64,000 nucleotides of DNA. It comes from Streptomyces sp. HUAS MG91 (GTDB lineage Bacteria; Actinomycetota; Actinomycetes; Streptomycetales; Streptomycetaceae). Below, in pieces: positions 1-64,000 of this stretch. The first letter of the stretch is position 1, and each line of letters starts with the position of its first letter. The position numbers and the translations under genes are program-made. The notes under the pieces are model-generated. The model did not search any database and was not told the origin of the DNA. It worked only from the letters and a program-made list of their open reading frames with translations. The DNA lies in the NCBI RefSeq assembly GCF_040529335.1, contig NZ_CP159534.1, forward strand, positions 4,650,001 through 4,714,000, written 5' to 3'.

Positions 1-28
1 TGTCAGTGGGGGAGTGCAGCATGGGGGC

Positions 29-706
29 ATGGCGACGGAACGGCGTGGTGCGGCGGCGAAGGTGAAGAGGGCGCGGCGGCCGGAGGTGCGGCTGCCTCCG
101 CTCGTGCCCTGGCAGGGCGCGGGCCTGGAGCCGGACGGGGACTACGACGGGGTGGAGTTCCGGGACATGGACTTCACCGGGCAGGAGGGGATCGGGGCGC
201 GGTTCATGGACTGCGCGGTGGAGGGGTGCGCGTTCGACGAGGCGGGGCTCGCGCGGGCCCGGATCATCGACTCGACGCTGACCGGGATCAGAGGCGTCGG
301 CACCGATCTGGCGGGGGCGACGCTGCGGGACGTCGAGGTGGTCGACGCGCGGCTCGGCGGTGTGCAGCTGCACGGGTCGGTGCTTGAGCGGGTGGTGATC
401 CGCGGCGGCAAGATCGACTGTCTGAACCTGCGCACGGCGCGGCTGAAGGACGTCGTCTTCGACGGATGCGTGCTGGTCGAGCCGGACTTCGGGGGAGCGC
501 GCCTGGAGCGGGTGGAGTTCACCGGGTGCGTGCTGAAGGAGGCGGACCTGACGGGCGTGACGCTGGTCGACGTCGACCTGCGGGAGGCCGCCGAGCTGGG
601 CATCGCGCGCGGGGTCGACCGGCTGGGCGGGGCCGTGATCTCGCACGGGCAGCTGTTCGACCTGGCGGGGGCGTTCGCGGCGCAGGTGGGGGTGCGCGTG
701 ATCTGA
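29..706 (+). CDS. Pentapeptide-repeat protein
   Basis: The protein of about 225 residues is made almost entirely of degenerate pentapeptide repeats of the A(D/N)LxX type. Examples are 'DLAGATLRDVEVVDARLGGVQL' split over five-residue steps and 'LKEADLTGVTLVDVDL', from about residue 35 to 200. This implies a right-handed quadrilateral beta-helix. There is no signal peptide or membrane segment. Family members range from DNA-mimic gyrase protectors to adaptors, and nothing here decides between them. The start is uncertain: ATG at 29 is used, but an in-frame GTG at 14 is equally open and neither has a clean ribosome site. The next gene lies on the other strand and converges with a gap of only 5 bp. 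Confidence 0.8.
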   Translation: MATERRGAAAKVKRARRPEVRLPPLVPWQGAGLEPDGDYDGVEFRDMDFTGQEGIGARFMDCAVEGCAFDEAGLARARIIDSTLTGIRGVGTDLAGATLRDVEVVDARLGGVQLHGSVLERVVIRGGKIDCLNLRTARLKDVVFDGCVLVEPDFGGARLERVEFTGCVLKEADLTGVTLVDVDLREAAELGIARGVDRLGGAVISHGQLFDLAGAFAAQVGVRVI

Positions 707-711
707 GGCCG

Positions 712-1212
712 CTACGGCAGGCGCGGGAAGCGGGCCTGGAGGTCCCAGATCGCCGGGTTGTCGGCCAGGTCCTCGTGCATGTCGGTGAGGTCGGCGATCA
801 GGTCGTGCAGGAAGTCCCGGGCCTCGCGGCGCAGCGCGGAGTGGGAGAAGGTCAGCGGGGGCTCGTGGCCCGGCATCCAGTCGGCCTCGATGTCGACCCA
901 GCCGAAGCGGCGCTCGAAGAGCATGCGGTCGGTGGACTCGGTGAAGTCCAGCTCCGCGTACTGCGGGGTCGCCGAGCGGCTGCCGCGCGGGTCCTTGTCG
1001 AGCTGCTCGACGATGTCGCACAGCGCCCAGGCGAAGTCCAGGACCGGCACCCATCCCCAGGCTGTGGACAGTTCCCGGTCGGCCTTGGTGTCGGCCAGGT
1101 ACACGTCGCCGCAGAACAGGTCGTGGCGCAGCGCGTGGACGTCCGCGCGGCGGTAGTCCGTCTGCGGGGGGTCCGGGAAGCGGCGGGAGAGGGCGTAGCC
1201 GATGTCGAGCAC
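712..1212 (-). CDS. Conserved hypothetical protein (Streptomyces family)
   Basis: The 166-residue acidic protein begins at GTG 1212. It is rich in Trp, Asp and Glu ('WGWVPVLDFAWALCDIVEQL', 'RMLFERRFGWVDIEADWMPG') and has no signal peptide or transmembrane segment. I recognise it only as a conserved actinomycete hypothetical and assign no function. It starts 22 bp after the stop of the senR-like response regulator on the same strand, so it may be the last gene of the senS-senR transcript. Its GTG lacks a good Shine-Dalgarno sequence, which fits translational read-on from senR. Confidence 0.75.
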   Translation of the reverse strand: MLDIGYALSRRFPDPPQTDYRRADVHALRHDLFCGDVYLADTKADRELSTAWGWVPVLDFAWALCDIVEQLDKDPRGSRSATPQYAELDFTESTDRMLFERRFGWVDIEADWMPGHEPPLTFSHSALRREARDFLHDLIADLTDMHEDLADNPAIWDLQARFPRLP

Positions 1213-1234
1213 GGGTCGATGGTGTCATGCCCGG

Positions 1235-1867
1235 TCACGGCAGCAGGCGCTGCTCCTTCGCGACCGCCACGGCGCCCGCCCGGGTGTCCACGCCGAGCTT
1301 GTCGTAGATCCGGCCCAGGTGGGTCTTGACGGTGGCCTCGCTGATGAACAGGGCCTTGGCGATCTCGCGATTGCCCAGGCCGTGGGCGAGCTGGGCGAGG
1401 ATGTCGCGTTCGCGGTCGGTGAGGGTGGGGCGGGGCTTGCGCATGTTCGCCATCACGCGGGAGGCCACCGGTGCCGAGAGGGCCGTCCGGCCTTGTGCCG
1501 CCGCGTGGATCGCCGCGAAGAGTTCTTCCGGGCGCTCGGCCTTGAGGAGGTAGCCCGTGGCGCCGGCCTCGATGGCGCGGGTGATGTCGGCGTCGGTGTC
1601 GTAGGTGGTCAGGACCAGGACGTGGGGGGTGGGTTCCGGGCCCGTGGTGAGGCGGCGGGTGGTTTCGACTCCGTCGATGCCCGGGCCCAGCTGGAGGTCC
1701 ATCAGGACGACGTCGGGGTGGAGTTTCGCCGTCAGCGCGATGGCTTCTTCGCCGGTGCCTGCCTCGCCGATCACTTCGATGTTCTCGGCGCTGTCGAGGA
1801 GGGCGAGGAGGCCCGCTCTGACGACCACGTGGTCGTCGCAGAGCAGGAGGCGGACCGGGGGTGTCAT
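1235..1867 (-). CDS. senR: NarL/FixJ-family response regulator, SenR-like
   Basis: The 210-residue regulator has a receiver domain (about 1-120) with the acidic pair D11/D12, phospho-acceptor D57 in 'VVLMDLQL', T87/T88 and K109. A LuxR-type helix-turn-helix follows at about 146-210 ('LTDRERDILAQLAHGLGNREIAKALFIS' region). The ATG at 1867 is chosen because GAGGAG lies 7 bases upstream; longer in-frame extensions run back into intergenic repeats. It follows its partner kinase on the same strand, but about 255 bp of repeat sequence separates them. With the divergent haem-binding gene at 3570 the set matches the known HbpS-SenS-SenR system, which senses haem and redox stress and controls hbpS and catalase-peroxidase genes. 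The symbol rests on this arrangement. Confidence 0.8.
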   Translation of the reverse strand: MTPPVRLLLCDDHVVVRAGLLALLDSAENIEVIGEAGTGEEAIALTAKLHPDVVLMDLQLGPGIDGVETTRRLTTGPEPTPHVLVLTTYDTDADITRAIEAGATGYLLKAERPEELFAAIHAAAQGRTALSAPVASRVMANMRKPRPTLTDRERDILAQLAHGLGNREIAKALFISEATVKTHLGRIYDKLGVDTRAGAVAVAKEQRLLP

Positions 1868-1904
1868 GTGTTGGCTCCTCGGGGTGGGCGGGTGGGTTTG
1901 TCGG

Positions 1905-2165
1905 GTGCGGGTGCGGGTGCGTGGGGGCTGGTCGCGCAGTTCCCCGCGCCCCTGTTGGGTTGTCGTTCGTCCGCGGGCCGGTGGCCGCTTCTCGCGCAGT
2001 TCCCCGCGCCCCTGAGGCATGCGCTTCGCGCAGCCTCTCCCTGAGGCAGCGCTTCGCGCGCCTCTCCGTCGGAGGCTGCGGTTGCGCGCCTCTCTGATGA
2101 GATGGCGCACGCAGTGCGCATCTCAGGGGCGCGGGGAACTGCGCGGCCAGCCCCCACCGGGGCCG
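1905..2165. repeat. Intergenic repeat cluster between senS and senR
   Basis: Three copies of the 20-base core cgcagttccccgcgcccctg or its complement lie at 1935-1954, 1995-2014 and 2124-2143. The third is inverted relative to the first two, so transcripts can fold into a long hairpin. A separate small palindrome at 2097-2123 (gagatggcgcac / gtgcgcatctc arms) sits at the tip. The third copy runs into the 3' end of senS and provides its stop codon. No gene is seen in this stretch. Confidence 0.85.
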
Positions 2166-3364
2166 CGGACGAGGGGGATCGAGGCGGAGAGGACGGTGCC
2201 CTCGCCGGTGGCGGACTCGATGGCGAGGTCGCCCCCGAGCTGCCGCACCCGGGCTCGCATGGCCGCCAGGCCGTGCCCCCGCACCCCGGGCACCACATCC
2301 ACCCCGGCATCGAACCCGCACCCGTCGTCGGCGACATCCAGCACCACCTGATCGTCCAGCAGCGTGAGCGTGACCGCCGCGCCGGAGGCCCCGGCATGCT
2401 CCCGTACGTTCGCCAGCGCCCCCTGCGCGATGCGCAGCAGCGCCGCCTCGACCCGGTCGGGAAGCCGTCCGAGCCCGGCCCGCTCACCGGCGTCGATGTG
2501 GACCCGCACCGTCAGCCGCTCCCCGGACTCGCGGGCGGCCACCGTGCGCAGCGCCTGTTCGAGACCGTGGGCCAGGTCGGCGGGGGCCAGATCCTGCACG
2601 AAGCGGCGGGCCTCGGTGAGGTTGTGGTCGGCGATGGACGCGGCGGTGTGCACATGGGTGCGGGCCTTGCCGGGGTCGGAGGCCCAGACCCGTTCGGCGG
2701 CCTGGAGCAGCATCTGCTGGCTGGACAGGCCCTGCGCGAGGGTGTCGTGGATCTCCATGGACAGCCGCTGCCGCTCGGCGAGGGTGCCCGCCCTGCGCTC
2801 GGCGGCGGCCAGCTCGCGGCGGGTGCGGATCAGGTCGTCGATGAGGGCGCGCTGCCGGGCCGCCTGCCGCTGCATCTGGAGGAAGACACCGGCGGCGACC
2901 ATGGCGACGATGGGCGGGCCGAGCACCAGGTCCGGGTCCCAGCGCCCGGCGAGCCGCACCTGGGAGGCGATGACCAGACCGGTCAGCAGCGCCACCAGGA
3001 TCAGCGCCGCGCGCGTGGGCAGGGTGCGCAGGCCGGTGTAGAAGAGCGGGATCCCGACCCAGGCGAAGCTCGGCGCGAGGACGACGAGCACCACGACCAC
3101 GGCGACCACGAGCGACAGCCACACCCGCTGCCGGACGGTGGAGCGGCGCGGGCCCGCCCAGGCGATCCCGACGACGTAGAGCACGGCGAGGACGGCGCTG
3201 AAGGCGATGATCCACGGGGTGCGGGCGCCGCCCGGGTGGCGCAGCAGGAAGCGGGCCAGGGCGACCGCGAGCAGCAGGAAGAACGCGGCGTGCATGAGGG
3301 CGGCGAGCCACCGGCTGTCCGTCGCCCCGGCCTCCGCGCCGGCGACGTCGTCGGACTCCCTCAT
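2123..3364 (-). CDS. senS: Membrane sensor histidine kinase, SenS-like
   Basis: The 413-residue HisKA_3-type kinase has an N-terminal block of about five hydrophobic helices (residues 20-165), a coiled linker, the phospho-acceptor His206 in 'MEIHDTLAQG', and a C-terminal ATPase domain with N-box-like 'ALANVREHA' and G-box 'DDGCGFD'. The ATG at 3364 has GGAGG 5 bases upstream. In the HbpS-SenS-SenR family, extracellular HbpS binds haem and modulates SenS autophosphorylation, and SenS then phosphorylates SenR. The last residues, 'GGGWPRSSPRP', are translated from an intergenic repeat copy at 2124-2155. The protein has therefore gained a repeat-encoded tail and stop codon. Confidence 0.8.
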   Translation of the reverse strand: MRESDDVAGAEAGATDSRWLAALMHAAFFLLLAVALARFLLRHPGGARTPWIIAFSAVLAVLYVVGIAWAGPRRSTVRQRVWLSLVVAVVVVLVVLAPSFAWVGIPLFYTGLRTLPTRAALILVALLTGLVIASQVRLAGRWDPDLVLGPPIVAMVAAGVFLQMQRQAARQRALIDDLIRTRRELAAAERRAGTLAERQRLSMEIHDTLAQGLSSQQMLLQAAERVWASDPGKARTHVHTAASIADHNLTEARRFVQDLAPADLAHGLEQALRTVAARESGERLTVRVHIDAGERAGLGRLPDRVEAALLRIAQGALANVREHAGASGAAVTLTLLDDQVVLDVADDGCGFDAGVDVVPGVRGHGLAAMRARVRQLGGDLAIESATGEGTVLSASIPLVRGPGGGWPRSSPRP

Positions 3365-3426
3365 GGCCACCTCCCGTACCGCTCCGAACTGGGCAAACAC
3401 TCCCATTGTCGAGGGTGGTCACGCCC

Positions 3427-3454
3427 CCGGGGTCAACCGATCGGATGACCCCGG
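3427..3454. promoter_or_regulatory. 28-bp dyad in the senS-hbpS divergent region
   Basis: A perfect inverted repeat, ccggggtca-N10-tgaccccgg, lies between the divergent senS (ATG 3364) and hbpS (ATG 3570). It is within promoter distance of both and has no T-run. An operator, most plausibly for SenR, fits better than a terminator, since no gene ends here. The assignment to SenR is inference from position. Confidence 0.5.
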
Positions 3455-3569
3455 CATCGGCCGCCCGGCAGCCGCCGAGCAGCCGGAACGCCGACGGGAA
3501 CGGGCCGGTTCCGGACCCAGCATGGAGTGCAGAAGGAACGCACGCCCCGCCCTCCAGGAGTTGAATCGC

Positions 3570-4121
3570 ATGGCCTCCCTGAAGAACATGTCCCGCCGCG
3601 CCCGCATCGCCACCGGCGGTGCCGTCCTGGCCGCCGTCGCCGCCGGCACCCTCGGCACGGTCTCCGCGAACGCCTCGGCCCCGGCCGCCGCGCCCGCCGC
3701 CAACGTGAAGAGCGCGACGACCACCACCTCCACGCACCTGACGATCGACGCCGCGAACAAGGCCGCGCAGGCCGCGCTGCACGCCGCCGAGAAGGAGAAC
3801 CAGAAGGTCTCCGTCGCCGTCGTCGACCGCAACGGCAACACGATCCTGACCCTGCGCGGCGACGGCGCCGGCCCGCAGTCCTACGAGTCCGCCGAGAAGA
3901 AGGCGTACACCGCCGTCTCCTGGAACGCGCCCACCTCCGAGCTGGCCAAGCGCCTGGAGAGCACGCCGAACCTGAAGGACATCCCCGGCACCCTGTTCCT
4001 CGCGGGCGGTGCCCCCGTCACCGCCAAGAACGCCCCGATCGCCGGCATCGGCGTGGCCGGCGCCCCCTCGGGCGACCAGGACGAGAAGTTCGCCCAGGCC
4101 GGCGTCGCCGCGCTCCGCTAG
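3570..4121 (+). CDS. hbpS: Secreted haem-binding protein HbpS (GlcG/HbpS family)
   Basis: The 183-residue precursor has a twin-basic N-terminus ('MSRRARIATGG'), a hydrophobic core and an Ala-rich cleavage region ending near 'SANASA', so it is exported. The mature part is a GlcG/HbpS (DUF336) domain: 'LTIDAANKAAQAAL', 'VAVVDRNGNTILTLRGDGAG', then the conserved C-terminal 'GGAPVTA...IAGIGVAGAPSGDQDEKFAQAG'. An ExxE pair is visible in 'YESAEKKAY'. Known HbpS forms an octamer outside the membrane, binds haem and iron, and signals to SenS. The ATG at 3570 follows CAGGAG by 9 bases. Its position divergent from senS-senR supports the name. Confidence 0.85.
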   Translation: MASLKNMSRRARIATGGAVLAAVAAGTLGTVSANASAPAAAPAANVKSATTTTSTHLTIDAANKAAQAALHAAEKENQKVSVAVVDRNGNTILTLRGDGAGPQSYESAEKKAYTAVSWNAPTSELAKRLESTPNLKDIPGTLFLAGGAPVTAKNAPIAGIGVAGAPSGDQDEKFAQAGVAALR

Positions 4122-4138
4122 ACCGGGTTGCCGGGTGA

Positions 4139-4275
4139 GTGCAGCCCCCAGGGGCGCGGGGAACCGCGCGACCAGCCACACTCGACCCGCACCCTCGAAC
4201 GCATGACACGCCCCTCCGGCGCGAGGTCACGGGGCTCTGCCCCGGACCCCGCTCCTCGATCGCCGGAGGGGCTTG
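4139..4275. repeat. Two repeat families downstream of hbpS
   Basis: One copy of the caggggcgcggggaactgcg family (variant with aaccgcg) lies at 4149-4168. A different repeat follows at 4231-4275 (ggggctctgccccggacc, then ccgctcctcgatcgccggag), which recurs at 53137-53181. Both are common in Streptomyces intergenic DNA. The first could act as a terminator for hbpS. The second ends about 15 bp before the ankyrin gene start. Confidence 0.7.
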
Positions 4276-4290
4276 ACCTGGAGCCCGCTC

Positions 4291-4887
4291 ATGAACGACC
4301 GCGACCGCACCCTGCTCGACGCCGCAGCCCAGGGCGACACCGAATCCGTCCGCACCGCGCTGGCGGCCGGCGCCGACCCCGGGACCCGGGACGCCCACCG
4401 CCGCACGCCCCTTCTCCTCGCCGCGCTGCACGACCACGTACCGGCGGCGGAAGCCCTCGTCGCGGCGGGCGCCGACCCGAACGCGCAGGACGACCGGTCC
4501 GACAGCCCGTGGCTGGTCACCGGCGTCACCGGCTCCGTCGCCATGATGCGCGCCCTGCTCCCGGCGGGCCCCGACCTGAAGGTCATCAACCGCTTCGGCG
4601 GCATCTCCCTCATCCCGGCGTCCGAACGCGGCCACGTCGACTACGTGCGGGCCGTGCTCCGCGAGACCGACATCGACGTCGACCACGTCAACCGGCTCGG
4701 CTGGACGGCCCTTCTGGAGGCCGTGATCCTCGGTGACGGCGGCCGCGCGCACCAGGAGATCGTCGAGCTGCTGATCACGGCGGGCGCCACCCCCGGCCTC
4801 CCGGACGGCGACGGCGTCACGCCCCTGGAGCACGCCGAACGCCGCGGGTTCACCCGGATCGCCGGTCTGCTGAGGGCCGTACGGTGA
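4291..4887 (+). CDS. Ankyrin-repeat protein
   Basis: The 198-residue protein contains about five ankyrin repeats: 'RDRTLLDAAAQGDTESVRTALAAGADP', 'DAHRRTPLLLAALHDHVPAAEALVAAGADPNAQD', and so on to 'DGDGVTPLEHAERRGFTRIAGLL'. It has no signal peptide and is probably a cytoplasmic protein-interaction module. The ATG at 4291 has GGAG 7 bases upstream; a TTG at 4273 is in frame but less likely. Its TGA overlaps the GTG of the next gene (GTGA at 4884), so the two are translationally coupled. The partner lipoprotein is extracytoplasmic, which makes direct binding between the products unlikely. Confidence 0.85.
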   Translation: MNDRDRTLLDAAAQGDTESVRTALAAGADPGTRDAHRRTPLLLAALHDHVPAAEALVAAGADPNAQDDRSDSPWLVTGVTGSVAMMRALLPAGPDLKVINRFGGISLIPASERGHVDYVRAVLRETDIDVDHVNRLGWTALLEAVILGDGGRAHQEIVELLITAGATPGLPDGDGVTPLEHAERRGFTRIAGLLRAVR

Positions 4888-6008
4888 AACGCCTCGCGCT
4901 CGCCGCGGCGGCCGCCGCCGTCCTGGCGGCGGGCTGCGCGACCCAGACCCCCCAGACCTCCGACACCCCCGGCCCCAGCGCCAGTACGACCACGAGCGCG
5001 AGCGCTCAACCGGACCGCGCGCCGCGCGGGACCCCGGCCGGCACCCTCCTCGTCGCCGACTTCGGCGCCGACACCGTCAGCTTCGTCGACCCCGACAAGG
5101 GGGTCACCGACACGGTGACCGTGGGCCGCGCGCCCTACGGTCTCGTCGTCGGTGACGACGGCCGGGCCTGGGTGGCCACCGCCGAGGGCGTCGCCGTCGT
5201 CGACACCGCCACCCGTGAGCGCGTCGCACGTGTCCCGTACGCGACGAAGCACCTCGGCCCGGTCACCGGCGGCGAGTACCGCGGCGGCGGCACGGGCATC
5301 GCGCTCGCCCCCGACGGCCGGCACGTGTACGTCGGGGTCAACGTCCCCGACGGGAACGGCACGTTGGAGACCGTCGACACCCGCACCCTCCGCGTCACCG
5401 ACACCGCCGGGGTCGGCCGCCGCCCCTTCGACGTGGACGTCTCGCGCGACGGCCGCGAGGTGTACGCGACGGACCACGACTCCTTCGACGTCACCGTCCT
5501 CGACACCGGCAGCGGCGACACCCGCCGCATCGAGGTCGCCCCCTACGGCACCGAGGGCGGCCTCGGCTCCTGGCTCAAGCCGCACTACACCGCCGTACGC
5601 CCCTCGGACGGGAAGCTGCTGCTGCCCTTCGAGGGCGAGAAGCTGGTCGTCGTCGACCCGGAGACGGGCCGTTCCCGCGTCGAGCGGATGACGGCGAACA
5701 CGCACCAGCACGGCGTCACCGTCACCCCCGACGGCACCCTGTTCGTCGTCGGCACCGGCCCCATCGACCCCGCCGAGGACGAGGGCCCGTCCCTGACCGT
5801 CCGCGCGAAGGACGGCCGGGAGAAGGTGATCCCCCTCGACGGTCCGCACGAGGACGTCGCCGTCTCCGCCGACGGCCGCACGGCGTACGTCACCGGCGGC
5901 TTCACCCGCGACGGCTACTGGAACGGGATCACCGTCGTCGACGTCGACAGCGGCGACACGCGCCGACTGGCGGCGGGGGAGCGGCCGTTGGGCATCGCCG
6001 TCCTCTGA
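4884..6008 (+). CDS. Beta-propeller (YncE/YVTN-like) lipoprotein
   Basis: The 374-residue protein has a lipoprotein signal with lipobox LAAGC (Cys at about residue 18) and then a Thr/Ser/Pro linker. From about residue 50 it has repeated propeller blades: 'GTLLVADFGADTVSFVDPDKG', 'GRAPYGLVVGDDGRAWVAT', 'GRRPFDVDVSRDGREVYATD', 'DVAVSADGRTAYVTGG'. These match the YVTN/YncE seven-bladed type. It should sit on the outer face of the membrane, probably as a binding or scaffold protein. No catalytic motif is seen. It is coupled by a GTGA overlap to the upstream ankyrin gene. Confidence 0.8.
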   Translation: MKRLALAAAAAAVLAAGCATQTPQTSDTPGPSASTTTSASAQPDRAPRGTPAGTLLVADFGADTVSFVDPDKGVTDTVTVGRAPYGLVVGDDGRAWVATAEGVAVVDTATRERVARVPYATKHLGPVTGGEYRGGGTGIALAPDGRHVYVGVNVPDGNGTLETVDTRTLRVTDTAGVGRRPFDVDVSRDGREVYATDHDSFDVTVLDTGSGDTRRIEVAPYGTEGGLGSWLKPHYTAVRPSDGKLLLPFEGEKLVVVDPETGRSRVERMTANTHQHGVTVTPDGTLFVVGTGPIDPAEDEGPSLTVRAKDGREKVIPLDGPHEDVAVSADGRTAYVTGGFTRDGYWNGITVVDVDSGDTRRLAAGERPLGIAVL

Positions 6009-6070
6009 CGGCCGTACCGGCAGCCGCAGGACACAGGACACAGGGCACAGGACATACGGGGCCATAGGGT

Positions 6071-7504
6071 GTGGGGGTGCGCAGACGCCCCCGCTCCCGG
6101 ACCCGCTCCCTCGCCCTGATCGCCGCCGCTCTGCTCTCCGTCGCGGCCTGCGGCGGCGGGGTCCACGGTTCGCCCGGCGCCTCGGGCCTGCGCGACCCGT
6201 ACTTCCCGAAGCTGGGCAACGGCGGCTACGACGTCAGCCACTACTCCCTGAACCTCGCCTACGACCCGGACACCCACCGCCTCAAGGGCACCGCCGCCAT
6301 CACCGCGACCGCCCGCCAGGACCTCAGCGCCTTCAACCTCGACCTGCACGGGCTCACGGTCACCGGGGTCACCGTCGACAAGAAGCGGGCGACGAGCCGG
6401 CGCGCCGGGAACGAGCTGACGGTCCGCCCGTTCGGCGAACTGCCGAAGGGGCACACCTTCCGTACGGTCGTGCGCTACTCCGGCGAACCCGCCACCATCA
6501 CCGACGCCGACGGCTCCGAGGAGGGCTGGCTGCGCACCGCCGACGGCGCGCTCGGCCTCGGCGAACCGACCGGCTCGATGGCCTGGTTCCCCGGCAACCA
6601 CCACCCTTCCGACAAGGCGACGTACACCATCGCGGTGAGCGTCCCGCAGGGCGTGAAGGCCGTGTCCAACGGGGAGTTGACGGGCACCAAGCGGTCCGCG
6701 TACGGCACGAGCACCACCTACACCTGGCGTGTCACCCAGCCGATGGCGAGTTACGTGGCCACGGTCGCGATCGGCAAGTTCGAGACGCACGCGTCCCGGA
6801 CGCCGGCCGGGCTGCCCGTGTACACCGCGGTCGACCCCGAGGAGGCGGAGGCGAGCGCCAAGGTCCTCGCCCGGCTGCCCGAGGTCGTCGACTGGGAGAC
6901 GCGGACCTTCGGCGCGTACCCGTTCTCCTCCACCGGTGCGATCGTCGAGCGCGAGGGCGACGCCGGGTACGCGCTGGAGACGCAGAACCGGCCCGTCTTC
7001 CCCGGCGCCCCCGATCTGGGCCTGCTCGTCCACGAGTTGGCCCATCAGTGGTACGGCGACTCGGTCACCCCGAAGACCTGGCGCGACATGTGGCTCAACG
7101 AGGGTTTCGCCACGTACGCCGAGTGGCTGTGGGAGGAGCAGCACGGCGGCGACAGCGCCCAGGACTCCTTCGAAGCGGCGTACGACCACGCGGCGGACTC
7201 GGCCGTCTGGGCCTTCCCGCCCGCCGATCCGCCGAGCGCCGCGCACATCTCCGACTCGCCGGTCTACGAGCGCGGTGCGATGGTCCTCCACCGCGTCCGG
7301 CAGACCATCGGCGACACCAAGTTCTTCGCCCTGCTGAAGAGTTGGCCCGCCGACCACAAGTACGGCAACGCCGACACCCACGACTTCACCGCGTACGTGG
7401 AGCACGCGAACCCCGCGAAGAGGACCGCGCTGGCCGAGGTCTGGAAGGACTGGCTCTACGGCAAGGGCAAGCCGGACGCGCCGGACGCGCCGGACGAGTC
7501 CTGA
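6071..7504 (+). CDS. M1-family metallopeptidase (lipoprotein)
   Basis: The 477-residue zinc aminopeptidase-like protein begins at GTG 6071 (GTG 6077 is an alternative). It has a lipobox 'SVAAC' after a basic, hydrophobic N-terminus. The N-terminal beta domain covers about 35-230. The catalytic domain holds HELAHQW (His321, Glu322, His325) and the third zinc ligand Glu344 in 'NEGFATYAEW'. The usual GAMEN exopeptidase motif is replaced by 'EREGDAGYALETQNRP'. Many actinobacterial M1 lipoproteins have the same short form without the large C-terminal ERAP domain. Its last 49 bases overlap the convergent GNAT gene. Confidence 0.88.
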   Translation: MGVRRRPRSRTRSLALIAAALLSVAACGGGVHGSPGASGLRDPYFPKLGNGGYDVSHYSLNLAYDPDTHRLKGTAAITATARQDLSAFNLDLHGLTVTGVTVDKKRATSRRAGNELTVRPFGELPKGHTFRTVVRYSGEPATITDADGSEEGWLRTADGALGLGEPTGSMAWFPGNHHPSDKATYTIAVSVPQGVKAVSNGELTGTKRSAYGTSTTYTWRVTQPMASYVATVAIGKFETHASRTPAGLPVYTAVDPEEAEASAKVLARLPEVVDWETRTFGAYPFSSTGAIVEREGDAGYALETQNRPVFPGAPDLGLLVHELAHQWYGDSVTPKTWRDMWLNEGFATYAEWLWEEQHGGDSAQDSFEAAYDHAADSAVWAFPPADPPSAAHISDSPVYERGAMVLHRVRQTIGDTKFFALLKSWPADHKYGNADTHDFTAYVEHANPAKRTALAEVWKDWLYGKGKPDAPDAPDES

Positions 7505-8016
7505 GCGGTGGGGGCCAGCGGCTTGCGCAGTACCCGGCAGGGGCGGCCGAGCCGGCGGTCGCGGCGGCGCGCGATCTCCTCGTAGCCGAGAGCGGTCCAG
7601 AAGGCGAGGCCGGCGGGGTTGTTGTCGAGCACGGCGAGCCGTACGGCGGTGCGGCCGGCCCGCCGGAAGCGCTCCTCGACGGCGAGCGCCGTGCCGCGCC
7701 CGTGCCCGCTTCGGTGGCGGCGGGCGTCGACGAGCAGCAGGCCGATCCACGGGTCCGGGTCGGCCGGGTCCGGATGGCGGGCGAGGGTCAGCGCGACCGC
7801 GACGAGCCGTCCCCCGGCGTCCCGGGCGAGCAGCGCCTCGGCGCCGGGCGCGGCCTGTTCCTCGGCGAGGGTGGCGGCGACCTGCTCCGCGGTGATCGCG
7901 TCGGGGTCGGGGAAGTCGCCGCTGAGCGCGAAGAACTCACGGTTCGAGGCGTACAGGGCGGTCAGCTCGGCGAGGAGGGGGCGGCCGGGAGGGTGGGTGA
8001 GGGGGCTGATGTCCAC
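7456..8016 (-). CDS. GNAT-family N-acetyltransferase
   Basis: The 186-residue protein has the GNAT core: strand 'WIGLLLVDARRHRSGHGRGTALAVEERFRRAG', with the acetyl-CoA pyrophosphate loop RxxGxG, followed by 'VRLAVLDNNPAGLAFWTALGYEEIARR', motif B typical of the RimI-like subfamily. The substrate is unknown. The GTG at 8016 has no clear Shine-Dalgarno sequence. The 3' end overlaps the M1 peptidase gene tail-to-tail by 49 bp, so the C-terminal 'SGASGASGLPLP' is read antisense to the peptidase 'PDAPDAPDES' codons. Confidence 0.82.
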   Translation of the reverse strand: MDISPLTHPPGRPLLAELTALYASNREFFALSGDFPDPDAITAEQVAATLAEEQAAPGAEALLARDAGGRLVAVALTLARHPDPADPDPWIGLLLVDARRHRSGHGRGTALAVEERFRRAGRTAVRLAVLDNNPAGLAFWTALGYEEIARRRDRRLGRPCRVLRKPLAPTAQDSSGASGASGLPLP

Positions 8017-8045
8017 GGGGAGAGCGTAGGCGTGGGCGAAAGGGG

Positions 8046-8073
8046 ACGGGCCCCGGAAGGATCCGGGGCCCGT
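8046..8073. terminator. Terminator hairpin downstream of terD
   Basis: A 12-bp perfect stem with a 4-base loop (acgggccccgga-agga-tccggggcccgt) lies just after the stop codon of terD and before the start region of the GNAT gene. It is GC-rich without a T-run, as is usual for Streptomyces terminators. Confidence 0.75.
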
Positions 8074-8103
8074 GCACCTCAGGAACTCTGGAACGCGGCT
8101 GCG

Positions 8104-8679
8104 TCAGACGTTCACGCCGAAGTCCTGGGCGATGCCGACCAGGCCCGAGGCGTAGCCCTGGCCGACCGCGCGGAACTTCCACTCGGCGCCATTGCGGTAC
8201 AGCTCGCCGAAGACCATCGCCGTCTCCGTCGCCGCGTCCTCGGAGAGGTCGTAGCGGGCGATCTCGGCGCCGCCGGCCTGGTTGAGGATGCGGATGTACG
8301 CGTTGCGCACCTGGCCGAAGTTCTGCGAGCGGGTCTCCGCGTCGTAGATCGAGACCGGGAAGACGATCTTGTCGACGTCGGCGGGCAGGCCCGCCAGGTT
8401 GACGTTGATCGCCTCGTCGTCGCCGTCGCCCTCACCGGTGCGGTTGTCGCCGGTGTGCACGATCGTCTGGTCCGGCGTCTGCTTGTTGTTGAAGAAGACG
8501 AAGTGGCCGTCGGAGTAGACCTTGCCCTGCGTGTTCACCGCGATGGCGGAGGCGTCCAGGTCGAAGTCGGTACCGGTGGTGGTGCGGACGTCCCAGCCGA
8601 GGCCCACGGTGACGGCGGTCAGGCCCGGAGCCTCCTTGGTGAGCGAGACGTTGCCACCCTTGGACAGGCTTACAGCCAT
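8104..8679 (-). CDS. terD: TerD-family tellurite-resistance/stress protein
   Basis: The 191-residue protein matches the family length exactly. It carries the signature '[20 protein letters not shown]', '[24 protein letters not shown]', calcium-binding '[40 protein letters not shown]' and the C-terminal '[35 protein letters not shown]'. TerD proteins bind two calcium ions and belong to membrane-associated stress complexes; Streptomyces carries many paralogues. The ATG at 8679 is clear. The leader between 8680 and 8760 holds a strong palindrome. Confidence 0.95.
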
Positions 8680-8715
8680 GGTTCGGGAGTCCCTTCCCTC
8701 GTTAAATGCGTGGCG

Positions 8716-8755
8716 TACGGGTGTACGTGCGTAGCCGAAGCTACTCGTACCCGTA
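8716..8755. promoter_or_regulatory. Palindromic leader upstream of terD
   Basis: Nested inverted repeats surround a GNRA-like tetraloop: tacgggt ... gtagc-cgaa-gctac ... acccgta. They lie 37-76 bp upstream of the terD ATG. The element could be a transcript leader structure or an operator; the sequence alone does not decide. Confidence 0.4.
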
Positions 8756-8868
8756 TGAACGCGATGCGGGGTGGGGAAGGTTCCAGGTCTCTTTACTTTC
8801 TTTACCCGCGTTTCGGGCGGGGGGAAATCCGGGTGACGGGCGGTGTCCCGACGCGCGACCATGGAGCC

Positions 8869-9294
8869 ATGTCCGGTCCTTATCCCATCCGCGGCTCGGT
8901 CGTCCTTCCGGAGGCCGAGCTGGTCTGGCGTTTCTCGCGGTCGTCCGGGCCGGGCGGGCAGCACGTCAACACGTCTGATTCGCGGGTGGAGCTGTCCTTC
9001 GACCTGGCGAACACCCGGGCGCTGCCCGAGGTGTGGAAGGCGCGGGCGCTGGAGCGGCTCGGGTCGCGTCTGGTGGGCGGGGTGGTGACCGTACGGGCGT
9101 CCGAGCACCGTTCGCAGTGGCGCAATCGGGAGACGGCCGCCGTGCGGCTCGCCGCGCTGCTTGCCGAGGCCACGGCGCCGCCGCCGAAGCCTCGCCGGGC
9201 CACCAAGGTTCCGCGGGGTATCAATGAGCGCCGCCTCCGCGAGAAGAAGGCCCGCTCCGACACCAAGCGCGGCCGCGCGGGCCGTGACTGGTAG
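8869..9294 (+). CDS. arfB: Peptidyl-tRNA hydrolase ArfB (alternative ribosome rescue)
   Basis: The 141-residue protein has the catalytic GGQ loop in '[22 protein letters not shown]' (residues about 26-28). Its C-terminal tail is strongly basic ('[35 protein letters not shown]'), which in ArfB/YaeJ enters the empty mRNA channel. It hydrolyses peptidyl-tRNA on stalled ribosomes without needing a stop codon. The ATG at 8869 gives the usual length. It stands alone, divergent from terD and convergent with the flavin reductase. Confidence 0.92.
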
Positions 9295-9317
9295 CCCCGA
9301 CTTCTTCGTCCGCGGCC

Positions 9318-9440
9318 CCGGTGGGGGCTGGTCGCGCAGTTCCCCGCGCCCCTGAAAGGCCTGCGGCCTTCAGGGGAGGCTGCGCGGAGCGCATGCCTCA
9401 GGGGCGCGGGGAACTGCGCGAGAAGAGGCCACCGGCCGTC
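9318..9440. repeat. Inverted intergenic repeat pair between arfB and flavin reductase
   Basis: Two facing copies of the 20-base core, at 9335-9354 and 9399-9418, are separated by a tip containing ggcctgcggcc and smaller palindromes. The whole can form one long hairpin between two convergent genes, a likely bidirectional terminator. Confidence 0.85.
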
Positions 9441-9459
9441 AGCCGACCGACAAGCAAGG

Positions 9460-10044
9460 TCACCCCAGCCCCCGGTACCGTCCCCGGAAATACATCAGGG
9501 GGCCGCCGTCGGCGCTGGGGAGGGCGGCGCCCAGGACGCGGCCGATGTACAAGGTGTGGTCCCCCGCGACAACCCGCTGCTCCGTCCGGCACTCCAGCGT
9601 CGCCAGCGCGCCGCCCACCAGCGGAGCGTCCGTGTGCTCACCGCGTATGTACGGAATGTCCTCGAACAGCAGCCGGTCGCTGATGCGGCCCTTCATCGCG
9701 AAGCGCCCCGCGATGTGACTCTGCGACTCCGACAGCAGCGACACCGCCCAGAGCGGCTGCTCCTCCAGCAGATCGTCCATGCGGGAGCCGTTGCGCAGGG
9801 AGACCATCACCAGCGGCGGATCGAGGGACACCGACATGAAGGCCGTGGCCGTCATGCCCGCGTCCTCGCCCGGAGGCGCCCCGGCGTCGTCGGGGTCGAG
9901 CGGGGCCTCGCGTGCGGTCAGCAGAACGACACCCGCGGCGAGGCGGGACAGGGCGGCGCGGAATTCGTCGTTGCTCACCCCCTCAGCATGCCCGGGGGAG
10001 CGTGGTGCGGCGGTGGCGGGAGTGGCAGGGAGAGTCTTCAGCAC
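9460..10044 (-). CDS. Flavin reductase-like domain protein (FMN-binding)
   Basis: The 194-residue protein has the flavin-reductase-like split barrel: 'FRAALSRLAAGVVLLTAR' then 'GMTATAFMSVSLDPPLVMVSLRNGSRM', 'WAVSLLSESQSHIAGRFA' and 'LATLECRTEQRVVAGDHTLYIGRVLGA'. Such proteins use NAD(P)H to reduce FMN or FAD, often for a two-component monooxygenase, but no monooxygenase lies nearby. The GTG at 10044 has GGAG just upstream. A shorter start at GTG 9978 ('VSNDEFRAAL') would remove a low-complexity N-terminus and is a real alternative. Confidence 0.82.
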   Translation of the reverse strand: MLKTLPATPATAAPRSPGHAEGVSNDEFRAALSRLAAGVVLLTAREAPLDPDDAGAPPGEDAGMTATAFMSVSLDPPLVMVSLRNGSRMDDLLEEQPLWAVSLLSESQSHIAGRFAMKGRISDRLLFEDIPYIRGEHTDAPLVGGALATLECRTEQRVVAGDHTLYIGRVLGAALPSADGGPLMYFRGRYRGLG

Positions 10045-10194
10045 GACTCCGACGCTAACCGGCGGGTACGGTGCCCCACATCGGGCCGAGGGCCGAGAGG
10101 GGACCTAGGTCCCTCGGCGTACCTTCAACAGATGGAGCCGTTCAGGAAACGCACAGGATGCGACCGGGTATGCTCCTCAATCCTTCATGTTTTG

Positions 10195-10212
10195 CTGTGA
10201 CTTGAGTCACAG
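10195..10212. promoter_or_regulatory. CRP-like palindrome upstream of cdgB
   Basis: The sequence ctgtgact-tg-agtcacag is a perfect 8+2+8 palindrome that contains the CRP consensus TGTGA-N6-TCACA. It lies mid-way in the divergent region, about 150 bp from both the cdgB ATG and the flavin reductase GTG. Streptomyces encodes Crp, and this is a strong candidate site. Confidence 0.6.
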
Positions 10213-10226
10213 GAGCCTATTTTTGT

Positions 10227-10239
10227 TGACCCTGTGTAC
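10227..10239. promoter_or_regulatory. BldD-box candidate overlapping a -35-like element of cdgB
   Basis: The sequence tgaccctgtgtac matches 12 of 13 positions of the BldD consensus TNACNC(A/T)GNGTNA; only the last base differs. It overlaps a -35-like TTGACC at 10226-10231. BldD, whose dimer is held by c-di-GMP, is known to control cdgB in Streptomyces, so the site fits a feedback loop. The rest of 10045-10365 holds no gene. Confidence 0.6.
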
Positions 10240-10365
10240 CGAGTGGGCAGCGCGCTGTGATTCAGTGGCGGTCGACACTGCGAGATGAACGTGCTGCTGC
10301 ACGTGCGCGGGGAAAGAGCCGATCAGAGTACTGGAGTGCTGTCGAGGTCTCGGGGAGAGCTGAGC

Positions 10366-12033
10366 ATGGAGACCGAGTCGGAGCCCTACGTCCGTCTTGC
10401 GACCCTGCGGCAGCTGCACCACGTGATGGCGGACATGAACGCCGCCCGCAGCCTCGCCGACACCCTGCAGACCGTCGCCGACGGGGTCGTGAACGGACTG
10501 GGCTACGAGCTGGCGTGCGTCAACCTCGTACGCCCCGACGGTGATCTCGTCGTCGCCGCCTTCTCCGGCAATTCGGCCGCCGAGGCCCTCATCACCGGCC
10601 GCGTCGGCTCCCGCGCCGCCTGGGACCGCAGGCTCACCATGGGCGAGCGCTGGGGCGAGCTGTGCTTCATACCGCACACCGAGGGCTGGGTCCTCGACGA
10701 GGACGACGTGCCGCAGTGGTTCACCGACGGGCCGCCGCCCCGCTTCGAGGACGAGTGGCACCCCTCCGACCGCCTCTTCGCCCCGATGTACGCGACCGGC
10801 GCGGCCGGCGGCGAGCTGATCGGCGTCATATCGGTGGACCGCCCGCGCAACGGCCGGATACCCGGCGCCTGGGGCCGCGAGGCCCTCCAGATGTACGCCT
10901 TCCAGGCCGCCATCGCCATCAGCAACGCCCGGCTGCGGGCCAACATGCAGCGCGCCCTGGTCCGCCTGGAGCGCGAGCAGCAGGCCCTGCGCGCCAGCGA
11001 GGAGAGCTTCCGGCAGGCCTTCGAGTACGCGCCCTCCGGCATGGCCATCGCCGAGCTGGGCGGCGACCAGCACGGCCGGATCCTGCGGACCAACGACGCG
11101 CTGTGCCGGCTCCTCGGGCGGCCCGCCTCCGCGATGCGCCGCTACTCCTTCTCCGACCTCGTGCACCCCGAGGACATCGGCACCCTGCTGCGCACCTCCG
11201 CCGAGGGCGGCCGCGCCGAGCTGCGGCTCGGGCGGCGCGACAGCACGTACGTCTGGGTCTCGCTGCGCAACTCGGTGGTGGCCGACGCCGCCGACGGGCC
11301 GCGCTTCCTGCTCACCCACGTCGAGGACATCGAGGACCGCAAGCGCCGCGAGCTGCACCTTGCCCACCGCGCCTCCCACGACTCCCTGACCGGCCTGCCG
11401 AACTCGGCGGAGCTGCGCTCCCGGCTCGGGGCCCGGCTCTGCCGCCGCCCCCAGGAGCAGCTGCCCAGCGCCGTCGACTCCCTCGACGCGGCCTACGGCG
11501 ACCCCATCGGCCACGACTTCGACTACGGCGGGGCCGCCCTGCACCGCACCGGGCACTCCTCGGGCCTCTACGAGGGCTTCGACCACCATGTGCACGTGGC
11601 GGCGCCGGGCGGCGACGAGACGACCGACGACGGCACCAAGGGCCTCGCCGTGCTCTTCTGCGACCTCGACGGCTTCAAGTCGATCAACGACCGCTTCGGG
11701 CACAACGCGGGCGACGCCGTCCTCATCGAGGTGGCCCGCAGGCTGACCAGCGGCGTGCGCGACGGGGACACGGTGGCCCGGCTCGGCGGCGACGAGTTCG
11801 TGGTGCTCGCCGACGGGCTCGGCCGCGCCGATGCACAGGACCTCGCCGTCAGGCTGCGCAATGCCATCATTCCGCCGATTCGGGTGGACGGCAGGGCAGT
11901 GCGGGTGGGGGCCAGTTTCGGCATCGGCTGGGCGCACTGCGGGATGACGGCGGAAGAAGTGCTGCAATCCGCTGACCAGCGGATGTACGTGGAGAAAAGA
12001 TCACGTGCCAAGCAGCACCGGCGAGCGGGCTGA
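10366..12033 (+). CDS. cdgB: Diguanylate cyclase CdgB (GAF-PAS-GGDEF)
   Basis: The 555-residue cytoplasmic protein has a GAF-like domain (about 20-190), a coiled linker, a PAS/PAC domain (about 205-330, 'YSFSDLVHPEDIGTLLR') and a GGDEF domain. The catalytic motif GGDEF is at 474-478 and the inhibitory I-site RDGD is five residues before it, so it should make c-di-GMP and be product-inhibited. There is no EAL domain. About 50 extra residues interrupt the GGDEF domain between 'HDSLTGLPN' and 'LAVLFCDLDGFKSIND'. The ATG at 10366 is preceded by GGGGAGAG. The domain order matches Streptomyces CdgB, a BldD target controlling development. Confidence 0.85.
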   Translation: METESEPYVRLATLRQLHHVMADMNAARSLADTLQTVADGVVNGLGYELACVNLVRPDGDLVVAAFSGNSAAEALITGRVGSRAAWDRRLTMGERWGELCFIPHTEGWVLDEDDVPQWFTDGPPPRFEDEWHPSDRLFAPMYATGAAGGELIGVISVDRPRNGRIPGAWGREALQMYAFQAAIAISNARLRANMQRALVRLEREQQALRASEESFRQAFEYAPSGMAIAELGGDQHGRILRTNDALCRLLGRPASAMRRYSFSDLVHPEDIGTLLRTSAEGGRAELRLGRRDSTYVWVSLRNSVVADAADGPRFLLTHVEDIEDRKRRELHLAHRASHDSLTGLPNSAELRSRLGARLCRRPQEQLPSAVDSLDAAYGDPIGHDFDYGGAALHRTGHSSGLYEGFDHHVHVAAPGGDETTDDGTKGLAVLFCDLDGFKSINDRFGHNAGDAVLIEVARRLTSGVRDGDTVARLGGDEFVVLADGLGRADAQDLAVRLRNAIIPPIRVDGRAVRVGASFGIGWAHCGMTAEEVLQSADQRMYVEKRSRAKQHRRAG

Positions 12034-12144
12034 GCGACGGAACGCCCGAATTCTCATCCATCTGTGAGGTCAAGGCCACTCCTTGGGGTCACTCGCAGCG
12101 GGTACGCTCGCCCGGGTAAGCAAACGCGTAGGGAGTGATCAGGG

Positions 12145-13080
12145 ATGGCGCCCGGCAACAACGGCGCGAGCACCACGCCCGAGGACGACGATCCGTTCGG
12201 CTATCTGTACGCCGACGGGCAGGCGGCCGGGGCGACCCCGCCGAACGGCGGGGGCGGCGGCTACGGCTACCCGAACTCCCGCTCCTTCAACCAGGTCCGC
12301 ACGGTGGGCGAGCGTCAGTACGGGCAGCAGCAGGTGCCGCCGCAGCAGACCCAGCCCACCCAGGCGTACCACCAGCCGAACGCCCACTACCAGGCACCGG
12401 AGACGATGCCCGGTGGCGGCGCTCCCACGCAGCCGGGACCGCCGCGCGCCTCGCGCGGCGGCGGTGGCGGCCAGGGCCCCAACACCAAGGCGCTGCTGAT
12501 CGGCGCGGTCGCCGTCGTGGCCGCCGTGGTGATCGGCATCAGCATCGCCATGATGAGCAACGGCTCGGAGGACGACAAGAACGCCGACGCGGGCGCCAAG
12601 CCCTCCGGCGACTCCCAGTCGGTGCAGCCCAGCGAGTCCGCGTCCTCGGGCACGTCGGACGACGCCGAGGACCTGCCGAAGGCGGACGCCAAGGGGCTGA
12701 CCCTGTCCGGCGGTCCCGTCGCCGCGAGCGACGTGAAGGGCGCGAAGGCGGCCGGCGGCGAGTACGTCGCGGGCTTCAACAAGGTCGGTGCGAAGGTCGA
12801 CTGGACCGTCACCGTCCCCAAGGCCGGCGACTACCGCCTCTACGTGCGCTACGGCATCCCCGGCGAGCCCGCCGACGCCACCTTGAACATCAACTCGAAG
12901 GCCAACTCCCAGCCGATCGGCATGAAGAACTTCATCAACTCGCCGAAGGGCGACTGGGAGAAGGGCTGGCAGTCGACGTGGGCCCCGGTCACCCTGACCA
13001 AGGGCACCAACGTCATCGAGCTGGAGTGCGCCGACGGCAACAAGTGCAACGCCAACATCGACCAGCTCTGGCTCCAGTGA
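12145..13080 (+). CDS. Membrane-anchored protein with CBM6/35-like C-terminal domain
   Basis: The 311-residue protein has a disordered Gly/Pro/Gln-rich cytoplasmic N-terminus (1-115) and one transmembrane helix ('ALLIGAVAVVAAVVIGISIAMM', about 118-140). A Ser/Asp-rich linker follows, then an extracellular galactose-binding-like domain of about 120 residues ('GAKVDWTVTVPKAGDYRLYVRYG ... GTNVIELECADGNKCNANIDQLWLQ') resembling carbohydrate-binding modules 6 and 35. Two Cys in 'ECADGNKC' may form a disulfide. Its role is unknown, possibly cell-wall glycan binding. The ATG at 12145 follows a GGGAG region. Confidence 0.75.
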   Translation: MAPGNNGASTTPEDDDPFGYLYADGQAAGATPPNGGGGGYGYPNSRSFNQVRTVGERQYGQQQVPPQQTQPTQAYHQPNAHYQAPETMPGGGAPTQPGPPRASRGGGGGQGPNTKALLIGAVAVVAAVVIGISIAMMSNGSEDDKNADAGAKPSGDSQSVQPSESASSGTSDDAEDLPKADAKGLTLSGGPVAASDVKGAKAAGGEYVAGFNKVGAKVDWTVTVPKAGDYRLYVRYGIPGEPADATLNINSKANSQPIGMKNFINSPKGDWEKGWQSTWAPVTLTKGTNVIELECADGNKCNANIDQLWLQ

Positions 13081-13085
13081 CCGGT

Positions 13086-13109
13086 GGGGACCCTGGACTC
13101 AGGGTCCCC
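13086..13109. terminator. Bidirectional terminator after the CBM-like gene
   Basis: A 10-bp perfect stem with a four-base loop (ggggaccctg-gact-cagggtcccc) begins 6 bp after the stop of the upstream gene. The reverse-strand remnant gene at 13099-13317 has its stop codon inside this hairpin, so it serves both strands. Confidence 0.8.
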
Positions 13110-13317
13110 ACACCGCGACGCTCTTGACCTTCCAGGGCGTCTTGTCCGTGTAGTGGCCGGGCTTGATGTCGAAATGGCTGCCGTAGCACCCGGTGTCGCT
13201 GTACAGGGTGATGCGCCTGTTGCTCTGGTTGGACACCGAGCGCGCGTTCTTCCCTCCGTCACAGCCCGGATCGTTCTTGTAGGTGTCGGCCCGGCCCGTG
13301 AAGTGCGCGGATTTTCG
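13099..13317 (-). pseudogene. 3' remnant of a small secreted I36/crystallin-like protein
   Basis: The minus strand encodes an open C-terminal stretch of about 70 residues, '...KSAHFTGRADTYKNDPGCDGG' followed by 'KNARSVSNQSNRRITLYSD', 'TGCYGSHFDIKPGHYTDKTP' and 'WKVKSVAVWGP'. It ends in TGA at 13099-13101. The Cys pattern and 'ITLYSDTGCYGSHFDIKPG' core resemble small secreted peptidase-inhibitor I36 or beta/gamma-crystallin-like Streptomyces proteins. No start codon with a signal peptide exists upstream: the frame runs into the 3' end of the PfkB gene. I read it as the 3' part of a gene whose 5' part was deleted. Confidence 0.6.
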
Positions 13318-13336
13318 CGCGTGTCCGCCGGTGCGG

Positions 13337-14266
13337 TCAGGCCGCCCCGGCTCGCTCCGACACCGTCACCCGGGTGACCAGGTCGTCGTAGGTCTTGCGG
13401 TCGAACTCGCCCGCGACCGGGGACACCACCGTCGCCGCCGACAGTGCCACCGCGCGGGCCAGGCGCTCGGGCCACGGCAGGTGTTCGGCGTGGCCCGAGA
13501 GCAGGCCCGCCACCGCCGAGTCGCCGGCGCCCGTCGGGTTGCCGGAGAGGCGGTCGGGGGCCGGGGCGCGCCAGGTGCCGTCCGGGGTGAGGGCGCACAG
13601 GCCCTCGGCGCCCAGGGAGGCGACGACGGCGTGGGCGCCGCGTCTGCGGGTGTCCTTCATCGCCTGCAACGGCTCGTGGGAGCCGGTGAGTTCGGCCAGC
13701 TCGTCCGCGTTCGGCTTGACGATGTCGGGGCGGGCGGCGACGCCCCGGCGCAGCGGTTCGCCGCTGGTGTCCAGGAGTACGGGGACGGAGGCGGCCCGCG
13801 CGGCCCGGATCAGCGTCGCGTAGGCGCCCACCGGGACGCCCGGCGGCAGGCTGCCGCACAGGGCCACCGCCGAGGCGGAGCCGAGCAGATCCTCGTACGC
13901 CTCCTGGAAGGCCGCCCACTCGGCGGGGGCGACCTGCGGGCCCGGCTCGTTCAGCTGGGTCGTGTCGCCCGTCGTGGTGTCCACCACGGCGACCGTGCGG
14001 CGGGTCGAACCGTGGACGGGCACCAGGGCGTCAGAAATCCGCTCCCCGCCGCGCAGTTGGTCCTGGAGGGCGCGGCCGGTGGCGCCGCCCACGAAGCCGG
14101 TGACGGTCACCTCGTGGCCGAGGGCGGCGAGCACCCGTGCCACGTTCAGCCCCTTGCCGCCGGGGCGTTCGGTGACCTCGGTGACCCGGTGCGAGGTGTG
14201 CGGGCGCAGGGACCGCACCCGGTAGGTGATGTCGAGTGCGGTGTTCAGTGTGACCGTGAGGATCAC
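13337..14266 (-). CDS. PfkB-family sugar kinase (1-phosphofructokinase/tagatose-6-phosphate kinase type)
   Basis: The 309-residue ribokinase-fold kinase opens with 'MILTVTLNTALDITYRV', and has 'RPGGKGLNVARVLAALGHEVTVTGF' (PfkB signature 1, about 35-59) and the catalytic 'GNPTGAGDSAVAGLL' (signature 2, Asp of GAGD as base, about 250). The closest subgroup is 1-phosphofructokinase/LacC. Its position beside nagA and nagK suggests phosphorylation of an amino-sugar or hexose phosphate, but the true substrate is open. The GTG at 14266 follows GGGGGTGAGG. It is separated from nagA by a strong terminator. Confidence 0.85.
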   Translation of the reverse strand: MILTVTLNTALDITYRVRSLRPHTSHRVTEVTERPGGKGLNVARVLAALGHEVTVTGFVGGATGRALQDQLRGGERISDALVPVHGSTRRTVAVVDTTTGDTTQLNEPGPQVAPAEWAAFQEAYEDLLGSASAVALCGSLPPGVPVGAYATLIRAARAASVPVLLDTSGEPLRRGVAARPDIVKPNADELAELTGSHEPLQAMKDTRRRGAHAVVASLGAEGLCALTPDGTWRAPAPDRLSGNPTGAGDSAVAGLLSGHAEHLPWPERLARAVALSAATVVSPVAGEFDRKTYDDLVTRVTVSERAGAA

Positions 14267-14334
14267 AGGACCTCACCCCCCGATACGAGCGCGTGCGTAC
14301 TTTCAGTGACGGGGGTCGATCATGCCAAAGTCAA

Positions 14335-14365
14335 GGCGGTTGGCCCAGACCTCGGGCCAACCGCC
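14335..14365. terminator. Terminator of nagA
   Basis: A perfect 12-bp stem with a 7-base loop (ggcggttggccc ... gggccaaccgcc) lies 17 bp past the nagA stop codon on the minus strand. It ends the nagK-nagA transcript before the PfkB gene promoter. Confidence 0.85.
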
Positions 14366-14381
14366 GTGACAGCGCGCTGAG

Positions 14382-15518
14382 TTACGGGGCGACCAGCCAC
14401 TCGCCCTTGCGCATCACGCCCTTGACCTCGAACTCCTCGTCCAGGACCACGAGATCGGCGTCCTTGCCGGGCTCCAGCGAGCCGACCGTGTCGTATACGC
14501 CGAGCAGCCGCGCCGGGTTGGCCGAGATGGCCCGTACGACGTCGTCGACCGGCAGCCCGTCGACGGTGACGCCCCGCTTGAACGCGCGGTCCAGGGTGAG
14601 CGTGGAGCCCGCGATGGAGCCGCCCTCCACCAGCCGGGCCACGGAGTCCTTCACCTCGACCTCCATCGGGCCGAGCATGTAGCGGCCGTCGCCGAACCCG
14701 GCGGCGTCCATCGCGTCGGTGATGAACGCGACCCGGTCGGCGCCCTTGTGGTGGAAGGCGAGTTCGAGGGCGGCCGGGTGCAGGTGGGTGCCGTCGTTGA
14801 TCAGCTCGACCGTGATCCGCTCGTCCTCCAGGAGGGCGGCGATCGGGCCGGGGGCGCGGTGGCCGAGGCCGGGCATCGCGTTGAACAGGTGGGTGGCGAC
14901 CGTGGCGCCCGCGTCGATCGCCTCGACCGTCTGCTCGTACGTGGCGTCGGTGTGGCCGATCGCGGCGATCACCCCGTGCTCGGCGAGCAGCCGTACGGAG
15001 TCGATGCCGCCGGGCAGCTCGGTGGCGAGCGTGACCATCTTGGCGCGGCCGCGGGCGGCGTCGATCAGCTTGCGCACGTCGGCCGGGTCGGGGTCGCGCA
15101 GCAGCGTCTCGTCGTGGGCGCCCTTGCGGCACGGCGAGATGAACGGGCCCTCGAAGTGGATGCCCGCGATCTCGCCCTGTTCGGCGAGTTCGGAGAGCAG
15201 GCCCGCGCGCTGGACGAGGAAGTCCATGTCGCCGGTGACGAACGACGGCACGATCGTCGTCGTGCCGTGCAGCCGGTGGGTGTGGATGCCCTTGAGGATC
15301 TCGTCGACCGTGCCGGAGGTGAAGGACGCGCCGCCTCCGCCGTGGTTGTGCATGTCGACGAAGCCGGGCACCACCCAGTGGCCGGAGAGATCGAGCGTCT
15401 CCGCGTCCGCGGGAGCGCTCCCGGCGATGCGCGTGCCGTCGACGATGACGCGGCCGTCGGTGACGGTCCCGGTGGGCAGTACCACCCGGGCACCGGCGAG
15501 CACCTTTGCTGTGGCCAT
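14382..15518 (-). CDS. nagA: N-acetylglucosamine-6-phosphate deacetylase
   Basis: The 378-residue amidohydrolase removes acetate from GlcNAc-6-phosphate. It has 'VVPGFVDMHNHGGGG' (metal ligands, about 55-62), 'GIHFEGPFISPCRKGAH' (Glu ligand), 'AAIGHTDATYEQ', 'THLFNAMPGLGHRAPG' with conserved His, and the catalytic Asp in 'VAFITDAMDAAG'. The ATG at 15518 has GGAGGT 9 bases upstream. It overlaps the nagK stop as TGATG, indicating translational coupling. The pair gives a linear path from GlcNAc to glucosamine-6-phosphate, the DasR effector. Confidence 0.95.
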   Translation of the reverse strand: MATAKVLAGARVVLPTGTVTDGRVIVDGTRIAGSAPADAETLDLSGHWVVPGFVDMHNHGGGGASFTSGTVDEILKGIHTHRLHGTTTIVPSFVTGDMDFLVQRAGLLSELAEQGEIAGIHFEGPFISPCRKGAHDETLLRDPDPADVRKLIDAARGRAKMVTLATELPGGIDSVRLLAEHGVIAAIGHTDATYEQTVEAIDAGATVATHLFNAMPGLGHRAPGPIAALLEDERITVELINDGTHLHPAALELAFHHKGADRVAFITDAMDAAGFGDGRYMLGPMEVEVKDSVARLVEGGSIAGSTLTLDRAFKRGVTVDGLPVDDVVRAISANPARLLGVYDTVGSLEPGKDADLVVLDEEFEVKGVMRKGEWLVAP

Positions 15519-16471
15519 CAGGCGGTTACCTCCGAGGATCCAGTGGCTGCGGTGTGGTCGAGCAGGTCCCAGGCGAGCAGTCCCGCGCCCAGGCACCCGG
15601 CGCTGTCCCCGAGGACGGCCGGGACGATTCGGGGCAGCGACTGGAACGTCACGCGCTCGGCGACGGCCGCCCGCAGGGGTGTGAACAAGGTTTCCCCGGC
15701 CTCGGCCAGACCGCCACCGATGATCAGGGTGCGCGGGTCCAGCAGAGTGAGCGCCATGACCAGGCCGTCGGCGAGCGCGTCCACCGCGTCCTGCCAGACC
15801 CGGACGGCGCGGGGGTCCCCGGCGTCGACGGCCTTGGCGCAGTCCGCGGCGGTCGCCGTGGGGTCGCCGCAGGCGTCCTGCCAGGCGAGGGTGACGGCGC
15901 TCGCGGACGCGTACCGCTCCAGGCAGCCGCGCTGCCCGCAGCCGCAGTCGATGCCGCCGGGCCGCACGACCACATGGCCGATCTCGCCGGCCGAGCCGTG
16001 CGCGCCGGGCTCGATGCGCCCGTCGATGCCGATGGCGCCGGCGATCCCGGTGCCCAGCGGCAGGAACAGGAAGCGGTCGGCGTCCTTGCCGGCGCCGAGC
16101 CGGCCCTCGCCGAGGCCACCGGTGCGCACGTCGTGGCCGAGGGCGACGGGGACGGTGCCGAGCCGCTCGCTCAGCAGCGCCCGCATGGGCACGTCGCGCC
16201 AGCCCAGATTGGCGGCGAACAGCGCGATGCCGTTGGCCTCGTCGACGACTCCGGGCACGGCGACCCCGGCGGCCACGGCGGGCTCCCCGAGGTGCTCCTC
16301 GCCCCAGGCCCGCAGCTCGGCGGCGAAGCCGAGGATCGACTCCACGACCGCGTCGGCGCCCCGCTCGCGCTCCGTCGCCCGGCGCGCCTGATGCAGCAGC
16401 GTGCCGTCCGCCCCGACCAGGGCGGCCTTCATTCCGGTGCCGCCCACGTCCAGGGCGATGACATGTCTCAC
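15518..16471 (-). CDS. nagK: ROK-family N-acetylglucosamine kinase/glucokinase-like
   Basis: The 317-residue protein begins 'MRHVIALDVGGTGMKAALVG' (ATP phosphate loop DxGGT). It holds the ROK zinc motif 'CGCGQRGCLERYASA' (Cys cluster, about 170-180) and 'PLGTGIAGAIGIDGRIEPGAHGSAGEIGH', with the conserved EIGH. Coupling to nagA and a dre site upstream point to GlcNAc (or ManNAc/Glc) as substrate. The GTG at 16471 gives the conserved start; a GTG at 16498 is possible but adds a non-conserved leader. Confidence 0.85.
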   Translation of the reverse strand: MRHVIALDVGGTGMKAALVGADGTLLHQARRATERERGADAVVESILGFAAELRAWGEEHLGEPAVAAGVAVPGVVDEANGIALFAANLGWRDVPMRALLSERLGTVPVALGHDVRTGGLGEGRLGAGKDADRFLFLPLGTGIAGAIGIDGRIEPGAHGSAGEIGHVVVRPGGIDCGCGQRGCLERYASASAVTLAWQDACGDPTATAADCAKAVDAGDPRAVRVWQDAVDALADGLVMALTLLDPRTLIIGGGLAEAGETLFTPLRAAVAERVTFQSLPRIVPAVLGDSAGCLGAGLLAWDLLDHTAATGSSEVTA

Positions 16472-16499
16472 GGGGCACAGTCTCGCGCGTCGACCCACA

Positions 16500-16515
16500 A
16501 CAGGTCTAGTCCACT
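16500..16515. promoter_or_regulatory. DasR-responsive element (dre) upstream of nagK-nagA
   Basis: The sequence acaggtctagtccact matches 14 of 16 positions of the dre consensus ACTGGTCTAGACCACT. It ends 28 bp upstream of the nagK GTG, where DasR would block transcription until glucosamine-6-phosphate accumulates. Confidence 0.85.
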
Positions 16516-16583
16516 TGCAGGGATCTTGTGACCCTGAACCCTTCTGGCCCCCCTGAACAGCCTCGTTGCCGATACGAGATCTA

Positions 16584-16599
16584 GGTGGTGTAGACCTTG
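16584..16599. promoter_or_regulatory. Degenerate dre-like site upstream of sugar-binding lipoprotein
   Basis: The sequence ggtggtgtagaccttg keeps the core TGGT-N-TAGACC and matches 10 of 16 dre positions. It lies 42 bp upstream of the GTG at 16642. It is weaker than the nagK site but faces the divergent promoter, so joint DasR control is plausible. Confidence 0.45.
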
Positions 16600-16641
16600 T
16601 GTCCGACTAGCGGATTCCCGAGTGCGAGGGTGGGACACACG

Positions 16642-17904
16642 GTGCAGCGGCACATCACCGGTCTGATCGCGGCTGCGGCCGCACTGGGCATGGCGGGCAC
16701 GCTCACCGCCTGCGGGGGCACAGGTTCGGACGACGTCACCCTCAAGCTGGTCGCCGCCGACTACGGCGACTCCGCGGCCAACAGCTCGCAGAAGTACTGG
16801 GACGAGCTGGCCGGCGCGTACGAGAAGGACCATCCGGGCGTCAAGGTCGACGTCGACGTCTACAACTGGAACGTCGTCGACGCCAAGGTCAAGAAGCTCG
16901 TCGACTCCGGCCACGCCCCCGACATGGCGCAGATCGGCGCCTACTCGGACTACGCGGCGGCCGGAAAGCTCTACCCGGTCGGCAAGCTGCTCAACGTGCC
17001 CACCCAGGCCGACTTCCTGCCGCAGCTCTCCGAGGCGGGCCAGGTCAACAGCGTCCAGTACGGCATGCCGTTCGCCGCGTCCACGCGCCTGCTCTTCTAC
17101 AACAAGAAGCTCTTCAAGGACGCCGGTCTCACCCCGCCCACCACCTGGGCCGAACTCGCCGCCGACGCGAGCGCGCTCAAGGCCAAGGGCGTGAAGATCC
17201 CCTACGCGCTTCCGCTCGGCCGGGAAGAGGCGCAGGCCGAGACCATGATCTGGATGCTCAGCGGCGGCGCCGGCTACACCGACGACGTCGGCTCCTACAC
17301 CCTCGACTCCAAGCAGAACATCACGACGTTCGACTGGCTGCGCGACGACCTCGTCGACAAGGGCCTCACCGGCCCCACCGCGCCCGCGAAGCTCAACCGC
17401 GCCGACGCCTTCGCGGCCTTCGCCAAGGGCGAGGTCGGCATGCTCAACGGCCACCCGACGCTGATGCAGATGGCCGCCGCCAAGGGCGTCGACTACGGCA
17501 CCGTGCGGCTGCCGGGCCCCAGCGGTCCCGCCAAGTCCACGATGGGCGTCGCCGACTGGATGATGGCGTTCAAGCAGAACGGCCACGCCAAGGAGACCGG
17601 CGACTTCCTGAACTACGTCTACAGCGAGCGGAACGTCCTCGACTTCTCCCGCGAGTACGACCTGCTGCCGGTCACCAGCAGCGCCTCCGAGACCATGTCG
17701 TCGGCCGCCGAGGACAAGAAGCTCTGGCCGTTCCTCAAGAGCCTGGGCGACTCCGAGTTGTTTCCCGTCGGCAACACGTCCTGGGCGAGCGTCAGCGAGG
17801 GCATCAAGCAGGAGATCGGCTCCGCCGTCTCCCCGCACGGCAGCCCGGCCGCCGTGCTCGGCCGGCTCCAGAGCGAGGCGACGGCCGCCGAGTCCGCCGA
17901 GTAG
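16642..17904 (+). CDS. ABC sugar-binding lipoprotein (family 1 extracellular SBP)
   Basis: The 420-residue protein has a signal with lipobox 'LTAC' (Cys about residue 24) and a SBP_bac_1 fold: 'GAYEKDHPGVKVDVDVYNW', 'HAPDMAQIGAYSDYAAAGKLYPV', 'MPFAASTRLLFYNKKLFKDAGLTPPTTWAEL', 'GEVGMLNGHPTLM'. It binds a sugar or oligosaccharide outside the membrane. No permease or ATPase gene is adjacent, so it must work with a transporter encoded elsewhere (MsiK is the usual shared ATPase). The dre-like promoter and nagKA neighbours suggest an amino-sugar ligand. The GTG at 16642 has GAGGGTGG upstream. Confidence 0.88.
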   Translation: MQRHITGLIAAAAALGMAGTLTACGGTGSDDVTLKLVAADYGDSAANSSQKYWDELAGAYEKDHPGVKVDVDVYNWNVVDAKVKKLVDSGHAPDMAQIGAYSDYAAAGKLYPVGKLLNVPTQADFLPQLSEAGQVNSVQYGMPFAASTRLLFYNKKLFKDAGLTPPTTWAELAADASALKAKGVKIPYALPLGREEAQAETMIWMLSGGAGYTDDVGSYTLDSKQNITTFDWLRDDLVDKGLTGPTAPAKLNRADAFAAFAKGEVGMLNGHPTLMQMAAAKGVDYGTVRLPGPSGPAKSTMGVADWMMAFKQNGHAKETGDFLNYVYSERNVLDFSREYDLLPVTSSASETMSSAAEDKKLWPFLKSLGDSELFPVGNTSWASVSEGIKQEIGSAVSPHGSPAAVLGRLQSEATAAESAE

Positions 17905-17914
17905 CGTGGCGGGC

Positions 17915-18151
17915 ATGGACGCACAGCCCGCCCTCGGTGACCGTGAACTCGCCGTGCTCGCCTTCGAGGGGCGCTCCTTCGCCTCACCGGGCGCCAAGGA
18001 GCGGGCCGTCCGCGAGGAGCTGGACATGGCGCCCGTGCGCTACTTCCAGCTCCTGAACGCCCTGATCGACGATCCCCGCGCGCTGGCGGCCGCACCGGTC
18101 ACCGTGAACAGGCTGCGCAGGGTTCGCGAGGCCAAGCGCCGGGAGCGCTGA
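17915..18151 (+). CDS. DUF3263 small protein
   Basis: The 78-residue basic, helical protein contains the DUF3263 motif 'FASPGAKERAVREELDMAPVRYFQLLNALIDDP', a helix-turn-helix-like arrangement widespread in actinobacteria and of unknown function. The ATG at 17915 is used; a GTG at 17906 is an alternative. It follows the lipoprotein by 10 bp and precedes otsB by 19 bp, so all three may share a transcript. Confidence 0.8.
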   Translation: MDAQPALGDRELAVLAFEGRSFASPGAKERAVREELDMAPVRYFQLLNALIDDPRALAAAPVTVNRLRRVREAKRRER

Positions 18152-18170
18152 GGGTGGCTAAGGTCGGTCC

Positions 18171-18998
18171 ATGGACGCCATCAGGACCGCCGCCGGCCGG
18201 GACGGACTCGCCGCCATAGTCGCCCGGCCCTCCCGGGCCGTGATCGCCCTCGATTTCGACGGGACGCTCGCCCCGATCGTGCCCGATCCCGAACAGGCCC
18301 GGGCTGACCCGGGCGCCGTACCGGCGCTCGCCGCGCTCGCGCCCCGGGTCGCCTCGGTCGCCGTCGTCACCGGGCGGCCCGCCGTGGTGGCCGTCCGGCT
18401 CGGGGAGTTCGCGGAGGTGCCCGGGCTCGAACACCTCGTCGTGCTCGGGCACTACGGCGCCGAGCGCTGGGACGCCGTCACCGGCACCGTGCACGCGCCC
18501 GCGCCGCATCCCGGGGTCGCCTCGGTCCGCTCCGAGCTGCCCGGGGTGCTGGCCGCCGCGGGGCTGTGGCACGACACGTACGTCGAGGAGAAGGGGCGGG
18601 CCGTCGCCGTGCACACCCGGCGGGCCGCCGATCCTCAGGGGGCCTTCGAGGCGCTGAAGGAGCCGCTGTCCGATCTCGCCGCGCGGCACGGGCTGGTCGT
18701 CGAGCCCGGACGGATGGTTCTGGAGCTGCGGCCGCCCGGGGTCGACAAGGGGGTGGCGCTCACCGAGTACGTGCGGGAGGTGGGGGCCGAGTCCGTGCTC
18801 TACGCCGGGGACGATCTCGGGGATCTGCCCGCGTTCGCCGCCGTCGAGAAGCTCCGCTCGGACGGGGTGGCCGGGCTTCTGGTGTGCAGCGGTGCCGGGG
18901 TTCCGGAGCTGGCCTCCCGCGCCGACCTCACGGTTTCCGGCCCCGCCGAGGTGGTCGCCCTCCTGTCCGACCTGTCCCGCACCGTGGCGACCACCTGA
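18171..18998 (+). CDS. otsB: Trehalose-6-phosphate phosphatase
   Basis: The 275-residue HAD-superfamily phosphatase has the motif I 'ALDFDGTLAPIVPDP' (nucleophile Asp, about 29), 'VAVVTGRPAVV' (motif II), 'HYGAERWD', the trehalose-phosphatase signature 'VEEKGRAVAVHTRRA', Lys in 'GVDKGVAL' and the acidic motif 'YAGDDLGDLPAF'. It dephosphorylates trehalose-6-phosphate made by OtsA, encoded convergently just downstream. No obvious regulatory site is seen in the short 5' gap. Confidence 0.93.
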   Translation: MDAIRTAAGRDGLAAIVARPSRAVIALDFDGTLAPIVPDPEQARADPGAVPALAALAPRVASVAVVTGRPAVVAVRLGEFAEVPGLEHLVVLGHYGAERWDAVTGTVHAPAPHPGVASVRSELPGVLAAAGLWHDTYVEEKGRAVAVHTRRAADPQGAFEALKEPLSDLAARHGLVVEPGRMVLELRPPGVDKGVALTEYVREVGAESVLYAGDDLGDLPAFAAVEKLRSDGVAGLLVCSGAGVPELASRADLTVSGPAEVVALLSDLSRTVATT

Positions 18999-19100
18999 CG
19001 GCCGGTGGCCGCTTCTCGCGCAGTTCTTCCCCGCGCCCCTGAAGGCCGCAGGCCTCTCAGGGGCGCGGGGAACTGCGCGACCAGCCACGACGAGAGCCGC
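18999..19100. repeat. Inverted repeat pair between otsB and otsA
   Basis: Facing copies of the intergenic repeat lie at 19019-19041 (with a two-base insertion) and 19058-19077. The spacer contains aggccgcaggcct. It can form one long hairpin between the convergent genes, a likely shared terminator. Confidence 0.85.
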
Positions 19101-19117
19101 GGACGGGCGACGGCCCC

Positions 19118-20497
19118 TCAATCGCGGAGGGCGTGCAACTGGTCCAGGAACCAGGCGCCGGGCGGCAACGCGGTGGCCGCCGCCGACAAGCGCTTGGTGC
19201 GCTCGGCCCGCTCATCGGCCGGCATGGCCAACGCGTCCGCCAGCGCCGAAGCCGTGGCCGAGACGTCGTACGGGTTCACCACCAGCGCGTCCTCGCCCAG
19301 CTCCTCGTAGGCCCCCGCCTCCCGCGAAAGCACCAGCACACACCCGTCGTCGGACACCACCGGCACCTCCTTCGCCACGAGGTTCATGCCGTCCCGGATC
19401 GGGTTCACCAGCGCCACGTCGGCCAGCCGGTACGCGGCGAGCGAGCGCGCGAAGTCGTCCTTCACGTGGAGGACGACCGGCGTCCACCCCTCGGTGCCGA
19501 AGCGCGCGTTCACGGCGTCGGCGACCCGCGACACCTCCGCGGTGTAGTCGCGGTACACGGCCAGGTCCTGCCGCGAGGGGTAGGCGAACGCGACGTGGAC
19601 GACCTTCTCCCGCCACTCGGGACGCGTCTCCAGGAACAGCTCGTACGCGCGCAGGCCGCGCACGATGTTCTTGGACAGCTCGGTGCGGTCCACCCGGACC
19701 ACGGCCTTGCGGCCGGGCCCGATCTGCTCGCGCAGGGCGGCGAGCCGGTCCTCGACGTCGGCCCGGTGCGCGCGCTCGCGCAGGAAGTCGGCGTCGGCCC
19801 CGAGCCCGTGCACCCCGATCCGCGTGCCCGAGGTGCCCCCGATGATCCGCGTACAGCACTCGGTGAACGCGTCCGCCCAGCGCCGGGTCAGGAAGGCCAG
19901 CCGGTCCGCGCCGAGCATCCCGCGCAGCAGTTGCTCGGCGATGTCGTCGGGCAGCATCCGGAAGTAGTCGACGGGCGCCCACGGCGTGTGCGAGAAGTGC
20001 CCGATGCGCAGGTCGTCACGGAGTTCGCGGAGCATCCCGGGGACCAGGGCCAGGTGGTAGTCCTGGACGACGACGGTGGCGCCCGGCGCGGCCTCCTCGG
20101 CCAGCGCCTCGGCGAACGCCCGGTTGTACGCCTCGTAGGATGCCCACTGGCGGCGGAACTCCGGGCCGAACGACGGCTCCAGGGGCGTCTGGTAGAGCAT
20201 GTGGTGCACGAACCACAGCACCGAGTTCGCGATCCCGTTGTACGCGTCCGCGTGCACCCCGGCGTCGATGTCGAGCATCCGCACGCCCGGCTCGGAGACG
20301 CCCCGGCGCACGGCCGCCCGGTCGCCGTCGTCGAGCGCCGCGCACACCCAGAGTTTGTCCTCGACGACGCTGAGCGCGGAGACCAGTCCGCCACCCCCGC
20401 GCTTCGTCTCGACGGAGCCGTCGTCCCCGACGACGTACGAGACCGGGCCGCGGTTGGACGCGACGAGAACCTCAGCAGCACCATGCGTGGAAGCCAT
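19118..20497 (-). CDS. otsA: Alpha,alpha-trehalose-phosphate synthase (GT20)
   Basis: The 459-residue GT20 enzyme makes trehalose-6-phosphate from UDP- or GDP-glucose and glucose-6-phosphate. It shows 'VLVASNRGPVSY' (N-loop; here without the usual RLP), 'RGGGGLVSAL', 'WVHHML-like' 'WFVHHMLYQTP', 'VVVQDYHLALVPGMLRE', 'GHFSHTPWAPVDYFRMLP', the donor-site 'VRVDRTELSKNIVRGLRAYELFLE' and 'ALVNPIRDGMNLVAKEVPVV'. The ATG at 20497 is clear. It faces otsB tail-to-tail, and the DUF11 gene lies upstream on the same strand behind a terminator. Confidence 0.92.
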   Translation of the reverse strand: MASTHGAAEVLVASNRGPVSYVVGDDGSVETKRGGGGLVSALSVVEDKLWVCAALDDGDRAAVRRGVSEPGVRMLDIDAGVHADAYNGIANSVLWFVHHMLYQTPLEPSFGPEFRRQWASYEAYNRAFAEALAEEAAPGATVVVQDYHLALVPGMLRELRDDLRIGHFSHTPWAPVDYFRMLPDDIAEQLLRGMLGADRLAFLTRRWADAFTECCTRIIGGTSGTRIGVHGLGADADFLRERAHRADVEDRLAALREQIGPGRKAVVRVDRTELSKNIVRGLRAYELFLETRPEWREKVVHVAFAYPSRQDLAVYRDYTAEVSRVADAVNARFGTEGWTPVVLHVKDDFARSLAAYRLADVALVNPIRDGMNLVAKEVPVVSDDGCVLVLSREAGAYEELGEDALVVNPYDVSATASALADALAMPADERAERTKRLSAAATALPPGAWFLDQLHALRD

Positions 20498-20531
20498 AAG
20501 GCGAAACTAGCCCGCCCCCCAAACCCTCAAA

Positions 20532-20568
20532 CGTATGACCGGGCCCCGAGGGGGACCCGGTCGTATAC
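20532..20568. terminator. Terminator downstream of the LAATG protein gene
   Basis: A hairpin with gaccggg (20537-20543) and cccggtc (20556-20562), extended by cgtat/gtatacg, lies just past the stop codon of the minus-strand gene ending at 20587. Confidence 0.7.
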
Positions 20569-20586
20569 GACGGCGTCGGAATCAGG

Positions 20587-22584
20587 TCAGTCCTTGCGCC
20601 GCCGGACCGCCGAGAGGATCAGCGCGCCGAACCCGCACAGGGACAGCGCGAGCCCGCCGTAGAGCAGGACCGGGACGTCCGAGCCGGTCGCGGCCAGCTC
20701 GGGCCCGTGCGGCTGGGGCCGCTGCGGCGGCGTGGGCCGGGCCTGGACGCGGCCCACGGTGAACGTGATCGCGCACTGCGGGGCGGTGCCGGCCGCGCAG
20801 TTGCTGTTCGGGACCGTCAGACGGCGTACGACCTTCTCGCCCGGGGTGTTCGGGACCTTCACGTGCAGCGGGACCCTCACCTGGCCGTGCGCCGGGACCG
20901 TGATGCCGTGGACGGTGCCGTCCTCGTCCTTGATCTCCGTCTTCTGCGGGACGGCGGCCGGGTTGCGGATGACGACGGGGACGACGAGGTCGCCCGGCGG
21001 TGGGTTGTCCGGCAGGTCGGGGAGGGTGACGACCAGCTGCGGCGGCGCCGGCGGCGGTTCCTCGACGGTGGGGGAGGCGCCGCAGTTCGGGTCGGTCGAG
21101 TCCGCCTCGCAGTTGGTGCGCGGGGTGTCGGCCGTGACGTTGTTGGTGAGTTCGCCGTCACCGCCGACCGGGTCGGCGACGGTGACGCTGTAGGTGATCG
21201 TCGCCGTCTGCCCCTCGGGCACGGTCCCGGTCCAGCTCAGCCGCGGCCGGTCGTAGGTGACGGTGCCGGTGCTCGCCTTCGCGTCGTTGTCGTACGTCGC
21301 GTCGTCGAGCAGGCCGGACAGGTCGTCGGTGAACTTGGCGCCCGGGTAGTCGACGCCGCCGATGTTCCTGGCGGTGACCGTGTACGTCACCTTGCCGCCC
21401 GGCTTCACCGTCTTCGGCGACGCGGTCTTCCTGACCTCCAGGTCGGGCACCGGCACCGAGAACGCCAGCGCGGACGGCACGTAGGTGTCGCCCCGCGTGC
21501 GGAAGGTCAGGTTCGCGGAGGTCGAGCCCTCCGGGATGACGCTGGACGGGATCGTCGCGGTCTTCGCGTCGATGCTGAAGTTGTTGCCCTCGCACGGGTC
21601 GAGGCAGCCCTCGGCGCGGCTGTTGAAGAAGTTGGCGGTGGTTCCGCCGCTGTCCGGGTCGGCGATCTGGGTGCCGTTGACCAGGAACGCGTCACCGGAC
21701 ACGTTCGCGTCGCCCTCGTAGGCGGTCACGCTCGCCCGTACGTCCTTGTTGCCCGCGCGGTAGAAGCCGTCGATGCCGATCGTGGTGTCCGGGTCCTTGG
21801 ACTGCTGCACCACGTGGCCGCCGTAGATGTAGACGTTGCGGCGGGAGGGCGCGTACTGCTCGTTGGGCCCGTCGTACTTGTAGACGACGGTCAGCGACCA
21901 GCCGCCGACGCAGCCCTTGCCGGTCGGCGCCCAGACGTCGCCGACCGCGACCGGCACCGGGGTGCCGGTGGCGACGCCCGCGAACAGCCCGGTGACGTCG
22001 GACTCCGCGGTGTAGTAGTGCGGGCCGCCGACCGCGGCCGGGGTGCGCACCGCGTTCTGCACGGTGGCCCGGGTCGCGGTGCCGCCGCCGACCCTGATCA
22101 GGGGCTGCCGGGTGAGCGGGTCACCGGCGGGCGAGGTGGCGAGGCCCGCGGTGTCGCAGCGGGTGATCTGGTTGTTCCCCAGCTTGTACGTGCCGTCGTT
22201 GCCGCCCCAGAACAGCCGGGCGTACGCGACCGTGGCGCCGGGCGGGACGGTGACCTGCCCGGTCGACGAGTTGATCACGGAGGTGCCGAACCCGGCGGTG
22301 TCCGTGTACTGCATGTCGAACTGGTTGTTGTTCTCGCCGGTGGTCCCGGCCTGCGCGGCGAGGCAGCGCGCCGCGTCGTCGGCCGGCGTGGTCGGACACT
22401 TCATCACCGTGTTGCCCAGCGTGATGAAGTCGCCGTAGACGGCCTCGTCGTAGCGCTTGGCGAACGGATCGACCACCACCGCGGACGCGGGAGCGGCCGC
22501 GGCGGCGAGGGTCGCGGCGGCCGCTGCTGTGGCGGCAAGCGCCGCCAGGGTGCCCTTTACCTGTCTAAGCCACATAAAGGGCAA
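20587..22584 (-). CDS. Secreted DUF11-domain protein with C-terminal LAATG sortase signal
   Basis: The protein of about 665 residues has an Ala-rich signal peptide ending near 'APASAVVV' and a large N-terminal beta domain (about 40-370). A DUF11 repeat follows ('VPDLEVRKTASPKTVKPGGKVTYTVTARNIGG', about 390-490), then a Pro-rich region. The C-terminal cell-wall anchor is 'ELAATG', a hydrophobic helix and 'RRRKD'. LAxTG is the class E sortase motif of actinobacteria, so the product is probably linked to peptidoglycan. TTG 22584 is used, with GGGAG 11 bases upstream; ATG 22575 is an alternative. It follows gpgS by 29 bp and is likely co-transcribed. Confidence 0.82.
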   Translation of the reverse strand: MPFMWLRQVKGTLAALAATAAAAATLAAAAAPASAVVVDPFAKRYDEAVYGDFITLGNTVMKCPTTPADDAARCLAAQAGTTGENNNQFDMQYTDTAGFGTSVINSSTGQVTVPPGATVAYARLFWGGNDGTYKLGNNQITRCDTAGLATSPAGDPLTRQPLIRVGGGTATRATVQNAVRTPAAVGGPHYYTAESDVTGLFAGVATGTPVPVAVGDVWAPTGKGCVGGWSLTVVYKYDGPNEQYAPSRRNVYIYGGHVVQQSKDPDTTIGIDGFYRAGNKDVRASVTAYEGDANVSGDAFLVNGTQIADPDSGGTTANFFNSRAEGCLDPCEGNNFSIDAKTATIPSSVIPEGSTSANLTFRTRGDTYVPSALAFSVPVPDLEVRKTASPKTVKPGGKVTYTVTARNIGGVDYPGAKFTDDLSGLLDDATYDNDAKASTGTVTYDRPRLSWTGTVPEGQTATITYSVTVADPVGGDGELTNNVTADTPRTNCEADSTDPNCGASPTVEEPPPAPPQLVVTLPDLPDNPPPGDLVVPVVIRNPAAVPQKTEIKDEDGTVHGITVPAHGQVRVPLHVKVPNTPGEKVVRRLTVPNSNCAAGTAPQCAITFTVGRVQARPTPPQRPQPHGPELAATGSDVPVLLYGGLALSLCGFGALILSAVRRRKD

Positions 22585-22613
22585 TGTAGGGAAAGCTCCC
22601 TATTATCCGCTGA

Positions 22614-23561
22614 TTACGCCACGCGACGCTCCGCATACTCACTGATTTCGGTCATCGGCGGCCGCTCCTCGGTGTCCACGGAGTGCACCCGCGGCTCGAA
22701 GCCGTCCGCGCCCCGCTCGAACTGGGTGAGCACCGGCCGCACCAGATGCCCGCGTGCGAGCCGCAGCTGGGCCGTGCGGTATATCGCCGCCGCCATCCGG
22801 CCGAGCGCCTGCCCGTCCTGGTGCCGGTGCTTGCGGACGCCGACGTCGACCTGGGCGAGCGCGTCCAGGCCCACGGTGTGCAGCGCGTCGACCAGCAGGC
22901 CCAGCTCCACCCCGTAGCCGACCGGGAACGGCAGCCGTTCGAGGAGGCTCCTGCGGGCCGCGTACTCGCCGCCCAGCGGCTGGACGAACCCGGCCAGTTG
23001 CGGCCAGTGCAGATTGAGGACCGGGCGGGCCATCAGCTCGGTGACCCGGCCGCCCTGACCGGCGGCCTCGCCCAGCGGGCGGTCGTACATGGCCTTCACG
23101 AAGTCCACGTCCGGGTCGGTCAGCAGCGGGCCGACGATCCCCGAGACGAAGTCCGCCGAGAACTCCTTCAGGTCCGCGTCGACGAAGCAGACGATGTCAC
23201 CGGAAGTGACGAGCAGCGAACGCCACAGCACTTCACCCTTTCCGGGGCGGGCCGGGATCCGCGGCAGGATCGTGTCCCGGTGCTCGACGCGCGCCCCGGC
23301 CGCCGCGGCCACCTCGGAGGTGCGGTCCGTGGAGCCGGAGTCGACGACCACGACCTCGTCGACGAGCGGCACCGCCTCCGTCATCAGCTCGCGCCGGATC
23401 ACGGAGACGATCTCGCCGACCGTCTCCTCCTCGTTGAGCGCGGGCAGGACGACGCTCACCGTCCGGCCCGACGCCCGCTTCGCGGCGATGAGCTGGGGCA
23501 GCGTGCGGTCGGACACGGACCAGGAGCGCCGCCCCAGCCAGCTCTCGACTTCTTCCAGCAC
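22614..23561 (-). CDS. gpgS: Glucosyl-3-phosphoglycerate synthase (GT81)
   Basis: The 315-residue protein matches actinobacterial GpgS: 'TVSVVLPALNEEETVGEIVSVIRRE', 'EVVVVDSGSTDRTSEVAAAAGA', 'PARPGKGEVLWRSL', metal motif 'CFVDADLKEFSADFV', and acceptor-loop 'ARPVLNLHWPQLAGFVQPLGGEYAARR', 'PVGYGVELGLLVD', 'VRKHRHQDGQALGRMAAAI'. It transfers glucose from UDP/GDP-glucose to 3-phosphoglycerate. The product leads to glucosylglycerate, a compatible solute, or to methylglucose polysaccharides. The GTG at 23561 has GGAGG 8 bases upstream. It is divergent from metM. Confidence 0.9.
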   Translation of the reverse strand: MLEEVESWLGRRSWSVSDRTLPQLIAAKRASGRTVSVVLPALNEEETVGEIVSVIRRELMTEAVPLVDEVVVVDSGSTDRTSEVAAAAGARVEHRDTILPRIPARPGKGEVLWRSLLVTSGDIVCFVDADLKEFSADFVSGIVGPLLTDPDVDFVKAMYDRPLGEAAGQGGRVTELMARPVLNLHWPQLAGFVQPLGGEYAARRSLLERLPFPVGYGVELGLLVDALHTVGLDALAQVDVGVRKHRHQDGQALGRMAAAIYRTAQLRLARGHLVRPVLTQFERGADGFEPRVHSVDTEERPPMTEISEYAERRVA

Positions 23562-23710
23562 GTCCAGGGCCCTCCCGTATGTGATCCATCTCGCGGTTCG
23601 GACGACTATCTCAAGGGTCCACCCCTTCAGTTACAGTCTTGAACAGGGTCCGTGACCATCGCATGTCGGGGTCGGCGCGCCCGTACAACTCCATCCACAC
23701 AATCGAATAC

Positions 23711-23840
23711 CGCTCATCCAGAGGGGCAGAGGGACACGGCCCGTTGAAGCCCCGGCAACCCTCCCGCCGACCGACGAGGTCACGGTGGGGAAGGTGCCAA
23801 TTCCGTCTCGCGGCGAGATGCGTCGCGAGGAAGATGAGGA
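23711..23840 (+). promoter_or_regulatory. SAM-I (S-box) riboswitch upstream of metM
   Basis: The conserved SAM-I core is readable: 'ctcatccagaggggcagag', 'ggacacggcccgttgaag', 'ccccggcaaccctcc', later 'ggtgccaattcc'. The P1 stem closes with ctcatc (23713-23718) against gatgag (23833-23838). The 3' strand of P1 overlaps GAGGAG at 23836-23841, the purine-rich stretch before the metM ATG at 23859. SAM binding could therefore hide the ribosome site. An S-box here means the downstream genes respond to SAM, as expected for methionine rather than threonine synthesis. Confidence 0.9.
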
Positions 23841-23858
23841 GAAAGGGCCTCGCCTCTC

Positions 23859-25154
23859 ATGGCTGTACAGACTGTCGCCACCGGTACCACCGCCGCCGCC
23901 GCCGATCTCGGACCGGCTTCGGGCCTCTCCTGCCGCGAGTGCGGCGCCACCGTCCCGCTCGGCCCCGTCTTCGCCTGCGTCGAGTGTTTCGGGCCTCTGG
24001 AAGTCGCGTACGACCTGCCCGTCGGCGACCCCGAGGCGCTCCGCAAGCAGATCGAGGCCGGCCCCGCCAACATCTGGCGCTACGCCCCCCTCCTGCCCGT
24101 CCCGGCCGACGTCGCCGAGAAGCCGAACCTGAACCCCGGCTGGACCAAGCTCGTCCAGGCCGACAACCTCGCCCGCGAGCTCGGCGTCGAGCAGGGCAAG
24201 CTGTTCGTCAAGGACGACTCCGGCAACCCGACGCACTCCTTCAAGGACCGGGTCGTGGCCCAGGCCATCGAGGCCGCGCGGGCATTTGGTTTCACCACCC
24301 TTTCCTGCTCCTCGACGGGCAACCTGGCCGGCGCCGTCGGCGCCGCCGCCGCCCGCGCCGGTTTCCGCTCCTGCGTGTTCATCCCGCACGACCTGGAGCA
24401 GGGCAAGGTCGTCATGGCCGGTGTCTACGGCGGTGACCTCGTCGCCATCGAGGGCAACTACGACGACGTGAACCGTTTCTGCTCCGAGCTCATCGGCGAC
24501 CCGCTGGGCGAGGGCTGGGGCTTCGTCAACGTGAACCTGCGCCCGTACTACGGCGAGGGCTCCAAGACGCTCGCCTACGAGATCTGCGAGCAGCTCGGCT
24601 GGCGGCTCCCCGACCAGCTGGTCATCCCGATCGCGTCGGGCTCGCAGTTCACGAAGATCGACAAGGGCCTGAAGGAGCTGATCAAGCTCGGCCTCGTCGA
24701 GGACAAGCCCTACAAGCTCTTCGGCGCCCAGGCCGAGGGCTGCTCCCCGGTCTCGGTCGCGTACAAGGGCGGCCACGACGTGGTGCGGCCGCAGAAGCCG
24801 AACACGATCGCCAAGTCGCTGGCCATCGGCAACCCGGCCGACGGCCCGTACGTCCTCGACATCGCGCGCCGTACCGGCGGCGCCGTGGAGGACGTGAACG
24901 ACGAGCAGGTCGTCGACGCGATCAAGCTGCTCGCGCAGACCGAGGGGATCTTCGCCGAGACGGCGGGCGGGGTGACGGTGGGCGTCACCAAGAAGCTCAT
25001 CGAGGCCGGGCTGATCGACCCGTCGCTGACCACCGTCGTGCTGAACACCGGTGACGGCCTGAAGACGCTGGACGCCGTCGCGGAGTCCTCGCAGGCGACG
25101 GCGACCATTCGTCCGTCCCTGGAGGCGTTCCGGGACGCCGGTCTCGCGCACTGA
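23859..25154 (+). CDS. metM: MetM: threonine-synthase-like O-phosphohomoserine-dependent homocysteine synthase
   Basis: The 431-residue PLP enzyme looks like threonine synthase. It has the PLP lysine K129 in 'NPTHSFKDRVV', 'SCSSTGNLAGAVGAAAARAG', 'IASGSQFTKIDKGLKEL' and 'FAETAGGVTVGVTKKL'. A Cys4 ribbon lies at its N-terminus (C25, C28, C40, C43). Three points argue against a threonine role: the SAM riboswitch, the downstream sulfur carrier, and distance from hom/thrB. From memory of published Streptomyces work, this pair (MetM/MetO) converts O-phosphohomoserine plus carrier thiocarboxylate to homocysteine. Most databases would say thrC. The ATG at 23859 is clear. Confidence 0.8.
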   Translation: MAVQTVATGTTAAAADLGPASGLSCRECGATVPLGPVFACVECFGPLEVAYDLPVGDPEALRKQIEAGPANIWRYAPLLPVPADVAEKPNLNPGWTKLVQADNLARELGVEQGKLFVKDDSGNPTHSFKDRVVAQAIEAARAFGFTTLSCSSTGNLAGAVGAAAARAGFRSCVFIPHDLEQGKVVMAGVYGGDLVAIEGNYDDVNRFCSELIGDPLGEGWGFVNVNLRPYYGEGSKTLAYEICEQLGWRLPDQLVIPIASGSQFTKIDKGLKELIKLGLVEDKPYKLFGAQAEGCSPVSVAYKGGHDVVRPQKPNTIAKSLAIGNPADGPYVLDIARRTGGAVEDVNDEQVVDAIKLLAQTEGIFAETAGGVTVGVTKKLIEAGLIDPSLTTVVLNTGDGLKTLDAVAESSQATATIRPSLEAFRDAGLAH

Positions 25155-25189
25155 GCCATCCCACCCGCAGCAATCAGGAGTCACCCAGC

Positions 25190-25465
25190 ATGAGCGTCAA
25201 CGTCCGCATCCCCACCATCCTCCGCACCTACACCGGCGGTCGGGCCGAGGTCAGCGCCGAGGGCGCCACGCTCGCCGACGTCATCGCCGACCTGGAGAAG
25301 AACCACACCGGGATCGCCGCCCGCGTCCTCGACGACCAGGGCAAGCTGCGCCGGTTCGTCAACGTGTACGTGAACGACGACGACGTCCGCTTCGAGCAGG
25401 GCCTGGAGACCGCCACGCCCGACGGCGCCGGCGTCTCGATCATTCCTGCCGTCGCCGGCGGCTGA
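25190..25465 (+). CDS. metO: MetO: ubiquitin-like sulfur-carrier protein (MoaD/ThiS/CysO type)
   Basis: The 91-residue beta-grasp protein ends in the di-glycine tail '...VSIIPAVAGG'. It has 'VRIPTILRTYTGG', 'GATLADVIADLEKNHTGIAARVLDDQGKLRRFVNVYVNDDDVRF', like CysO of Mycobacterium. The terminal Gly is adenylated by a MoeZ-type enzyme and turned into a thiocarboxylate that donates sulfur. Lying 35 bp after metM behind a GGAG site, it is the expected sulfur donor for MetM. CysO-like carriers can also feed sulfur into natural products, so it may serve more than one enzyme. A terminator follows directly. Confidence 0.88.
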   Translation: MSVNVRIPTILRTYTGGRAEVSAEGATLADVIADLEKNHTGIAARVLDDQGKLRRFVNVYVNDDDVRFEQGLETATPDGAGVSIIPAVAGG

Positions 25466-25492
25466 CACCCCCGGTCACACCCTGAGTCACCC

Positions 25493-25531
25493 GAATTGCC
25501 CCCTCCGCGAGGAAAGCGGAGGGGGCAATTC
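25493..25531. terminator. Strong terminator after metO
   Basis: A perfect 16-bp stem with a 7-base loop (gaattgccccctccgc ... gcggagggggcaattc) lies 27 bp after the metO stop. It ends the metM-metO transcript. Confidence 0.9.
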
Positions 25532-25896
25532 TGCATGGTTGAGCGCGGTACAGTTGGGGAAGCTGGTTCGATTCCGAACGTGGTGCATGACGGGCGCATA
25601 TGAGTTCACGCCCGAAGCGCGACAAGAAGCAGCCAATGTGTGCCGCCCATTCGGGCCTTTTATGGCTTTTGTGTAGCCCGACTTGCCCTGAGATACCTCC
25701 AGTTGGCCCGTTTTCCGCGATCACGCGTGCCCAGAATTCTCGTCCGACTGACCTGTTGCAGACGGCAGTTGGGCAGATACATTCAGCCGCGGTCGACGCG
25801 TTCCGGCGCACACCCCCAAACCCTTTGGGGCGTGAGGTCTGACCCGGGTCCGCGAAGTGCGGACTCGCGCAAGGGCCAGTAATAGGGGAGTTAGGC
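25532..25896 (+). other. 365-bp non-coding leader region of the cold-shock gene
   Basis: No convincing gene is present; short open frames here have poor codon usage. The stretch is less GC-rich than its surroundings. It contains a hairpin gtccgc-gaagt-gcggac at 25848-25864, which ends 32 bp before the csp ATG, and a cccc-aaaccctt-tgggg hairpin near 25813. A long structured leader is typical of cold-shock mRNAs and may control translation with temperature. Confidence 0.5.
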
Positions 25897-26103
25897 ATGG
25901 CTCAGGGCACCGTCAAGTGGTTCAACGCGGAGAAGGGGTACGGCTTCATCGCGGTCGACGGTGGTGCGGATGTTTTCGTCCACTACAGCGCGATTCAGAT
26001 GGACGGCTACCGCACCCTCGAAGAGGGTCAGCGAGTGGAATTCGAGATCTCGCAGGGCCAGAAGGGGCCGCAGGCCGACATGGTCCGCCTGGCCGCCGGC
26101 TGA
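25897..26103 (+). CDS. Cold-shock protein (CspA/ScoF family)
   Basis: The 68-residue single cold-shock domain has RNP1 'KGYGFIAV' and RNP2 'DVFVHYSAI' plus '[18 protein letters not shown]' at the start. It binds single-stranded RNA/DNA and acts as an RNA chaperone. The ATG at 25897 follows a GGGGAG sequence. It is transcribed alone, with its own long leader and a terminator at 26145-26183. Confidence 0.95.
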
Positions 26104-26144
26104 GCGATCGACCGACTGCAGCACACAAGCTTCGTACGGTCCAT

Positions 26145-26183
26145 GAGGGGCCCGTCACCCGGTTCGCCGGGGGCGGGCCCTTC
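26145..26183. terminator. Terminator after cold-shock gene
   Basis: gaggggcccg at 26145-26154 pairs with cgggcccttc at 26174-26183 (one G-T pair) to form a 10-bp stem, 42 bp beyond the csp stop codon. Confidence 0.7.
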
Positions 26184-26231
26184 GTGCTGCCGTGCGCGGG
26201 GCGCGCACCACGGCTCGATCTGTGATAGCCG

Positions 26232-26258
26232 CTTGCACTCGCATGGGTCGAGTGCTAA
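26232..26258. promoter_or_regulatory. CIRCE element 1 upstream of groEL2
   Basis: cttgcactc-N9-gagtgctaa matches CIRCE (TTAGCACTC-N9-GAGTGCTAA) with a perfect right half and two mismatches in the left half. The left half overlaps a TTGCAC that could be a -35 box. HrcA binding here would repress groEL2 until heat shock. Confidence 0.8.
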
Positions 26259-26267
26259 TCATTGGGC

Positions 26268-26294
26268 TTAGCACTCTCCAGGTGAGAGTGACAG
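26268..26294. promoter_or_regulatory. CIRCE element 2 upstream of groEL2
   Basis: ttagcactc-N9-gagtgacag has a perfect left half and a right half that keeps only gagtg. Together with element 1, whose centre is 36 bp upstream, it gives two degenerate CIRCE dyads in tandem. The inner halves of the pair also form a perfect everted repeat, gagtgctaa-N9-ttagcactc. The rest of 26104-26422 contains no gene. Confidence 0.75.
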
Positions 26295-26314
26295 AACTTG
26301 GATCGGGTCGGTGA

Positions 26315-28048
<1,734 letters not shown>

Positions 28049-28084
28049 TCGACCTCTGGTTGATCGACCGTCCAGCAGTACGCA

Positions 28085-28128
28085 CCGAGGGCGGCACCTT
28101 CTCTTCACGGAGAGGGTGCCGCCCTCGG
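28085..28128. terminator. Terminator of groEL2
   Basis: ccgagggcggcacc (28085-28098) pairs perfectly with ggtgccgccctcgg (28115-28128). The inner ttctc/gagag adds more pairs. It lies 36 bp after the groEL2 stop and just after the yoeB stop on the other strand, so it may serve both. Confidence 0.85.
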
Positions 28129-28133
28129 GCGTT

Positions 28134-28397
28134 TCAGCGTTCGTAGTGGTACCGGCAGGCCGCGACGCGGATCTCGTCCTGCTCGACCTTGTAGATCAGT
28201 CGGTGCTCATCGGTGATGCGACGGGACCAGTAGCCGTGGAAGCCGTGCCTCAGGGGTTCGGGCTTGCCGATGCCTTCGTCGGGGCCGTTGCGGGCGATGT
28301 CCTGGAGGAGGGTGTTGATGCGCTTCAGTATCTTGCGGTCCTGCTCCTGCCACCGGACGTAGTCGGCCCAGGCCTTCTCCTGCCAGACGAGCTTCAA
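28134..28397 (-). CDS. yoeB: YoeB-type toxin, ribosome-dependent mRNA interferase
   Basis: The 87-residue RelE-superfamily toxin matches YoeB along its length: 'KLVWQEKAWADYVRWQEQDRKILKRINTLL', 'GKPEPLRHGFHGYWSRRITDEHRLIYKV' and the C-terminal catalytic 'CRYHYER'. The key Glu (in GKPEPL), Arg (in WSRRIT), His and Tyr (RYHY) are all present, so it should be active. It starts at TTG 28397, which overlaps the antitoxin stop as TTGA, so toxin translation depends on the antitoxin. Confidence 0.93.
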   Translation of the reverse strand: MKLVWQEKAWADYVRWQEQDRKILKRINTLLQDIARNGPDEGIGKPEPLRHGFHGYWSRRITDEHRLIYKVEQDEIRVAACRYHYER

Positions 28398-28645
28398 TCG
28401 AGCAGCTCCCTGACCGTACCGCCGCCGTTCTCCAGGTCTTCGATGGCGGCCAGGATGCGCCGCGCGTTCTCCGGGCTGCGCAGCAGGTACGCCGTCTCCT
28501 TGAGGGACTCGTACTCGTCGAGCGCCACGATCACGACCGGCTCGCGGCCCGCGCGGGTCACTATGACTTCCTCGCGGTCGTCGACGACCGCGTTGAGCGT
28601 CTCCGCGTACTTCGCCCGGGACTCCGTGTAGGTCATGGTGCGCAT
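28394..28645 (-). CDS. yefM: YefM-type antitoxin (Phd/YefM family)
   Basis: The 83-residue antitoxin starts 'MRTMTYTESRAKYAETLNAVVDDREEVIVTRAG' (DNA-binding Phd/YefM fold) and ends with a toxin-binding helix 'NARRILAAIEDLENGGGTVRELLD'. The ATG at 28645 has GGAGG 6 bases upstream; an upstream in-frame start at 28660 is less likely. It neutralises YoeB and represses the operon through GTAC-rich sites just upstream. Confidence 0.92.
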   Translation of the reverse strand: MRTMTYTESRAKYAETLNAVVDDREEVIVTRAGREPVVIVALDEYESLKETAYLLRSPENARRILAAIEDLENGGGTVRELLD

Positions 28646-28663
28646 CGTGGCCTCCTCCACAGC

Positions 28664-28697
28664 TGTACAGAACTATGTACGTACAGGAAACTGTACC
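28664..28697. promoter_or_regulatory. YefM-YoeB operator region (TGTACA-type sites)
   Basis: tgtaca at 28664-28669, the palindrome tgtacgtaca at 28676-28685 and ctgtacc at 28691-28697 lie directly upstream of yefM. E. coli YefM-YoeB binds palindromes with a TGTACA core, so these are likely autoregulatory sites. Confidence 0.7.
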
Positions 28698-28758
28698 CAT
28701 GGAGGGGAGGGCACGACAAATCTCATGTCCCGGGCTTCGGCTCAGGGGCGGCGTCCTG

Positions 28759-29046
28759 TCAGGACGTGCCCTCTTCATAGCTGTCCCAGGCCTCCCGGCC
28801 CGCCTTCGTCGCCGTCTGGGCGGCGGTCTGGGCCTGGCGCAGGGCCCGGGAGGCCAGTTCGGTGGGCGGTACCTCCCAGCTGCCGGTCCAGTTGCGGCCC
28901 GCGCGGGCCAGTTCGTAGACCAGGACGCCGACGCCCGCCGCGGCGACGAGCATGCCGACGGCGGTCAGGCCCGCGCCGACGGAGAGCCGCCGCTGGTCGG
29001 GGCGGAACTCGGTCCAGGAGATCTTGGAAAACGTGCTGTCAGCCAT
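28759..29046 (-). CDS. Small single-pass membrane protein
   Basis: The 95-residue protein has one transmembrane helix ('VGAGLTAVGMLVAAAGVGVLVYELA', about 23-47) and a polar C-terminal tail ('TELASRALRQAQTAAQTATKAGREAWDSYEEGTS') that is helical and Ala/Gln-rich. I recognise no family. It starts at ATG 29046, 71 bp after the MFS exporter stop on the same strand. The gap contains a small gcgcg-rich hairpin, so co-transcription is uncertain. Confidence 0.7.
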   Translation of the reverse strand: MADSTFSKISWTEFRPDQRRLSVGAGLTAVGMLVAAAGVGVLVYELARAGRNWTGSWEVPPTELASRALRQAQTAAQTATKAGREAWDSYEEGTS

Positions 29047-29117
29047 GGGGCCAGGATGCGGCGAAGCGCGCGGGGCCGCATGTCGAGCGGCCCCGCGCGC
29101 TGCGCGTCTCGCGAGGG

Positions 29118-30566
29118 TCAGACCAGCTCTTCGGCCGGGGCCTCCTCGACGCTGTGGGAGTCGGTGAGGCTGGCGGCGCCGACGGCGGCGATCACGCCGA
29201 CCACGACGGCGAGCACGGCGTAGGTGATCCGCTCGCCGTGGAAGAAGGAGGCGACGAGGTCGCTGCTCCACACGCCGGTGGGCAGGGTGGTGGTGACCAG
29301 CGCGGCGATCAGCGTGCCGACCATGGCGGTGCCGACGCTGGAGCCGACCTCCTGGGCGGTGTCGTTGAGGGCGGCGCCGATCGAGGTGCGGTTGGCGGGC
29401 ATCGCGTCGACGAGGGCGACGGCGCAGATCGTCATGACGGTGCGCAGTCCTACGGTCATGAGGACCATGCAGATCGCGATGACGGCGTAGCCGTGCTCGA
29501 CGCCCCAGGACAGACCGGCCAGGGAACCGGCCAGGCAGGCCGCGCCGACCAGGCAGGCGACGCGGTGGCCGAAGCGGCGGCCGAGCCATTCGGACAGCGG
29601 TGTCGCGACGAGCATGGTGACGATGATCGGCAGGTTGGCGAGGCCGGCCCGCACCGGGCTCCACCCGTAGGCGTACTGGAAGTGCAGGATCAGCCCGAAC
29701 ATCACGCTGGCCATCGCGATCGAGGTGCCGATCTGGGCGAGGGCGGCGCCGCGCACGGTGCCGTTGCGGAACAGGCTCAGGTCGAGCATCGGGGCCTTGC
29801 TGGTGCGCTCGCGGACGACGAAGGCGATGGCGGCCAGGACGGCTCCGGCGATCGAGGCGAGGGTGGCCGCGGAGAGCCAGCCGTGCTCGACGCCGCTGGT
29901 CAGCGAGTAGCAGGCGAGGCCGATGGTGGCGACGCTCAGGACGGCGCCCGGCACGTCGAGGCGGTCCTTGGTCAGGTCCTCGGGCCGGTCGGCCGGGACG
30001 CCGAGCCGGACGCCGATGCAGGCGAGCACGGCGATCGGCGCGTTCACGACGAGCAGCCACTCCCAGCGGACGTGGGCCAGGGCGGTGCCGCCGAGCAGCG
30101 GGCCGAGGACGAAGCCGGACATGCCGACGACGATCATCACGGTCATGGCGCGCATGCGCAGCGCCTTGTCCTCGAAGAGCCGGAAGACCAGCGAGTTCGT
30201 GATCGGCGCCATCGCGGCGGCGGCCACGCCGAGCGCGGCGCGCAGGGCGATCAGCTGGCCGGCGGTGGTGACCCAGACGACGCACAGGCTGAGCGCGCCG
30301 AACACGGCGAGCCCGACCAGCAGCACTCTGCGGCGGCCGAGCCGGTCGGCCATCGAGCCCGCGGTGAGCAGCAGGCCGCCGAAGGTCAGGGAGTAGGCGC
30401 CGGTGACCCATTGCAGCGCGGTGGTGCCGCTGCCGAGGTCCCGGCCGATGGTGGGCAGCGCGATCGACAGCAGCGTGTTGTCGACCATCTCGACGAAGAA
30501 CGCCAGGCAGAGCGCTGCCAGGGGGATCCACGCCGCGCGCAGCGACGTATAGGTGCGAGTAGTCAT
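29118..30566 (-). CDS. MFS drug exporter, DHA2/EmrB (14-TM) family
   Basis: The 482-residue protein has about 14 hydrophobic helices. Family motifs are 'FVEMVDNTLLSIALPTIGRDLGSGTTALQWVTGAYSLTFGGLLLTAGSMADRLGRRRVLLVG' (motifs D1 and A) and 'FVLGPLLGG' (motif C of drug antiporters). It should export a toxic compound in exchange for protons. The ATG at 30566 has AAAGGA upstream. It is divergent from a TetR gene across two operator-like palindromes, a standard regulator-exporter pair. The ligand is unknown. Confidence 0.9.
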   Translation of the reverse strand: MTTRTYTSLRAAWIPLAALCLAFFVEMVDNTLLSIALPTIGRDLGSGTTALQWVTGAYSLTFGGLLLTAGSMADRLGRRRVLLVGLAVFGALSLCVVWVTTAGQLIALRAALGVAAAAMAPITNSLVFRLFEDKALRMRAMTVMIVVGMSGFVLGPLLGGTALAHVRWEWLLVVNAPIAVLACIGVRLGVPADRPEDLTKDRLDVPGAVLSVATIGLACYSLTSGVEHGWLSAATLASIAGAVLAAIAFVVRERTSKAPMLDLSLFRNGTVRGAALAQIGTSIAMASVMFGLILHFQYAYGWSPVRAGLANLPIIVTMLVATPLSEWLGRRFGHRVACLVGAACLAGSLAGLSWGVEHGYAVIAICMVLMTVGLRTVMTICAVALVDAMPANRTSIGAALNDTAQEVGSSVGTAMVGTLIAALVTTTLPTGVWSSDLVASFFHGERITYAVLAVVVGVIAAVGAASLTDSHSVEEAPAEELV

Positions 30567-30630
30567 GGCAGCGGTCCTTTCTGTCCGTTTCCGAATGAGT
30601 TTCCGTGCAGACATCGAACGCCGATCGGTC

Positions 30631-30672
30631 ATCGAACCACGTTCGATAAGTTACGATAGAACAGCGTTCGAT
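30631..30672. promoter_or_regulatory. Paired operators for the TetR regulator
   Basis: Two palindromes lie between the divergent exporter and tetR: atcgaac-cac-gttcgat (30631-30647, perfect) and atagaac-agc-gttcgat (30656-30672, one mismatch), centres 25 bp apart. A further half-site, atcgaac, lies at 30613-30619. The arrangement fits a TetR dimer pair blocking both promoters. Confidence 0.75.
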
Positions 30673-30711
30673 GGAATGCAAAACCGAAGGTGGAAGTGAG
30701 GAGCAGACGCC

Positions 30712-31416
30712 ATGCCGCGCACGCAGAACCGCGCCGCCGCCGGGGGACGCCGACGGGCGTCGCACTCGATGGAGTCCGTGCTGACCGAGGCGGTGGCACT
30801 GCTCGACGAGGCGGGTCCGTCCGCGCTGACGTTCCGGGCGCTCGCGCAGCGTCTGGGCGGCGGGGTCGCCAGCATCTACTGGTATGTGGCGAGCAAGGAC
30901 GAGCTGCTGGACCGCGCGACCGACCATGTGATCGGCATGGTCCTCGCCGACATCGAGGCGCTGCCGGAGCAGGACGACCCGATCGACGCGCTGCGCGCGA
31001 TGGCGCTGACGCTGTTCGACGCGATCGTGGAGCGCCCCTGGCTGGGCAGCTACTTCATGCGCAACACCGACCTCCAGAACAACTCCCTGCGGCTGTGGGA
31101 GAAGCTGGGCCAGCAGTCGCTGCGCATGAACCTCACGCCCCGCCAGCGCTTCCATGCCGTCTCGGCGGTCACGGGCGTCGTCGTCGGTTCGGCCGTCGAC
31201 CTGGGTCAGGAGCCGCCCGCCGAGGTCCTCGACGGGGCCGTCAGCCGCGACGAGTTCCTGGGCCGCTTCGTCGCCACCTGGCGGGAGCTGGATCCGGCGG
31301 AGTTCCCGTTCGTGCACGAGATCGCCGACGAGTTCGAGGGCCACGACGACGTGGACCAGTTCCGCTCCGCGCTGGATCTGACGCTGGCGGGCCTGCGGTT
31401 GCAGGCCGGGGGCTGA
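30712..31416 (+). CDS. TetR/AcrR-family repressor of the adjacent exporter
   Basis: The 234-residue protein has the N-terminal helix-turn-helix 'SALTFRALAQRLGGGVASIYWYVASKDELLDRATDHV' (about 35-72), a TetR signature, and a C-terminal ligand domain of the TetR_C_1 type. 'HSMESVLTEAVALLDEAG' opens the domain. It most likely represses itself and the divergent MFS gene and is released by the exported compound. Confidence 0.9.
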   Translation: MPRTQNRAAAGGRRRASHSMESVLTEAVALLDEAGPSALTFRALAQRLGGGVASIYWYVASKDELLDRATDHVIGMVLADIEALPEQDDPIDALRAMALTLFDAIVERPWLGSYFMRNTDLQNNSLRLWEKLGQQSLRMNLTPRQRFHAVSAVTGVVVGSAVDLGQEPPAEVLDGAVSRDEFLGRFVATWRELDPAEFPFVHEIADEFEGHDDVDQFRSALDLTLAGLRLQAGG

Positions 31417-31425
31417 GCGGGCGGC

Positions 31426-32238
31426 TCAGCCGAGGAAGACTCCGGAGAGTTCTGTGACGGGCTCGGTGGGGGCGGGGGCCTTCGCCGTGACCGGCTTTCC
31501 GTGGGCCGTCAGGTTCAGGGTGACCGTCATGCGGACGCCGGCCAGGTTCATGTCCGTGCGGGTGCGGGTGACGCGGCCCTCGGTGTCGATCCAGGCGTCG
31601 GCGAAGACCGGCAGGTCGTCGCCCACGAGTTTCCTCGTCTCGTCCATCTTGGCGCGGACGTCGGAGGCCATGCGGCGGGTGAGGGCGGCGTGGGCGAGCG
31701 TGCCCCGGTAGTGCGTGGCGCGGATCCCGCCGACGGTCTCCGTGCCGACCTCGGTCACCTCGCGCATCGCGGAGACCTGCTGGAGCACGTACTCGGGGTC
31801 GTTGACCGGGGCGCGCAGCGCGTAGTGGGACTCGGTCCGCTCGCGCGGCATCGTCGCCCAGGTGCCCTTCTCCAGCTGCGGCATGCCGGAGACGTGCACC
31901 TTGCCGCCGGTGAATATCTCGTCGACCTCGTTCTGGCCGGGCTTGTCGACCATGTGCACCTTCAGCGTGCCCCGGTCGGCTGCCAGGTCGAAGCCGCCGG
32001 TCACGTCGATCTCGTACCGGCCGCTCGGGCCGGCGTCGATCACGATCTTCTGGTCGGTGTGCGCCGAGCTCGCGCGGACGGCCGCGACCGCCTTGCGCAC
32101 GGCGGCGGCGGGGTCGGCCGTCGCGCTTTTGTCCGGCTCCTTGTCCTTGTCGGTCGTCCACTCCGGTTCGGACGAGCAGCCCGCGCACAGCAGCGCGGCG
32201 GCCGCGACGGCAGCGGTCAGGGACAGAGCGGTGCGCAT
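31426..32238 (-). CDS. LppX/LprAFG-like lipoprotein
   Basis: The 270-residue protein has a lipobox 'LLCAGC' (Cys about 21), a charged linker and a domain resembling the LppX/LprF antiparallel half-barrel family ('SSAHTDQKIVIDAGPSGRYEIDVTGGFDLAADRGTLKVHMV', 'VGTETVGGIRATHYRGTLAHAA', 'AWIDTEGRVTRTRTDMNLAG'). Mycobacterial relatives bind lipids or lipoglycans at the outer face of the membrane. Here the ligand is unknown. It converges with tetR with a 9-bp gap. Confidence 0.78.
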   Translation of the reverse strand: MRTALSLTAAVAAAALLCAGCSSEPEWTTDKDKEPDKSATADPAAAVRKAVAAVRASSAHTDQKIVIDAGPSGRYEIDVTGGFDLAADRGTLKVHMVDKPGQNEVDEIFTGGKVHVSGMPQLEKGTWATMPRERTESHYALRAPVNDPEYVLQQVSAMREVTEVGTETVGGIRATHYRGTLAHAALTRRMASDVRAKMDETRKLVGDDLPVFADAWIDTEGRVTRTRTDMNLAGVRMTVTLNLTAHGKPVTAKAPAPTEPVTELSGVFLG

Positions 32239-32260
32239 GGCGCGGGGCCTCCGGCGGTTC

Positions 32261-33208
32261 TCAGGTGGCCGAAGGGTGTGCGCGGCCTGTGTGGGTGTGG
32301 TGAGCGAGAACCGTATCGCGGGGGTCGTACGGGATCCGGCTCCGGGGCGGGGTTCCCGGGGTCTCCGCGCGCATCGCCGTACGGATCTGTGCCGCCCGCG
32401 CGTGGACGGCCTCGGCGGTGAGGGCGGGCGGGGGCGCGGGGTGCGCCGGTGGGTGGCTCGTGCCCCGGCACATGCCGCAACGGCCCGCCCTGATGTCCTC
32501 CGGGCGGCCCGGGTCCCCGCAGGTCGCGCACTCCACCACGCGCAGCGGCGGGCGCGGTGCCGGTTCCGGTGGCAGTTTCGCGATCAGGCGGCTGCGGACC
32601 AGTGCCGCCGGGCTGTGGACCGGCGTCGGCAGGCCCGTCGTCAGCGCGTGCACGACCGCCGACTCGTCGGCGCCCCTCTCGAACCAGGCCTCCGTCAGCG
32701 GGCCCAGCTCCGTGCACTCCTTCGCCGACAGCGCCAGCACCGGCGCCGTCCGGCCCAGCGCCGCCAGGAGGATGTACGCGCGGTTCCGGGTCGGTCCTGG
32801 TTGCCGTGGTGTCTCTTCCTCCGGCACGTCGCCCCGCAGGAACTTCGTCCACCACGCGTCGTCCCGCGCCGTCCGCGAGAACCACGTCCGTGTCACCCAG
32901 CGCGCGCTCCCCGAGCCCACCACGTGTTCCCGGCCGCGCCGCAGGTGGCCCGCCGCCTGGAGGTTGTTCAGCGCCGTACGCATGGCCTGCTGGCCGTACG
33001 GGAGACAGGACGCGAGCAGCTTCACCGAGATGTCCGCGCCGTCGTGCAGCCGGTCGATGAATCCCGCGATGTGCGCTTCGCGGGGCGGGAGATGGGCGAA
33101 GTCGGCGTTCGTGCGCGGGGCTTGGTCCGGTGCCGAGCGTTTGCCGTAGCCGGGGCTGGCGGCGGGATGCGCGGGCATGCGTGCGGCACTAAAGTAGGCG
33201 TCAGCCAT
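32261..33208 (-). CDS. Helix-turn-helix (MarR-like) protein with C-terminal zinc ribbon
   Basis: The 315-residue protein has a winged-helix-like N-terminal part ('FAHLPPREAHIAGFIDRLHDGADISVKLLASCLPYGQQAMRTALNNLQAAGHLRRGREHV', about 45-115). A middle helical region follows, then a Cys4 ribbon 'CATCGDPGRPEDIRAGRCGMC' near 250 and a Pro-rich disordered tail. It is probably a DNA-binding regulator typical of Streptomyces, with unknown targets. The ATG at 33208 is used. An inverted repeat upstream (33307-33359) may be its own operator. Confidence 0.72.
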   Translation of the reverse strand: MADAYFSAARMPAHPAASPGYGKRSAPDQAPRTNADFAHLPPREAHIAGFIDRLHDGADISVKLLASCLPYGQQAMRTALNNLQAAGHLRRGREHVVGSGSARWVTRTWFSRTARDDAWWTKFLRGDVPEEETPRQPGPTRNRAYILLAALGRTAPVLALSAKECTELGPLTEAWFERGADESAVVHALTTGLPTPVHSPAALVRSRLIAKLPPEPAPRPPLRVVECATCGDPGRPEDIRAGRCGMCRGTSHPPAHPAPPPALTAEAVHARAAQIRTAMRAETPGTPPRSRIPYDPRDTVLAHHTHTGRAHPSAT

Positions 33209-33306
33209 GGATCGACTCGCATTCGATCTCGATGGATAGGCCCTCGTTCGGTGTTGGCGCACCGGCGGGGGCCGTTCGTTGTTTCGGGCACGCTAAACGG
33301 TCGTCA

Positions 33307-33359
33307 CCCTGCGTGGCAAGTCGGACCCGGAAAGTCGCCGCTCGTGCCAACTCGCAGGG
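33307..33359. promoter_or_regulatory. Long-spaced inverted repeat upstream of the HTH/zinc-ribbon gene
   Basis: ccctgcg-tggca (33307-33318) is matched by tgcca-act-cgcaggg (33345-33359), separated by 26 bases, about 100 bp upstream of the ATG at 33208. It could be an operator or a structured leader; the evidence is only the symmetry. Confidence 0.35.
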
Positions 33360-33360
33360 T

Positions 33361-33387
33361 GGGAGGGTGGGTTGAGACCCACCTCCC
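33361..33387. terminator. Terminator after the WhiJ-like/DUF397 pair
   Basis: gggagggtgggt-tgag-acccacctccc forms a stem of about 11 bp (one bulged G), 52 bp beyond the DUF397 stop on the minus strand. Confidence 0.7.
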
Positions 33388-33438
33388 CATCCTTGAAAGC
33401 GCAGCTCGGAGCCCGGGGCTTGAGCTTCGGGCGGATCG

Positions 33439-33654
33439 TCAGCCGTTGCGGCGCAGGTCGTCGATGAACGCCGTCCAGGCTGCCGCCCGGAGCACGAGCT
33501 TCGGGCCGGAGGGGTTCTTGGAGTCGCGGACCGGGATCAGTTCCGGGTGGGCGTAGGAGACTTCGAGGCAGTTGTTGCCCTCGCCGCCGCTGTACGTGGA
33601 CTTGTGCCAGATGGCCGAGGTGAGGTCAGGCACGGGGCGGTTTGTGATCTTCAT
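33439..33654 (-). CDS. DUF397 protein
   Basis: The 71-residue protein has the DUF397 signature 'AIWHKSTYSGGEGNNCLEVSYA ... IPVRDSKNPSGPKLVLRAAAWTAFIDDLR'. DUF397 proteins occur in many copies in Streptomyces, almost always next to a WhiJ/Scr1-type helix-turn-helix gene. They are thought to antagonise that partner, as in toxin-antitoxin-like or developmental switches. The ATG lies inside the 3' end of the upstream gene (29-bp overlap), which couples the two. Confidence 0.92.
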   Translation of the reverse strand: MKITNRPVPDLTSAIWHKSTYSGGEGNNCLEVSYAHPELIPVRDSKNPSGPKLVLRAAAWTAFIDDLRRNG

Positions 33655-34474
33655 GCGCGTAATCCTCTGCCACTGAAGTGATCAGGGCCAGGGACTGTTT
33701 CGGGGTGAGTGCGTTGGCCCTGAGCAGATCGTAGGTCAGCTGGTGGCGGCTGACGGTCGCTGGATCGTCCAGCAGGAGGCCGACGGAAGGAGCCTCGATC
33801 AAGGCGAGCGGGGGTGCGTCGTCGAAGTGCATGAGCTTGAGCAAGCCGTGCAGTGAGGCGTGACCTCCCGCTGAGAACGGGAGCACCTGGACGACGGCCC
33901 GGTGCCTGCGCATCATGTCGGCGACATGGCGGAGGTTGTCCGCCATCACCGCTGGTCCGCCGACCGGTCGGCGCAGAGCCGCCTCGTCCAGAACGACCCA
34001 CAACAACGGCTTTGTTGGATCGTCGAGGAGGTGTGCCCGCTCCATCCGGGCCGCCAGCAGTTCGTCGATGACCTCGTCCGGCGCTGTGGGCTGGAAGTCC
34101 CGGAACACCGCGCGTGCGTACTCCGGCGTCTGGAGCAGGCCGGGGATGAGCATCCCCCCGTACTCCATGATCGTGGTCGCCAGCGCTTCCGCCTCCGCCG
34201 CTTCGGCGAAGTGCTCCGGGTGCTTCGACCGGTTCGCCTTCGTGCAGTGCCGGACGAAGAAGCCCCCGCTCTTCAGGATCTCGTCGAGCCGCACGGCCAT
34301 GTCGGGCAGGATGCGCCGCGTCCCCGCTTCCATCTGGCCGACGTACGAACCGCTGACGAACAGCAGCTCGCCCAGGGCCTGTTGGGTGAGGGCTGCTCTC
34401 TCCCGGGCGTGGCGGAGCTCTTCGCCGATCATGACGCGGCGCGACGAGGGGTCGAGGTCCTTCGGTCCGGACAT
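33626..34474 (-). CDS. WhiJ-like XRE regulator with DUF5753 domain (Scr1 family)
   Basis: The 282-residue protein has an N-terminal XRE helix-turn-helix ('GEELRHARERAALTQQALGELLFVSGSYVGQMEAGTRRILPDMAVRLDEIL', about 14-65) and a C-terminal DUF5753 ligand or interaction domain ('LIPGLLQTPEYARAVFRD', 'VLDEAALRRPVGGPAVMADNLRHVADMM', 'VQVLPFSAGGHASL'). ATG 34474 is chosen because GGGAG lies 9 bases upstream; the ATG at 34480 is too close. It pairs with the DUF397 gene. Paralogues such as WhiJ regulate development and antibiotic synthesis. Confidence 0.9.
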   Translation of the reverse strand: MSGPKDLDPSSRRVMIGEELRHARERAALTQQALGELLFVSGSYVGQMEAGTRRILPDMAVRLDEILKSGGFFVRHCTKANRSKHPEHFAEAAEAEALATTIMEYGGMLIPGLLQTPEYARAVFRDFQPTAPDEVIDELLAARMERAHLLDDPTKPLLWVVLDEAALRRPVGGPAVMADNLRHVADMMRRHRAVVQVLPFSAGGHASLHGLLKLMHFDDAPPLALIEAPSVGLLLDDPATVSRHQLTYDLLRANALTPKQSLALITSVAEDYAHEDHKPPRA

Positions 34475-34597
34475 GTACATCAACTCCCGTGGCAGCAACA
34501 CCCTTTGTTGGGCCGGTGCTCTGGAAAGCGTAGAACGGATGCCGTCACGCTGGGTGAGGAATGCGGAACACTCGGTGGAAGAAGGGTGCTGGTCAGG

Positions 34598-34813
34598 ATG
34601 GTCGTGCGGGACGCGGAACGGATTCGGGCGGTCGAGGAGGCCATCGCGGGACTCAAGGCGGAACTGCTGACGGTGGGGGTGCTGCTGCCTTCGGTGCGGG
34701 TGGATCCGGTGTCGGCGGCGGGGGAGTCGCCGTATCCGCTGGTGGACCTGGGATGCGTGAACCTGGATACGGCGATGCGGCTGACGGCCGTACTGCACGA
34801 GGTGCGCCGGTGA
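34598..34813 (+). CDS. Small conserved protein beside the WhiJ-like gene
   Basis: The 71-residue protein ('MVVRDAERIRAVEEAIAGLKAELLTVGVLLPSVRVDPVSAAGESPYPLVDLGCVNLDTAMRLTAVLHEVRR') has an N-terminal amphipathic helix and no signal or membrane segment. GTG at 34586 is an alternative start. Its TGA overlaps the GTG of the next small gene (GTGA at 34810). Such small coupled pairs often flank WhiJ-like clusters. I cannot assign a function. Confidence 0.65.
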   Translation: MVVRDAERIRAVEEAIAGLKAELLTVGVLLPSVRVDPVSAAGESPYPLVDLGCVNLDTAMRLTAVLHEVRR

Positions 34814-35016
34814 GCACGATCGGGGAGTACGTGATCGACGTACGGGACGGGCGGATCGGGCAGATCATGGCCACCGAGGGCGGATGCGTACAGCTCAGGC
34901 CGCCGGGCGGGGGAGTCGAGTGGGACTGCCCGCCGGAGGCCGTGGCGCCCGCGCCGGTGGCGGAGGAACTGCGGGCGCGGGTGCGGGAGGTCAACCGGGA
35001 GGGGCGGCTGCCCTAG
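34810..35016 (+). CDS. Small conserved protein coupled to the preceding gene
   Basis: The 68-residue protein ('MSTIGEYVIDVRDGRIGQIMATEGGCVQLRPPGGGVEWDCPPEAVAPAPVAEELRARVREVNREGRLP') looks like a small beta-barrel. It has a Trp-Asp-Cys-Pro motif and a helical tail, recalling short PRC-barrel or SH3-like folds. The start is fixed by the GTGA overlap with the previous stop. Function unknown. Confidence 0.65.
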   Translation: MSTIGEYVIDVRDGRIGQIMATEGGCVQLRPPGGGVEWDCPPEAVAPAPVAEELRARVREVNREGRLP

Positions 35017-35376
35017 GCCGGTCCGGGACGCCGTCCGCAGGGGCCGGTGTGGGGTGCGGGGCGGCCTGGGCCGTCGTCCCGCGCCCTGGAGGGAATCCGG
35101 CTCGATGGGTGGCTGGGTTCGGGCTCCGGGGTGGCGAGTTGGGGCTACGCTGGGATGCGTACCGTGAGTTGTCTGGGCCGGGTGGATCCGGTCGCTGGGG
35201 CAGCTCGGATGGTTGACCAGGATTCGAGGCGAGTGCCGGAGCGTTCCGTCAGCGGGCATGAAGCGGCCGTATTGGGCCGAGCCCCCTTGAACGGTGGCCT
35301 CCTCGGGTGTTCTGAGCGCCCGGTCCCCTGACCCCTCGCGGGTCCGTGGGGGGAGGCGACGGAACGGACCTCTGTG
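35017..35376. other. 360-bp stretch without a supported gene
   Basis: Open frames here (for example 35047-35331 on the plus strand) lack typical Streptomyces codon bias and any recognisable domain. The 3' end carries a GGGGGGAGG at 35348-35356 that is too far from the next start to be its ribosome site. I see no repeats of the common families and no clear promoter. Confidence 0.5.
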
Positions 35377-36114
35377 ATGTCTGCCGTAACGAACGACTTC
35401 CCTGTTGCCCAGGCCGTGCTCGACCTGAGCTCTCGCCCTGACGGGTTCGACGTGCTGGAACTGCTGCACGATCTCACCGCGTACACCGTGCGCCTGGGAC
35501 AGGTGCACTCGGCCGGTGTCACCATCCTCGACGAGACCGGCCGCGTCGACTATCTGACCGCGTCCGACGAGGTGTGTGCCCGCCTGGAGGAGGCCCAGCT
35601 CGACCTGGACGAGGGCCCCTGCGTGGACAGCGCGCGCAGCGGCGAGGTTCTCCCGCCGCTTCTGCTGCACCCGGCCGTCGGCGCCTTCGAGCACTGGCCG
35701 CTGTTCGCCCCGCGGGCACTGGCCGAGGGGTACAGCAGCGTCGCCGCCGTGCCGCTGCGGATCAGTGAGAACAGCCTGGGCTCCCTGAACCTGCTGCAAA
35801 AAGGCTCCAGCCCGATCTCCGCCACGAACCTGCACGCCGCCCAGTTGCTGGCCGACGCCACCGCCGTCCGGCTGCACCACCGGCAGACCCTGCTGGCCAG
35901 CGACGAGGTCGTCAACCAGCTGACGACAGCGCTGCAATCGCGCATCGTGATCGAGCAGGCGAAAGGCATGCTGGCCCAGCGGCTCGGCATCGACGTCGAC
36001 GCCGCCTTCAAGATCTTGCGCGGGCACGCCCGCTCCCGGCAGCTGAGACTGATCGACGTGGCCCGCCGGATCACGCGGCGGGACTTCCCCGCCGAGTTCG
36101 ACAGGACGAACTGA
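35377..36114 (+). CDS. GAF-ANTAR RNA-binding antiterminator-type regulator
   Basis: The 245-residue protein has a GAF domain (about 20-165: 'SAGVTILDETGRVDYLTASDEVCARLEEAQLDLDEGPCVDSARSG', 'GYSSVAAVPLRISENSLGSLNLL') and a C-terminal ANTAR domain (about 175-240: 'LTTALQSRIVIEQAKGMLAQRLGIDVDAAFKILRGHARSRQLRLIDVARRI'). ANTAR domains bind paired hexaloop hairpins in nascent RNA and prevent termination. The start is ATG 35377, with GTG 35374 as alternative. It lies 1 bp before a second gene of the same design, so the two are co-transcribed. Confidence 0.9.
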   Translation: MSAVTNDFPVAQAVLDLSSRPDGFDVLELLHDLTAYTVRLGQVHSAGVTILDETGRVDYLTASDEVCARLEEAQLDLDEGPCVDSARSGEVLPPLLLHPAVGAFEHWPLFAPRALAEGYSSVAAVPLRISENSLGSLNLLQKGSSPISATNLHAAQLLADATAVRLHHRQTLLASDEVVNQLTTALQSRIVIEQAKGMLAQRLGIDVDAAFKILRGHARSRQLRLIDVARRITRRDFPAEFDRTN

Positions 36115-36115
36115 C

Positions 36116-36868
36116 ATGCCTGGCAACCCGCGAGACACCCGCCCCGATGGCGTCCCCCCGTCCGACGACGGCCTTGCCGGTCTGCTGGCCCGGGCGCACC
36201 GCGCCGTCCGGGCCGGAGACGGTCCGGCCCGCGCACTTCCCCACGACACCGCCCGCCTGTTCGGGCTCGACGCCCTCACGCTGAACGCCCTCGCCCAGGA
36301 CGGCCGGCCCGAACTGCTCTGGGCCGACCCGCCCCGAGGCCTGGGCGCCGAGCTCGACACCCTTCAGTACACCGTCGGGGACGGGCCCGTCTGGCAGGCC
36401 GCCCAGGAGGGCCGGACGGTGACCGAGCCGGACCTGGAAGCGGTCGAACCGTCCCGCTGGCCCTTGTTCCTGCCCTTCGTCAAAACCCGGGTCGGGTCGG
36501 TCGTGGCCCTCCCCGTGAAGGCGGGGAGCGCCACCCTCGGAGTCCTCACCGGCTACCGCGCCACTCCCGGCCCGCTCACCGCCGACCAGCTCGTCTCCCT
36601 GCACCACCTGGCACGGATCCTGCTGCTCGCGCTGATCACCCAGCTCGACGATCCCGCCCCGGCCAGGCCCGCCACGGCGGACGCCGGTCTGCGGCTGCAC
36701 CATGCCGAGGTGCACCAGGCCACCGGCTACCTCGCCAGTTCACTCGGCATCCCGCTGGGCCAGGCCCTGCTGAGACTGCGCGCGCACGCCGCCGCGGACG
36801 GGCCCATCACCGAACTCGCCCGCGCCTTCCTCTCCCACCGCCTGGCACCCGAGTCCCTCCGGCGGTGA
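36116..36868 (+). CDS. GAF protein with degenerate ANTAR domain
   Basis: The 250-residue protein has a GAF-like domain (about 20-170: 'LDTLQYTVGDGPVWQAAQEGRTVTEPDLEAV', 'VGSVVALPVKAGSATLGVLTGYRA') and a C-terminal ANTAR-like helix set ('RLHHAEVHQATGYLASSLGIPLGQALLRLRAHAAADGPITELARAFLSHR'). The usual 'VIEQAKGML' reads 'EVHQATGYL' here, so RNA binding may be altered. Its start is 1 bp after the stop of the preceding GAF-ANTAR gene. The pair could form a heterodimer. Confidence 0.82.
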   Translation: MPGNPRDTRPDGVPPSDDGLAGLLARAHRAVRAGDGPARALPHDTARLFGLDALTLNALAQDGRPELLWADPPRGLGAELDTLQYTVGDGPVWQAAQEGRTVTEPDLEAVEPSRWPLFLPFVKTRVGSVVALPVKAGSATLGVLTGYRATPGPLTADQLVSLHHLARILLLALITQLDDPAPARPATADAGLRLHHAEVHQATGYLASSLGIPLGQALLRLRAHAAADGPITELARAFLSHRLAPESLRR

Positions 36869-36877
36869 GCCGCATCG

Positions 36878-37456
36878 TCACTCCCGCGTTCTGCGCGCCC
36901 GGTACCCGGCCATCTTCGCCCGCGCCCCGCACACGTCCATCGAGCACCAGCGGCGGCGGCCCGGACGGCTGACGTCGACGAAGAGGAGGGTGCAGTCGGG
37001 GGCGGCGCACTCGCGGATACGGTGGCTGTGGCGGCCCGTGAGCAGGTCGACGCCGTCGCGGGCGATCAGGGTCAACAGGTCGCCGGTGAGGTGGAGTCGG
37101 GGGCGGCACAGGGTCGGGGCGTCGTTCTCCGCCGTGGTGAGGCGGGGGCCCGGCAGGGAGCGGGCCGACCACGTGCTGATGGTGTCCAGGTCGTCCGGGG
37201 CGGGCTTCGCCGCGTGCAGGAACGTCCGGTGCAGGGCCTCTCTCAACTGGCGGGCCTGGTCGAGGGCGCGGGGGGTCGCGTCGGGGAGCGGGGCGTCCGA
37301 GAGGCGGGCGGCTCGGGACCAGTGGGAGAGGTCGGCGGGGGTGCGCAGGTGTTCCACGGTGTGGGGGATGTGGCCGGTGAGGGTGGCTGTGAAGTCGACC
37401 GAGATGCGACCGCCGTACCAGCGGAAGGTGTGGGGGTCGGTGCGCGTGTCCACCAT
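36878..37456 (-). CDS. CGNR-type zinc-finger transcriptional regulator (ABATE domain)
   Basis: The 192-residue protein has an N-terminal ABATE stress-induced domain ('VDFTATLTGHIPHTVEHLRTPADLSHW') and a C-terminal zinc finger 'CAAPDCTLLFVDVSRPGRRRWCSMDVCGARAKMAGYRARR'. The family motif CGNR reads CGAR here, with the Cys ligands kept. These proteins are putative DNA-binding regulators. The ATG at 37456 is used; a GTG at 37465 is possible. It converges with the GAF-ANTAR pair with a 9-bp gap. Confidence 0.85.
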   Translation of the reverse strand: MVDTRTDPHTFRWYGGRISVDFTATLTGHIPHTVEHLRTPADLSHWSRAARLSDAPLPDATPRALDQARQLREALHRTFLHAAKPAPDDLDTISTWSARSLPGPRLTTAENDAPTLCRPRLHLTGDLLTLIARDGVDLLTGRHSHRIRECAAPDCTLLFVDVSRPGRRRWCSMDVCGARAKMAGYRARRTRE

Positions 37457-37477
37457 GCCGGGCACGCTAGCAGTCTT

Positions 37478-37545
37478 CGTGGGGGCTGGTCGCGCAGTTC
37501 CCCGCGCCCCTGAGAGGCCTGCGGCCTTCAGGGGCGCGCCGTGTC
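37478..37545. repeat. Intergenic repeat at the 3' end of murP
   Basis: A full copy of the repeat core (37493-37512) faces a truncated copy (37526-37540) across a gcctgcggc tip. The truncated copy supplies the final codons and stop of murP (...ARP, TGA at 37528-37530). It probably terminates murP transcription. Confidence 0.8.
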
Positions 37546-38985
37546 CGCGGGGGCGTTCAGGTCCAGGAGCATTTGCTTGCTGAAGCCGAAGAAGTACGTG
37601 GCGACGAAACCGACCGCGTAGCCGATCAGGAGGCCGCCGAGGTAGATCAGGGCCGTGGAGCCCCAGCCGTGGTTACCGTCCAGGAGCGGGAACAGCGCCC
37701 AGCCGGACGGGCCGATCGCCGTCGAGCCGACCTTGTCACCCAGCATCGAGAACAGGCCGACGAACGCGCCGCCCGCCGCACCGCCAACGCACGCCGTGAT
37801 GAACGGCCGGCCGAGCGGCAGCGAGACACCGTAGATCAGCGGCTCGCCCACGCCCAGGAAGCCCGCGGGGAGCGCCGACTTGATCGTGTTGCGGATCGAC
37901 GTGTTGTGCTTGAGGCGCTTGAACACCGCGATCGCACAGCCGACCTGGCCCGCGCCCGCCATCGCCAGGATGGGGAGCAGGACCGTGTAGCCCTGCTGCT
38001 CGATGAGGGTGGTGTGGATCGGGATGAGTGCCTGGTGCAGACCCAGCATGACCAGCGGGAGGAACAGCCCGCCGAGGACCAGGCCCGCGAAGGCGCCGGT
38101 GTTGTCCAGGAGCCAGTTCGCCGCCGTACCGATACCGGTGGAGATCTCCCCGGCCACGTACATCAGGCCGAAGATCGTGACCAGGCCGGAGATCAGGACC
38201 GTGAGGGTGGGGGTGACCAGGACGTCGATCGCCTCCGGGACCCACTTGCGGCACCACTTCTCCACGTACACCGCGAGCACCGCCGCGCCGAGCGCGCCGA
38301 GCACACCGCCCTGGCCGGGCGAGAGCTTCTGGCCGAACGCCTCGATGTTCGCGACACCCGCGTACACGATGATCGCCGCGACCGCGCCGCCCAGGATCGG
38401 GGTGCCGCCGAACTCCTTCGCCGTGTTGTAGCCGACGAACACCGCGATCAGCGACATGAATCCGGAGGCGATGGCCGCGAGGGCGGGGGTGACGGAGGGC
38501 AGCCACTCCAGGTTGATCAGCAGGCCGTTGATGCCCGCGACGATGCCGCAGCCGATCAGCGCCGGGATCAGCGGCACGAAGATGTTGGCGATCTTGCGCA
38601 GGAAGAGCTTGAACGGGGTGGCGTTCTTCGCCTTCCGCGCCGCCCTCAACTCCGCGCCCTGGGCGGCCAGTTCCTCGGCCGTCGCCGGGTGGGGAGTGGA
38701 GGCCGCCGGTGCCGGGGCGGCGGCCTTGCCCTCCTCGACGAGCGCCTCGAACTCGGGGGTGACCCGAGCGACCTTTCCGGGGCCGAGGACGATCTGGTAC
38801 GTCTCGTCCTCGACCACGCCCATGACATCGGGCAGCGCCTTCAGCGCCTCGTCCTGGACCAGCGAGCGGTCGGCCAGACCCAGCCGGAGCCGGGTCATGC
38901 AGTGGACTACCGAGGTGACGTTCTCCGGCCCGCCGACGAGCGGGAGGATCGAGGCCGCCACGTCGCGGTTCTTGTTCTCAGCCAT
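37528..38985 (-). CDS. murP: PTS EIIBC permease, N-acetylmuramate-type (MurP-like)
   Basis: The 485-residue protein has an N-terminal EIIB domain with phospho-Cys in 'VVHCMTRLRLGL' (about residue 29) and a long linker. An EIIC membrane domain of about ten helices follows ('NIFVPLIPALIGCGIVAGINGLL', 'GLHQALIPIHTTLIEQQG', 'GVGEPLIYGVSLPLGRPFITACVGGAAGGAF'). It lacks an EIIA domain and must use a separate EIIA (Crr). Downstream of murQ on the same strand, it most likely imports MurNAc as MurNAc-6-phosphate. A GlcNAc or sucrose role is the alternative. Its stop codon comes from an intergenic repeat. Confidence 0.82.
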   Translation of the reverse strand: MAENKNRDVAASILPLVGGPENVTSVVHCMTRLRLGLADRSLVQDEALKALPDVMGVVEDETYQIVLGPGKVARVTPEFEALVEEGKAAAPAPAASTPHPATAEELAAQGAELRAARKAKNATPFKLFLRKIANIFVPLIPALIGCGIVAGINGLLINLEWLPSVTPALAAIASGFMSLIAVFVGYNTAKEFGGTPILGGAVAAIIVYAGVANIEAFGQKLSPGQGGVLGALGAAVLAVYVEKWCRKWVPEAIDVLVTPTLTVLISGLVTIFGLMYVAGEISTGIGTAANWLLDNTGAFAGLVLGGLFLPLVMLGLHQALIPIHTTLIEQQGYTVLLPILAMAGAGQVGCAIAVFKRLKHNTSIRNTIKSALPAGFLGVGEPLIYGVSLPLGRPFITACVGGAAGGAFVGLFSMLGDKVGSTAIGPSGWALFPLLDGNHGWGSTALIYLGGLLIGYAVGFVATYFFGFSKQMLLDLNAPADTARP

Positions 38986-39036
38986 GGTGCGAGCTGCCTT
39001 GCTGTGCGGGTGGTGCTGGGGGATGGAGGGGTGGGG

Positions 39037-39984
39037 TCAGGGGGTGGTGCCGGCGGCCGCGGCGAGCGCGGCGCGCAGGTGGCCGTCGGACTCGGCCAGC
39101 AGGCGGGCGGCCGTGGGGCCGTCGACGTCGCCGAGGACGACGAGGATCGCGTTCTTCACCTCGCCGTCGGTGGCGGCGAGCGCGGCCTCGATGACGGCGT
39201 CCTCGGCGCCCGTGGCCAGGGCGACGATGCGGCGGGAGCGGGCCCGCAGCTTCTCGTTCGACGCGCGGACGTCGACCATGAGGTTCCCGTACGTCTTGCC
39301 GAGCCGGATCATGGTGATCGTCGACAGCATGTTCAGCACGAGCTTCTGGGCCGTGCCCGCCTTCAGGCGGGTCGAGCCGGTGAGCAGTTCGGGGCCGACG
39401 ACGACCTCGATGCCGTGGTCGGCGGCGGCCGCGAGGGCGCTGTCCGCGTTGCAGGACAGGCCGATGGTGAGCGCGCCGTACGTCTTCTTCGCGTGCTCCA
39501 CGGCGCCGATGGCGTACGGGGTGCGGCCCGAGGCCGAGATGCCGACCACGACATCGTTTTCCGTCAGGTTCAGCGCGGCCAGGTCCTCGGCGGCCAGGTC
39601 CTTGGAGTCCTCGGCGCCCTCGACCGCGGTGACCATCGCGGAGGGGCCGCCCGCGATGAGGCCGACGACCTCGGCCGGGTCGGTGTTGAAGGTGGGCGGG
39701 CACTCGGACGCGTCCAGGACACCGAGGCGGCCGGCCGTGCCCGCGCCCGCGTAGATCAGGCGGCCGCCGCGGGCCATGCGGGTGGCGGTGCCGTCGATCG
39801 CCGCCGAGATCTGGGGGAGCTGGGCCGCCACGGCGCCGGGGACCGTGGCGTCCTCGCCGTTCATGATCCTGGCGATCTCCTGGGTGGGGAGCTGGTCGAT
39901 CTCGGCGAGTTCCGGGCGGAAGGCTTCTGTGGTGAGGGTGGCCAGCTGGGCGCGGAGTTCTGTGTACGTGGCGTCGGTGGACAT
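39037..39984 (-). CDS. murQ: N-acetylmuramic acid 6-phosphate etherase
   Basis: The 315-residue SIS-domain lyase cleaves the lactyl ether of MurNAc-6-phosphate to GlcNAc-6-phosphate, the substrate of NagA encoded 25 kb away. Key stretches are 'RLIYAGAGTAGRLGVLDASECPPTFNTDP', 'DSKDLAAEDLAALNLTENDVVVGISASGRTPYAIGAVEHAK', 'TGSTRLKAGTAQKLVLNMLSTITMIRLGKTYGNLMVDVRASNEKLRARS' and a C-terminal UBA-like tail. The ATG at 39984 fits the family start. It is followed 51 bp later by murP. Confidence 0.96.
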   Translation of the reverse strand: MSTDATYTELRAQLATLTTEAFRPELAEIDQLPTQEIARIMNGEDATVPGAVAAQLPQISAAIDGTATRMARGGRLIYAGAGTAGRLGVLDASECPPTFNTDPAEVVGLIAGGPSAMVTAVEGAEDSKDLAAEDLAALNLTENDVVVGISASGRTPYAIGAVEHAKKTYGALTIGLSCNADSALAAAADHGIEVVVGPELLTGSTRLKAGTAQKLVLNMLSTITMIRLGKTYGNLMVDVRASNEKLRARSRRIVALATGAEDAVIEAALAATDGEVKNAILVVLGDVDGPTAARLLAESDGHLRAALAAAAGTTP

Positions 39985-40319
39985 CGTCGTCTCGGGGGCT
40001 TTCTGTGCGGGTGGCTGTTGGTTCGGGGGTGCGTCTGCCGGGGGCGGGTCAGGTGCCGGTTTCGTCGTGGCTGGTCGCGCAGTTCCCCGCGCCCCTGGAG
40101 CGTGCGCTTCGCGCTGCTCCTCCTCGTGGTCGGGTGCCGGTTTCGTCGTGGCTGGTCGCGCAGTTCCCCGCGCCCCTGAGATGCGCACTTCGTGCGGCAT
40201 CTCAGCTTGAGAGGCGCGGCGGAGCGGCAGCCTCGGGGGGAGGTTGCGCGGAGCGCATGCCTCGGGGGCGCGGGGAACTGCGCGAGAAGCCCCACCGGGC
40301 CGCAGATGGGAGACGGGCC
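39985..40319. repeat. Repeat-filled region between rpiR and murQ
   Basis: Three cores of the intergenic repeat lie at 40078-40097, 40159-40178 and 40263-40282 (the last inverted). Between them is a gagatgcgcacttcgtgcgg-type palindrome near 40180-40205. The region holds no gene. It separates rpiR from murQ-murP and could terminate rpiR while leaving a promoter for murQ in the last 50 bp. Confidence 0.8.
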
Positions 40320-41249
40320 TCATGACCTGCTGCTCCGCGGAGCGGCGCGGTGGCGGTGGGCCAGGGCCTCGTAGGAGGCGGAGAGGGCCGGGGCCGCGGA
40401 CTCGTAGTTGCGCTGGGCCACGCCCACGAAGAGGCAGTCGACCACGAGGAGCTGACTCGTCCGGGACGACATGGCGGCGGGCCGCAACTCGCTCTCGCGG
40501 GCGATCGACGTCGTGAGGATGTGGTCCGCGTACTGGGAGACCGGCGCGTCCGGACGGCCCGTGATCGCGATCGTCGTCGCGCCGTGCTCGAAGGCGACGC
40601 GGAGGGGTTCGATGACGTCGCTGGTGGCGCCGGAGTGGGTGATGGCGACGGCCACGTCTCCGGAGCGCAGACTCACGGCGTTCGTGACGGCGAGGTGCGG
40701 ATCCGAGTGCGCGTACGCGACGTGGCCGATGCGCAGCAGCTTCTGCGCCAGGTCCTGGGCGACCAGCCCCGACGCGGCCATGCCGTAGATCTCCACGCGC
40801 CCGGCCGCCGCGAGCGCGCCCACGGCGGCGCCGAGCTGCACGGTGTCGAGCCCGGCGGCGGTGTCGGCGAGGGTCTGCTGCTCGTCGTAGGCCAGCTTCG
40901 CGACCACGTCGGCGATCGGGTCGTCGACCGCGATGTCGGCGGTGACGGCGGGCGCCCGGCCCGACTGCTGCTGGGCGGCGAGCCCGGCGAGGGCCAGGCG
41001 CAGGTCGCGGTAGCCGGGGTAGCCGAGGAGGCGGGCGGTGCGGACCACCGTCGCCTCGCTGGTGCCGGTGAGCTCGGCGAGGCCGGTGACGGTCAGGGCG
41101 GCGCAGCCGGCGGGATCACCGGCGACCGCCTCCGCGACCCGCTGCATGGATCGCGTCATCGACGGGGCCAGGGTCCGCACCTTGGCCGCGAGGGCGGCCG
41201 GGGCGGGCGGCGCGTCGTTGGCGAAACTTTCCTTCACGTCATTGCTCAC
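40320..41249 (-). CDS. RpiR-family regulator (MurR-like)
   Basis: The 309-residue protein has an N-terminal HTH_6 domain ('LAPSMTRSMQRVAEAVAGDPAGCAALTVTGLAELTGTSEATVVRTARLLGYPGYRDLRLALA', about 20-90) and a C-terminal SIS domain for a sugar phosphate ('AAAGRVEIYGMAASGLVAQDLAQKLLRIGHVAYAHSD', 'VAITHSGATSDVIEPLRVAFEHGATTIAITG'). Located upstream of murQ-murP, it is the likely repressor sensing MurNAc-6-phosphate or GlcNAc-6-phosphate. GTG 41249 is used; no strong ribosome site is seen, and a GTG at 41237 is possible. Confidence 0.88.
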   Translation of the reverse strand: MSNDVKESFANDAPPAPAALAAKVRTLAPSMTRSMQRVAEAVAGDPAGCAALTVTGLAELTGTSEATVVRTARLLGYPGYRDLRLALAGLAAQQQSGRAPAVTADIAVDDPIADVVAKLAYDEQQTLADTAAGLDTVQLGAAVGALAAAGRVEIYGMAASGLVAQDLAQKLLRIGHVAYAHSDPHLAVTNAVSLRSGDVAVAITHSGATSDVIEPLRVAFEHGATTIAITGRPDAPVSQYADHILTTSIARESELRPAAMSSRTSQLLVVDCLFVGVAQRNYESAAPALSASYEALAHRHRAAPRSSRS

Positions 41250-41254
41250 ATGAT

Positions 41255-41267
41255 GAAAGATATTTTC
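41255..41267. promoter_or_regulatory. Short palindrome at the rpiR promoter
   Basis: gaaa-gatat-tttc lies 5 bp upstream of the rpiR GTG in an AT-rich island. RpiR-family proteins often bind such dyads, so an autoregulatory operator is plausible. Confidence 0.45.
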
Positions 41268-41352
41268 GCGACCGGTGGGGGTCAAGGGTCGAACGGCCGG
41301 GACCTGCGTCACATCCGCGACGCACGGAACACGTGCGCGGGACAATGGGGGG

Positions 41353-41733
41353 ATGAACACCATCAGCCCCCTGGAACAGGCCCTGCACGCGGCCCGCGCG
41401 CTGATCCTCGCGGACCTGAAGGCCGTCGACGTGGCCGACGCGGACGTGGTCTCGCTCGTCGAGGAGTCGATCACGCAGCGCCGCTGGTGGGTGGAGCAGT
41501 GGCCGGAGGGCGTCGAGTTCGTCACCGGTCTCGTGGCGCAGGACGTGCAGGACGGGATCCTGGAGCGGCACGGGCGCTGGCCGGTGTGCCCGGTGTGCGG
41601 TCCGGGCTCGGGCACGGACGGGCCGCACGCGCTCGACGTCGAGCCGGAGCTGGGCGCCGACCCGCACTGGGTGTGCTCGGAGGCCGGAGTGGTCGTCGCG
41701 CCGGTCGGCTCGCTGGGAGCCGTGGCCGGGTGA
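41353..41733 (+). CDS. Conserved hypothetical protein with CPxCG motif
   Basis: The 126-residue protein has a helical N-terminal half ('LEQALHAARALILADLKAVDVADADVVSLVEESITQRRWWVEQWPEG') and a C-terminal part with 'RWPVCPVCG ... HWVCSEAG', which may bind zinc as an incomplete ribbon. The ATG at 41353 follows a GGGGGG run. Its TGA overlaps the GTG of the DUF4031 gene (GTGA at 41730). Function unknown. Confidence 0.78.
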   Translation: MNTISPLEQALHAARALILADLKAVDVADADVVSLVEESITQRRWWVEQWPEGVEFVTGLVAQDVQDGILERHGRWPVCPVCGPGSGTDGPHALDVEPELGADPHWVCSEAGVVVAPVGSLGAVAG

Positions 41734-41996
41734 CCGTCTACATCGACCCGCCGACCTGGCCCGGCCACGGGCGGCTGTGGTCACATCTCGTGAGCGACGT
41801 CTCGTTCGACGAACTGCACCTGTTCGCAGGCGGGTTGGGGGTGCCGGAGCGCGCCTTCGAGCGCGACCACTACGACATCCCGGCGCACCGCTACGAGGAC
41901 GCGGTGCGGGCCGGGGCCGTGACGGTCGGCTCGAAGGAACTGGTGCGCAGGCTCACGGCCGCGGGGCTGCGGCGTCCGAAGGGGCGGCCCGCGTAG
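41730..41996 (+). CDS. DUF4031 protein
   Basis: The 88-residue protein has the DUF4031 pattern 'TVYIDPPTWPGHGRLWSHLVSDVSFDELHLFAGGLGVPERAFERDHYDIPAHRYEDAVRAGA'. Function is unknown. Translation is coupled to the preceding gene by a GTGA overlap. Its last 44 bases overlap the convergent MFS gene, and its stop codon lies between two copies of a 24-bp tandem repeat. Confidence 0.85.
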   Translation: MTVYIDPPTWPGHGRLWSHLVSDVSFDELHLFAGGLGVPERAFERDHYDIPAHRYEDAVRAGAVTVGSKELVRRLTAAGLRRPKGRPA

Positions 41997-43227
41997 CGTC
42001 CGAAGGGGCGGCCTGCGGCGCGGCGGCGCTGGAGGTGACGACCCGGGACGACGCCGTGCGCCGGTGCAGGCGCAGGCTCACCGCCGTCAGGGCCAGCGCG
42101 AGCACCGTCATCGCGCCGCCCGCCCAGGCGACCGCCGGATAACCGAGGTCGGCGTCGATGACCGTGCCGCCGAGCCAGGGCCCGCCCGTGTTGCCCAGGT
42201 TGAAGGCGGCGGTCGTGGTGGCGCCCGCCAGGGTGGGGGCCGCTCCCGCCACGTTGAACATCCGGGCGTTGAGCGCCGGGGCCGTGAAGAAGGCGGACAG
42301 GCCGAGCAGGAACGACAGGGCCACCGCCGCGATCTCAAGGTGCCCGAGCAGGGCCAGCGCGGCGAGGAAGACGGTGGACAGCGCGGTGCCGGACAGCAGC
42401 ACCCCGAAGAGGTGCGCGTCCGCGACCCGGCCGCCGACCGTCGTGCCGACCAGCGCGCCGATGCCGAACAGGGCGAGCACCGCGGGGACCCAGCCCTCGT
42501 CCAGGCCCGCCACGTCCGTCAGGAACGGGGACAGATAGCTGAACGCGCAGAAGACACCGCCCGCCGCCAGCGCCGTCACCGCGATCGACAGCCACACCTG
42601 CCGGTCCGCGTAGATGGACAACTCGCGCTTCAGGCGCGGGCGTTCGGCCGGGCGCGGGATGTGCGGGACGAGCGTGACGATGCCGACGAGCGCGATCGCC
42701 GAGGCGGCGCCGACCGCCCAGAACGCCGCGCGCCAGCCGAGGCCGTCACCGAGGAAGGCGCCGGCCGGGACGCCCAGCACGTTCGCGATCGACAGGCCGC
42801 CGATCATCACCGCCATCGCGCGGGCCCGCTGGTTCACCGGCACCATCGCGATGGCGACGGCCGCGCCGACCGCCCAGAACCCGGCGCAGGCCAGCGCGGA
42901 GACGACGCGGGACGCGAAGAGGATGCCGTACGTGGGGGCGAGGGCGCCCGCGATCTGACCCAGGCCGAAGGTCGTGATCAGGGCGATGAGGGTGGTGCGG
43001 CGGGGCAGGCGCAGGGTCGCCACCGCGAGCAGCGGGGCGCCCACGACCATGCCGATCGCGAACGCCGAGATCAGCAGGCCCGCCTGCGGGATCGTGACGT
43101 CCATGTCGTCGGCGACGGCCGGGAGCAGCCCGGAGAGCATGAACTCGCTCGTGCCGAGAGCGAAGACGCTCAGGCCGAGTATGTAGACGGCCAGGGGCAT
43201 CTTGGTGGTGGTGGAATTTGGCGGCAT
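41953..43227 (-). CDS. MFS transporter, DHA1 (arabinose-efflux-like) family
   Basis: The protein of about 424 residues has 12 hydrophobic helices. It shows 'LGLSVFALGTSEFMLSGLLPAVADDMDVTIPQAGLLISAFAIGMVVGAPLLAVATLRLPRRTTLIAL' (motif A region), 'LGVPAGAFLGDGLGWRAAFWAVGA' (motif C), and the AraJ/YdhP-like C-terminal half. It is likely a proton-driven exporter with unknown substrate. ATG 43227 is used; ATG 43200 is a serious alternative, as neither has a good ribosome site. The C-terminus ends in a short repeat, 'AAPSDATRAAPSDAAAP', encoded by a 24-bp tandem duplication. Confidence 0.85.
   Translation of the reverse strand: MPPNSTTTKMPLAVYILGLSVFALGTSEFMLSGLLPAVADDMDVTIPQAGLLISAFAIGMVVGAPLLAVATLRLPRRTTLIALITTFGLGQIAGALAPTYGILFASRVVSALACAGFWAVGAAVAIAMVPVNQRARAMAVMIGGLSIANVLGVPAGAFLGDGLGWRAAFWAVGAASAIALVGIVTLVPHIPRPAERPRLKRELSIYADRQVWLSIAVTALAAGGVFCAFSYLSPFLTDVAGLDEGWVPAVLALFGIGALVGTTVGGRVADAHLFGVLLSGTALSTVFLAALALLGHLEIAAVALSFLLGLSAFFTAPALNARMFNVAGAAPTLAGATTTAAFNLGNTGGPWLGGTVIDADLGYPAVAWAGGAMTVLALALTAVSLRLHRRTASSRVVTSSAAAPQAAPSDATRAAPSDAAAPRP
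41972..42013. repeat. 24-bp tandem duplication at the DUF4031/MFS junction
   Basis: gcgtccgaaggggcggcc occurs at 41972-41989 and again at 41996-42013, period 24. It encodes an octapeptide repeat (APSDAxxA) in the MFS tail on one strand and the end plus stop of DUF4031 on the other. Confidence 0.85.
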
Positions 43228-43288
43228 GTAAAACGGCAACCGGGGACGGTGGGGGTGGCATTCCCGGTGGGTACGGTTTCCCGCGCCC

Positions 43289-43930
43289 TCAGTGGGGCGC
43301 CAGCAGGCGCAGCTCTGTCGTCAGGTTGTCCCGGGCCGGGGTCGTCCAGTGCTTCTTTCCGTACGGGGTTCTGAACAGGGCCGGGAGATCGAGGAGTTGG
43401 CGGAGGATCGCCGCCCGGCCCTCCCGGAACGCCTCGTCGGGGACGAACGCGTACTCCTCGCGGACGCTTCGCGTGTAGGCCGCGTACGCGTCCGGGGCCG
43501 CCGCCAGGATCGCCAGGTCGGCGTCGCACAGGGTCTCGCCGTCGGTGTCGCCGTCGGCCGGATCGTGGGTGACCGTGAGCCGGACCAGGCGGGCCACCTC
43601 GGTCACCGTGGGCTCCGGCAGGCCGGCCTCGGTGAGGGCGCGCACCGCGAGGGCGGCCGACCGCTCCTCGTTCTCGGAGCGGTCCGGGCGGTACACCGCG
43701 TCGTGGAACCACGCGGCGAGGCGCACTGTCTCGGGGTTCGCCGCGTGCTCTTCCAGTACGTCGATGTGGTCGAGGACCGCGGTGAGGTGGGTCCGGGTGT
43801 GGTAGCGGCGGTGGGGTTCCGCCCAGCGGGTGAGGAGGTTGTCGGCGTACGGGTACGGATCCGTCCCGGGGTTCTCCGTCGTCGTCGCCGCCCGCAATGT
43901 CCGCGCGAACCGTTCCCGCAACTCACTCAT
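43289..43930 (-). CDS. HD-domain phosphohydrolase-like protein
   Basis: The 213-residue protein carries an HD domain: 'RRYHTRTHLTAVLDHIDVLEEH' (first His), 'LAAWFHDAVYRP' (HD pair, about 75), and a later Asp in 'CDADLAILAA'. It resembles uncharacterised predicted metal-dependent HD phosphohydrolases of about 210 residues. The substrate is unknown, perhaps nucleotides. The ATG at 43930 is clear. It is divergent from the HelD-like gene across a repeat-rich region. Confidence 0.85.
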   Translation of the reverse strand: MSELRERFARTLRAATTTENPGTDPYPYADNLLTRWAEPHRRYHTRTHLTAVLDHIDVLEEHAANPETVRLAAWFHDAVYRPDRSENEERSAALAVRALTEAGLPEPTVTEVARLVRLTVTHDPADGDTDGETLCDADLAILAAAPDAYAAYTRSVREEYAFVPDEAFREGRAAILRQLLDLPALFRTPYGKKHWTTPARDNLTTELRLLAPH

Positions 43931-43969
43931 GCACCGACCCTAGCGCCGCCCCGACCCGTCCTCCGTCTG

Positions 43970-44105
43970 CGGCTCCGGTGGGGGCTGGCCGCGCAGTTCC
44001 CCGCGCCCCTGAGGCGTGCGCTGCGCGCAGCCTCCCCTGGAGGCCGCAGGCCTCTCAGGGGCGCGGGGAACTGCGCGAGAAGCCCCACCGGGGCGCGGGC
44101 GGGCG
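43970..44105. repeat. Inverted repeat pair between divergent HD and HelD-like genes
   Basis: Facing copies at 43992-44011 and 44056-44075 with an aggccgcaggcct tip form a long hairpin. This is the only locus in the window where the repeat family sits between divergent genes, so a terminator role is not obvious here. Confidence 0.8.
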
Positions 44106-44122
44106 ACTGCGCAAAAACCTCG

Positions 44123-44152
44123 TTGCCCCTGCGTGTGGCGGTGACATACACT
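44123..44152 (+). promoter_or_regulatory. Putative promoter of the HelD-like gene
   Basis: ttgccc (-35, 44123-44128) and tacact (-10, 44147-44152) are separated by 18 bases, about 100 bp upstream of the GTG at 44254. It resembles a vegetative HrdB promoter. Confidence 0.5.
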
Positions 44153-44253
44153 CGCGCGTCCTGCCCGCCTCCCTCGCGGAGCGCGCCGCCGCCGCCCGGT
44201 CGGAAACCGGCCGGCCCGTGTCGTACTCGTACCGTGTGCCGGAGGCAGAACCC

Positions 44254-46299
44254 GTGAGTCAGTCAGCGTCGCCGCTCGACCGTGAGCGTGCGCACCTCTC
44301 CTCGTCCCGCGCCGCCCTGCGCGCCATGCGTGAGGACGCCGAGGCCCTGGACATCCGAGACGTCACCGCGAACTGGGTGAACGCCGAGGTGCTCCAGCGC
44401 CAGATCGAGGAGCGGATCAAGGCGCTCGCCGACCTGAGCCACACCCCGCTCTTCTTCGGCAGGCTCGACTACCTACACGCCCCCGGCGCCGAACAGGCCG
44501 AGGGCGCGGAGGGGGAGCAGTTCTACATCGGGCGGCGCCACGTGCACGACGCCGAGGGCGACCCGATGGTCATCGACTGGCGCGCGCCGGTCTCCCAGCC
44601 GTTCTACCGGGCCTCGAAGAAGGACCCGATGGACGTGGCGCTGCGCCGCAGGTTCGGTTACACGGGCGGCGAGCTGACCGCCTACGAGGACGAGAACCTG
44701 ACCGACCCGGCCGAGGCCGAGCGCACCAGCCAACTGCTCCAGCAGGAGATCGAGCGCCCGCGCGTCGGCCCGATGCGCGACATCGTCGCCACCATCCAGC
44801 CCGAGCAGGACGAGATCGTCCGCAGCGGGCTCGCCGGTTCGGTCTGCGTGCAGGGCGGGCCCGGCACCGGTAAGACCGCCGTCGGCCTGCACCGTGTCGC
44901 CTACCTGCTGTACGCGCACCGCGAGCGGCTCGCCCGCACCGGCACCCTCGTCATCGGGCCGAACAAGTCGTTCCTCCACTACATCGAGCAAGTGCTGCCC
45001 GCGCTGGGCGAGTTGGAGGTCAAGCAGGCGACCGTCGACGACCTCGTCGCCGGGCCGGTGGAGGTGCGCGGCGCCGACGAGGCGCCCGCCGCGCTGATCA
45101 AGGGCGACGCCCGGATGGCCGAGGTGCTGCGGCGGGCGCTGCGCTCGCACATCACGCTGCCGGGCGAGGGCGTCGTGGTCGTGCGCGGCTCACGGCGGTG
45201 GCGGGTCGCCTCGTACGAACTCGAAGAGATCGTCCGCGAGTTGATGGGCCGCGACATGCGGTACGGCGCCGCGCGCGAGGCCCTGCCGCAGCGCATCGCG
45301 CACGCCGTGCTCGTCCAGATGGAGCGGGCCGGAGAGGCCCCGGACGACCGGGTCCAGAACGCCGTCGCGCGCAACACCGCCGTCAAGGCCGCCGTCAAGG
45401 AGATCTGGCCGCCCATTGACCCCGCCAAGCTGGTCATGCGGCTGCTGTCCGACGCCGACTTCCTCGCCGAGCACGCCGACGGGCTGCTCGACGAGCAGGA
45501 ACAGAAGACCGTGCTGTGGGCCAAGCCCGCGCGCAGCGTCAAGACCGTCAAGTGGTCCGCCGCCGACGCCGTGCTGATCGACGAGGCCGCCGACCTCGTC
45601 GAGCGCACGCACTCGCTCGGGCACGTCGTGCTCGACGAGGCGCAGGACCTCTCCCCGATGCAGTACCGGGCCGTCGGGCGGCGCGCCTCGACCGGGTCCG
45701 TGACCGTGCTCGGCGACCTCGCGCAGGGGACCACGCCCTGGGCCACCCAGAGTTGGGCCGAGGCGCTGGGGCACCTGGGCAAGCCGGACGCCGTGGTGGA
45801 GGAACTGACGGCCGGTTTCCGTGTGCCGACCGACGTCATCACGTACGCCTCCCGGCTCCTGCCGCACATCGCGCCGGGGCTCGCGCCCGTGGCGTCGGTA
45901 CGTGAGAACCCCGGGGTGTTCGAGGTGCGGGGCGTTTCGGAGGACCTCGATGTGGTCGCCGCGTGCCGGGAGGCGCTGGAGCACGAGGGGTCGATCGGGC
46001 TCATCGCGGCCGATGCGCGGTGTGCGGTGCTGGGGGAGTTGCTGACCGAGGCGGGGATGGTGTTTCTCGCGCCGGGTGAGGAGACGACGGCCGAGGCGCG
46101 GCTGACGCTCGTCCCGGCATCGCTGGCCAAGGGGCTTGAGTACGACTACGTCGTCCTCGACGAGCCGGCTGCCGTGGTGAGCGGTGAGCCTGATGAGCGG
46201 ACCGGGTTGCGGCGGCTGTATGTGGCGCTGACCCGTGCCGTGTCGGGGCTGGTGGTGGTCCACGCCACAGCCCTGCCGGGCGAACTGGCCCCCGTGTAG
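44254..46299 (+). CDS. HelD-like RNA-polymerase-associated helicase/ATPase (UvrD superfamily)
   Basis: The 681-residue SF1 protein has an N-terminal coiled-coil-like arm ('LDRERAHLSSSRAALRAMREDAEALDIRD ... LQRQIEERIKALADL', 1-70), Walker A 'GGPGTGKTA' at 201-209 and Walker B 'VVLDEAQDL' around D461/E462. Also present are 'TVLGDLAQGTTPWA' and the C-terminal 'SLAKGLEYDYVVLDEP ... RRLYVALTRA'. HelD proteins insert arms into RNA polymerase and recycle stalled complexes; the HelR subtype gives rifamycin tolerance. I see no rifamycin-associated element upstream, so the HelR subtype is not supported. The GTG at 44254 has GGAGG 8 bases upstream. Confidence 0.82.
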   Translation: MSQSASPLDRERAHLSSSRAALRAMREDAEALDIRDVTANWVNAEVLQRQIEERIKALADLSHTPLFFGRLDYLHAPGAEQAEGAEGEQFYIGRRHVHDAEGDPMVIDWRAPVSQPFYRASKKDPMDVALRRRFGYTGGELTAYEDENLTDPAEAERTSQLLQQEIERPRVGPMRDIVATIQPEQDEIVRSGLAGSVCVQGGPGTGKTAVGLHRVAYLLYAHRERLARTGTLVIGPNKSFLHYIEQVLPALGELEVKQATVDDLVAGPVEVRGADEAPAALIKGDARMAEVLRRALRSHITLPGEGVVVVRGSRRWRVASYELEEIVRELMGRDMRYGAAREALPQRIAHAVLVQMERAGEAPDDRVQNAVARNTAVKAAVKEIWPPIDPAKLVMRLLSDADFLAEHADGLLDEQEQKTVLWAKPARSVKTVKWSAADAVLIDEAADLVERTHSLGHVVLDEAQDLSPMQYRAVGRRASTGSVTVLGDLAQGTTPWATQSWAEALGHLGKPDAVVEELTAGFRVPTDVITYASRLLPHIAPGLAPVASVRENPGVFEVRGVSEDLDVVAACREALEHEGSIGLIAADARCAVLGELLTEAGMVFLAPGEETTAEARLTLVPASLAKGLEYDYVVLDEPAAVVSGEPDERTGLRRLYVALTRAVSGLVVVHATALPGELAPV

Positions 46300-46442
46300 C
46301 TCGCCCGCGCCCCTGTTGGGTTGTCTTTCGTCTGCGGGCCGGTGGCCGCGTCTCGCGCAGTTCCCCGCGCCCCTGAGGCATGCGCTGACGCGCAGCCTCC
46401 CCTGAAGGCCGCAGGCCTTTCAGGAGCGCGGGGAACTGCGTG
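46300..46442. repeat. Inverted repeat pair between HelD-like gene and cutC
   Basis: Facing cores at 46356-46375 and 46421-46440 (aggagcgcgg variant), with aggccgcaggcctt between, lie between convergent genes. The cutC stop codon falls within 4 bases of the right end. Likely a shared terminator. Confidence 0.8.
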
Positions 46443-46443
46443 G

Positions 46444-47139
46444 TCAGGAGTCCAGGGTGTCGCGCCAGAGGCGGACGGACTGCGACGAGACCGGGCCCGC
46501 CCACCCGGAGGGCCGCGCCGCGCCGCCGATGTGGAAGGCCGAGATCCCGGCCCCGCGCAACCCGGCGACATGCTCCAGGCGGAGCCCCCCGCCGACCAGG
46601 ATCTGCTGCTCGTACCCGGGCTCCCCGGCAGCCGACCGCGCCGCCTCCGCGACGAGCACGTCGACCCCGGCGTCCACGCCGTCCGCCGAACCCGCCGTCA
46701 GATACGTGTCCAGGCCGGGCAGATCGGCGAGCTGCTTGCGCAGGGCGTCCCGGTCGGCGGCCCGGTCGATGGCCCGGTGGAACGTCCACCGGCACCCGTC
46801 CAGCTCGCCCACCAGCCGCTCCACGGCCGCCAGATCGGGCCCCCCGTGATCGTCGAGGAACCCGAGCACGAACTCGTCGGCACCCGCCGCCCGCAACGCC
46901 CGCGCCCGCGCCACCAGCTCCGAGACGTCACCGGCGGCGAAACCGTCCGCGAGCCGGAGCATCACGCGCAGCGAGATGTCCACGGCCCCGCGGATCGCCG
47001 CGAACGTCTCCACCGACGGCGTCAGCCCGTCCGCGGCCATGTCGGTGACCAGCTCAAGGCGGTCCGCGCCACCGGCCTGGGCGGCGACGGCGTCCTCGGC
47101 GTCGAGGGCGATCACCTCCAGGACTGCACGCTTGCTCAT
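46444..47139 (-). CDS. cutC: CutC-family TIM-barrel protein
   Basis: The 231-residue protein matches CutC: 'VLEVIALDAEDAVAAQAGGADRLELVTDMAADGLTPSVETF', 'ISLRVMLRLADGFAAGD', 'FVLGFLDDHGGPDLAAVERLV', 'WTFHRAIDRAADRDAL', 'QQILVGGGLRLEHVAGLRGAGISAFHIGGAAR'. CutC was named for copper homeostasis in E. coli, but that role is disputed and the fold suggests an enzyme. A DasR-type site directly upstream hints at a link to amino-sugar metabolism. The ATG at 47139 has GGAG upstream. A copper ATPase lies 1 kb away but is separately controlled. Confidence 0.88.
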   Translation of the reverse strand: MSKRAVLEVIALDAEDAVAAQAGGADRLELVTDMAADGLTPSVETFAAIRGAVDISLRVMLRLADGFAAGDVSELVARARALRAAGADEFVLGFLDDHGGPDLAAVERLVGELDGCRWTFHRAIDRAADRDALRKQLADLPGLDTYLTAGSADGVDAGVDVLVAEAARSAAGEPGYEQQILVGGGLRLEHVAGLRGAGISAFHIGGAARPSGWAGPVSSQSVRLWRDTLDS

Positions 47140-47150
47140 GAGGCTCCTGA

Positions 47151-47166
47151 ATAGGTCTAGTCCAAT
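47151..47166. promoter_or_regulatory. dre-like DasR site upstream of cutC
   Basis: ataggtctagtccaat matches 12 of 16 dre positions and shares the exact core aggtctagtcca with the strong nagK site at 16500. It starts 12 bp before the cutC ATG, where binding would block transcription. Confidence 0.65.
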
Positions 47167-47178
47167 GTCCCGCTCAGC

Positions 47179-48051
47179 CTACGCCGCGTGCACCGTGAAC
47201 GCAGCCGTCCTGACCTCGCCGTCGTGCTTGAAATCGAGGAAGAGCCGGTACGTCCCGGTGCTGGGCGCGGTCGCGGTGAAGGAAACCTCCGGCCCCGGCC
47301 TGCCGTCGTGCGGGTGAACGTGAAGGTAGGCCAGATCGCCCGCGCGCAGGGCGACCAAGTGCCCGTACGCGCCGAGGTAGGGGTCCAGATCGGTGACGGG
47401 CCGGCCGTTCCTGGTGACGGTCAGGGTCAGCTCGCGGGCCGCGCCCGCCGCCAGTTCGCCGTCCACCCGGACCTCGTAGCCACCCGCGACACGTGCCGTC
47501 GTGGAGTGCTCCGGCAGCGGCGCGGGCGCGTACGTCCCCGCGACGCCGAGCCCGGCGCCGAGCGTCAGGCCCTCCTGCGCGCCGCGCGGGGTGAAGTCGG
47601 CGAAGACGCGGTAGTCGCCCGCCTTGGGCAGCGAGACGGGCGTCGACCAGGTGCCGTCGGCCGCCCGCACCGGGTGCAGATGGCGGTACGCGGTCAGATC
47701 GCGCGAGGCGACGATCAGGTGCAGCTGCTTGCCGTGCTCCGTCTCGTACGAGGTCAGGGGCTCCCCGGCGCCGCCCTCGGTGTCCTTGCGGATCGTGAAG
47801 CGGAGGACGCCGGTCGGGCCGGGGAGGCGGTCCCGTTCCAGGTCGAGGGTGTAGCCGCGGTCGGAGACCTGGAGGCCGCCGGGAACGGTGTCCGCCTCGC
47901 CCGCGTGGGTCTCCTCGCCGCCGTGCCTCTCGTGTGCGGGCGGCCGCTGCTCCGCGATCACGGGAGTCACCCCGCTCCCCACCCCGTACGCCGTGCCGAA
48001 CGTGGCGGCGGCCGCGGCCGCGACGGCGGCGATCTTCAGTCCGGTGTGCAT
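47179..48051 (-). CDS. Secreted copper-locus protein, beta-sandwich type
   Basis: The 290-residue protein has an N-terminal signal/anchor helix ('MHTGLKIAAVAAAAAATFGTAYGVGSG') and a His/Glu-rich stretch ('HERHGGEETHAGEAD'). Two beta-sandwich halves follow, with 'KQLHLIVASRDLTAYRHLHPV' and 'GHLVALRAGDLAYLHVHPHDGRPGPEVSF'. The HLHP and HVHPHD motifs suggest metal binding. It is divergent from copA with a CsoR-type palindrome in front of each gene. A role in handling periplasmic-side copper is likely but inferred. The ATG at 48051 has GAGGAG 7 bases upstream. Confidence 0.8.
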   Translation of the reverse strand: MHTGLKIAAVAAAAAATFGTAYGVGSGVTPVIAEQRPPAHERHGGEETHAGEADTVPGGLQVSDRGYTLDLERDRLPGPTGVLRFTIRKDTEGGAGEPLTSYETEHGKQLHLIVASRDLTAYRHLHPVRAADGTWSTPVSLPKAGDYRVFADFTPRGAQEGLTLGAGLGVAGTYAPAPLPEHSTTARVAGGYEVRVDGELAAGAARELTLTVTRNGRPVTDLDPYLGAYGHLVALRAGDLAYLHVHPHDGRPGPEVSFTATAPSTGTYRLFLDFKHDGEVRTAAFTVHAA

Positions 48052-48088
48052 GACGGGCTCCTCGTGGCGGGGGCGGGTTTCTCCGACC

Positions 48089-48105
48089 ATACCCATGGGG
48101 GGTAT
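48089..48105. promoter_or_regulatory. CsoR-type operator 1
   Basis: ataccc-atggg-gggtat is a near-palindrome of the G-tract CsoR class, placed in front of the minus-strand secreted protein. CsoR releases such sites when it binds Cu(I). Confidence 0.7.
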
Positions 48106-48136
48106 CCTGTCAAGCAGGGTCCGGCCTTGTTCTAGG

Positions 48137-48151
48137 TACCCCCTGGGGGTA
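48137..48151. promoter_or_regulatory. CsoR-type operator 2 (copA)
   Basis: taccccc-t-gggggta is a perfect palindrome matching the CsoR consensus. It lies 57 bp upstream of the copA ATG. Confidence 0.8.
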
Positions 48152-48207
48152 TAACTGGATCATAATGTGGGGCACCCGCCCCACGGACCCCGACCGAAGG
48201 AGGCAGC

Positions 48208-50472
48208 ATGTCGGCGCACACCGTCGCCCCGCCCGCCCGGGTGGAACTCGCCATCGGTGGCATGACCTGCGCGTCCTGCGCCGCCCGGATCGAGAAGAAG
48301 CTGAACCGGATGGACGGCGTCGAGGCGACCGTCAACTACGCGACCGAGAAGGCGCAGGTCAGCTATGCCGACGGGGTGTCCGTCGCCGATCTGATCGCGA
48401 AGGTCGAGGCCACCGGCTACACGGCCCACGAGCCCGAGCCGCCCGCCGTCGAGACCGACAGGGACGCCGGGAGCGCGGCCGACGACGAGCTGCGGCCGCT
48501 GCGCCAGCGCCTGATCACCGCCGTCGTGCTCGCCGTTCCCGTCATCGCGATGGCGATGGTCCCGGCCCTCCAGTTCCAGTACTGGCAGTGGCTGTCCCTG
48601 ACACTGGCGGCGCCCGTCGTCACGTACGCGGCCTGGCCGTTCCACCGGGCGGCGTTCACGAACGCGCGGCACGGCGCCGCGACGATGGACACGCTGATCT
48701 CGCTGGGCACCTCGGCCGCGTTCCTGTGGTCGGTGTGGGCGCTGTTCTTCGGCACCGCGGGCACCCCCGGCATGACGCACCCCTTCGAGCTGACCATCGG
48801 GCGCGGTGACGGTGCGGGGAACATCTATCTGGAGGCCGCCGCGGGCGTCACCGCGTTCATCCTCGCGGGCCGGTACTTCGAAGCCCGTTCCAAGCGGAAG
48901 GCGGGCGCCGCGCTCAGGGCGCTGCTCGAACTGGGCGCCAAGGACGTGACGGTGCTGCGCGCCGGCGGGCGGGAAGCGACGGTCCCGATCGGTGAGTTGA
49001 GGACCGGGGACCGTTTCCTGGTGCGGCCCGGCGAGAAGATCGCCACGGACGGCACCGTCGTCGAGGGCTCCTCCGCCGTCGACGCCTCCATGCTCACCGG
49101 CGAGTCCGTGCCGGTCGAGGTCGCGGTCGGCGACACCGTCACCGGCGCCACGCTGAACGCCGGGGGACGGCTCGTCGTCGAGGCCACCCGGGTCGGTTCC
49201 GACACCCAGCTCGCGCGGATGGCCCGCATGGTCGAGGACGCGCAGAACGGCAAGGCCGCCGCCCAGCGGCTCGCCGACCGGATCTCCGGCGTCTTCGTCC
49301 CGGTCGTCATCGCCCTCGCGATCGCCACGCTGGGCTTCTGGCTCGGCAACGGCGCGGGCTGGACGGCCGCCTTCACCGCCGCCGTCGCCGTCCTCATCAT
49401 CGCCTGCCCGTGCGCCCTCGGGCTCGCCACCCCGACCGCGCTCATGGTCGGCACCGGGCGCGGCGCCCAGCTCGGCATCCTCATCAAGGGCCCCGAGGTC
49501 CTGGAGACGACCCGCCGCGTCGACACGATCGTCCTCGACAAGACCGGCACCGTGACGACCGGGCGGATGACGCTGCTCGCCGCGCACGTCGCCGACGGCA
49601 CGACCGAGGACGAGGTGCTGCGGCTCGCGGGCGCGCTGGAGCACAGCTCCGAGCACCCGATCGCGCGGGCCGTGGCCACGGGCGCCGCCGAGCGCGTGGG
49701 CCCGCTGCCCGTCCCCGAGGACTTCGCGAACGTCGCCGGGCTCGGCGTGCAGGGCGTCGTCGACGGGCACGCGGTGCTGGTCGGGCGGGAGCAGTTGCTG
49801 GAGGAGTGGGAGATCCGGCTCCCCGAGCCGCTGGCCCGCGCCAAGGCCGCCGCCGAGGAGGCCGGGCGGACCGTGATCGCGGTGGCCTGGGACGGGGCCG
49901 CGCGCGCCGTGCTCGAGGTCGCCGACGCCGTGAAGGACACCAGTGCCGAGGCCGTGCGGCGGCTGCGGGAGTTGGGGCTGCGGCCCGTTCTGCTGACCGG
50001 TGACAATGCCGCCGTCGCCCGTGCCGTCGCCGCCGAGGTCGGGATCACCGACCCCGCCGATGTCATCTCTGAGGTGCTGCCCCAGGACAAGGTCGATGTC
50101 GTCAAGCGGCTTCAGGGGGAGGGGCGTTCCGTGGCCATGGTCGGTGACGGGGTCAACGACGCGGCGGCGCTGGCGCAGGCCGATCTGGGGCTTGCCATGG
50201 GGACGGGTACGGATGCCGCCATCGAGGCCGGGGATCTGACGCTGGTCCGGGGTGACCTGCGGTCGGCGGGCGACGCGATTCGGCTCGCCCGGCGCACGCT
50301 GGGCACGATCCGCTCGAATCTGTTCTGGGCGTTCGCCTACAACGTGGCCGCGTTGCCGCTCGCCGCGGCGGGCCTTTTGAATCCCATGATCGCCGGTGCC
50401 GCCATGGCCTTCTCCTCGGTCTTCGTGGTCGCCAACAGCCTGCGACTGCGGCGCTTCAGGGCCGGCTTCTAG
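48208..50472 (+). CDS. copA: Copper-translocating P-type ATPase
   Basis: The 754-residue P1B-1 ATPase has an N-terminal heavy-metal-associated domain with '[15 protein letters not shown]' (Cys21, Cys24) and eight membrane helices. The TGES loop '[11 protein letters not shown]', ion-site 'CPC' at 400-402, phosphorylation 'DKTGTVTTG' with Asp444, '[10 protein letters not shown]' and hinge '[16 protein letters not shown]' (about 646) are all present. It exports Cu(I) from the cytoplasm. AAGGAGG lies before the ATG, and two CsoR-type operators sit upstream. Confidence 0.96.
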
Positions 50473-51045
50473 GCTGCGGCCCGGTGGGGCTGGTCGTGTT
50501 GTCGTTCGTCTGCGGCCCGGTGGGGGGCTGGTCGCGTTTGTCGTTCGTCCGCGGGCCGGTGGGGGCTGGTCGAGTTGTCGTTCGTCTGCGGCCCGGTGGC
50601 CTCTTCTCGCGCAGTTCCCCGCGCCCCTGAAGGCTGCGCTTCGCGCGCCTTCCCCTTGAGGCTGCGGCTCCGCCGCGCCTCCCCCGAGAGGCCGCGCTCC
50701 GCGCGCCTCTCCGTCGGAGGCTGAGGTTCGCGTGCCTCTCCGCCGGAAGCTGTGCCTCGTGCGCCTCTCTTGATGAGATGGCGCACGAAGTGCGCATCTC
50801 AGGGGCGCGGGGAACTGCGCGACCAGCCACGACGAGAGGCGCGCGTGACGGCTGGTTTTCAGGGGCGCGGGGAACTGCGCAACCCAGCCACGACGGTGGC
50901 GCGCGTGGGAACGGGTTTCAGGGGCGCGGGGAACTGCGCGACCAGCCACGACGGTGGTGTGCTTGGGAACTGGGGGAATTGGGGCGTGGGGGAGCAGGGG
51001 AGAGGTCAGACTCAGGGGGCAGCCCCGACGGACGGAAGGCAACCC
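50473..51045. repeat. 573-bp repeat array between copA and fecB-like gene
   Basis: No gene is present. First come three degenerate units of about 55-60 bp built on 'gtcgttcgtctgcggcccggt', then a forward core at 50610-50629. A series of short palindromes of the gcgcctc/gaggc type follows, then a gagatggcgcac...gtgcgcatctc hairpin near 50775-50800. Last are three direct copies of the inverted core at 50800-50819, 50860-50879 and 50919-50938 (period about 60). It is the densest repeat block in the window. Confidence 0.85.
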
Positions 51046-52005
51046 GTGACCGCACCGCGCCCCCACCCCGCCCTCGTCACCCTGGCCCTGGCCCTGACCC
51101 TGACGGCCTGCACCTCCGGTGGATCGGAGAAGGACAACTCCGGCCCCGGCCCCGGTACCCACACCGTCAAGACCGCCATGGGCGACGTGAAGGTCAAGGA
51201 CCACCCCAAGCGCGTCGTCGTCCTGGACACGGCCGAACTCGACTCCGCGATCACCCTCGGCGTCACCCCGGTGGGCGCCACGCGAGCCGGCGCCGAGGAC
51301 GCCTTCCTCTCGTACCTCCCCGAGGACAAGACCGACGGCATCACCGAGGTCGGCGAGATCGCCAACCCCGGCCTGGAGAAGATCGCCGCGCTGAAGCCGG
51401 ACCTGATCCTCAGCAACAAGGTCCGCGACGGCGGGCGTTACCAGCAGCTCAGCCACATCGCCCCGACCGTGCTCACGGAGACGACCGGCTACCCCTGGAA
51501 GCAGAACTTCCTCGTGCACGCCGACGCCCTCGGCAGGAAGAAGCAGGCCCGCACGGCCGTCAAGAAGTACGAGGAGCACGTCGCCGCCGTCACCAAGGCA
51601 CTCGGCGGCAGGGCGAAGGCGGCGGGCGTCGACGTCAACGTCGTCCGGTTCGTCGAAGGCGCCGACATCCGGATCTACGGCAAGAAGAACTACATTGGCA
51701 CGATCCTCGCCGACGTCGGCATCGGCCGCCCCGCGATCACCGACAAGGCCAAGGACGGGTTCAGCTACGACGTGAGCCCCGAGCAGATCGACATGGCCGA
51801 CGCGGACGTCATCTTCACGTCCACGTACGGCAGTCCGGGCAAGGCGAAGGTCACCGAGACCACCACGAGCGGCCTGTGGCGGAAGCTGCGGGCCGTGCGG
51901 GACGGCAAGGTGTTCCAGGTCGACGACGAGCTGTGGATCCAGGGCATCGGATACACCGCGGCGAACCAGATCCTCGGCGAGCTGGAGTCCGACCTCGCCC
52001 GGTGA
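51046..52005 (+). CDS. Iron-siderophore ABC transporter binding lipoprotein (FecB/FepB-like)
   Basis: The 319-residue protein has a lipobox 'LTAC' (Cys about 21) and a type III periplasmic-binding fold. It shows 'DHPKRVVVLDTAELDSAITLGVTPVGATRAG', 'GEIANPGLEKIAALKPDLILSNKVRDGGRYQQLSHIAPTVLTE', a long helical backbone 'HADALGRKKQARTAVKKYEEHVAAVTKAL' and 'QIDMADADVIFTST'. It captures ferric siderophores for a FecCD importer. No permease is adjacent; the nearest FecCD-FecE set is about 7 kb downstream on the other strand. The GTG at 51046 has GGAAGG upstream. I see no iron box in its repeat-filled upstream region. Confidence 0.88.
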   Translation: MTAPRPHPALVTLALALTLTACTSGGSEKDNSGPGPGTHTVKTAMGDVKVKDHPKRVVVLDTAELDSAITLGVTPVGATRAGAEDAFLSYLPEDKTDGITEVGEIANPGLEKIAALKPDLILSNKVRDGGRYQQLSHIAPTVLTETTGYPWKQNFLVHADALGRKKQARTAVKKYEEHVAAVTKALGGRAKAAGVDVNVVRFVEGADIRIYGKKNYIGTILADVGIGRPAITDKAKDGFSYDVSPEQIDMADADVIFTSTYGSPGKAKVTETTTSGLWRKLRAVRDGKVFQVDDELWIQGIGYTAANQILGELESDLAR

Positions 52006-52011
52006 CCCGGG

Positions 52012-53061
52012 TCAGAGACGGGTGCGCTGCGAGCGCCACAGCAGATACAGCGCCGAGGCGATCGCGGCGCACCGCAGCACCCACGGCCAGGTCTCCTGGA
52101 ACGCGTCGGTCATCTTCCCGTCCGCGATGGCCGCGCCCCACTTCCCGGCACCGCGCCCCCACAGCCAGACGACACCGCCCGCGACCGCGAGGCCGGGCAG
52201 CCCGAACACCGCCACCTTCTTCTGGAAGTCCGTCAGCCGCCGGGAGAGGAAGACGACGGCCCAGCCGGCCAGCAGGAGGAGGATGTTGCCGAGGACCGCG
52301 CCGACGACCAGGGCGGCGGCGGCCAGCAGCAGGAAGGGGTTGACCACACCGCCCGCGGGCACGACGGCACGCCGCAGCCGCCGCACCCTCTTCGCCGGGC
52401 CGCCCCCGTCGCCCTCGTCGGCCGCGTCCGGCTCGTCCTCCGGTTCGTCGTCCTCGACCGGCACCGACGGGCGTTTGCGCAGGTCCGGGCCGTCCTCGCG
52501 CTTCTTCGGCGGCTTGAGCAGCTCGGGGATCTCCACCCCGCCGACGAACCCGGGCACGCTGTCCGTCTCGGTGAGCGAGCCGGACGGGCCGTCGCCCATC
52601 CGCCACCAGTCGGTCACGTCGCCGGACACGCCCAGCTCGTCGGTCCCGGCCAGATGCGGCGGCGCGGGCACGTCCTCGGGCACGGCCGGAGCGGGGGCGG
52701 CCGCCCGGCGCGGGCGCGGCACCTTCCGGCGCAGCCCGCCGATGCGGTCGCTCCTGCCGGGACGGTCGCTCTTGCCGGTGGGCTGTTCGGGCAGCGGCCG
52801 GACCAGGGGCGCCGCCGGGTCGGCCCCGCCGCCACCGTCCTGCGCGCCCGCCACGATCCGGTCCGGGGTCCCCAGGCGCTCCAGGATGCGGCGCACGGCC
52901 GCCGGGCTGTCGACCGTCGTCCTCGCGCGGCGCCGGTCGATCTCCCCCCGCAACTCCGTGACCAGGCGCATGCGTGTCGCGGACGGCATCTGGCGCTGCT
53001 GGGCCAGGTCGCCGACCCGGCTCAGATAGTCGAAGACGAGCTGATCACTCTCGATCCCCAC
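52012..53061 (-). CDS. Membrane protein with N-terminal HAAS-like domain
   Basis: The 349-residue protein opens with a HAAS/DUF1700-like helical segment ('FDYLSRVGDLAQQRQMPSATRMRLVTELRGEIDRRRA ... VRRILERLGTPDRIVAGA', 1-75). A long disordered acidic/Pro-rich linker follows, then four C-terminal membrane helices ('PFLLLAAAALVVGAVLGNILLLLAGWAVVFL' onward). HAAS domains often partner PadR-type regulators, but none is adjacent. The GTG at 53061 has GGAGG 7 bases upstream. It faces the fecB-like gene tail-to-tail with a 6-bp gap. Confidence 0.75.
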   Translation of the reverse strand: MGIESDQLVFDYLSRVGDLAQQRQMPSATRMRLVTELRGEIDRRRARTTVDSPAAVRRILERLGTPDRIVAGAQDGGGGADPAAPLVRPLPEQPTGKSDRPGRSDRIGGLRRKVPRPRRAAAPAPAVPEDVPAPPHLAGTDELGVSGDVTDWWRMGDGPSGSLTETDSVPGFVGGVEIPELLKPPKKREDGPDLRKRPSVPVEDDEPEDEPDAADEGDGGGPAKRVRRLRRAVVPAGGVVNPFLLLAAAALVVGAVLGNILLLLAGWAVVFLSRRLTDFQKKVAVFGLPGLAVAGGVVWLWGRGAGKWGAAIADGKMTDAFQETWPWVLRCAAIASALYLLWRSQRTRL

Positions 53062-53136
53062 GAAGTCCCCTCCGGGGTGCAGCAATTGATGGATCGACGG
53101 TATCGCGAATGCCCTGTCCGCACGGGCGCGGGTTTC

Positions 53137-53181
53137 GGGGCGCCGCCCCGGACCCCGCTCCTCAAACGCCGGAGAGGCTTG
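53137..53181. repeat. Second copy of the ggggc-gccccggaccccgctcctc repeat
   Basis: ggggcgccgccccggacccc, then gctcctcaaacgccggagag, aligns with 4231-4275 almost base for base. As there, it ends about 20 bp before a plus-strand gene start. Confidence 0.75.
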
Positions 53182-53203
53182 GTCCACCGCTACCGTGGGA
53201 CAG

Positions 53204-55639
53204 ATGAGCCCCAACGAGCAGACACCGGCGGCACCCCGCTCCCTGGCGGAGGCCCTGCGCGGCAGGGACGACCCGTCCCTGGCCCGCCTCCTGCGCGCCC
53301 GCCCCGACCTGCTCAGCCCGGTGCCGGGCGACCTCACCCAGCTCGCCACCCGGGCCGGCACCCGCGCCTCGGTGGTCCGCGCCCTGGACCGCCTGGACCG
53401 CTTCACCCAGCAGGTGGCGCAGGCCCTCGCGGTGGCCCCGGAACCGGCGACGTACGAGGCGCTGGCGGCGCTGCTGCCGGGACCGGACACCGAGGAGACG
53501 CTGCCGCGCGCCGTGGCCACCCTGCGCGAGCAGGCACTCATCTGGGGCGGCGACGACCAGCTGCGGCTGGTGCGCACCGCCCGCGAACTGCTCGTACCGA
53601 CCCCGCAGCACCCCTCGCCGACCGGGCTCGGGCCGACCGTCGCCGACGCCACCGCCGGGATGTCGCCGGGCCGCGTCCAGGAGATCGTGGCGGCGGCCGG
53701 ACTGCCGAGCACCCACGACCCGGTGTCGGCGCTCGCCGCGCTCACCGCCCTGTTCACCGACCCCGAGCGGATGTCGGCGCTGCTCGACGACGCGCCCGCC
53801 GAGGCCATCGACGTACTGAACCGGCTGGTGTGGGGACCCCCGTACGGGCAGGTGACCGCCCGGCCCGCCGCCCATCTGCGCTGGCTGCTCGACCGGGCGC
53901 TGCTGGTGCCGACGACACCCGGCACCGTCGTGCTGCCCCGGGAGGCGGCGCTGCACCTGCGCGGCGGGCGGGCGCACCGCACCCTGGAGCCGCTGCCGCC
54001 CGAGGTCGCGGCGCGCGCCGAGCACCGTCCACAGGTTGTGGACGCGACGGCGGCGGCGCAGGCGTACACCGCGCTGGACACCGTCGAGGAGCTGCTGAAG
54101 GACTGGGACGAGGGCGGCCCGGCCGTACTGCGCGCGGGCGGCCTGAGCGTGCGCGACCTCAAGCGCACCGCCGCCGCCCTCGACACCGACGAGCAGACGG
54201 CCGCCTTCTGGGTCGAACTCGCCTACGCCGCCGGGCTGCTGGCCTCGGACGGCGAGGCCGACGAGCGGTACGCGGCGACCCCCGCCTACGACGAGTGGCT
54301 GGAGCGGCCCCCGGTCCAGCGGTGGACGCGGCTCGCCACCGCCTGGCTCGCGGCGACCCGCACCTCCGGGCTGGTGGGCGGCCGCGACGGCAAGGACCGG
54401 ACGCTGTCCGCGCTCGGCCCGCACCTGGACCGGTCCGCCGCGCCCGAGGTGCGCCGCCACGTCCTCGGACTGCTCGCCGCGCTGCCGGAGGGCGCCGAAC
54501 CGGACCCGGAGTCGGTGACCGCCCGGCTGACCTGGGAGCGCCCGTCCCCGGCGACGCTCGACCTGCGCACACGGCTGGCTCGCTGGACGCTCGCGGAGGC
54601 CGAACTGCTCGGGTTCACCGGGCGCGGGGCGCTGTCCGCGCACGGCCGGGCGCTGCTGTCCGCCCACGCGGAGGCGCCGGACGCCTCGGCGGAGTCGGCC
54701 GTGGCCGTCGCCAGCGCCGAGAAGCTCCTCGGGCCGCTGCTGCCCGACCCGCTGGACCACGTGCTGCTCCAGGCCGACCTGACGGCGGTCGCCCCCGGCC
54801 CGCTGGAGCGGCCGCTCGGCGAGGCGCTGGCCGTGCTGGCCGACGTGGAGTCCAAGGGCGGCGCGACCGTCTACCGGTTCACGCCCGGCTCGGTGCGCCG
54901 CGCGCTCGACGCGGGCCGCACCGCCTCCGACCTGCACGCGTTCCTGGCCGCCCACTCCCGTACGCCGGTTCCGCAGCCCCTCGCCTACCTGATCGACGAC
55001 GTGGCCCGGCGGCACGGGCACCTGCGCATCGGGGCGGCCTCCGCCTACGTGCGCTGCGACGACGACACCGTGCTCGGCGAGATCCTCGCCGACAAGCGGG
55101 CCGCCGGGCTGCGCCTGCGCCGCCTCGCGCCCACGGTCCTCGCCGCCCAGGCCGATCCCGGCACGCTCCTCGAAGGGCTGCGCTCGATGGGGTTCGCGCC
55201 GGCCGCCGAGACCGCCGAGGGCGATGTCCTGATCACCCGGGCGCACGCCCACCGGACGCCGCCGCGCACGGCCCCCGAACCGGTTCCCGACGGGCCTCCG
55301 CTGCCGGACGTCACGCTGCTCGGCGCCGCGATCCGCGCCATCCGCGCGGGGGACACCGCCGCGACGACCCCGCGCAAGCAGGCGCAGGCCGCCAACGGCG
55401 AACTCCCGCGCACCAGCGCCGCCGACACCCTCGCCACGATGCAGGCGGCGGTGCTGACGGGGGACACGCTGTGGATCGGGTACGTCAACGCCGAGGGCTC
55501 CGCCAGTCAGCGGGTCATCGCGCCGATCCGGGTCGAGGGCGGGTTCGTGACGGCGTACGACCACACGGCGGACGAGGTCCGCACCTATCCGCTCCACCGG
55601 GTCACGGGGGTGGCGGAGCTGGAGCCCGACGCGGGGTGA
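53204..55639 (+). CDS. Helicase-associated protein (XPB partner, Helicase_C_3 domain)
   Basis: The 811-residue protein resembles the gene found beside XPB in actinobacteria (Rv0862c type). An N-terminal region of winged-helix-like repeats is followed by 'LLLQADLTAVAPGPLERPLGEALAVLADVESKGGATVYRFTPGSVRRALDAG' (helicase_C_3). A C-terminal WYL-like segment comes last ('TLWIGYVNAEGSASQRVIAPIRVEGGFVTAYDHTADEVRTYPLHRVTGV'), a regulatory ligand-binding fold. No Walker motifs are visible, so it is not itself a helicase. ATG 53204 is used; GTG 53195 is possible. XPB follows 284 bp downstream. Confidence 0.82.
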   Translation: MSPNEQTPAAPRSLAEALRGRDDPSLARLLRARPDLLSPVPGDLTQLATRAGTRASVVRALDRLDRFTQQVAQALAVAPEPATYEALAALLPGPDTEETLPRAVATLREQALIWGGDDQLRLVRTARELLVPTPQHPSPTGLGPTVADATAGMSPGRVQEIVAAAGLPSTHDPVSALAALTALFTDPERMSALLDDAPAEAIDVLNRLVWGPPYGQVTARPAAHLRWLLDRALLVPTTPGTVVLPREAALHLRGGRAHRTLEPLPPEVAARAEHRPQVVDATAAAQAYTALDTVEELLKDWDEGGPAVLRAGGLSVRDLKRTAAALDTDEQTAAFWVELAYAAGLLASDGEADERYAATPAYDEWLERPPVQRWTRLATAWLAATRTSGLVGGRDGKDRTLSALGPHLDRSAAPEVRRHVLGLLAALPEGAEPDPESVTARLTWERPSPATLDLRTRLARWTLAEAELLGFTGRGALSAHGRALLSAHAEAPDASAESAVAVASAEKLLGPLLPDPLDHVLLQADLTAVAPGPLERPLGEALAVLADVESKGGATVYRFTPGSVRRALDAGRTASDLHAFLAAHSRTPVPQPLAYLIDDVARRHGHLRIGAASAYVRCDDDTVLGEILADKRAAGLRLRRLAPTVLAAQADPGTLLEGLRSMGFAPAAETAEGDVLITRAHAHRTPPRTAPEPVPDGPPLPDVTLLGAAIRAIRAGDTAATTPRKQAQAANGELPRTSAADTLATMQAAVLTGDTLWIGYVNAEGSASQRVIAPIRVEGGFVTAYDHTADEVRTYPLHRVTGVAELEPDAG

Positions 55640-55674
55640 CTCCGTCGGCCGACCGGATCTCGGGCGCGGCTCTC

Positions 55675-55800
55675 GTCGTGGCTGGTCGCGCAGTTCCCCG
55701 CGCCCCTGAGATGCGCACTTCGTGCGGCATCTCATCGGGGAAGGCGCGCGCAGCGCATGCCTTCGGGGGCGCGGGGAACTGCGCGACCAGCCACGACGGC
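55675..55800. repeat. Inverted repeat pair between the helicase-associated gene and XPB
   Basis: Facing cores at 55689-55708 and 55764-55783, with an agatgcgcacttcgtgcggc-type palindrome between, form a long hairpin in a tandem-gene gap. It probably ends the first transcript, so XPB would need its own promoter after 55800. Confidence 0.8.
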
Positions 55801-55923
55801 GGCGCGCGTGAGGGAACCGCACCCGGGGGAGCGGCGCCTGACAGAGCGCGGGCCGCAGACGATCACGGTCGGTGCGGAGCATGAGGCACACTGGACGTTT
55901 GGCCTACGGAAAGGGTGCCGCGC

Positions 55924-57567
55924 GTGAACGGTCCACTCATTGTCCAGTCGGACAAGACCCTGCTCCTGGAGGTCGACCACGAGCAGGCCGACGACTGCCG
56001 GCGGGCGATCGCTCCGTTCGCCGAGCTGGAGCGGGCGCCGGAGCACATCCACACGTACCGGCTGACGCCCCTCGGCCTGTGGAACGCGCGGGCCGCCGGC
56101 CACGACGCCGAGCAGGTCGTCGACGCCTTGGTCCAGTACAGCCGGTACCCGGTACCGCACGCGCTGCTCGTCGACATCGCCGAGACCATGGACCGTTACG
56201 GCCGCCTCACGCTCAGCAAGCACCCCGCGCACGGCCTCGTCCTGACCAGCACCGACCGCCCGGTCCTCGAGGAGATCCTGCGCTCGAAGCGGATCCAGCC
56301 GCTGGTCGGCGCCCGGATCGACCCCGACACCGTGGCCGTGCATCCCTCCGAGCGCGGCCAGATCAAGCAGACGCTGCTGAAGCTGGGCTGGCCGGCCGAG
56401 GACCTCGCCGGGTACGTGGACGGCGAGGCGCACCCGATCGAGCTCGACCAGGACGGCTGGTCGCTGCGCCCGTACCAGAAGCAGGCCGTCGAGGGCTTCT
56501 GGCACGGCGGCTCCGGTGTCGTCGTGCTGCCGTGCGGCGCGGGCAAGACGCTGGTCGGGGCGGGTGCGATGGCGGAGGCGAAGGCGACGACGCTGATCCT
56601 CGTCACGAACACCGTCTCGGCCCGCCAGTGGAAGCACGAGCTGGTGAAGCGGACCTCGCTGACCGAGGACGAGATCGGCGAGTACAGCGGTACGAAGAAG
56701 GAGATCCGGCCCGTCACCATCGCCACGTACCAGGTGCTGACGACGAAGCGGAAGGGTGTGTACCCGCACCTGGAGCTGTTCGACTCCCGCGACTGGGGGC
56801 TCGTGATCTACGACGAGGTGCACCTGCTGCCCGCGCCGGTCTTCAAGTTCACCGCCGACCTCCAGGCGCGGCGCCGGCTCGGCCTGACCGCGACCCTCGT
56901 ACGGGAGGACGGCCGCGAGTCGGACGTGTTCTCGCTGATCGGGCCCAAGCGGTTCGACGCGCCGTGGAAGGAGATCGAGGCGCAGGGGTACATCGCGCCC
57001 GCCGACTGCGTCGAGGTCCGCGTCAACCTCACCGACTCCGAGCGGCTCGCGTACGCCACCGCCGAGGCCGAGGAGAAGTACCGGTTCTGCGCGACGACGG
57101 CCACCAAGCGCAAGGTGACCGAGGCGCTGGTCAAGAAGCACGCGGGCGAGCAGACCCTCGTCATCGGCCAGTACATCGACCAGCTCGACGAACTCGGCGC
57201 CCACCTCGACGCCCCCGTCATCAAGGGCGAGACGACGAACGCCGTGCGCGAGAAGCTGTTCGACGCGTTCCGCGAGGGCGAGATCAGCGTCCTGGTGGTG
57301 TCCAAGGTCGCGAACTTCTCCATCGACCTGCCGGAGGCGACCGTCGCCATCCAGGTGTCGGGCACGTTCGGCTCGCGTCAGGAGGAGGCGCAGCGCCTCG
57401 GCCGGGTCCTGCGGCCGAAGGCGGACGGGCACGAGGCCCGGTTCTACTCGGTCGTCGCCCGCGACACCATCGACCAGGACTTCGCCGCGCACCGGCAGCG
57501 GTTCCTGGCCGAGCAGGGTTACGCGTACCGGATCGTCGACGCCGACGAACTCCTCGCCGAGAGCTGA
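55924..57567 (+). CDS. XPB-type DNA helicase (SF2)
   Basis: The 547-residue bacterial XPB homologue has an N-terminal damage-recognition-like domain (1-180) and Walker A 'PCGAGKT' at 203-209. The DEVH box is at 297-300, the RED motif is in 'ATLVREDGRESDVFSLIG', a thumb-like region follows, and motif VI is in 'QEEAQRLGRVLRPK'. Archaeal and mycobacterial XPB unwind DNA 3'-5' and can partner nucleases. GTG 55924 is chosen because GGAAAGG lies 9 bases upstream. The 3' 49 bp overlap the convergent GT87 gene. Confidence 0.93.
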   Translation: MNGPLIVQSDKTLLLEVDHEQADDCRRAIAPFAELERAPEHIHTYRLTPLGLWNARAAGHDAEQVVDALVQYSRYPVPHALLVDIAETMDRYGRLTLSKHPAHGLVLTSTDRPVLEEILRSKRIQPLVGARIDPDTVAVHPSERGQIKQTLLKLGWPAEDLAGYVDGEAHPIELDQDGWSLRPYQKQAVEGFWHGGSGVVVLPCGAGKTLVGAGAMAEAKATTLILVTNTVSARQWKHELVKRTSLTEDEIGEYSGTKKEIRPVTIATYQVLTTKRKGVYPHLELFDSRDWGLVIYDEVHLLPAPVFKFTADLQARRRLGLTATLVREDGRESDVFSLIGPKRFDAPWKEIEAQGYIAPADCVEVRVNLTDSERLAYATAEAEEKYRFCATTATKRKVTEALVKKHAGEQTLVIGQYIDQLDELGAHLDAPVIKGETTNAVREKLFDAFREGEISVLVVSKVANFSIDLPEATVAIQVSGTFGSRQEEAQRLGRVLRPKADGHEARFYSVVARDTIDQDFAAHRQRFLAEQGYAYRIVDADELLAES

Positions 57568-58661
57568 CCCCACGCCGCGATCAGGGCCAGGCCGAGCAGC
57601 GGGTAGGGCGCCGCGAGCGGCTGCTGCCACCACGGGAGCGCCAGGTCCAGGTCGCCCTGGTGCGGCAGCAGCCACATCGTGCGGGCGGTGAAGACGACCG
57701 CCACCGCGACGGCCGTACGGCGTTGTCCGCGCGCCCACAGCAGCGCGAGCAGCGGCACGCACCACACCCAGTGGTGCGACCAGCTGATCGGGGAGACGAG
57801 CAGCGCGGTGACGGCCGTGACGACGATGCCCTGCGGGGCGGGCAGGCGGGTCGCCGCGTACAGTCCGGCGACCGCCACCAGGGCCGCCGGGAGCGCCCAG
57901 AGCAGGCCCGGTCCGGTGGTGTGCAGGGCGCGGGCGACGAGGCCCTGGAGCGACTGGTTGTCCACGATCCACGCCTTGCCGACGCGCCCGGTCTCGTAGA
58001 GCGTTCTGGTCCAGAACTGGCCGCTGGCGTACGGGAGTACGAGCGCGCCGAAGGCCGCGGTGCCGAGGAATCCGGCGGTCGCGCGGGCGGCCTCGCGGCG
58101 CCTTCCCGTCAGGTACAGGTACGCGATGAAGACGGCCGGGGTCAGTTTGATCCCGGCCGCGACGCCGAGCGCGAGGCCCTTCGCCGGGGCGGTATCCCTC
58201 CGGGTCAGGTCCCAGAGGATCAGGCAGGCCAGGGCGAGGTTGATCTGGCCGAACACGGCGGTCTGGAAGACGGGTTCGAGCCAGAGGGCGAGGGCCGTTG
58301 CCGTGCAGAGGGTGGTGGCGCGGGCGGGGAGGCCGGCCAGGCGGTGCCAGGAGAGGTGGACCAGGGCCGCGGTGAGGGTGATGTTGGCCAGGAGGAAGGT
58401 GGCCTTCAGGGCGGGGAGGGGGAGCGAGGTGGTGGGGATGAAGAGCAGCGCGGCGAACGGGGGGTAGGTCGCGGGGAGTTGCCACTGCGTGACGGTGAAG
58501 TCGTAGAGGTGGCGGCCGCCGGTCGCGGCGGCGGTGCCTTCTGCGCGGTAGACCTGGACGTCGGACATCGGGGTGTGCTGGGCGATGCAGAGGGTGATCA
58601 GGGCGGCTGCTGAGGCCAGGGGGAGCAGGTAGACGGCTGCGGTGCGTGTGCGGGAGGTCAC
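57519..58661 (-). CDS. GT87-family membrane glycosyltransferase (DUF2029)
   Basis: The 380-residue protein has about ten hydrophobic helices and the GT-C hallmark Asp in the first loop ('HTPMSDVQVYRAEGTAAATGGRHLYDF'), then 'TYPPFAALLFIP', 'FGQINLALACLILWDL', 'GVAAGIKLTPAVFIAYLYLTGRRREAA' and 'SPISWSHHWVWCVPLLAL'. The family includes mycobacterial polyprenyl-phosphomannose-dependent mannosyltransferases (PimE). It likely transfers a sugar from a lipid carrier outside the membrane. GTG 58661 is used without a clear ribosome site, so it could be leaderless. It overlaps XPB tail-to-tail by 49 bp. Confidence 0.85.
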   Translation of the reverse strand: MTSRTRTAAVYLLPLASAAALITLCIAQHTPMSDVQVYRAEGTAAATGGRHLYDFTVTQWQLPATYPPFAALLFIPTTSLPLPALKATFLLANITLTAALVHLSWHRLAGLPARATTLCTATALALWLEPVFQTAVFGQINLALACLILWDLTRRDTAPAKGLALGVAAGIKLTPAVFIAYLYLTGRRREAARATAGFLGTAAFGALVLPYASGQFWTRTLYETGRVGKAWIVDNQSLQGLVARALHTTGPGLLWALPAALVAVAGLYAATRLPAPQGIVVTAVTALLVSPISWSHHWVWCVPLLALLWARGQRRTAVAVAVVFTARTMWLLPHQGDLDLALPWWQQPLAAPYPLLGLALIAAWGQLSARSSSASTIRYA

Positions 58662-58689
58662 GTTGGGTGAGCCTATGCGTCGCAGGCGC

Positions 58690-58820
58690 GCCTCTCGTCG
58701 TGGCTGGTCGCGTAGTTCCCCGCGCCCCTGAGATGCGCACTTCGTGCGGCATCTCATCGGCCCCGGAGGAGAGGCGCGCGACCCCATCAGCGGAGCGATG
58801 CCTCAGGGGTGCGGGGTGGT
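58690..58820. repeat. Repeat between GT87 gene and fecE-like gene
   Basis: A forward core (58711-58730, cgtagttcc variant), an agatgcgcacttcgtgcggc-type palindrome (about 58732-58757) and a decayed inverted core (caggggtgcgggg at 58804-58816) lie between tandem minus-strand genes. It ends 5 bp before the stop codon of the ATPase gene. Confidence 0.7.
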
Positions 58821-58824
58821 CGGG

Positions 58825-59622
58825 TCAGTTCGTGGGTGGGTGCCAGGGGGAGGTGGGGATGATCAAGGGGGAGGCTGTTACCGGGTCGGGGATGACTATG
58901 CAGGTCAGGCCGAAGACCTCCGCCACCAGTTCGGCCGTGATGACCTCGGAGGGCGGGCCCTCGGCCACGATGCGGCCCGCCTTCATGGCCACCAAGTGGT
59001 CGGCATAGCGCGCGGCCTGGTTCAGGTCGTGGAGGACCACCGCGACCGTACGCCCCTTGTCGTGGTTCAACTGGCGGACGAGGTCCAGGACTTCGACCTG
59101 GTGCGCGATGTCCAGGTACGTCGTCGGCTCGTCCAGGAGCAGGATGTCGGTCTCCTGGGCGAGCGCCATGGCGATCCAGACGCGCTGCCGCTGCCCACCG
59201 GAGAGCTCGTCGACGTTGCGATCGGCGAGGGCGGCGACGTCGGTGCGCTCCATGGCCTCGGTCACGGCACGCTCGTCGGCGTCGGACCACTGCTGCCACC
59301 AGTGCTGATGCGGCTGCCGCCCACGGGAGACAAGGTCGCCGACGGTGATCGCCTCGGGCGCCACCGGCGTCTGCGGCAGCAGCCCGATCTGCTGGGCGAT
59401 CTTCTTGGTGGGCAGCTCGGCGAGGGCCCGCCCGTCGAGCACCACCGACCCGCCGGCCGGCTTGAGCAGCCGCCCGAGCGCCCGCAACGTCGTCGACTTG
59501 CCGCACGCGTTGGGCCCCACGATGACCGTGACCTGCCCGTCGGGCACGGCGAGATCGAGCCCGCGCACGACCTCGCGGTCGTCGTAGGCGAGCGTCAGGT
59601 CGCGGGCGGTCAGCCGGCTCAT
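58825..59622 (-). CDS. Siderophore ABC transporter ATPase (FecE/FepC-like)
   Basis: The 265-residue ATPase has Walker A 'GPNACGKST' (Ala where most have Gly), the Q-loop 'LLPQTPVAPE', signature 'ELSGGQRQRVWIAMALAQ', Walker B 'ILLLDEPTTYLD' and the switch His in 'VVLHDLNQAARYADH'. It powers ferric-siderophore import with the two permeases upstream. The ATG at 59622 has GGAGG upstream and overlaps the previous stop (ATGA), so the three genes form one coupled operon. Confidence 0.95.
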   Translation of the reverse strand: MSRLTARDLTLAYDDREVVRGLDLAVPDGQVTVIVGPNACGKSTTLRALGRLLKPAGGSVVLDGRALAELPTKKIAQQIGLLPQTPVAPEAITVGDLVSRGRQPHQHWWQQWSDADERAVTEAMERTDVAALADRNVDELSGGQRQRVWIAMALAQETDILLLDEPTTYLDIAHQVEVLDLVRQLNHDKGRTVAVVLHDLNQAARYADHLVAMKAGRIVAEGPPSEVITAELVAEVFGLTCIVIPDPVTASPLIIPTSPWHPPTN

Positions 59623-60716
59623 GCGGTACCTCCGGAACGGGCGGAACTCGTGCGGACAGCACGGCTGCGGATGATCAGCCAGATCAGATAGGGCGCGCCG
59701 ACGGCCGCCGTCAGGACGCCCACCGGCAGCTCGGTCGGCGAGAACAGGCGCCGGGCCAGCAGATCGCCGACGACCACGATCAGCGCGCCGAGCAGGGCGG
59801 ACGTCACCAGCGGGATCTGCGCGGTGCGCGTCACGCGCCGGGCGATCTGCGGGGCGAGCAGCGCCACGAAGTCGACCGGCCCGGCCGCGCCGGTGGCCAG
59901 CGACGCGAGGACCACGCCCAGCGCGACGAGCCCGAGGCGCACCCGCCCGAGCCGCACCCCGAGCGCGGTCGCGGTGTCGTCGTCGAGGGAGACGGTGCGC
60001 TGCGCGCGGGCGGCCCACGCGACGCAGGGGAGCAGGATCAGCAGCGCCCAGGCCAGCGGCCGCGCCTCGGCCCAGCCGCGCCCGTTGAGGGAGCCGGTCA
60101 TCCAGATCTGCGCCTGCTGGGCGACGAGATAGTCGCCCTTGGTCATGAACAGCGTCGTCACCGAGCGCAGCGCGATCGCGAAGCCGATGCCGATCAGCAC
60201 GAAGCGAGTGGCGTGCAGGCCGCCCCGCCACGCGAAGAGGTAGACGAGCGCGGCGGCGACGACTCCGCCGGCCACGGACACGTACGGCAGATACGCGTAC
60301 GAGGAGAGGCCGAACGTCATCGCGGCGACCGTCACCGCGCTCGCGCCCTGGCTGATGCCGATGATGTCGGGGCTGGCGAGGGGGTTGCGGGCGACGGTCT
60401 GGATCAGCGCGCCCGCGATCCCGAACGCCGCGCCGACGAGCAGCCCGACGACCATGCGCGGCTCGCGCAGCGTGCCCACGACCAGCTCGTCCGGCGACGG
60501 CTGCCCGGTGAGGACCTTGAACACCTCGGCGGGGCCGATGAAGGTCTCCCCGACGCACAGATAGGCCAGGCAGGAGGCGGCCAGCAGCACGGCGCAGACC
60601 GCCGCCACGACGCTCGCCCTGCGGTGCACCAGGAACCGGGCCCGGCCCGCCCGCAGCACGGCGTACCCGGCGGGCCGCACCCGGCGCACCTCGCCGGCCT
60701 CCTTCACCGCGCTCAC
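59619..60716 (-). CDS. Siderophore ABC permease, FecCD family (second)
   Basis: The 365-residue protein has about nine to ten helices with the FecCD pattern 'LREPRMVVGLLVGAAFGIAGALIQTVARNPLASPDIIGISQGASA', 'LIGIGFAIALRSVTTLFM', and the ATPase-coupling 'GPVDFVALLAPQIARRV'. The GTG at 60716 overlaps the stop of the first permease (GTGA). It pairs with the upstream permease as a heterodimer. Confidence 0.94.
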   Translation of the reverse strand: MSAVKEAGEVRRVRPAGYAVLRAGRARFLVHRRASVVAAVCAVLLAASCLAYLCVGETFIGPAEVFKVLTGQPSPDELVVGTLREPRMVVGLLVGAAFGIAGALIQTVARNPLASPDIIGISQGASAVTVAAMTFGLSSYAYLPYVSVAGGVVAAALVYLFAWRGGLHATRFVLIGIGFAIALRSVTTLFMTKGDYLVAQQAQIWMTGSLNGRGWAEARPLAWALLILLPCVAWAARAQRTVSLDDDTATALGVRLGRVRLGLVALGVVLASLATGAAGPVDFVALLAPQIARRVTRTAQIPLVTSALLGALIVVVGDLLARRLFSPTELPVGVLTAAVGAPYLIWLIIRSRAVRTSSARSGGTA

Positions 60717-61726
60717 GCGGGCACCGCCTTCCGGCGCACCAGGGTCACCAGGAACGGCACCCCGAGCAGCGCGGTCATCACCCCGGCGGGCACCTCGCTC
60801 GGCGGGAACACGATCCGGCCGATCGTGTCCGACACCAGCAGCATCACGGGCCCGATCAGCGCGGCCATCGGCAGCAGCCAGCGGTGGTCGGAGCCGACCA
60901 CGGCACGCGCGATGTGCGGCACGGCCAGCCCGATGAACGCGATCGGCCCGGCGGCGGCCACCCCGACCCCGGTCAGCACGGTCGCGCCGAGCCCGCCCAC
61001 GATCCGTACGGTCGCCACCCGCTGCCCGAGCCCCTTCGCCACGTCCTCGCCGAGCGCGAGCGCGTCCAGACCGCGCGCCACGGAGAGTACGAGCACCACG
61101 CCGACCAGCAGAAACGGCCAGATCTGGCCGATCAGGTCGGCGTCCCGGCCGGACAGCGAACCAACCTGCCAGAACCGGAACTCGTCCAGCGCGGACGCCT
61201 TCGTCGTCAGCACGGCCGTCGTCACGGACACGAGCAGCGCGTTGATCGCGGCGCCGCCCAGCGCGAGCTTCACCGGGGTCGCGCCGCCCCGCCCGGACGC
61301 GGCGATCGCGTAGACGGCGACGGCCGCGATCCCGGCCCCGGCGAACGCGAACCACACGTACCCGGTGAGCGTGTGGATGCCCAGGTACGCGATGGCGAGC
61401 ACGACGCCGACCGAGGCGCCCTGGCTGATGCCGAGGATGCCGGGGTCGGCGATGGGGTTGCGGGTGATGCCCTGGAGCACGGTTCCGGCCAGCGCGAGGG
61501 CCGCGCCGACCATCACGCCGACCACGGTGCGCGGCACCCGCAGGCCCCGGACCACCTCGGCGGCGTTGCTGTGCCCGCCGTGCAGCAGGGCGTCGAACAC
61601 GGCGGACGGCGCGATCGCGCGGGCGCCCACCGCGAGGCTGAGCAGCACCGCGAGCACCAGGGCCACGGCGGCCGCCACGAGCGCCCCCACCCTGGCAGCG
61701 CCGACGGCACCGGGTCTGACGGGCAT
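60713..61726 (-). CDS. Siderophore ABC permease, FecCD family (first)
   Basis: The 337-residue protein has the same FecCD core: 'LRVPRTVVGVMVGAALALAGTVLQGITRNPIADPGILGISQGAS', 'KLALGGAAINALLVSVTTAVL', 'GPIAFIGLAVPHIARAVVGSDHRWLLP'. The ATG at 61726 has GGAGAG upstream. It is the first gene of the operon and lies 35 bp from an iron box. The operon has no binding-protein gene; the lipoprotein at 51046 is a candidate partner. Confidence 0.94.
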   Translation of the reverse strand: MPVRPGAVGAARVGALVAAAVALVLAVLLSLAVGARAIAPSAVFDALLHGGHSNAAEVVRGLRVPRTVVGVMVGAALALAGTVLQGITRNPIADPGILGISQGASVGVVLAIAYLGIHTLTGYVWFAFAGAGIAAVAVYAIAASGRGGATPVKLALGGAAINALLVSVTTAVLTTKASALDEFRFWQVGSLSGRDADLIGQIWPFLLVGVVLVLSVARGLDALALGEDVAKGLGQRVATVRIVGGLGATVLTGVGVAAAGPIAFIGLAVPHIARAVVGSDHRWLLPMAALIGPVMLLVSDTIGRIVFPPSEVPAGVMTALLGVPFLVTLVRRKAVPA

Positions 61727-61756
61727 GGGCGTGCTCTCCAAGGGACGTACGCGGGC

Positions 61757-61777
61757 TTGGTTAGGCTTAGCTAAGTA
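61757..61777. promoter_or_regulatory. Iron box (DmdR/IdeR type) upstream of the siderophore operon
   Basis: ttggttaggcttagctaagta contains the ttaggctta-gctaa dyad typical of DmdR1/IdeR sites. It sits about 31 bp upstream of the first permease ATG, so the operon should be repressed when iron is sufficient. Confidence 0.75.
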
Positions 61778-61812
61778 TCGGCTGTGCGGTGCCATCGTAT
61801 GCCCGGGGCACA

Positions 61813-62472
61813 ATGGCGCTCATGGCTGCCCTCACAGATCCCCAGAACCCCGCCGCCCCCGGACCCGTCGTCGGCTTCGACCTCGACATGACGCTGATCG
61901 ACTCGCGGCCCGGGATCCGCGCGACCTGGGTGGCCCTGGCCGAGCGGACCGGCACGTACATCGACGCGGACCTGGTCGTCACCCGGCTCGGCCCGCCGCT
62001 CACGGACGAGATGGCGAACTGGTTCCCGGCGGAGCGGATTCCGGCCATGACCGACCTCTACCGTGAGATGTATCCCACATACGCGATCGAGCCGACGCTG
62101 CCGATGCCGGGCGTCCACGAGACGATCGACGCCGTGCACGCGGCGGGCGGCCGGGCGATCGTCGTCACGGCGAAGTACGAGCCCAACGCCAAGCTGCACC
62201 TGTCGCACCTCGGCATCGACGCGGACGCCGTCGTCGGCGACCTGTGGGCCGAGGGCAAGGGCGAGGCGCTGCGCGAGCACGGCGCGAGCGTCTACGTCGG
62301 CGACCACATCGGTGACGTACGCGGCGCACGCACCGCGCGCGCCCTGTCCGTGGCGGTGCCGACCGGCCCGTGCGACGCCGACGAACTGCGCGCCGCCGGC
62401 GCGGACGTGATCCTCACGGACCTCACCGCGTTCCCGGAGTGGCTCGCGGGTTACGTGGCCGAGCGCGCCTGA
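61813..62472 (+). CDS. HAD-family hydrolase (phosphoglycolate-phosphatase-like)
   Basis: The 219-residue protein has HAD motif I 'GFDLDMTLIDSRPGI' (nucleophile Asp about 28; Met replaces the usual Gly in DxDGT), motif II 'AIVVTAKYE' and motif IV 'YVGDHIGDVRGA', with an alpha-helical cap between. A phosphatase role is likely, with unknown substrate. ATG 61813 is used; ATG 61822 is an alternative. It is divergent from the siderophore operon, and its 3' end overlaps the next gene by 22 bp. Confidence 0.87.
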   Translation: MALMAALTDPQNPAAPGPVVGFDLDMTLIDSRPGIRATWVALAERTGTYIDADLVVTRLGPPLTDEMANWFPAERIPAMTDLYREMYPTYAIEPTLPMPGVHETIDAVHAAGGRAIVVTAKYEPNAKLHLSHLGIDADAVVGDLWAEGKGEALREHGASVYVGDHIGDVRGARTARALSVAVPTGPCDADELRAAGADVILTDLTAFPEWLAGYVAERA

Positions 62473-62711
62473 CGCCGCTGCACGGCGATCCCGCGCAGCA
62501 CTCCGGCTGCGGCCAGCAGAAAACCGACGCCCATCAGCATGCACACCGCGTAGGCGACGGACGGGAACGGGTCGGTACCGAGAAACAGCGGGGCCATCGT
62601 GACCAGGGTGGCGATGGCCCCCACGACGAAGACGATGCCGCCCGCTTTCACGAGCCCGTCACCGGGGCCGCTCACGGCTGCCCGGGAATTGAGTTGGGTT
62701 TTGTCACGCAC
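62451..62711 (-). CDS. Small two-helix membrane protein
   Basis: The 86-residue protein has two transmembrane helices ('AGGIVFVVGAIATLVTMAPLFL', about 23-44, and 'VAYAVCMLMGVGFLLAAAGVL', about 52-72) with short polar ends. It is a typical actinobacterial conserved hypothetical. The GTG at 62711 is used. Its 3' end overlaps the HAD gene tail-to-tail by 22 bp. Confidence 0.78.
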   Translation of the reverse strand: MRDKTQLNSRAAVSGPGDGLVKAGGIVFVVGAIATLVTMAPLFLGTDPFPSVAYAVCMLMGVGFLLAAAGVLRGIAVQRRQARSAT

Positions 62712-62840
62712 CCCGCCAGGGTAGTTCCCAGCCCAGAGGGGCCCATAGTCTAGGTGGCGGCGGGCCGGCCTCGGCCCGCTGTATTGCTGTTCAGAGCTGT
62801 CCAGAGCGTTTTCTTTCTAGTACGAGGACGAGGACTTCAC

Positions 62841-63224
62841 GTGCCTACCGGCAAGGTCAAGTGGTTCAACAGCGAGAAGGGCTTCGGCTTCCTCTCCCGC
62901 GACGACGGCGGCGACGTCTTCGTGCACTCCTCCGTACTTCCGGCCGGCGTCGACTCCCTCAAGCCCGGCCAGCGCGTCGAGTTCGGGGTGGTCGCGGGGC
63001 AGCGCGGCGATCAGGCGCTCTCGGTCACCCTTCTCGATCCGACGCCGTCCGTGGCGGCGGCCCAGCGCCGCAAGCCGGATGAGCTGGCGTCGATCGTGCA
63101 GGATCTGACGACGCTGCTGGAGAACATCACGCCGATGCTGGAGCGGGGGCGGTACCCCGACAAGGCCGCCGGCAAGAAAATCGCGGGCCTGCTCCGCGCG
63201 GTCGCCGACCAACTCGACGTCTGA
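62841..63224 (+). CDS. Cold-shock-domain protein with C-terminal helical extension
   Basis: The 127-residue protein begins with a CspA domain (about 1-66, 'TGKVKWFNSEKGFGFLSRDDGGDVFVHSSVL', RNP1 and RNP2 intact). It continues with about 60 residues predicted helical ('KPDELASIVQDLTTLLENITPMLERGRYPDKAAGKKIAGLLRAVADQLDV'). The extension is seen in many Streptomyces homologues and may mediate dimerisation or ribosome/RNA-polymerase contact. The GTG at 62841 is used. Confidence 0.92.
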   Translation: MPTGKVKWFNSEKGFGFLSRDDGGDVFVHSSVLPAGVDSLKPGQRVEFGVVAGQRGDQALSVTLLDPTPSVAAAQRRKPDELASIVQDLTTLLENITPMLERGRYPDKAAGKKIAGLLRAVADQLDV

Positions 63225-63254
63225 CCTCCGGCCGGACCCGGATCTCCGGGGTCG

Positions 63255-63405
63255 TCGTCCGCGCGCGAGCCGGTGGCCTCTTCTCGCGCAGTTCCCACCG
63301 GGCCCCTGAGGCGTGCGCTTCGCGCAGCCTCTCCTGATGAGATGCCGCACGAAGTGCGCATCTCAGGGGCGCGGGGAACTGCGCGACCAGCCCCCACCGG
63401 CCGTC
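63255..63405. repeat. Inverted repeat pair between csp and the NAD(P)-binding gene
   Basis: Facing cores at 63287-63308 (with insertions, gttcccaccgggcccctg) and 63364-63383, with a gagatgccgcac...gtgcgcatctc palindrome between, lie between convergent genes. Likely a shared terminator. Confidence 0.8.
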
Positions 63406-63423
63406 ACTTGGTGACGAGACCTT

Positions 63424-64000
63424 TCAGTCGGTCTGGGTGCGGAGCCAGGACTCGATCGACGGGCCCACGATGCGGGCCGTGGCGGGGGCCAGTTGGACGC
63501 CTTCGGACAGTTCCGGGAGCACCGCGGGGACGGTCTCCACAGGACGGCCGTCGCCGCGCGCCGCCAGCAACCGAGCCGTCAGCTCCGGCAACCGGACCGT
63601 CTCCGGCCCGGACAGCTCCACGACCTCCGGTGCCTCGTCGGCGACGACCAGCTCGACCACGACATCGGCGACGGCATCGGCGGCGACCGGCTGGATCAGC
63701 CAGTCCCCGACGGCCACCGAGGAATCGCCGAAGGCCACCGCGGCCGGGTTGGTCGCGAACTCGTGCCACTGCGTCGTCTTCACGACCGTCCCGCGCAACC
63801 CGCTCTCGGCCACCGCCTTCTCCTGCGCGCGCTTGGCGACGTAGTACGGGTTCACGTCGAACACCGGGTTCTCGATGTTGCAGATGGAGACCAGCAGGAA
63901 CCGCCCGACGCCCAGGTCGCGTGCGGTGTCGAGCAGCAGCCGGGTGGCCCCGGCGACGGTCTCGACGACATCGGCGGCCGGGTCGGACGGGAACGCGTTC
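63424..64000 (-). CDS. NAD(P)H-binding (NmrA/atypical SDR) protein, C-terminal part
   Basis: The reading frame runs off the right edge, so the N-terminus with the Rossmann glycine motif lies outside. About 191 C-terminal residues are visible: 'TRLLLDTARDLGVGRFLLVSICNIENP', 'VNPYYVAKRAQEKAVAESGLRGTVVKTTQWHEF', 'WLIQPVAADAVADVVVELV', 'VELSGPETVRLPELTARLL'. The YxxxK pair ('YYVAKRAQEK') and overall pattern fit the NmrA-like atypical short-chain reductase group, often called NAD(P)-dependent oxidoreductase or nucleotide-sugar epimerase-like. Substrate unknown. Confidence 0.8.
   Translation of the reverse strand, partial: NAFPSDPAADVVETVAGATRLLLDTARDLGVGRFLLVSICNIENPVFDVNPYYVAKRAQEKAVAESGLRGTVVKTTQWHEFATNPAAVAFGDSSVAVGDWLIQPVAADAVADVVVELVVADEAPEVVELSGPETVRLPELTARLLAARGDGRPVETVPAVLPELSEGVQLAPATARIVGPSIESWLRTQTD

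Follow-up and report, generated by a model that had tools for sequence, protein, structure and literature searches.

Architecture of the riboswitch-metM-metO unit

In the analysed window, a stretch of 64,000 nucleotides that corresponds to C1:4650001-4714000 of an 8.6 Mb Streptomyces genome, a SAM riboswitch is followed by a gene for a PLP enzyme, a gene for a sulfur carrier and an inverted repeat (Table 1). The riboswitch and the two genes are co-directional and contiguous, with gaps of 18 nt between the riboswitch end and metM and of 35 nt between metM and metO. The upstream neighbour, a glucosyl-3-phosphoglycerate synthase gene (22614-23561), is located on the opposite strand, and the downstream neighbours encode a cold-shock-like protein and GroEL. 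A YoeB-type toxin, scoring above its curated cut-off, and a YefM-like antitoxin, scoring below its cut-off, are encoded at 28134-28660 of the window on the minus strand.

Table 1. Features of the metM-metO locus, given in window positions
Feature	Position	Strand	Basis
SAM-I (S-box) riboswitch aptamer	23711-23840	+	RF00162 match; no second copy found in the genome
Proposed expression platform (P1 3' arm, purine-rich ribosome-binding stretch, CCTC element; abuts the start codon)	23833-23858	+	Conservation and ViennaRNA pairing
metM: threonine-synthase-superfamily PLP enzyme, predicted homocysteine synthase, 431 aa	23859-25154	+	ORF, profiles, 90% identity to S. noursei locus
metO: ThiS/MoaD/CysO-type sulfur carrier, 91 aa, ends Gly-Gly, no tail to trim	25190-25465	+	ORF, Pfam ThiS, 90% identity to S. 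noursei locus
16-bp perfect inverted repeat, probable terminator without U-tract	25493-25531	+	Repeat search, folding

The sequence-only reading of this DNA had proposed a SAM-I riboswitch, a threonine-synthase-fold PLP enzyme with an N-terminal Cys4 motif and a MoaD/CysO-like carrier ending in Gly-Gly, and all of them were recovered. The riboswitch matched RF00162 with 81.9 bits (gathering score 44.4; E 9.3e-18), and model positions 1-108 of 108 were covered. MetM matched Pfam PALP with 214.5 bits and the NCBIfam thrC model TIGR00260 with 265.9 bits, which is above the cut-off of 167.1; the hom-linked ThrC of the genome scored 327.2 with the latter model. The cysteine synthase model TIGR01136 (cysKM) yielded a score of 31.4 and did not reach its cut-off of 344.15. 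The N-terminal cysteines are C25, C28, C40 and C43, and no Pfam zinc-ribbon model reached its cut-off over this motif. It had also been anticipated that an automatic annotation as thrC would hide the function of the gene. Indeed, the protein passes TIGR00260, and all source names present among the 120 matches listed read threonine synthase, while some matches were nameless.

MetO matched Pfam ThiS with 62.3 bits and terminates with IIPAVAGG. Its nearest solved relative is PDB 3dwg chain C (E 5.1e-30), which is labelled 9.5 kDa culture filtrate antigen and which we take to be CysO of M. tuberculosis. Besides metO, the genome contains three further genes of the ThiS family. One encodes a CysO-like carrier and adjoins CysM and the only Prok-JAB (Mec-like) match of the genome, one is located between a ThiO-looking and a ThiG-looking gene (judged by eye), and the remaining one is a weaker, MoaD-like match. 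The CysO-like carrier (L019:5172-5450, minus strand) ends with AVAGGMR, and thus it should need trimming, while MetO should not.

The unit had furthermore been described as closed by a 16-bp terminator. An inverted repeat of this length does exist (arms 25493-25508 and 25516-25531, 7-nt loop), and its fold of -35.3 kcal/mol was not equalled by any of 200 shuffled sequences (z -5.66). It lies outside the segment 23711..25465 that had been assigned to the unit, and it is not followed by a T-run, so that a consensus terminator scan does not call it. With one fixed pattern, 45 of the best 80 named Streptomyces loci (from at least 581 relatives) showed a like inverted repeat after metM.

Conservation of the locus and proposed control by the riboswitch

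All 151 Streptomyces genomes searched, which comprise the one under study and 150 others, contain MetM, with a best E of 4.5e-220 or better and with identities of 77-100% among the matches listed. The SAM-I riboswitch was detected in 150 of these genomes; G093, G098 and G104 each have two copies. In the sole genome without a riboswitch match (G070), metM sits right at the beginning of its contig (C299:6-1292). The closest protein relatives are from Streptomyces, and the nearest of the best 80 named loci is that of S. longispororuber, with a MetM identity of 96%. Throughout these best 80 of at least 581 relatives metO follows directly 3' of metM (80/80), and an S-box core was found by pattern within 400 nt 5' of metM (80/80). 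The carrier ends with Gly-Gly in 49 and with Gly-Gly-Cys in 31 of these best 80 loci. The additional Cys at the C-terminus would need to be removed ahead of thiocarboxylation unless it has a separate role.

The second riboswitch copy of G093 (G093:C1:7659388-7659529; L059:7389-7530, minus strand) lies about 200 nt before an ORF for a regulator and a serine/threonine dehydratase-like gene. The regulator is presumably IclR-like, although no model scored over its cut-off.

To cover the phylum, 296 genomes of Actinomycetota were sampled, and MetM was found at E 1e-80 or better in 109 of them. Twelve of these are Streptomyces, two more belong to its class, and 40 non-Streptomyces metM loci were picked by hand from the 97 genomes outside the genus. 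A riboswitch 5' of metM on the same strand was found in 32 of the 40 loci (14/20 and 18/20), at distances of -19 to 261 nt from the aligned section of metM, and an adjacent carrier gene was likewise present in 32 of the 40. Among the eight loci without an adjacent carrier and the eight without a riboswitch, L090 (carrier) and L096 (riboswitch) are cut by contig ends, and in each of the eight cases with no carrier gene beside metM the genome has a member of this carrier family elsewhere. In one of the sampled loci (L092 in G311), which has metM and the riboswitch and no adjacent carrier, a large downstream ORF has an end that resembles a CysH reductase by eye. A separate ThrC, 52-70% identical to the ThrC of the genome under study, was found in 39 of the 40 genomes. 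In the other one (G383, locus L061; 99% complete), which has metM-metO and the riboswitch, a separate ThrC was not found at E 1e-20.

The 3' arm of the P1 helix, GATGAG, is located at 23833-23838, and 20 nt separate its end from the ATG of metM. In every one of the best 80 named Streptomyces loci (from at least 581 relatives), the next ATG comes 17-21 nt after GATGAG. The pattern of the expression platform was found in 26 of 30 Streptomyces loci, of which the exact core pattern missed four, and in all of the best 80 named loci, while the second CC-rich element 5' of the ATG differs between Streptomyces species. Calculations with ViennaRNA yielded -79.2 kcal/mol with P1 formed, which equals the free fold, and -75.4 kcal/mol with the P1 5' arm blocked. 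With P1 formed, the purine-rich stretch ahead of the ATG is predicted to be mostly paired (three A are free), and it is predicted to be partly free when P1 is absent. The start-codon G of metM was paired with and without P1, and the model of the switch is therefore rough.

A consensus scan of 23560-25700 yielded neither a terminator-like site nor a sigma-70-type promoter. A terminator does not fit into the 17-21 nt between P1 and the start codon, and the control of metM is therefore probably translational. Transcription attenuation was considered and rejected, because the spacing was found in 80/80 of the best named loci and because a terminator-like site was missing from the scanned region.

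Only one copy of the SAM-I riboswitch was found in the 8.6 Mb genome, ahead of metM. A role of the SAM riboswitch as the general methionine regulator of the strain is therefore unsupported.

Separation of MetM from the threonine synthases

The sequence-only reading had suggested a comparison with the thrC of a hom-thrB operon elsewhere in the genome. A run of lysA-hom-thrC-thrB is indeed present, and its ThrC has a length of 355 aa, is devoid of the N-terminal ribbon and is 38% identical to MetM. The gene metM is not found in a hom-thrB context, and that neighbourhood holds the separate thrC.

A tree with 78 rows was constructed, which included 47 MetM sequences (the window, L060-L099 and six further Streptomyces loci), 30 ThrC sequences (that of this genome and 29 selected for their similarity to it) and a third ThrC-like paralog of the genome. 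Neither the tree nor the residue counts include the locus L218, which contains an in-frame stop. In this quick search MetM and ThrC were placed on opposite sides of one branch with an SH-aLRT of 99, showing that they form separate clades. The third ThrC-like PLP protein (372 aa; C1:5418957-5420042; L018:4946-6064, minus strand) scored under all five curated threonine synthase cut-offs shown; it forms a very long branch, and its placement in the tree was not trusted.

The residues of the two clades were compared at selected positions. The PLP lysine K129, assigned by the SFKDR motif, and the Asn of the S-T-G-N loop are present in 47/47 MetM and 30/30 ThrC sequences. The residues T88, R160 and N188 of the T. 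thermophilus threonine synthase, which we take to be the contacts to the substrate phosphate, have the equivalents T, R and N in all 30 ThrC sequences. In contrast, MetM has L in 47/47, Y in 47/47 and S in 46/47 sequences (G in one) at these positions, represented by L156, Y231 and S260 in the protein under study. In addition, N157 (T. thermophilus numbering) is N in 30/30 ThrC and R in 47/47 MetM sequences (R228 here). The T. thermophilus numbering was taken from an alignment with 1uim (the numbering of this genome's ThrC minus 4), and S155 did not serve as a marker, as its position differs between the HMMER and the MAFFT alignment.

As a tentative proposal, which we regard as plausible yet somewhat doubtful, MetM might have arisen from a threonine synthase via a rebuilt phosphate pocket, in which T88, R160 and N188 were replaced by Leu, Tyr and Ser and the new Arg R228 was gained. 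In threonine synthase, these three residues would hold the phosphate so that it activates water. In MetM, after the phosphate has left, a protein-bound thiocarboxylate would take its place at C-gamma. If this is true, homocysteine synthases could be told apart by a handful of residues among the many genes annotated as threonine synthase. The comparison of MetM and ThrC provides these residues as markers for a re-annotation.

The four cysteines C25, C28, C40 and C43 are present in 46 of 47 MetM sequences, with one gap, and in 0 of 30 ThrC sequences. The lone gap is most likely due to L096, which matches only from MetM residue 114. The ribbon had been highlighted as worth attention, and it does divide the two groups, but homocysteine synthesis is not proven by it. 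The view that it is the key to homocysteine synthesis was unsupported, because three of these cysteines also occur, at matching alignment positions, in the third ThrC-like paralog and because the NCBIfam 'threonine synthase' model PRK08197 aligns to MetM from residue 21 onwards, under its cut-off. Similar Cys ribbons exist in other enzymes annotated as threonine synthase.

Proposed function and comparison with known systems

Taken together, it is well supported that the riboswitch, metM and metO form the Streptomyces metM-metO transcription unit, an ortholog of the published system of the same genus. The sequence-only reading had pointed to a published Streptomyces pathway in which MetM uses O-phosphohomoserine and the thiocarboxylate of MetO for homocysteine synthesis, and this pathway is in print. 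A later article states that the homocysteine synthase MetM was identified in Streptomyces and has homologs in cyanobacteria (Hasebe, Adachi, Maruyama, Hamano 2024, AEM 90:e01247-24, as cited in PMC12172450), that MetM prevents methionine auxotrophy in S. albulus, and that a SAM riboswitch precedes metM in S. albulus (PMC12172450). In the NCBI taxonomy the name S. albulus leads to S. noursei, and in comparison with the S. noursei locus L138 the identities were 90% over 430 residues for MetM and 90.1% over 91 residues for MetO, with the same S-box leader. The following features of the pathway are found here: a ThrC-like ortholog, an adjacent Gly-Gly carrier, an upstream SAM riboswitch, and a supply by hom and thrB together with a separate ThrC. 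In the work of Hasebe and coworkers from 2024 the MetO thiocarboxylate is reportedly the sulfur donor, and the pathway is said to be highly conserved in Streptomyces.

With the reaction adopted from the published work on S. albulus, and on the basis of the anatomy, the orthology, the conservation and the separation from ThrC, it is very probable that metM and metO encode a SAM-controlled homocysteine synthase pair that takes O-phosphohomoserine. At low SAM the leader would let metM be translated. MetM would bind O-phosphohomoserine, supplied by Hom and ThrB, which are encoded elsewhere in the genome, and would eliminate the phosphate through PLP. Sulfur from the thiocarboxylated C-terminal glycine of MetO would then be added at C-gamma, which would lead to homocysteine and bypass the activation by MetA/MetX. 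At high SAM the P1 helix would form, the ribosome-binding region would be hidden, and phosphohomoserine would be left to the separate ThrC. A gene that is annotated as threonine synthase throughout a genus would thus, with high likelihood, code for a homocysteine synthase under SAM control. Many Streptomyces antibiotics draw on methionine and SAM.

An explanation that overlaps with this one and extends it is a dual enzyme, which would act as a homocysteine synthase with the MetO thiocarboxylate and as a threonine synthase without it. According to PMC12172450, a Microcystis homolog with 51.6% identity to S. albulus MetM, which lies beside a metO-like gene and is described there as having no SAM riboswitch, is a threonine synthase and deaminase in vitro and apparently not fully a MetM in that cell; a carrier-family gene of Microcystis resembles S. 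albulus metO (47.25%). The function may therefore not carry over to distant homologs. The genome G383, for which a separate ThrC was not found, would fit a dual role there. However, the positions that we take to be the phosphate contacts of ThrC are replaced in 47/47 MetM sequences, and the genome under study has a dedicated ThrC, so that a dual enzyme is rather unlikely.

Very unlikely is the possibility that MetO works in a different sulfur pathway (for cysteine, molybdopterin, thiamine or 2-thiosugars), with the enzyme alone acting in methionine synthesis and using free sulfide. MetO is indeed close to the CysO type, and eight of the 40 non-Streptomyces metM loci do not have an adjacent carrier; yet three other ThiS-family genes (CysM/Prok-JAB-linked, ThiO/ThiG-like-linked and MoaD-like) are present in the genome, and metM and metO are adjacent in all of the best 80 named loci. 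That metM is a second threonine synthase, as annotated, and stands behind a SAM riboswitch by chance is hardly credible, in spite of the score above the curated TIGR00260 cut-off, the uniform source names present among the 120 matches listed and the in vitro threonine synthase activity that PMC12172450 reports for the cyanobacterial homolog, because a separate ThrC exists here in the hom-thrB context and in 39 of the 40 non-Streptomyces metM genomes, because MetM forms a separate clade with changed positions, and because the upstream SAM signal and the downstream sulfur carrier are kept across the genus.

The genome does not depend on metM-metO alone. A metX gene adjoins metY (C1:8362228-8364644; L023:5229-7867, minus strand) near an IS481-type transposase gene on the chromosome arm, about 90 kb from the contig end. 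The MetY model scored 825.5, with a cut-off of 703, whereas the MetX model scored 441.5 bits, under its cut-off of 500, as did the matches in nine control genomes. As only one S-box was found in the genome, metX-metY is seemingly no S-box unit here. Due to the presence of metX-metY, a deletion of metM-metO alone may not cause methionine auxotrophy. MetX was found at E 1e-60 or better in 43 of the 151 Streptomyces genomes, including this one. This patchy distribution, in contrast to that of metM (151/151), suggests that the ThrC-like route is older than metX in Streptomyces.

The pair was compared with several known systems. MetM and ThrC share the superfamily, the PLP lysine in SFKDR and the substrate O-phosphohomoserine, the latter for MetM according to the published S. 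albulus work. They differ in that MetM is only 38% identical, has the extra Cys4 ribbon and the changed positions, and stands in another neighbourhood and under another control. CysM/CysO/Mec of M. tuberculosis is a cysteine synthesis system, and it resembles MetM-MetO in that its PLP enzyme shares the Pfam family of MetM and its carrier partner belongs to the family of MetO, for which 3dwg chain C was the nearest structure. However, such a set is encoded elsewhere in this genome, its CysO ends with GGMR and MetO with GG, and the MetM score with the cysKM model was 31.4, with 344.15 as cut-off. For HcyS of Wolinella succinogenes it was reportedly found by Krishnamoorthy and Begley in 2011 that a protein thiocarboxylate feeds sulfur into homocysteine, with a sulfhydrylase of the MetY type and O-acetylhomoserine. 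Both routes would thus use the sulfur of a protein thiocarboxylate for homocysteine, but the enzyme is said to be of the MetY type there and is of the ThrC type here. The closest system is MetM/MetO of S. albulus, with which the locus shares the riboswitch, the ThrC-like enzyme, the carrier, the gene order and the genus, and about 90% identity to a locus under the name S. noursei, which is not the S. albulus record itself. The differences are the species and the additional metX-metY genes of this genome. The biology of MetM-MetO is already published, and the present analysis adds a genus-wide test, residue markers, a likely translational expression platform and the warning that metX-metY is present as well.
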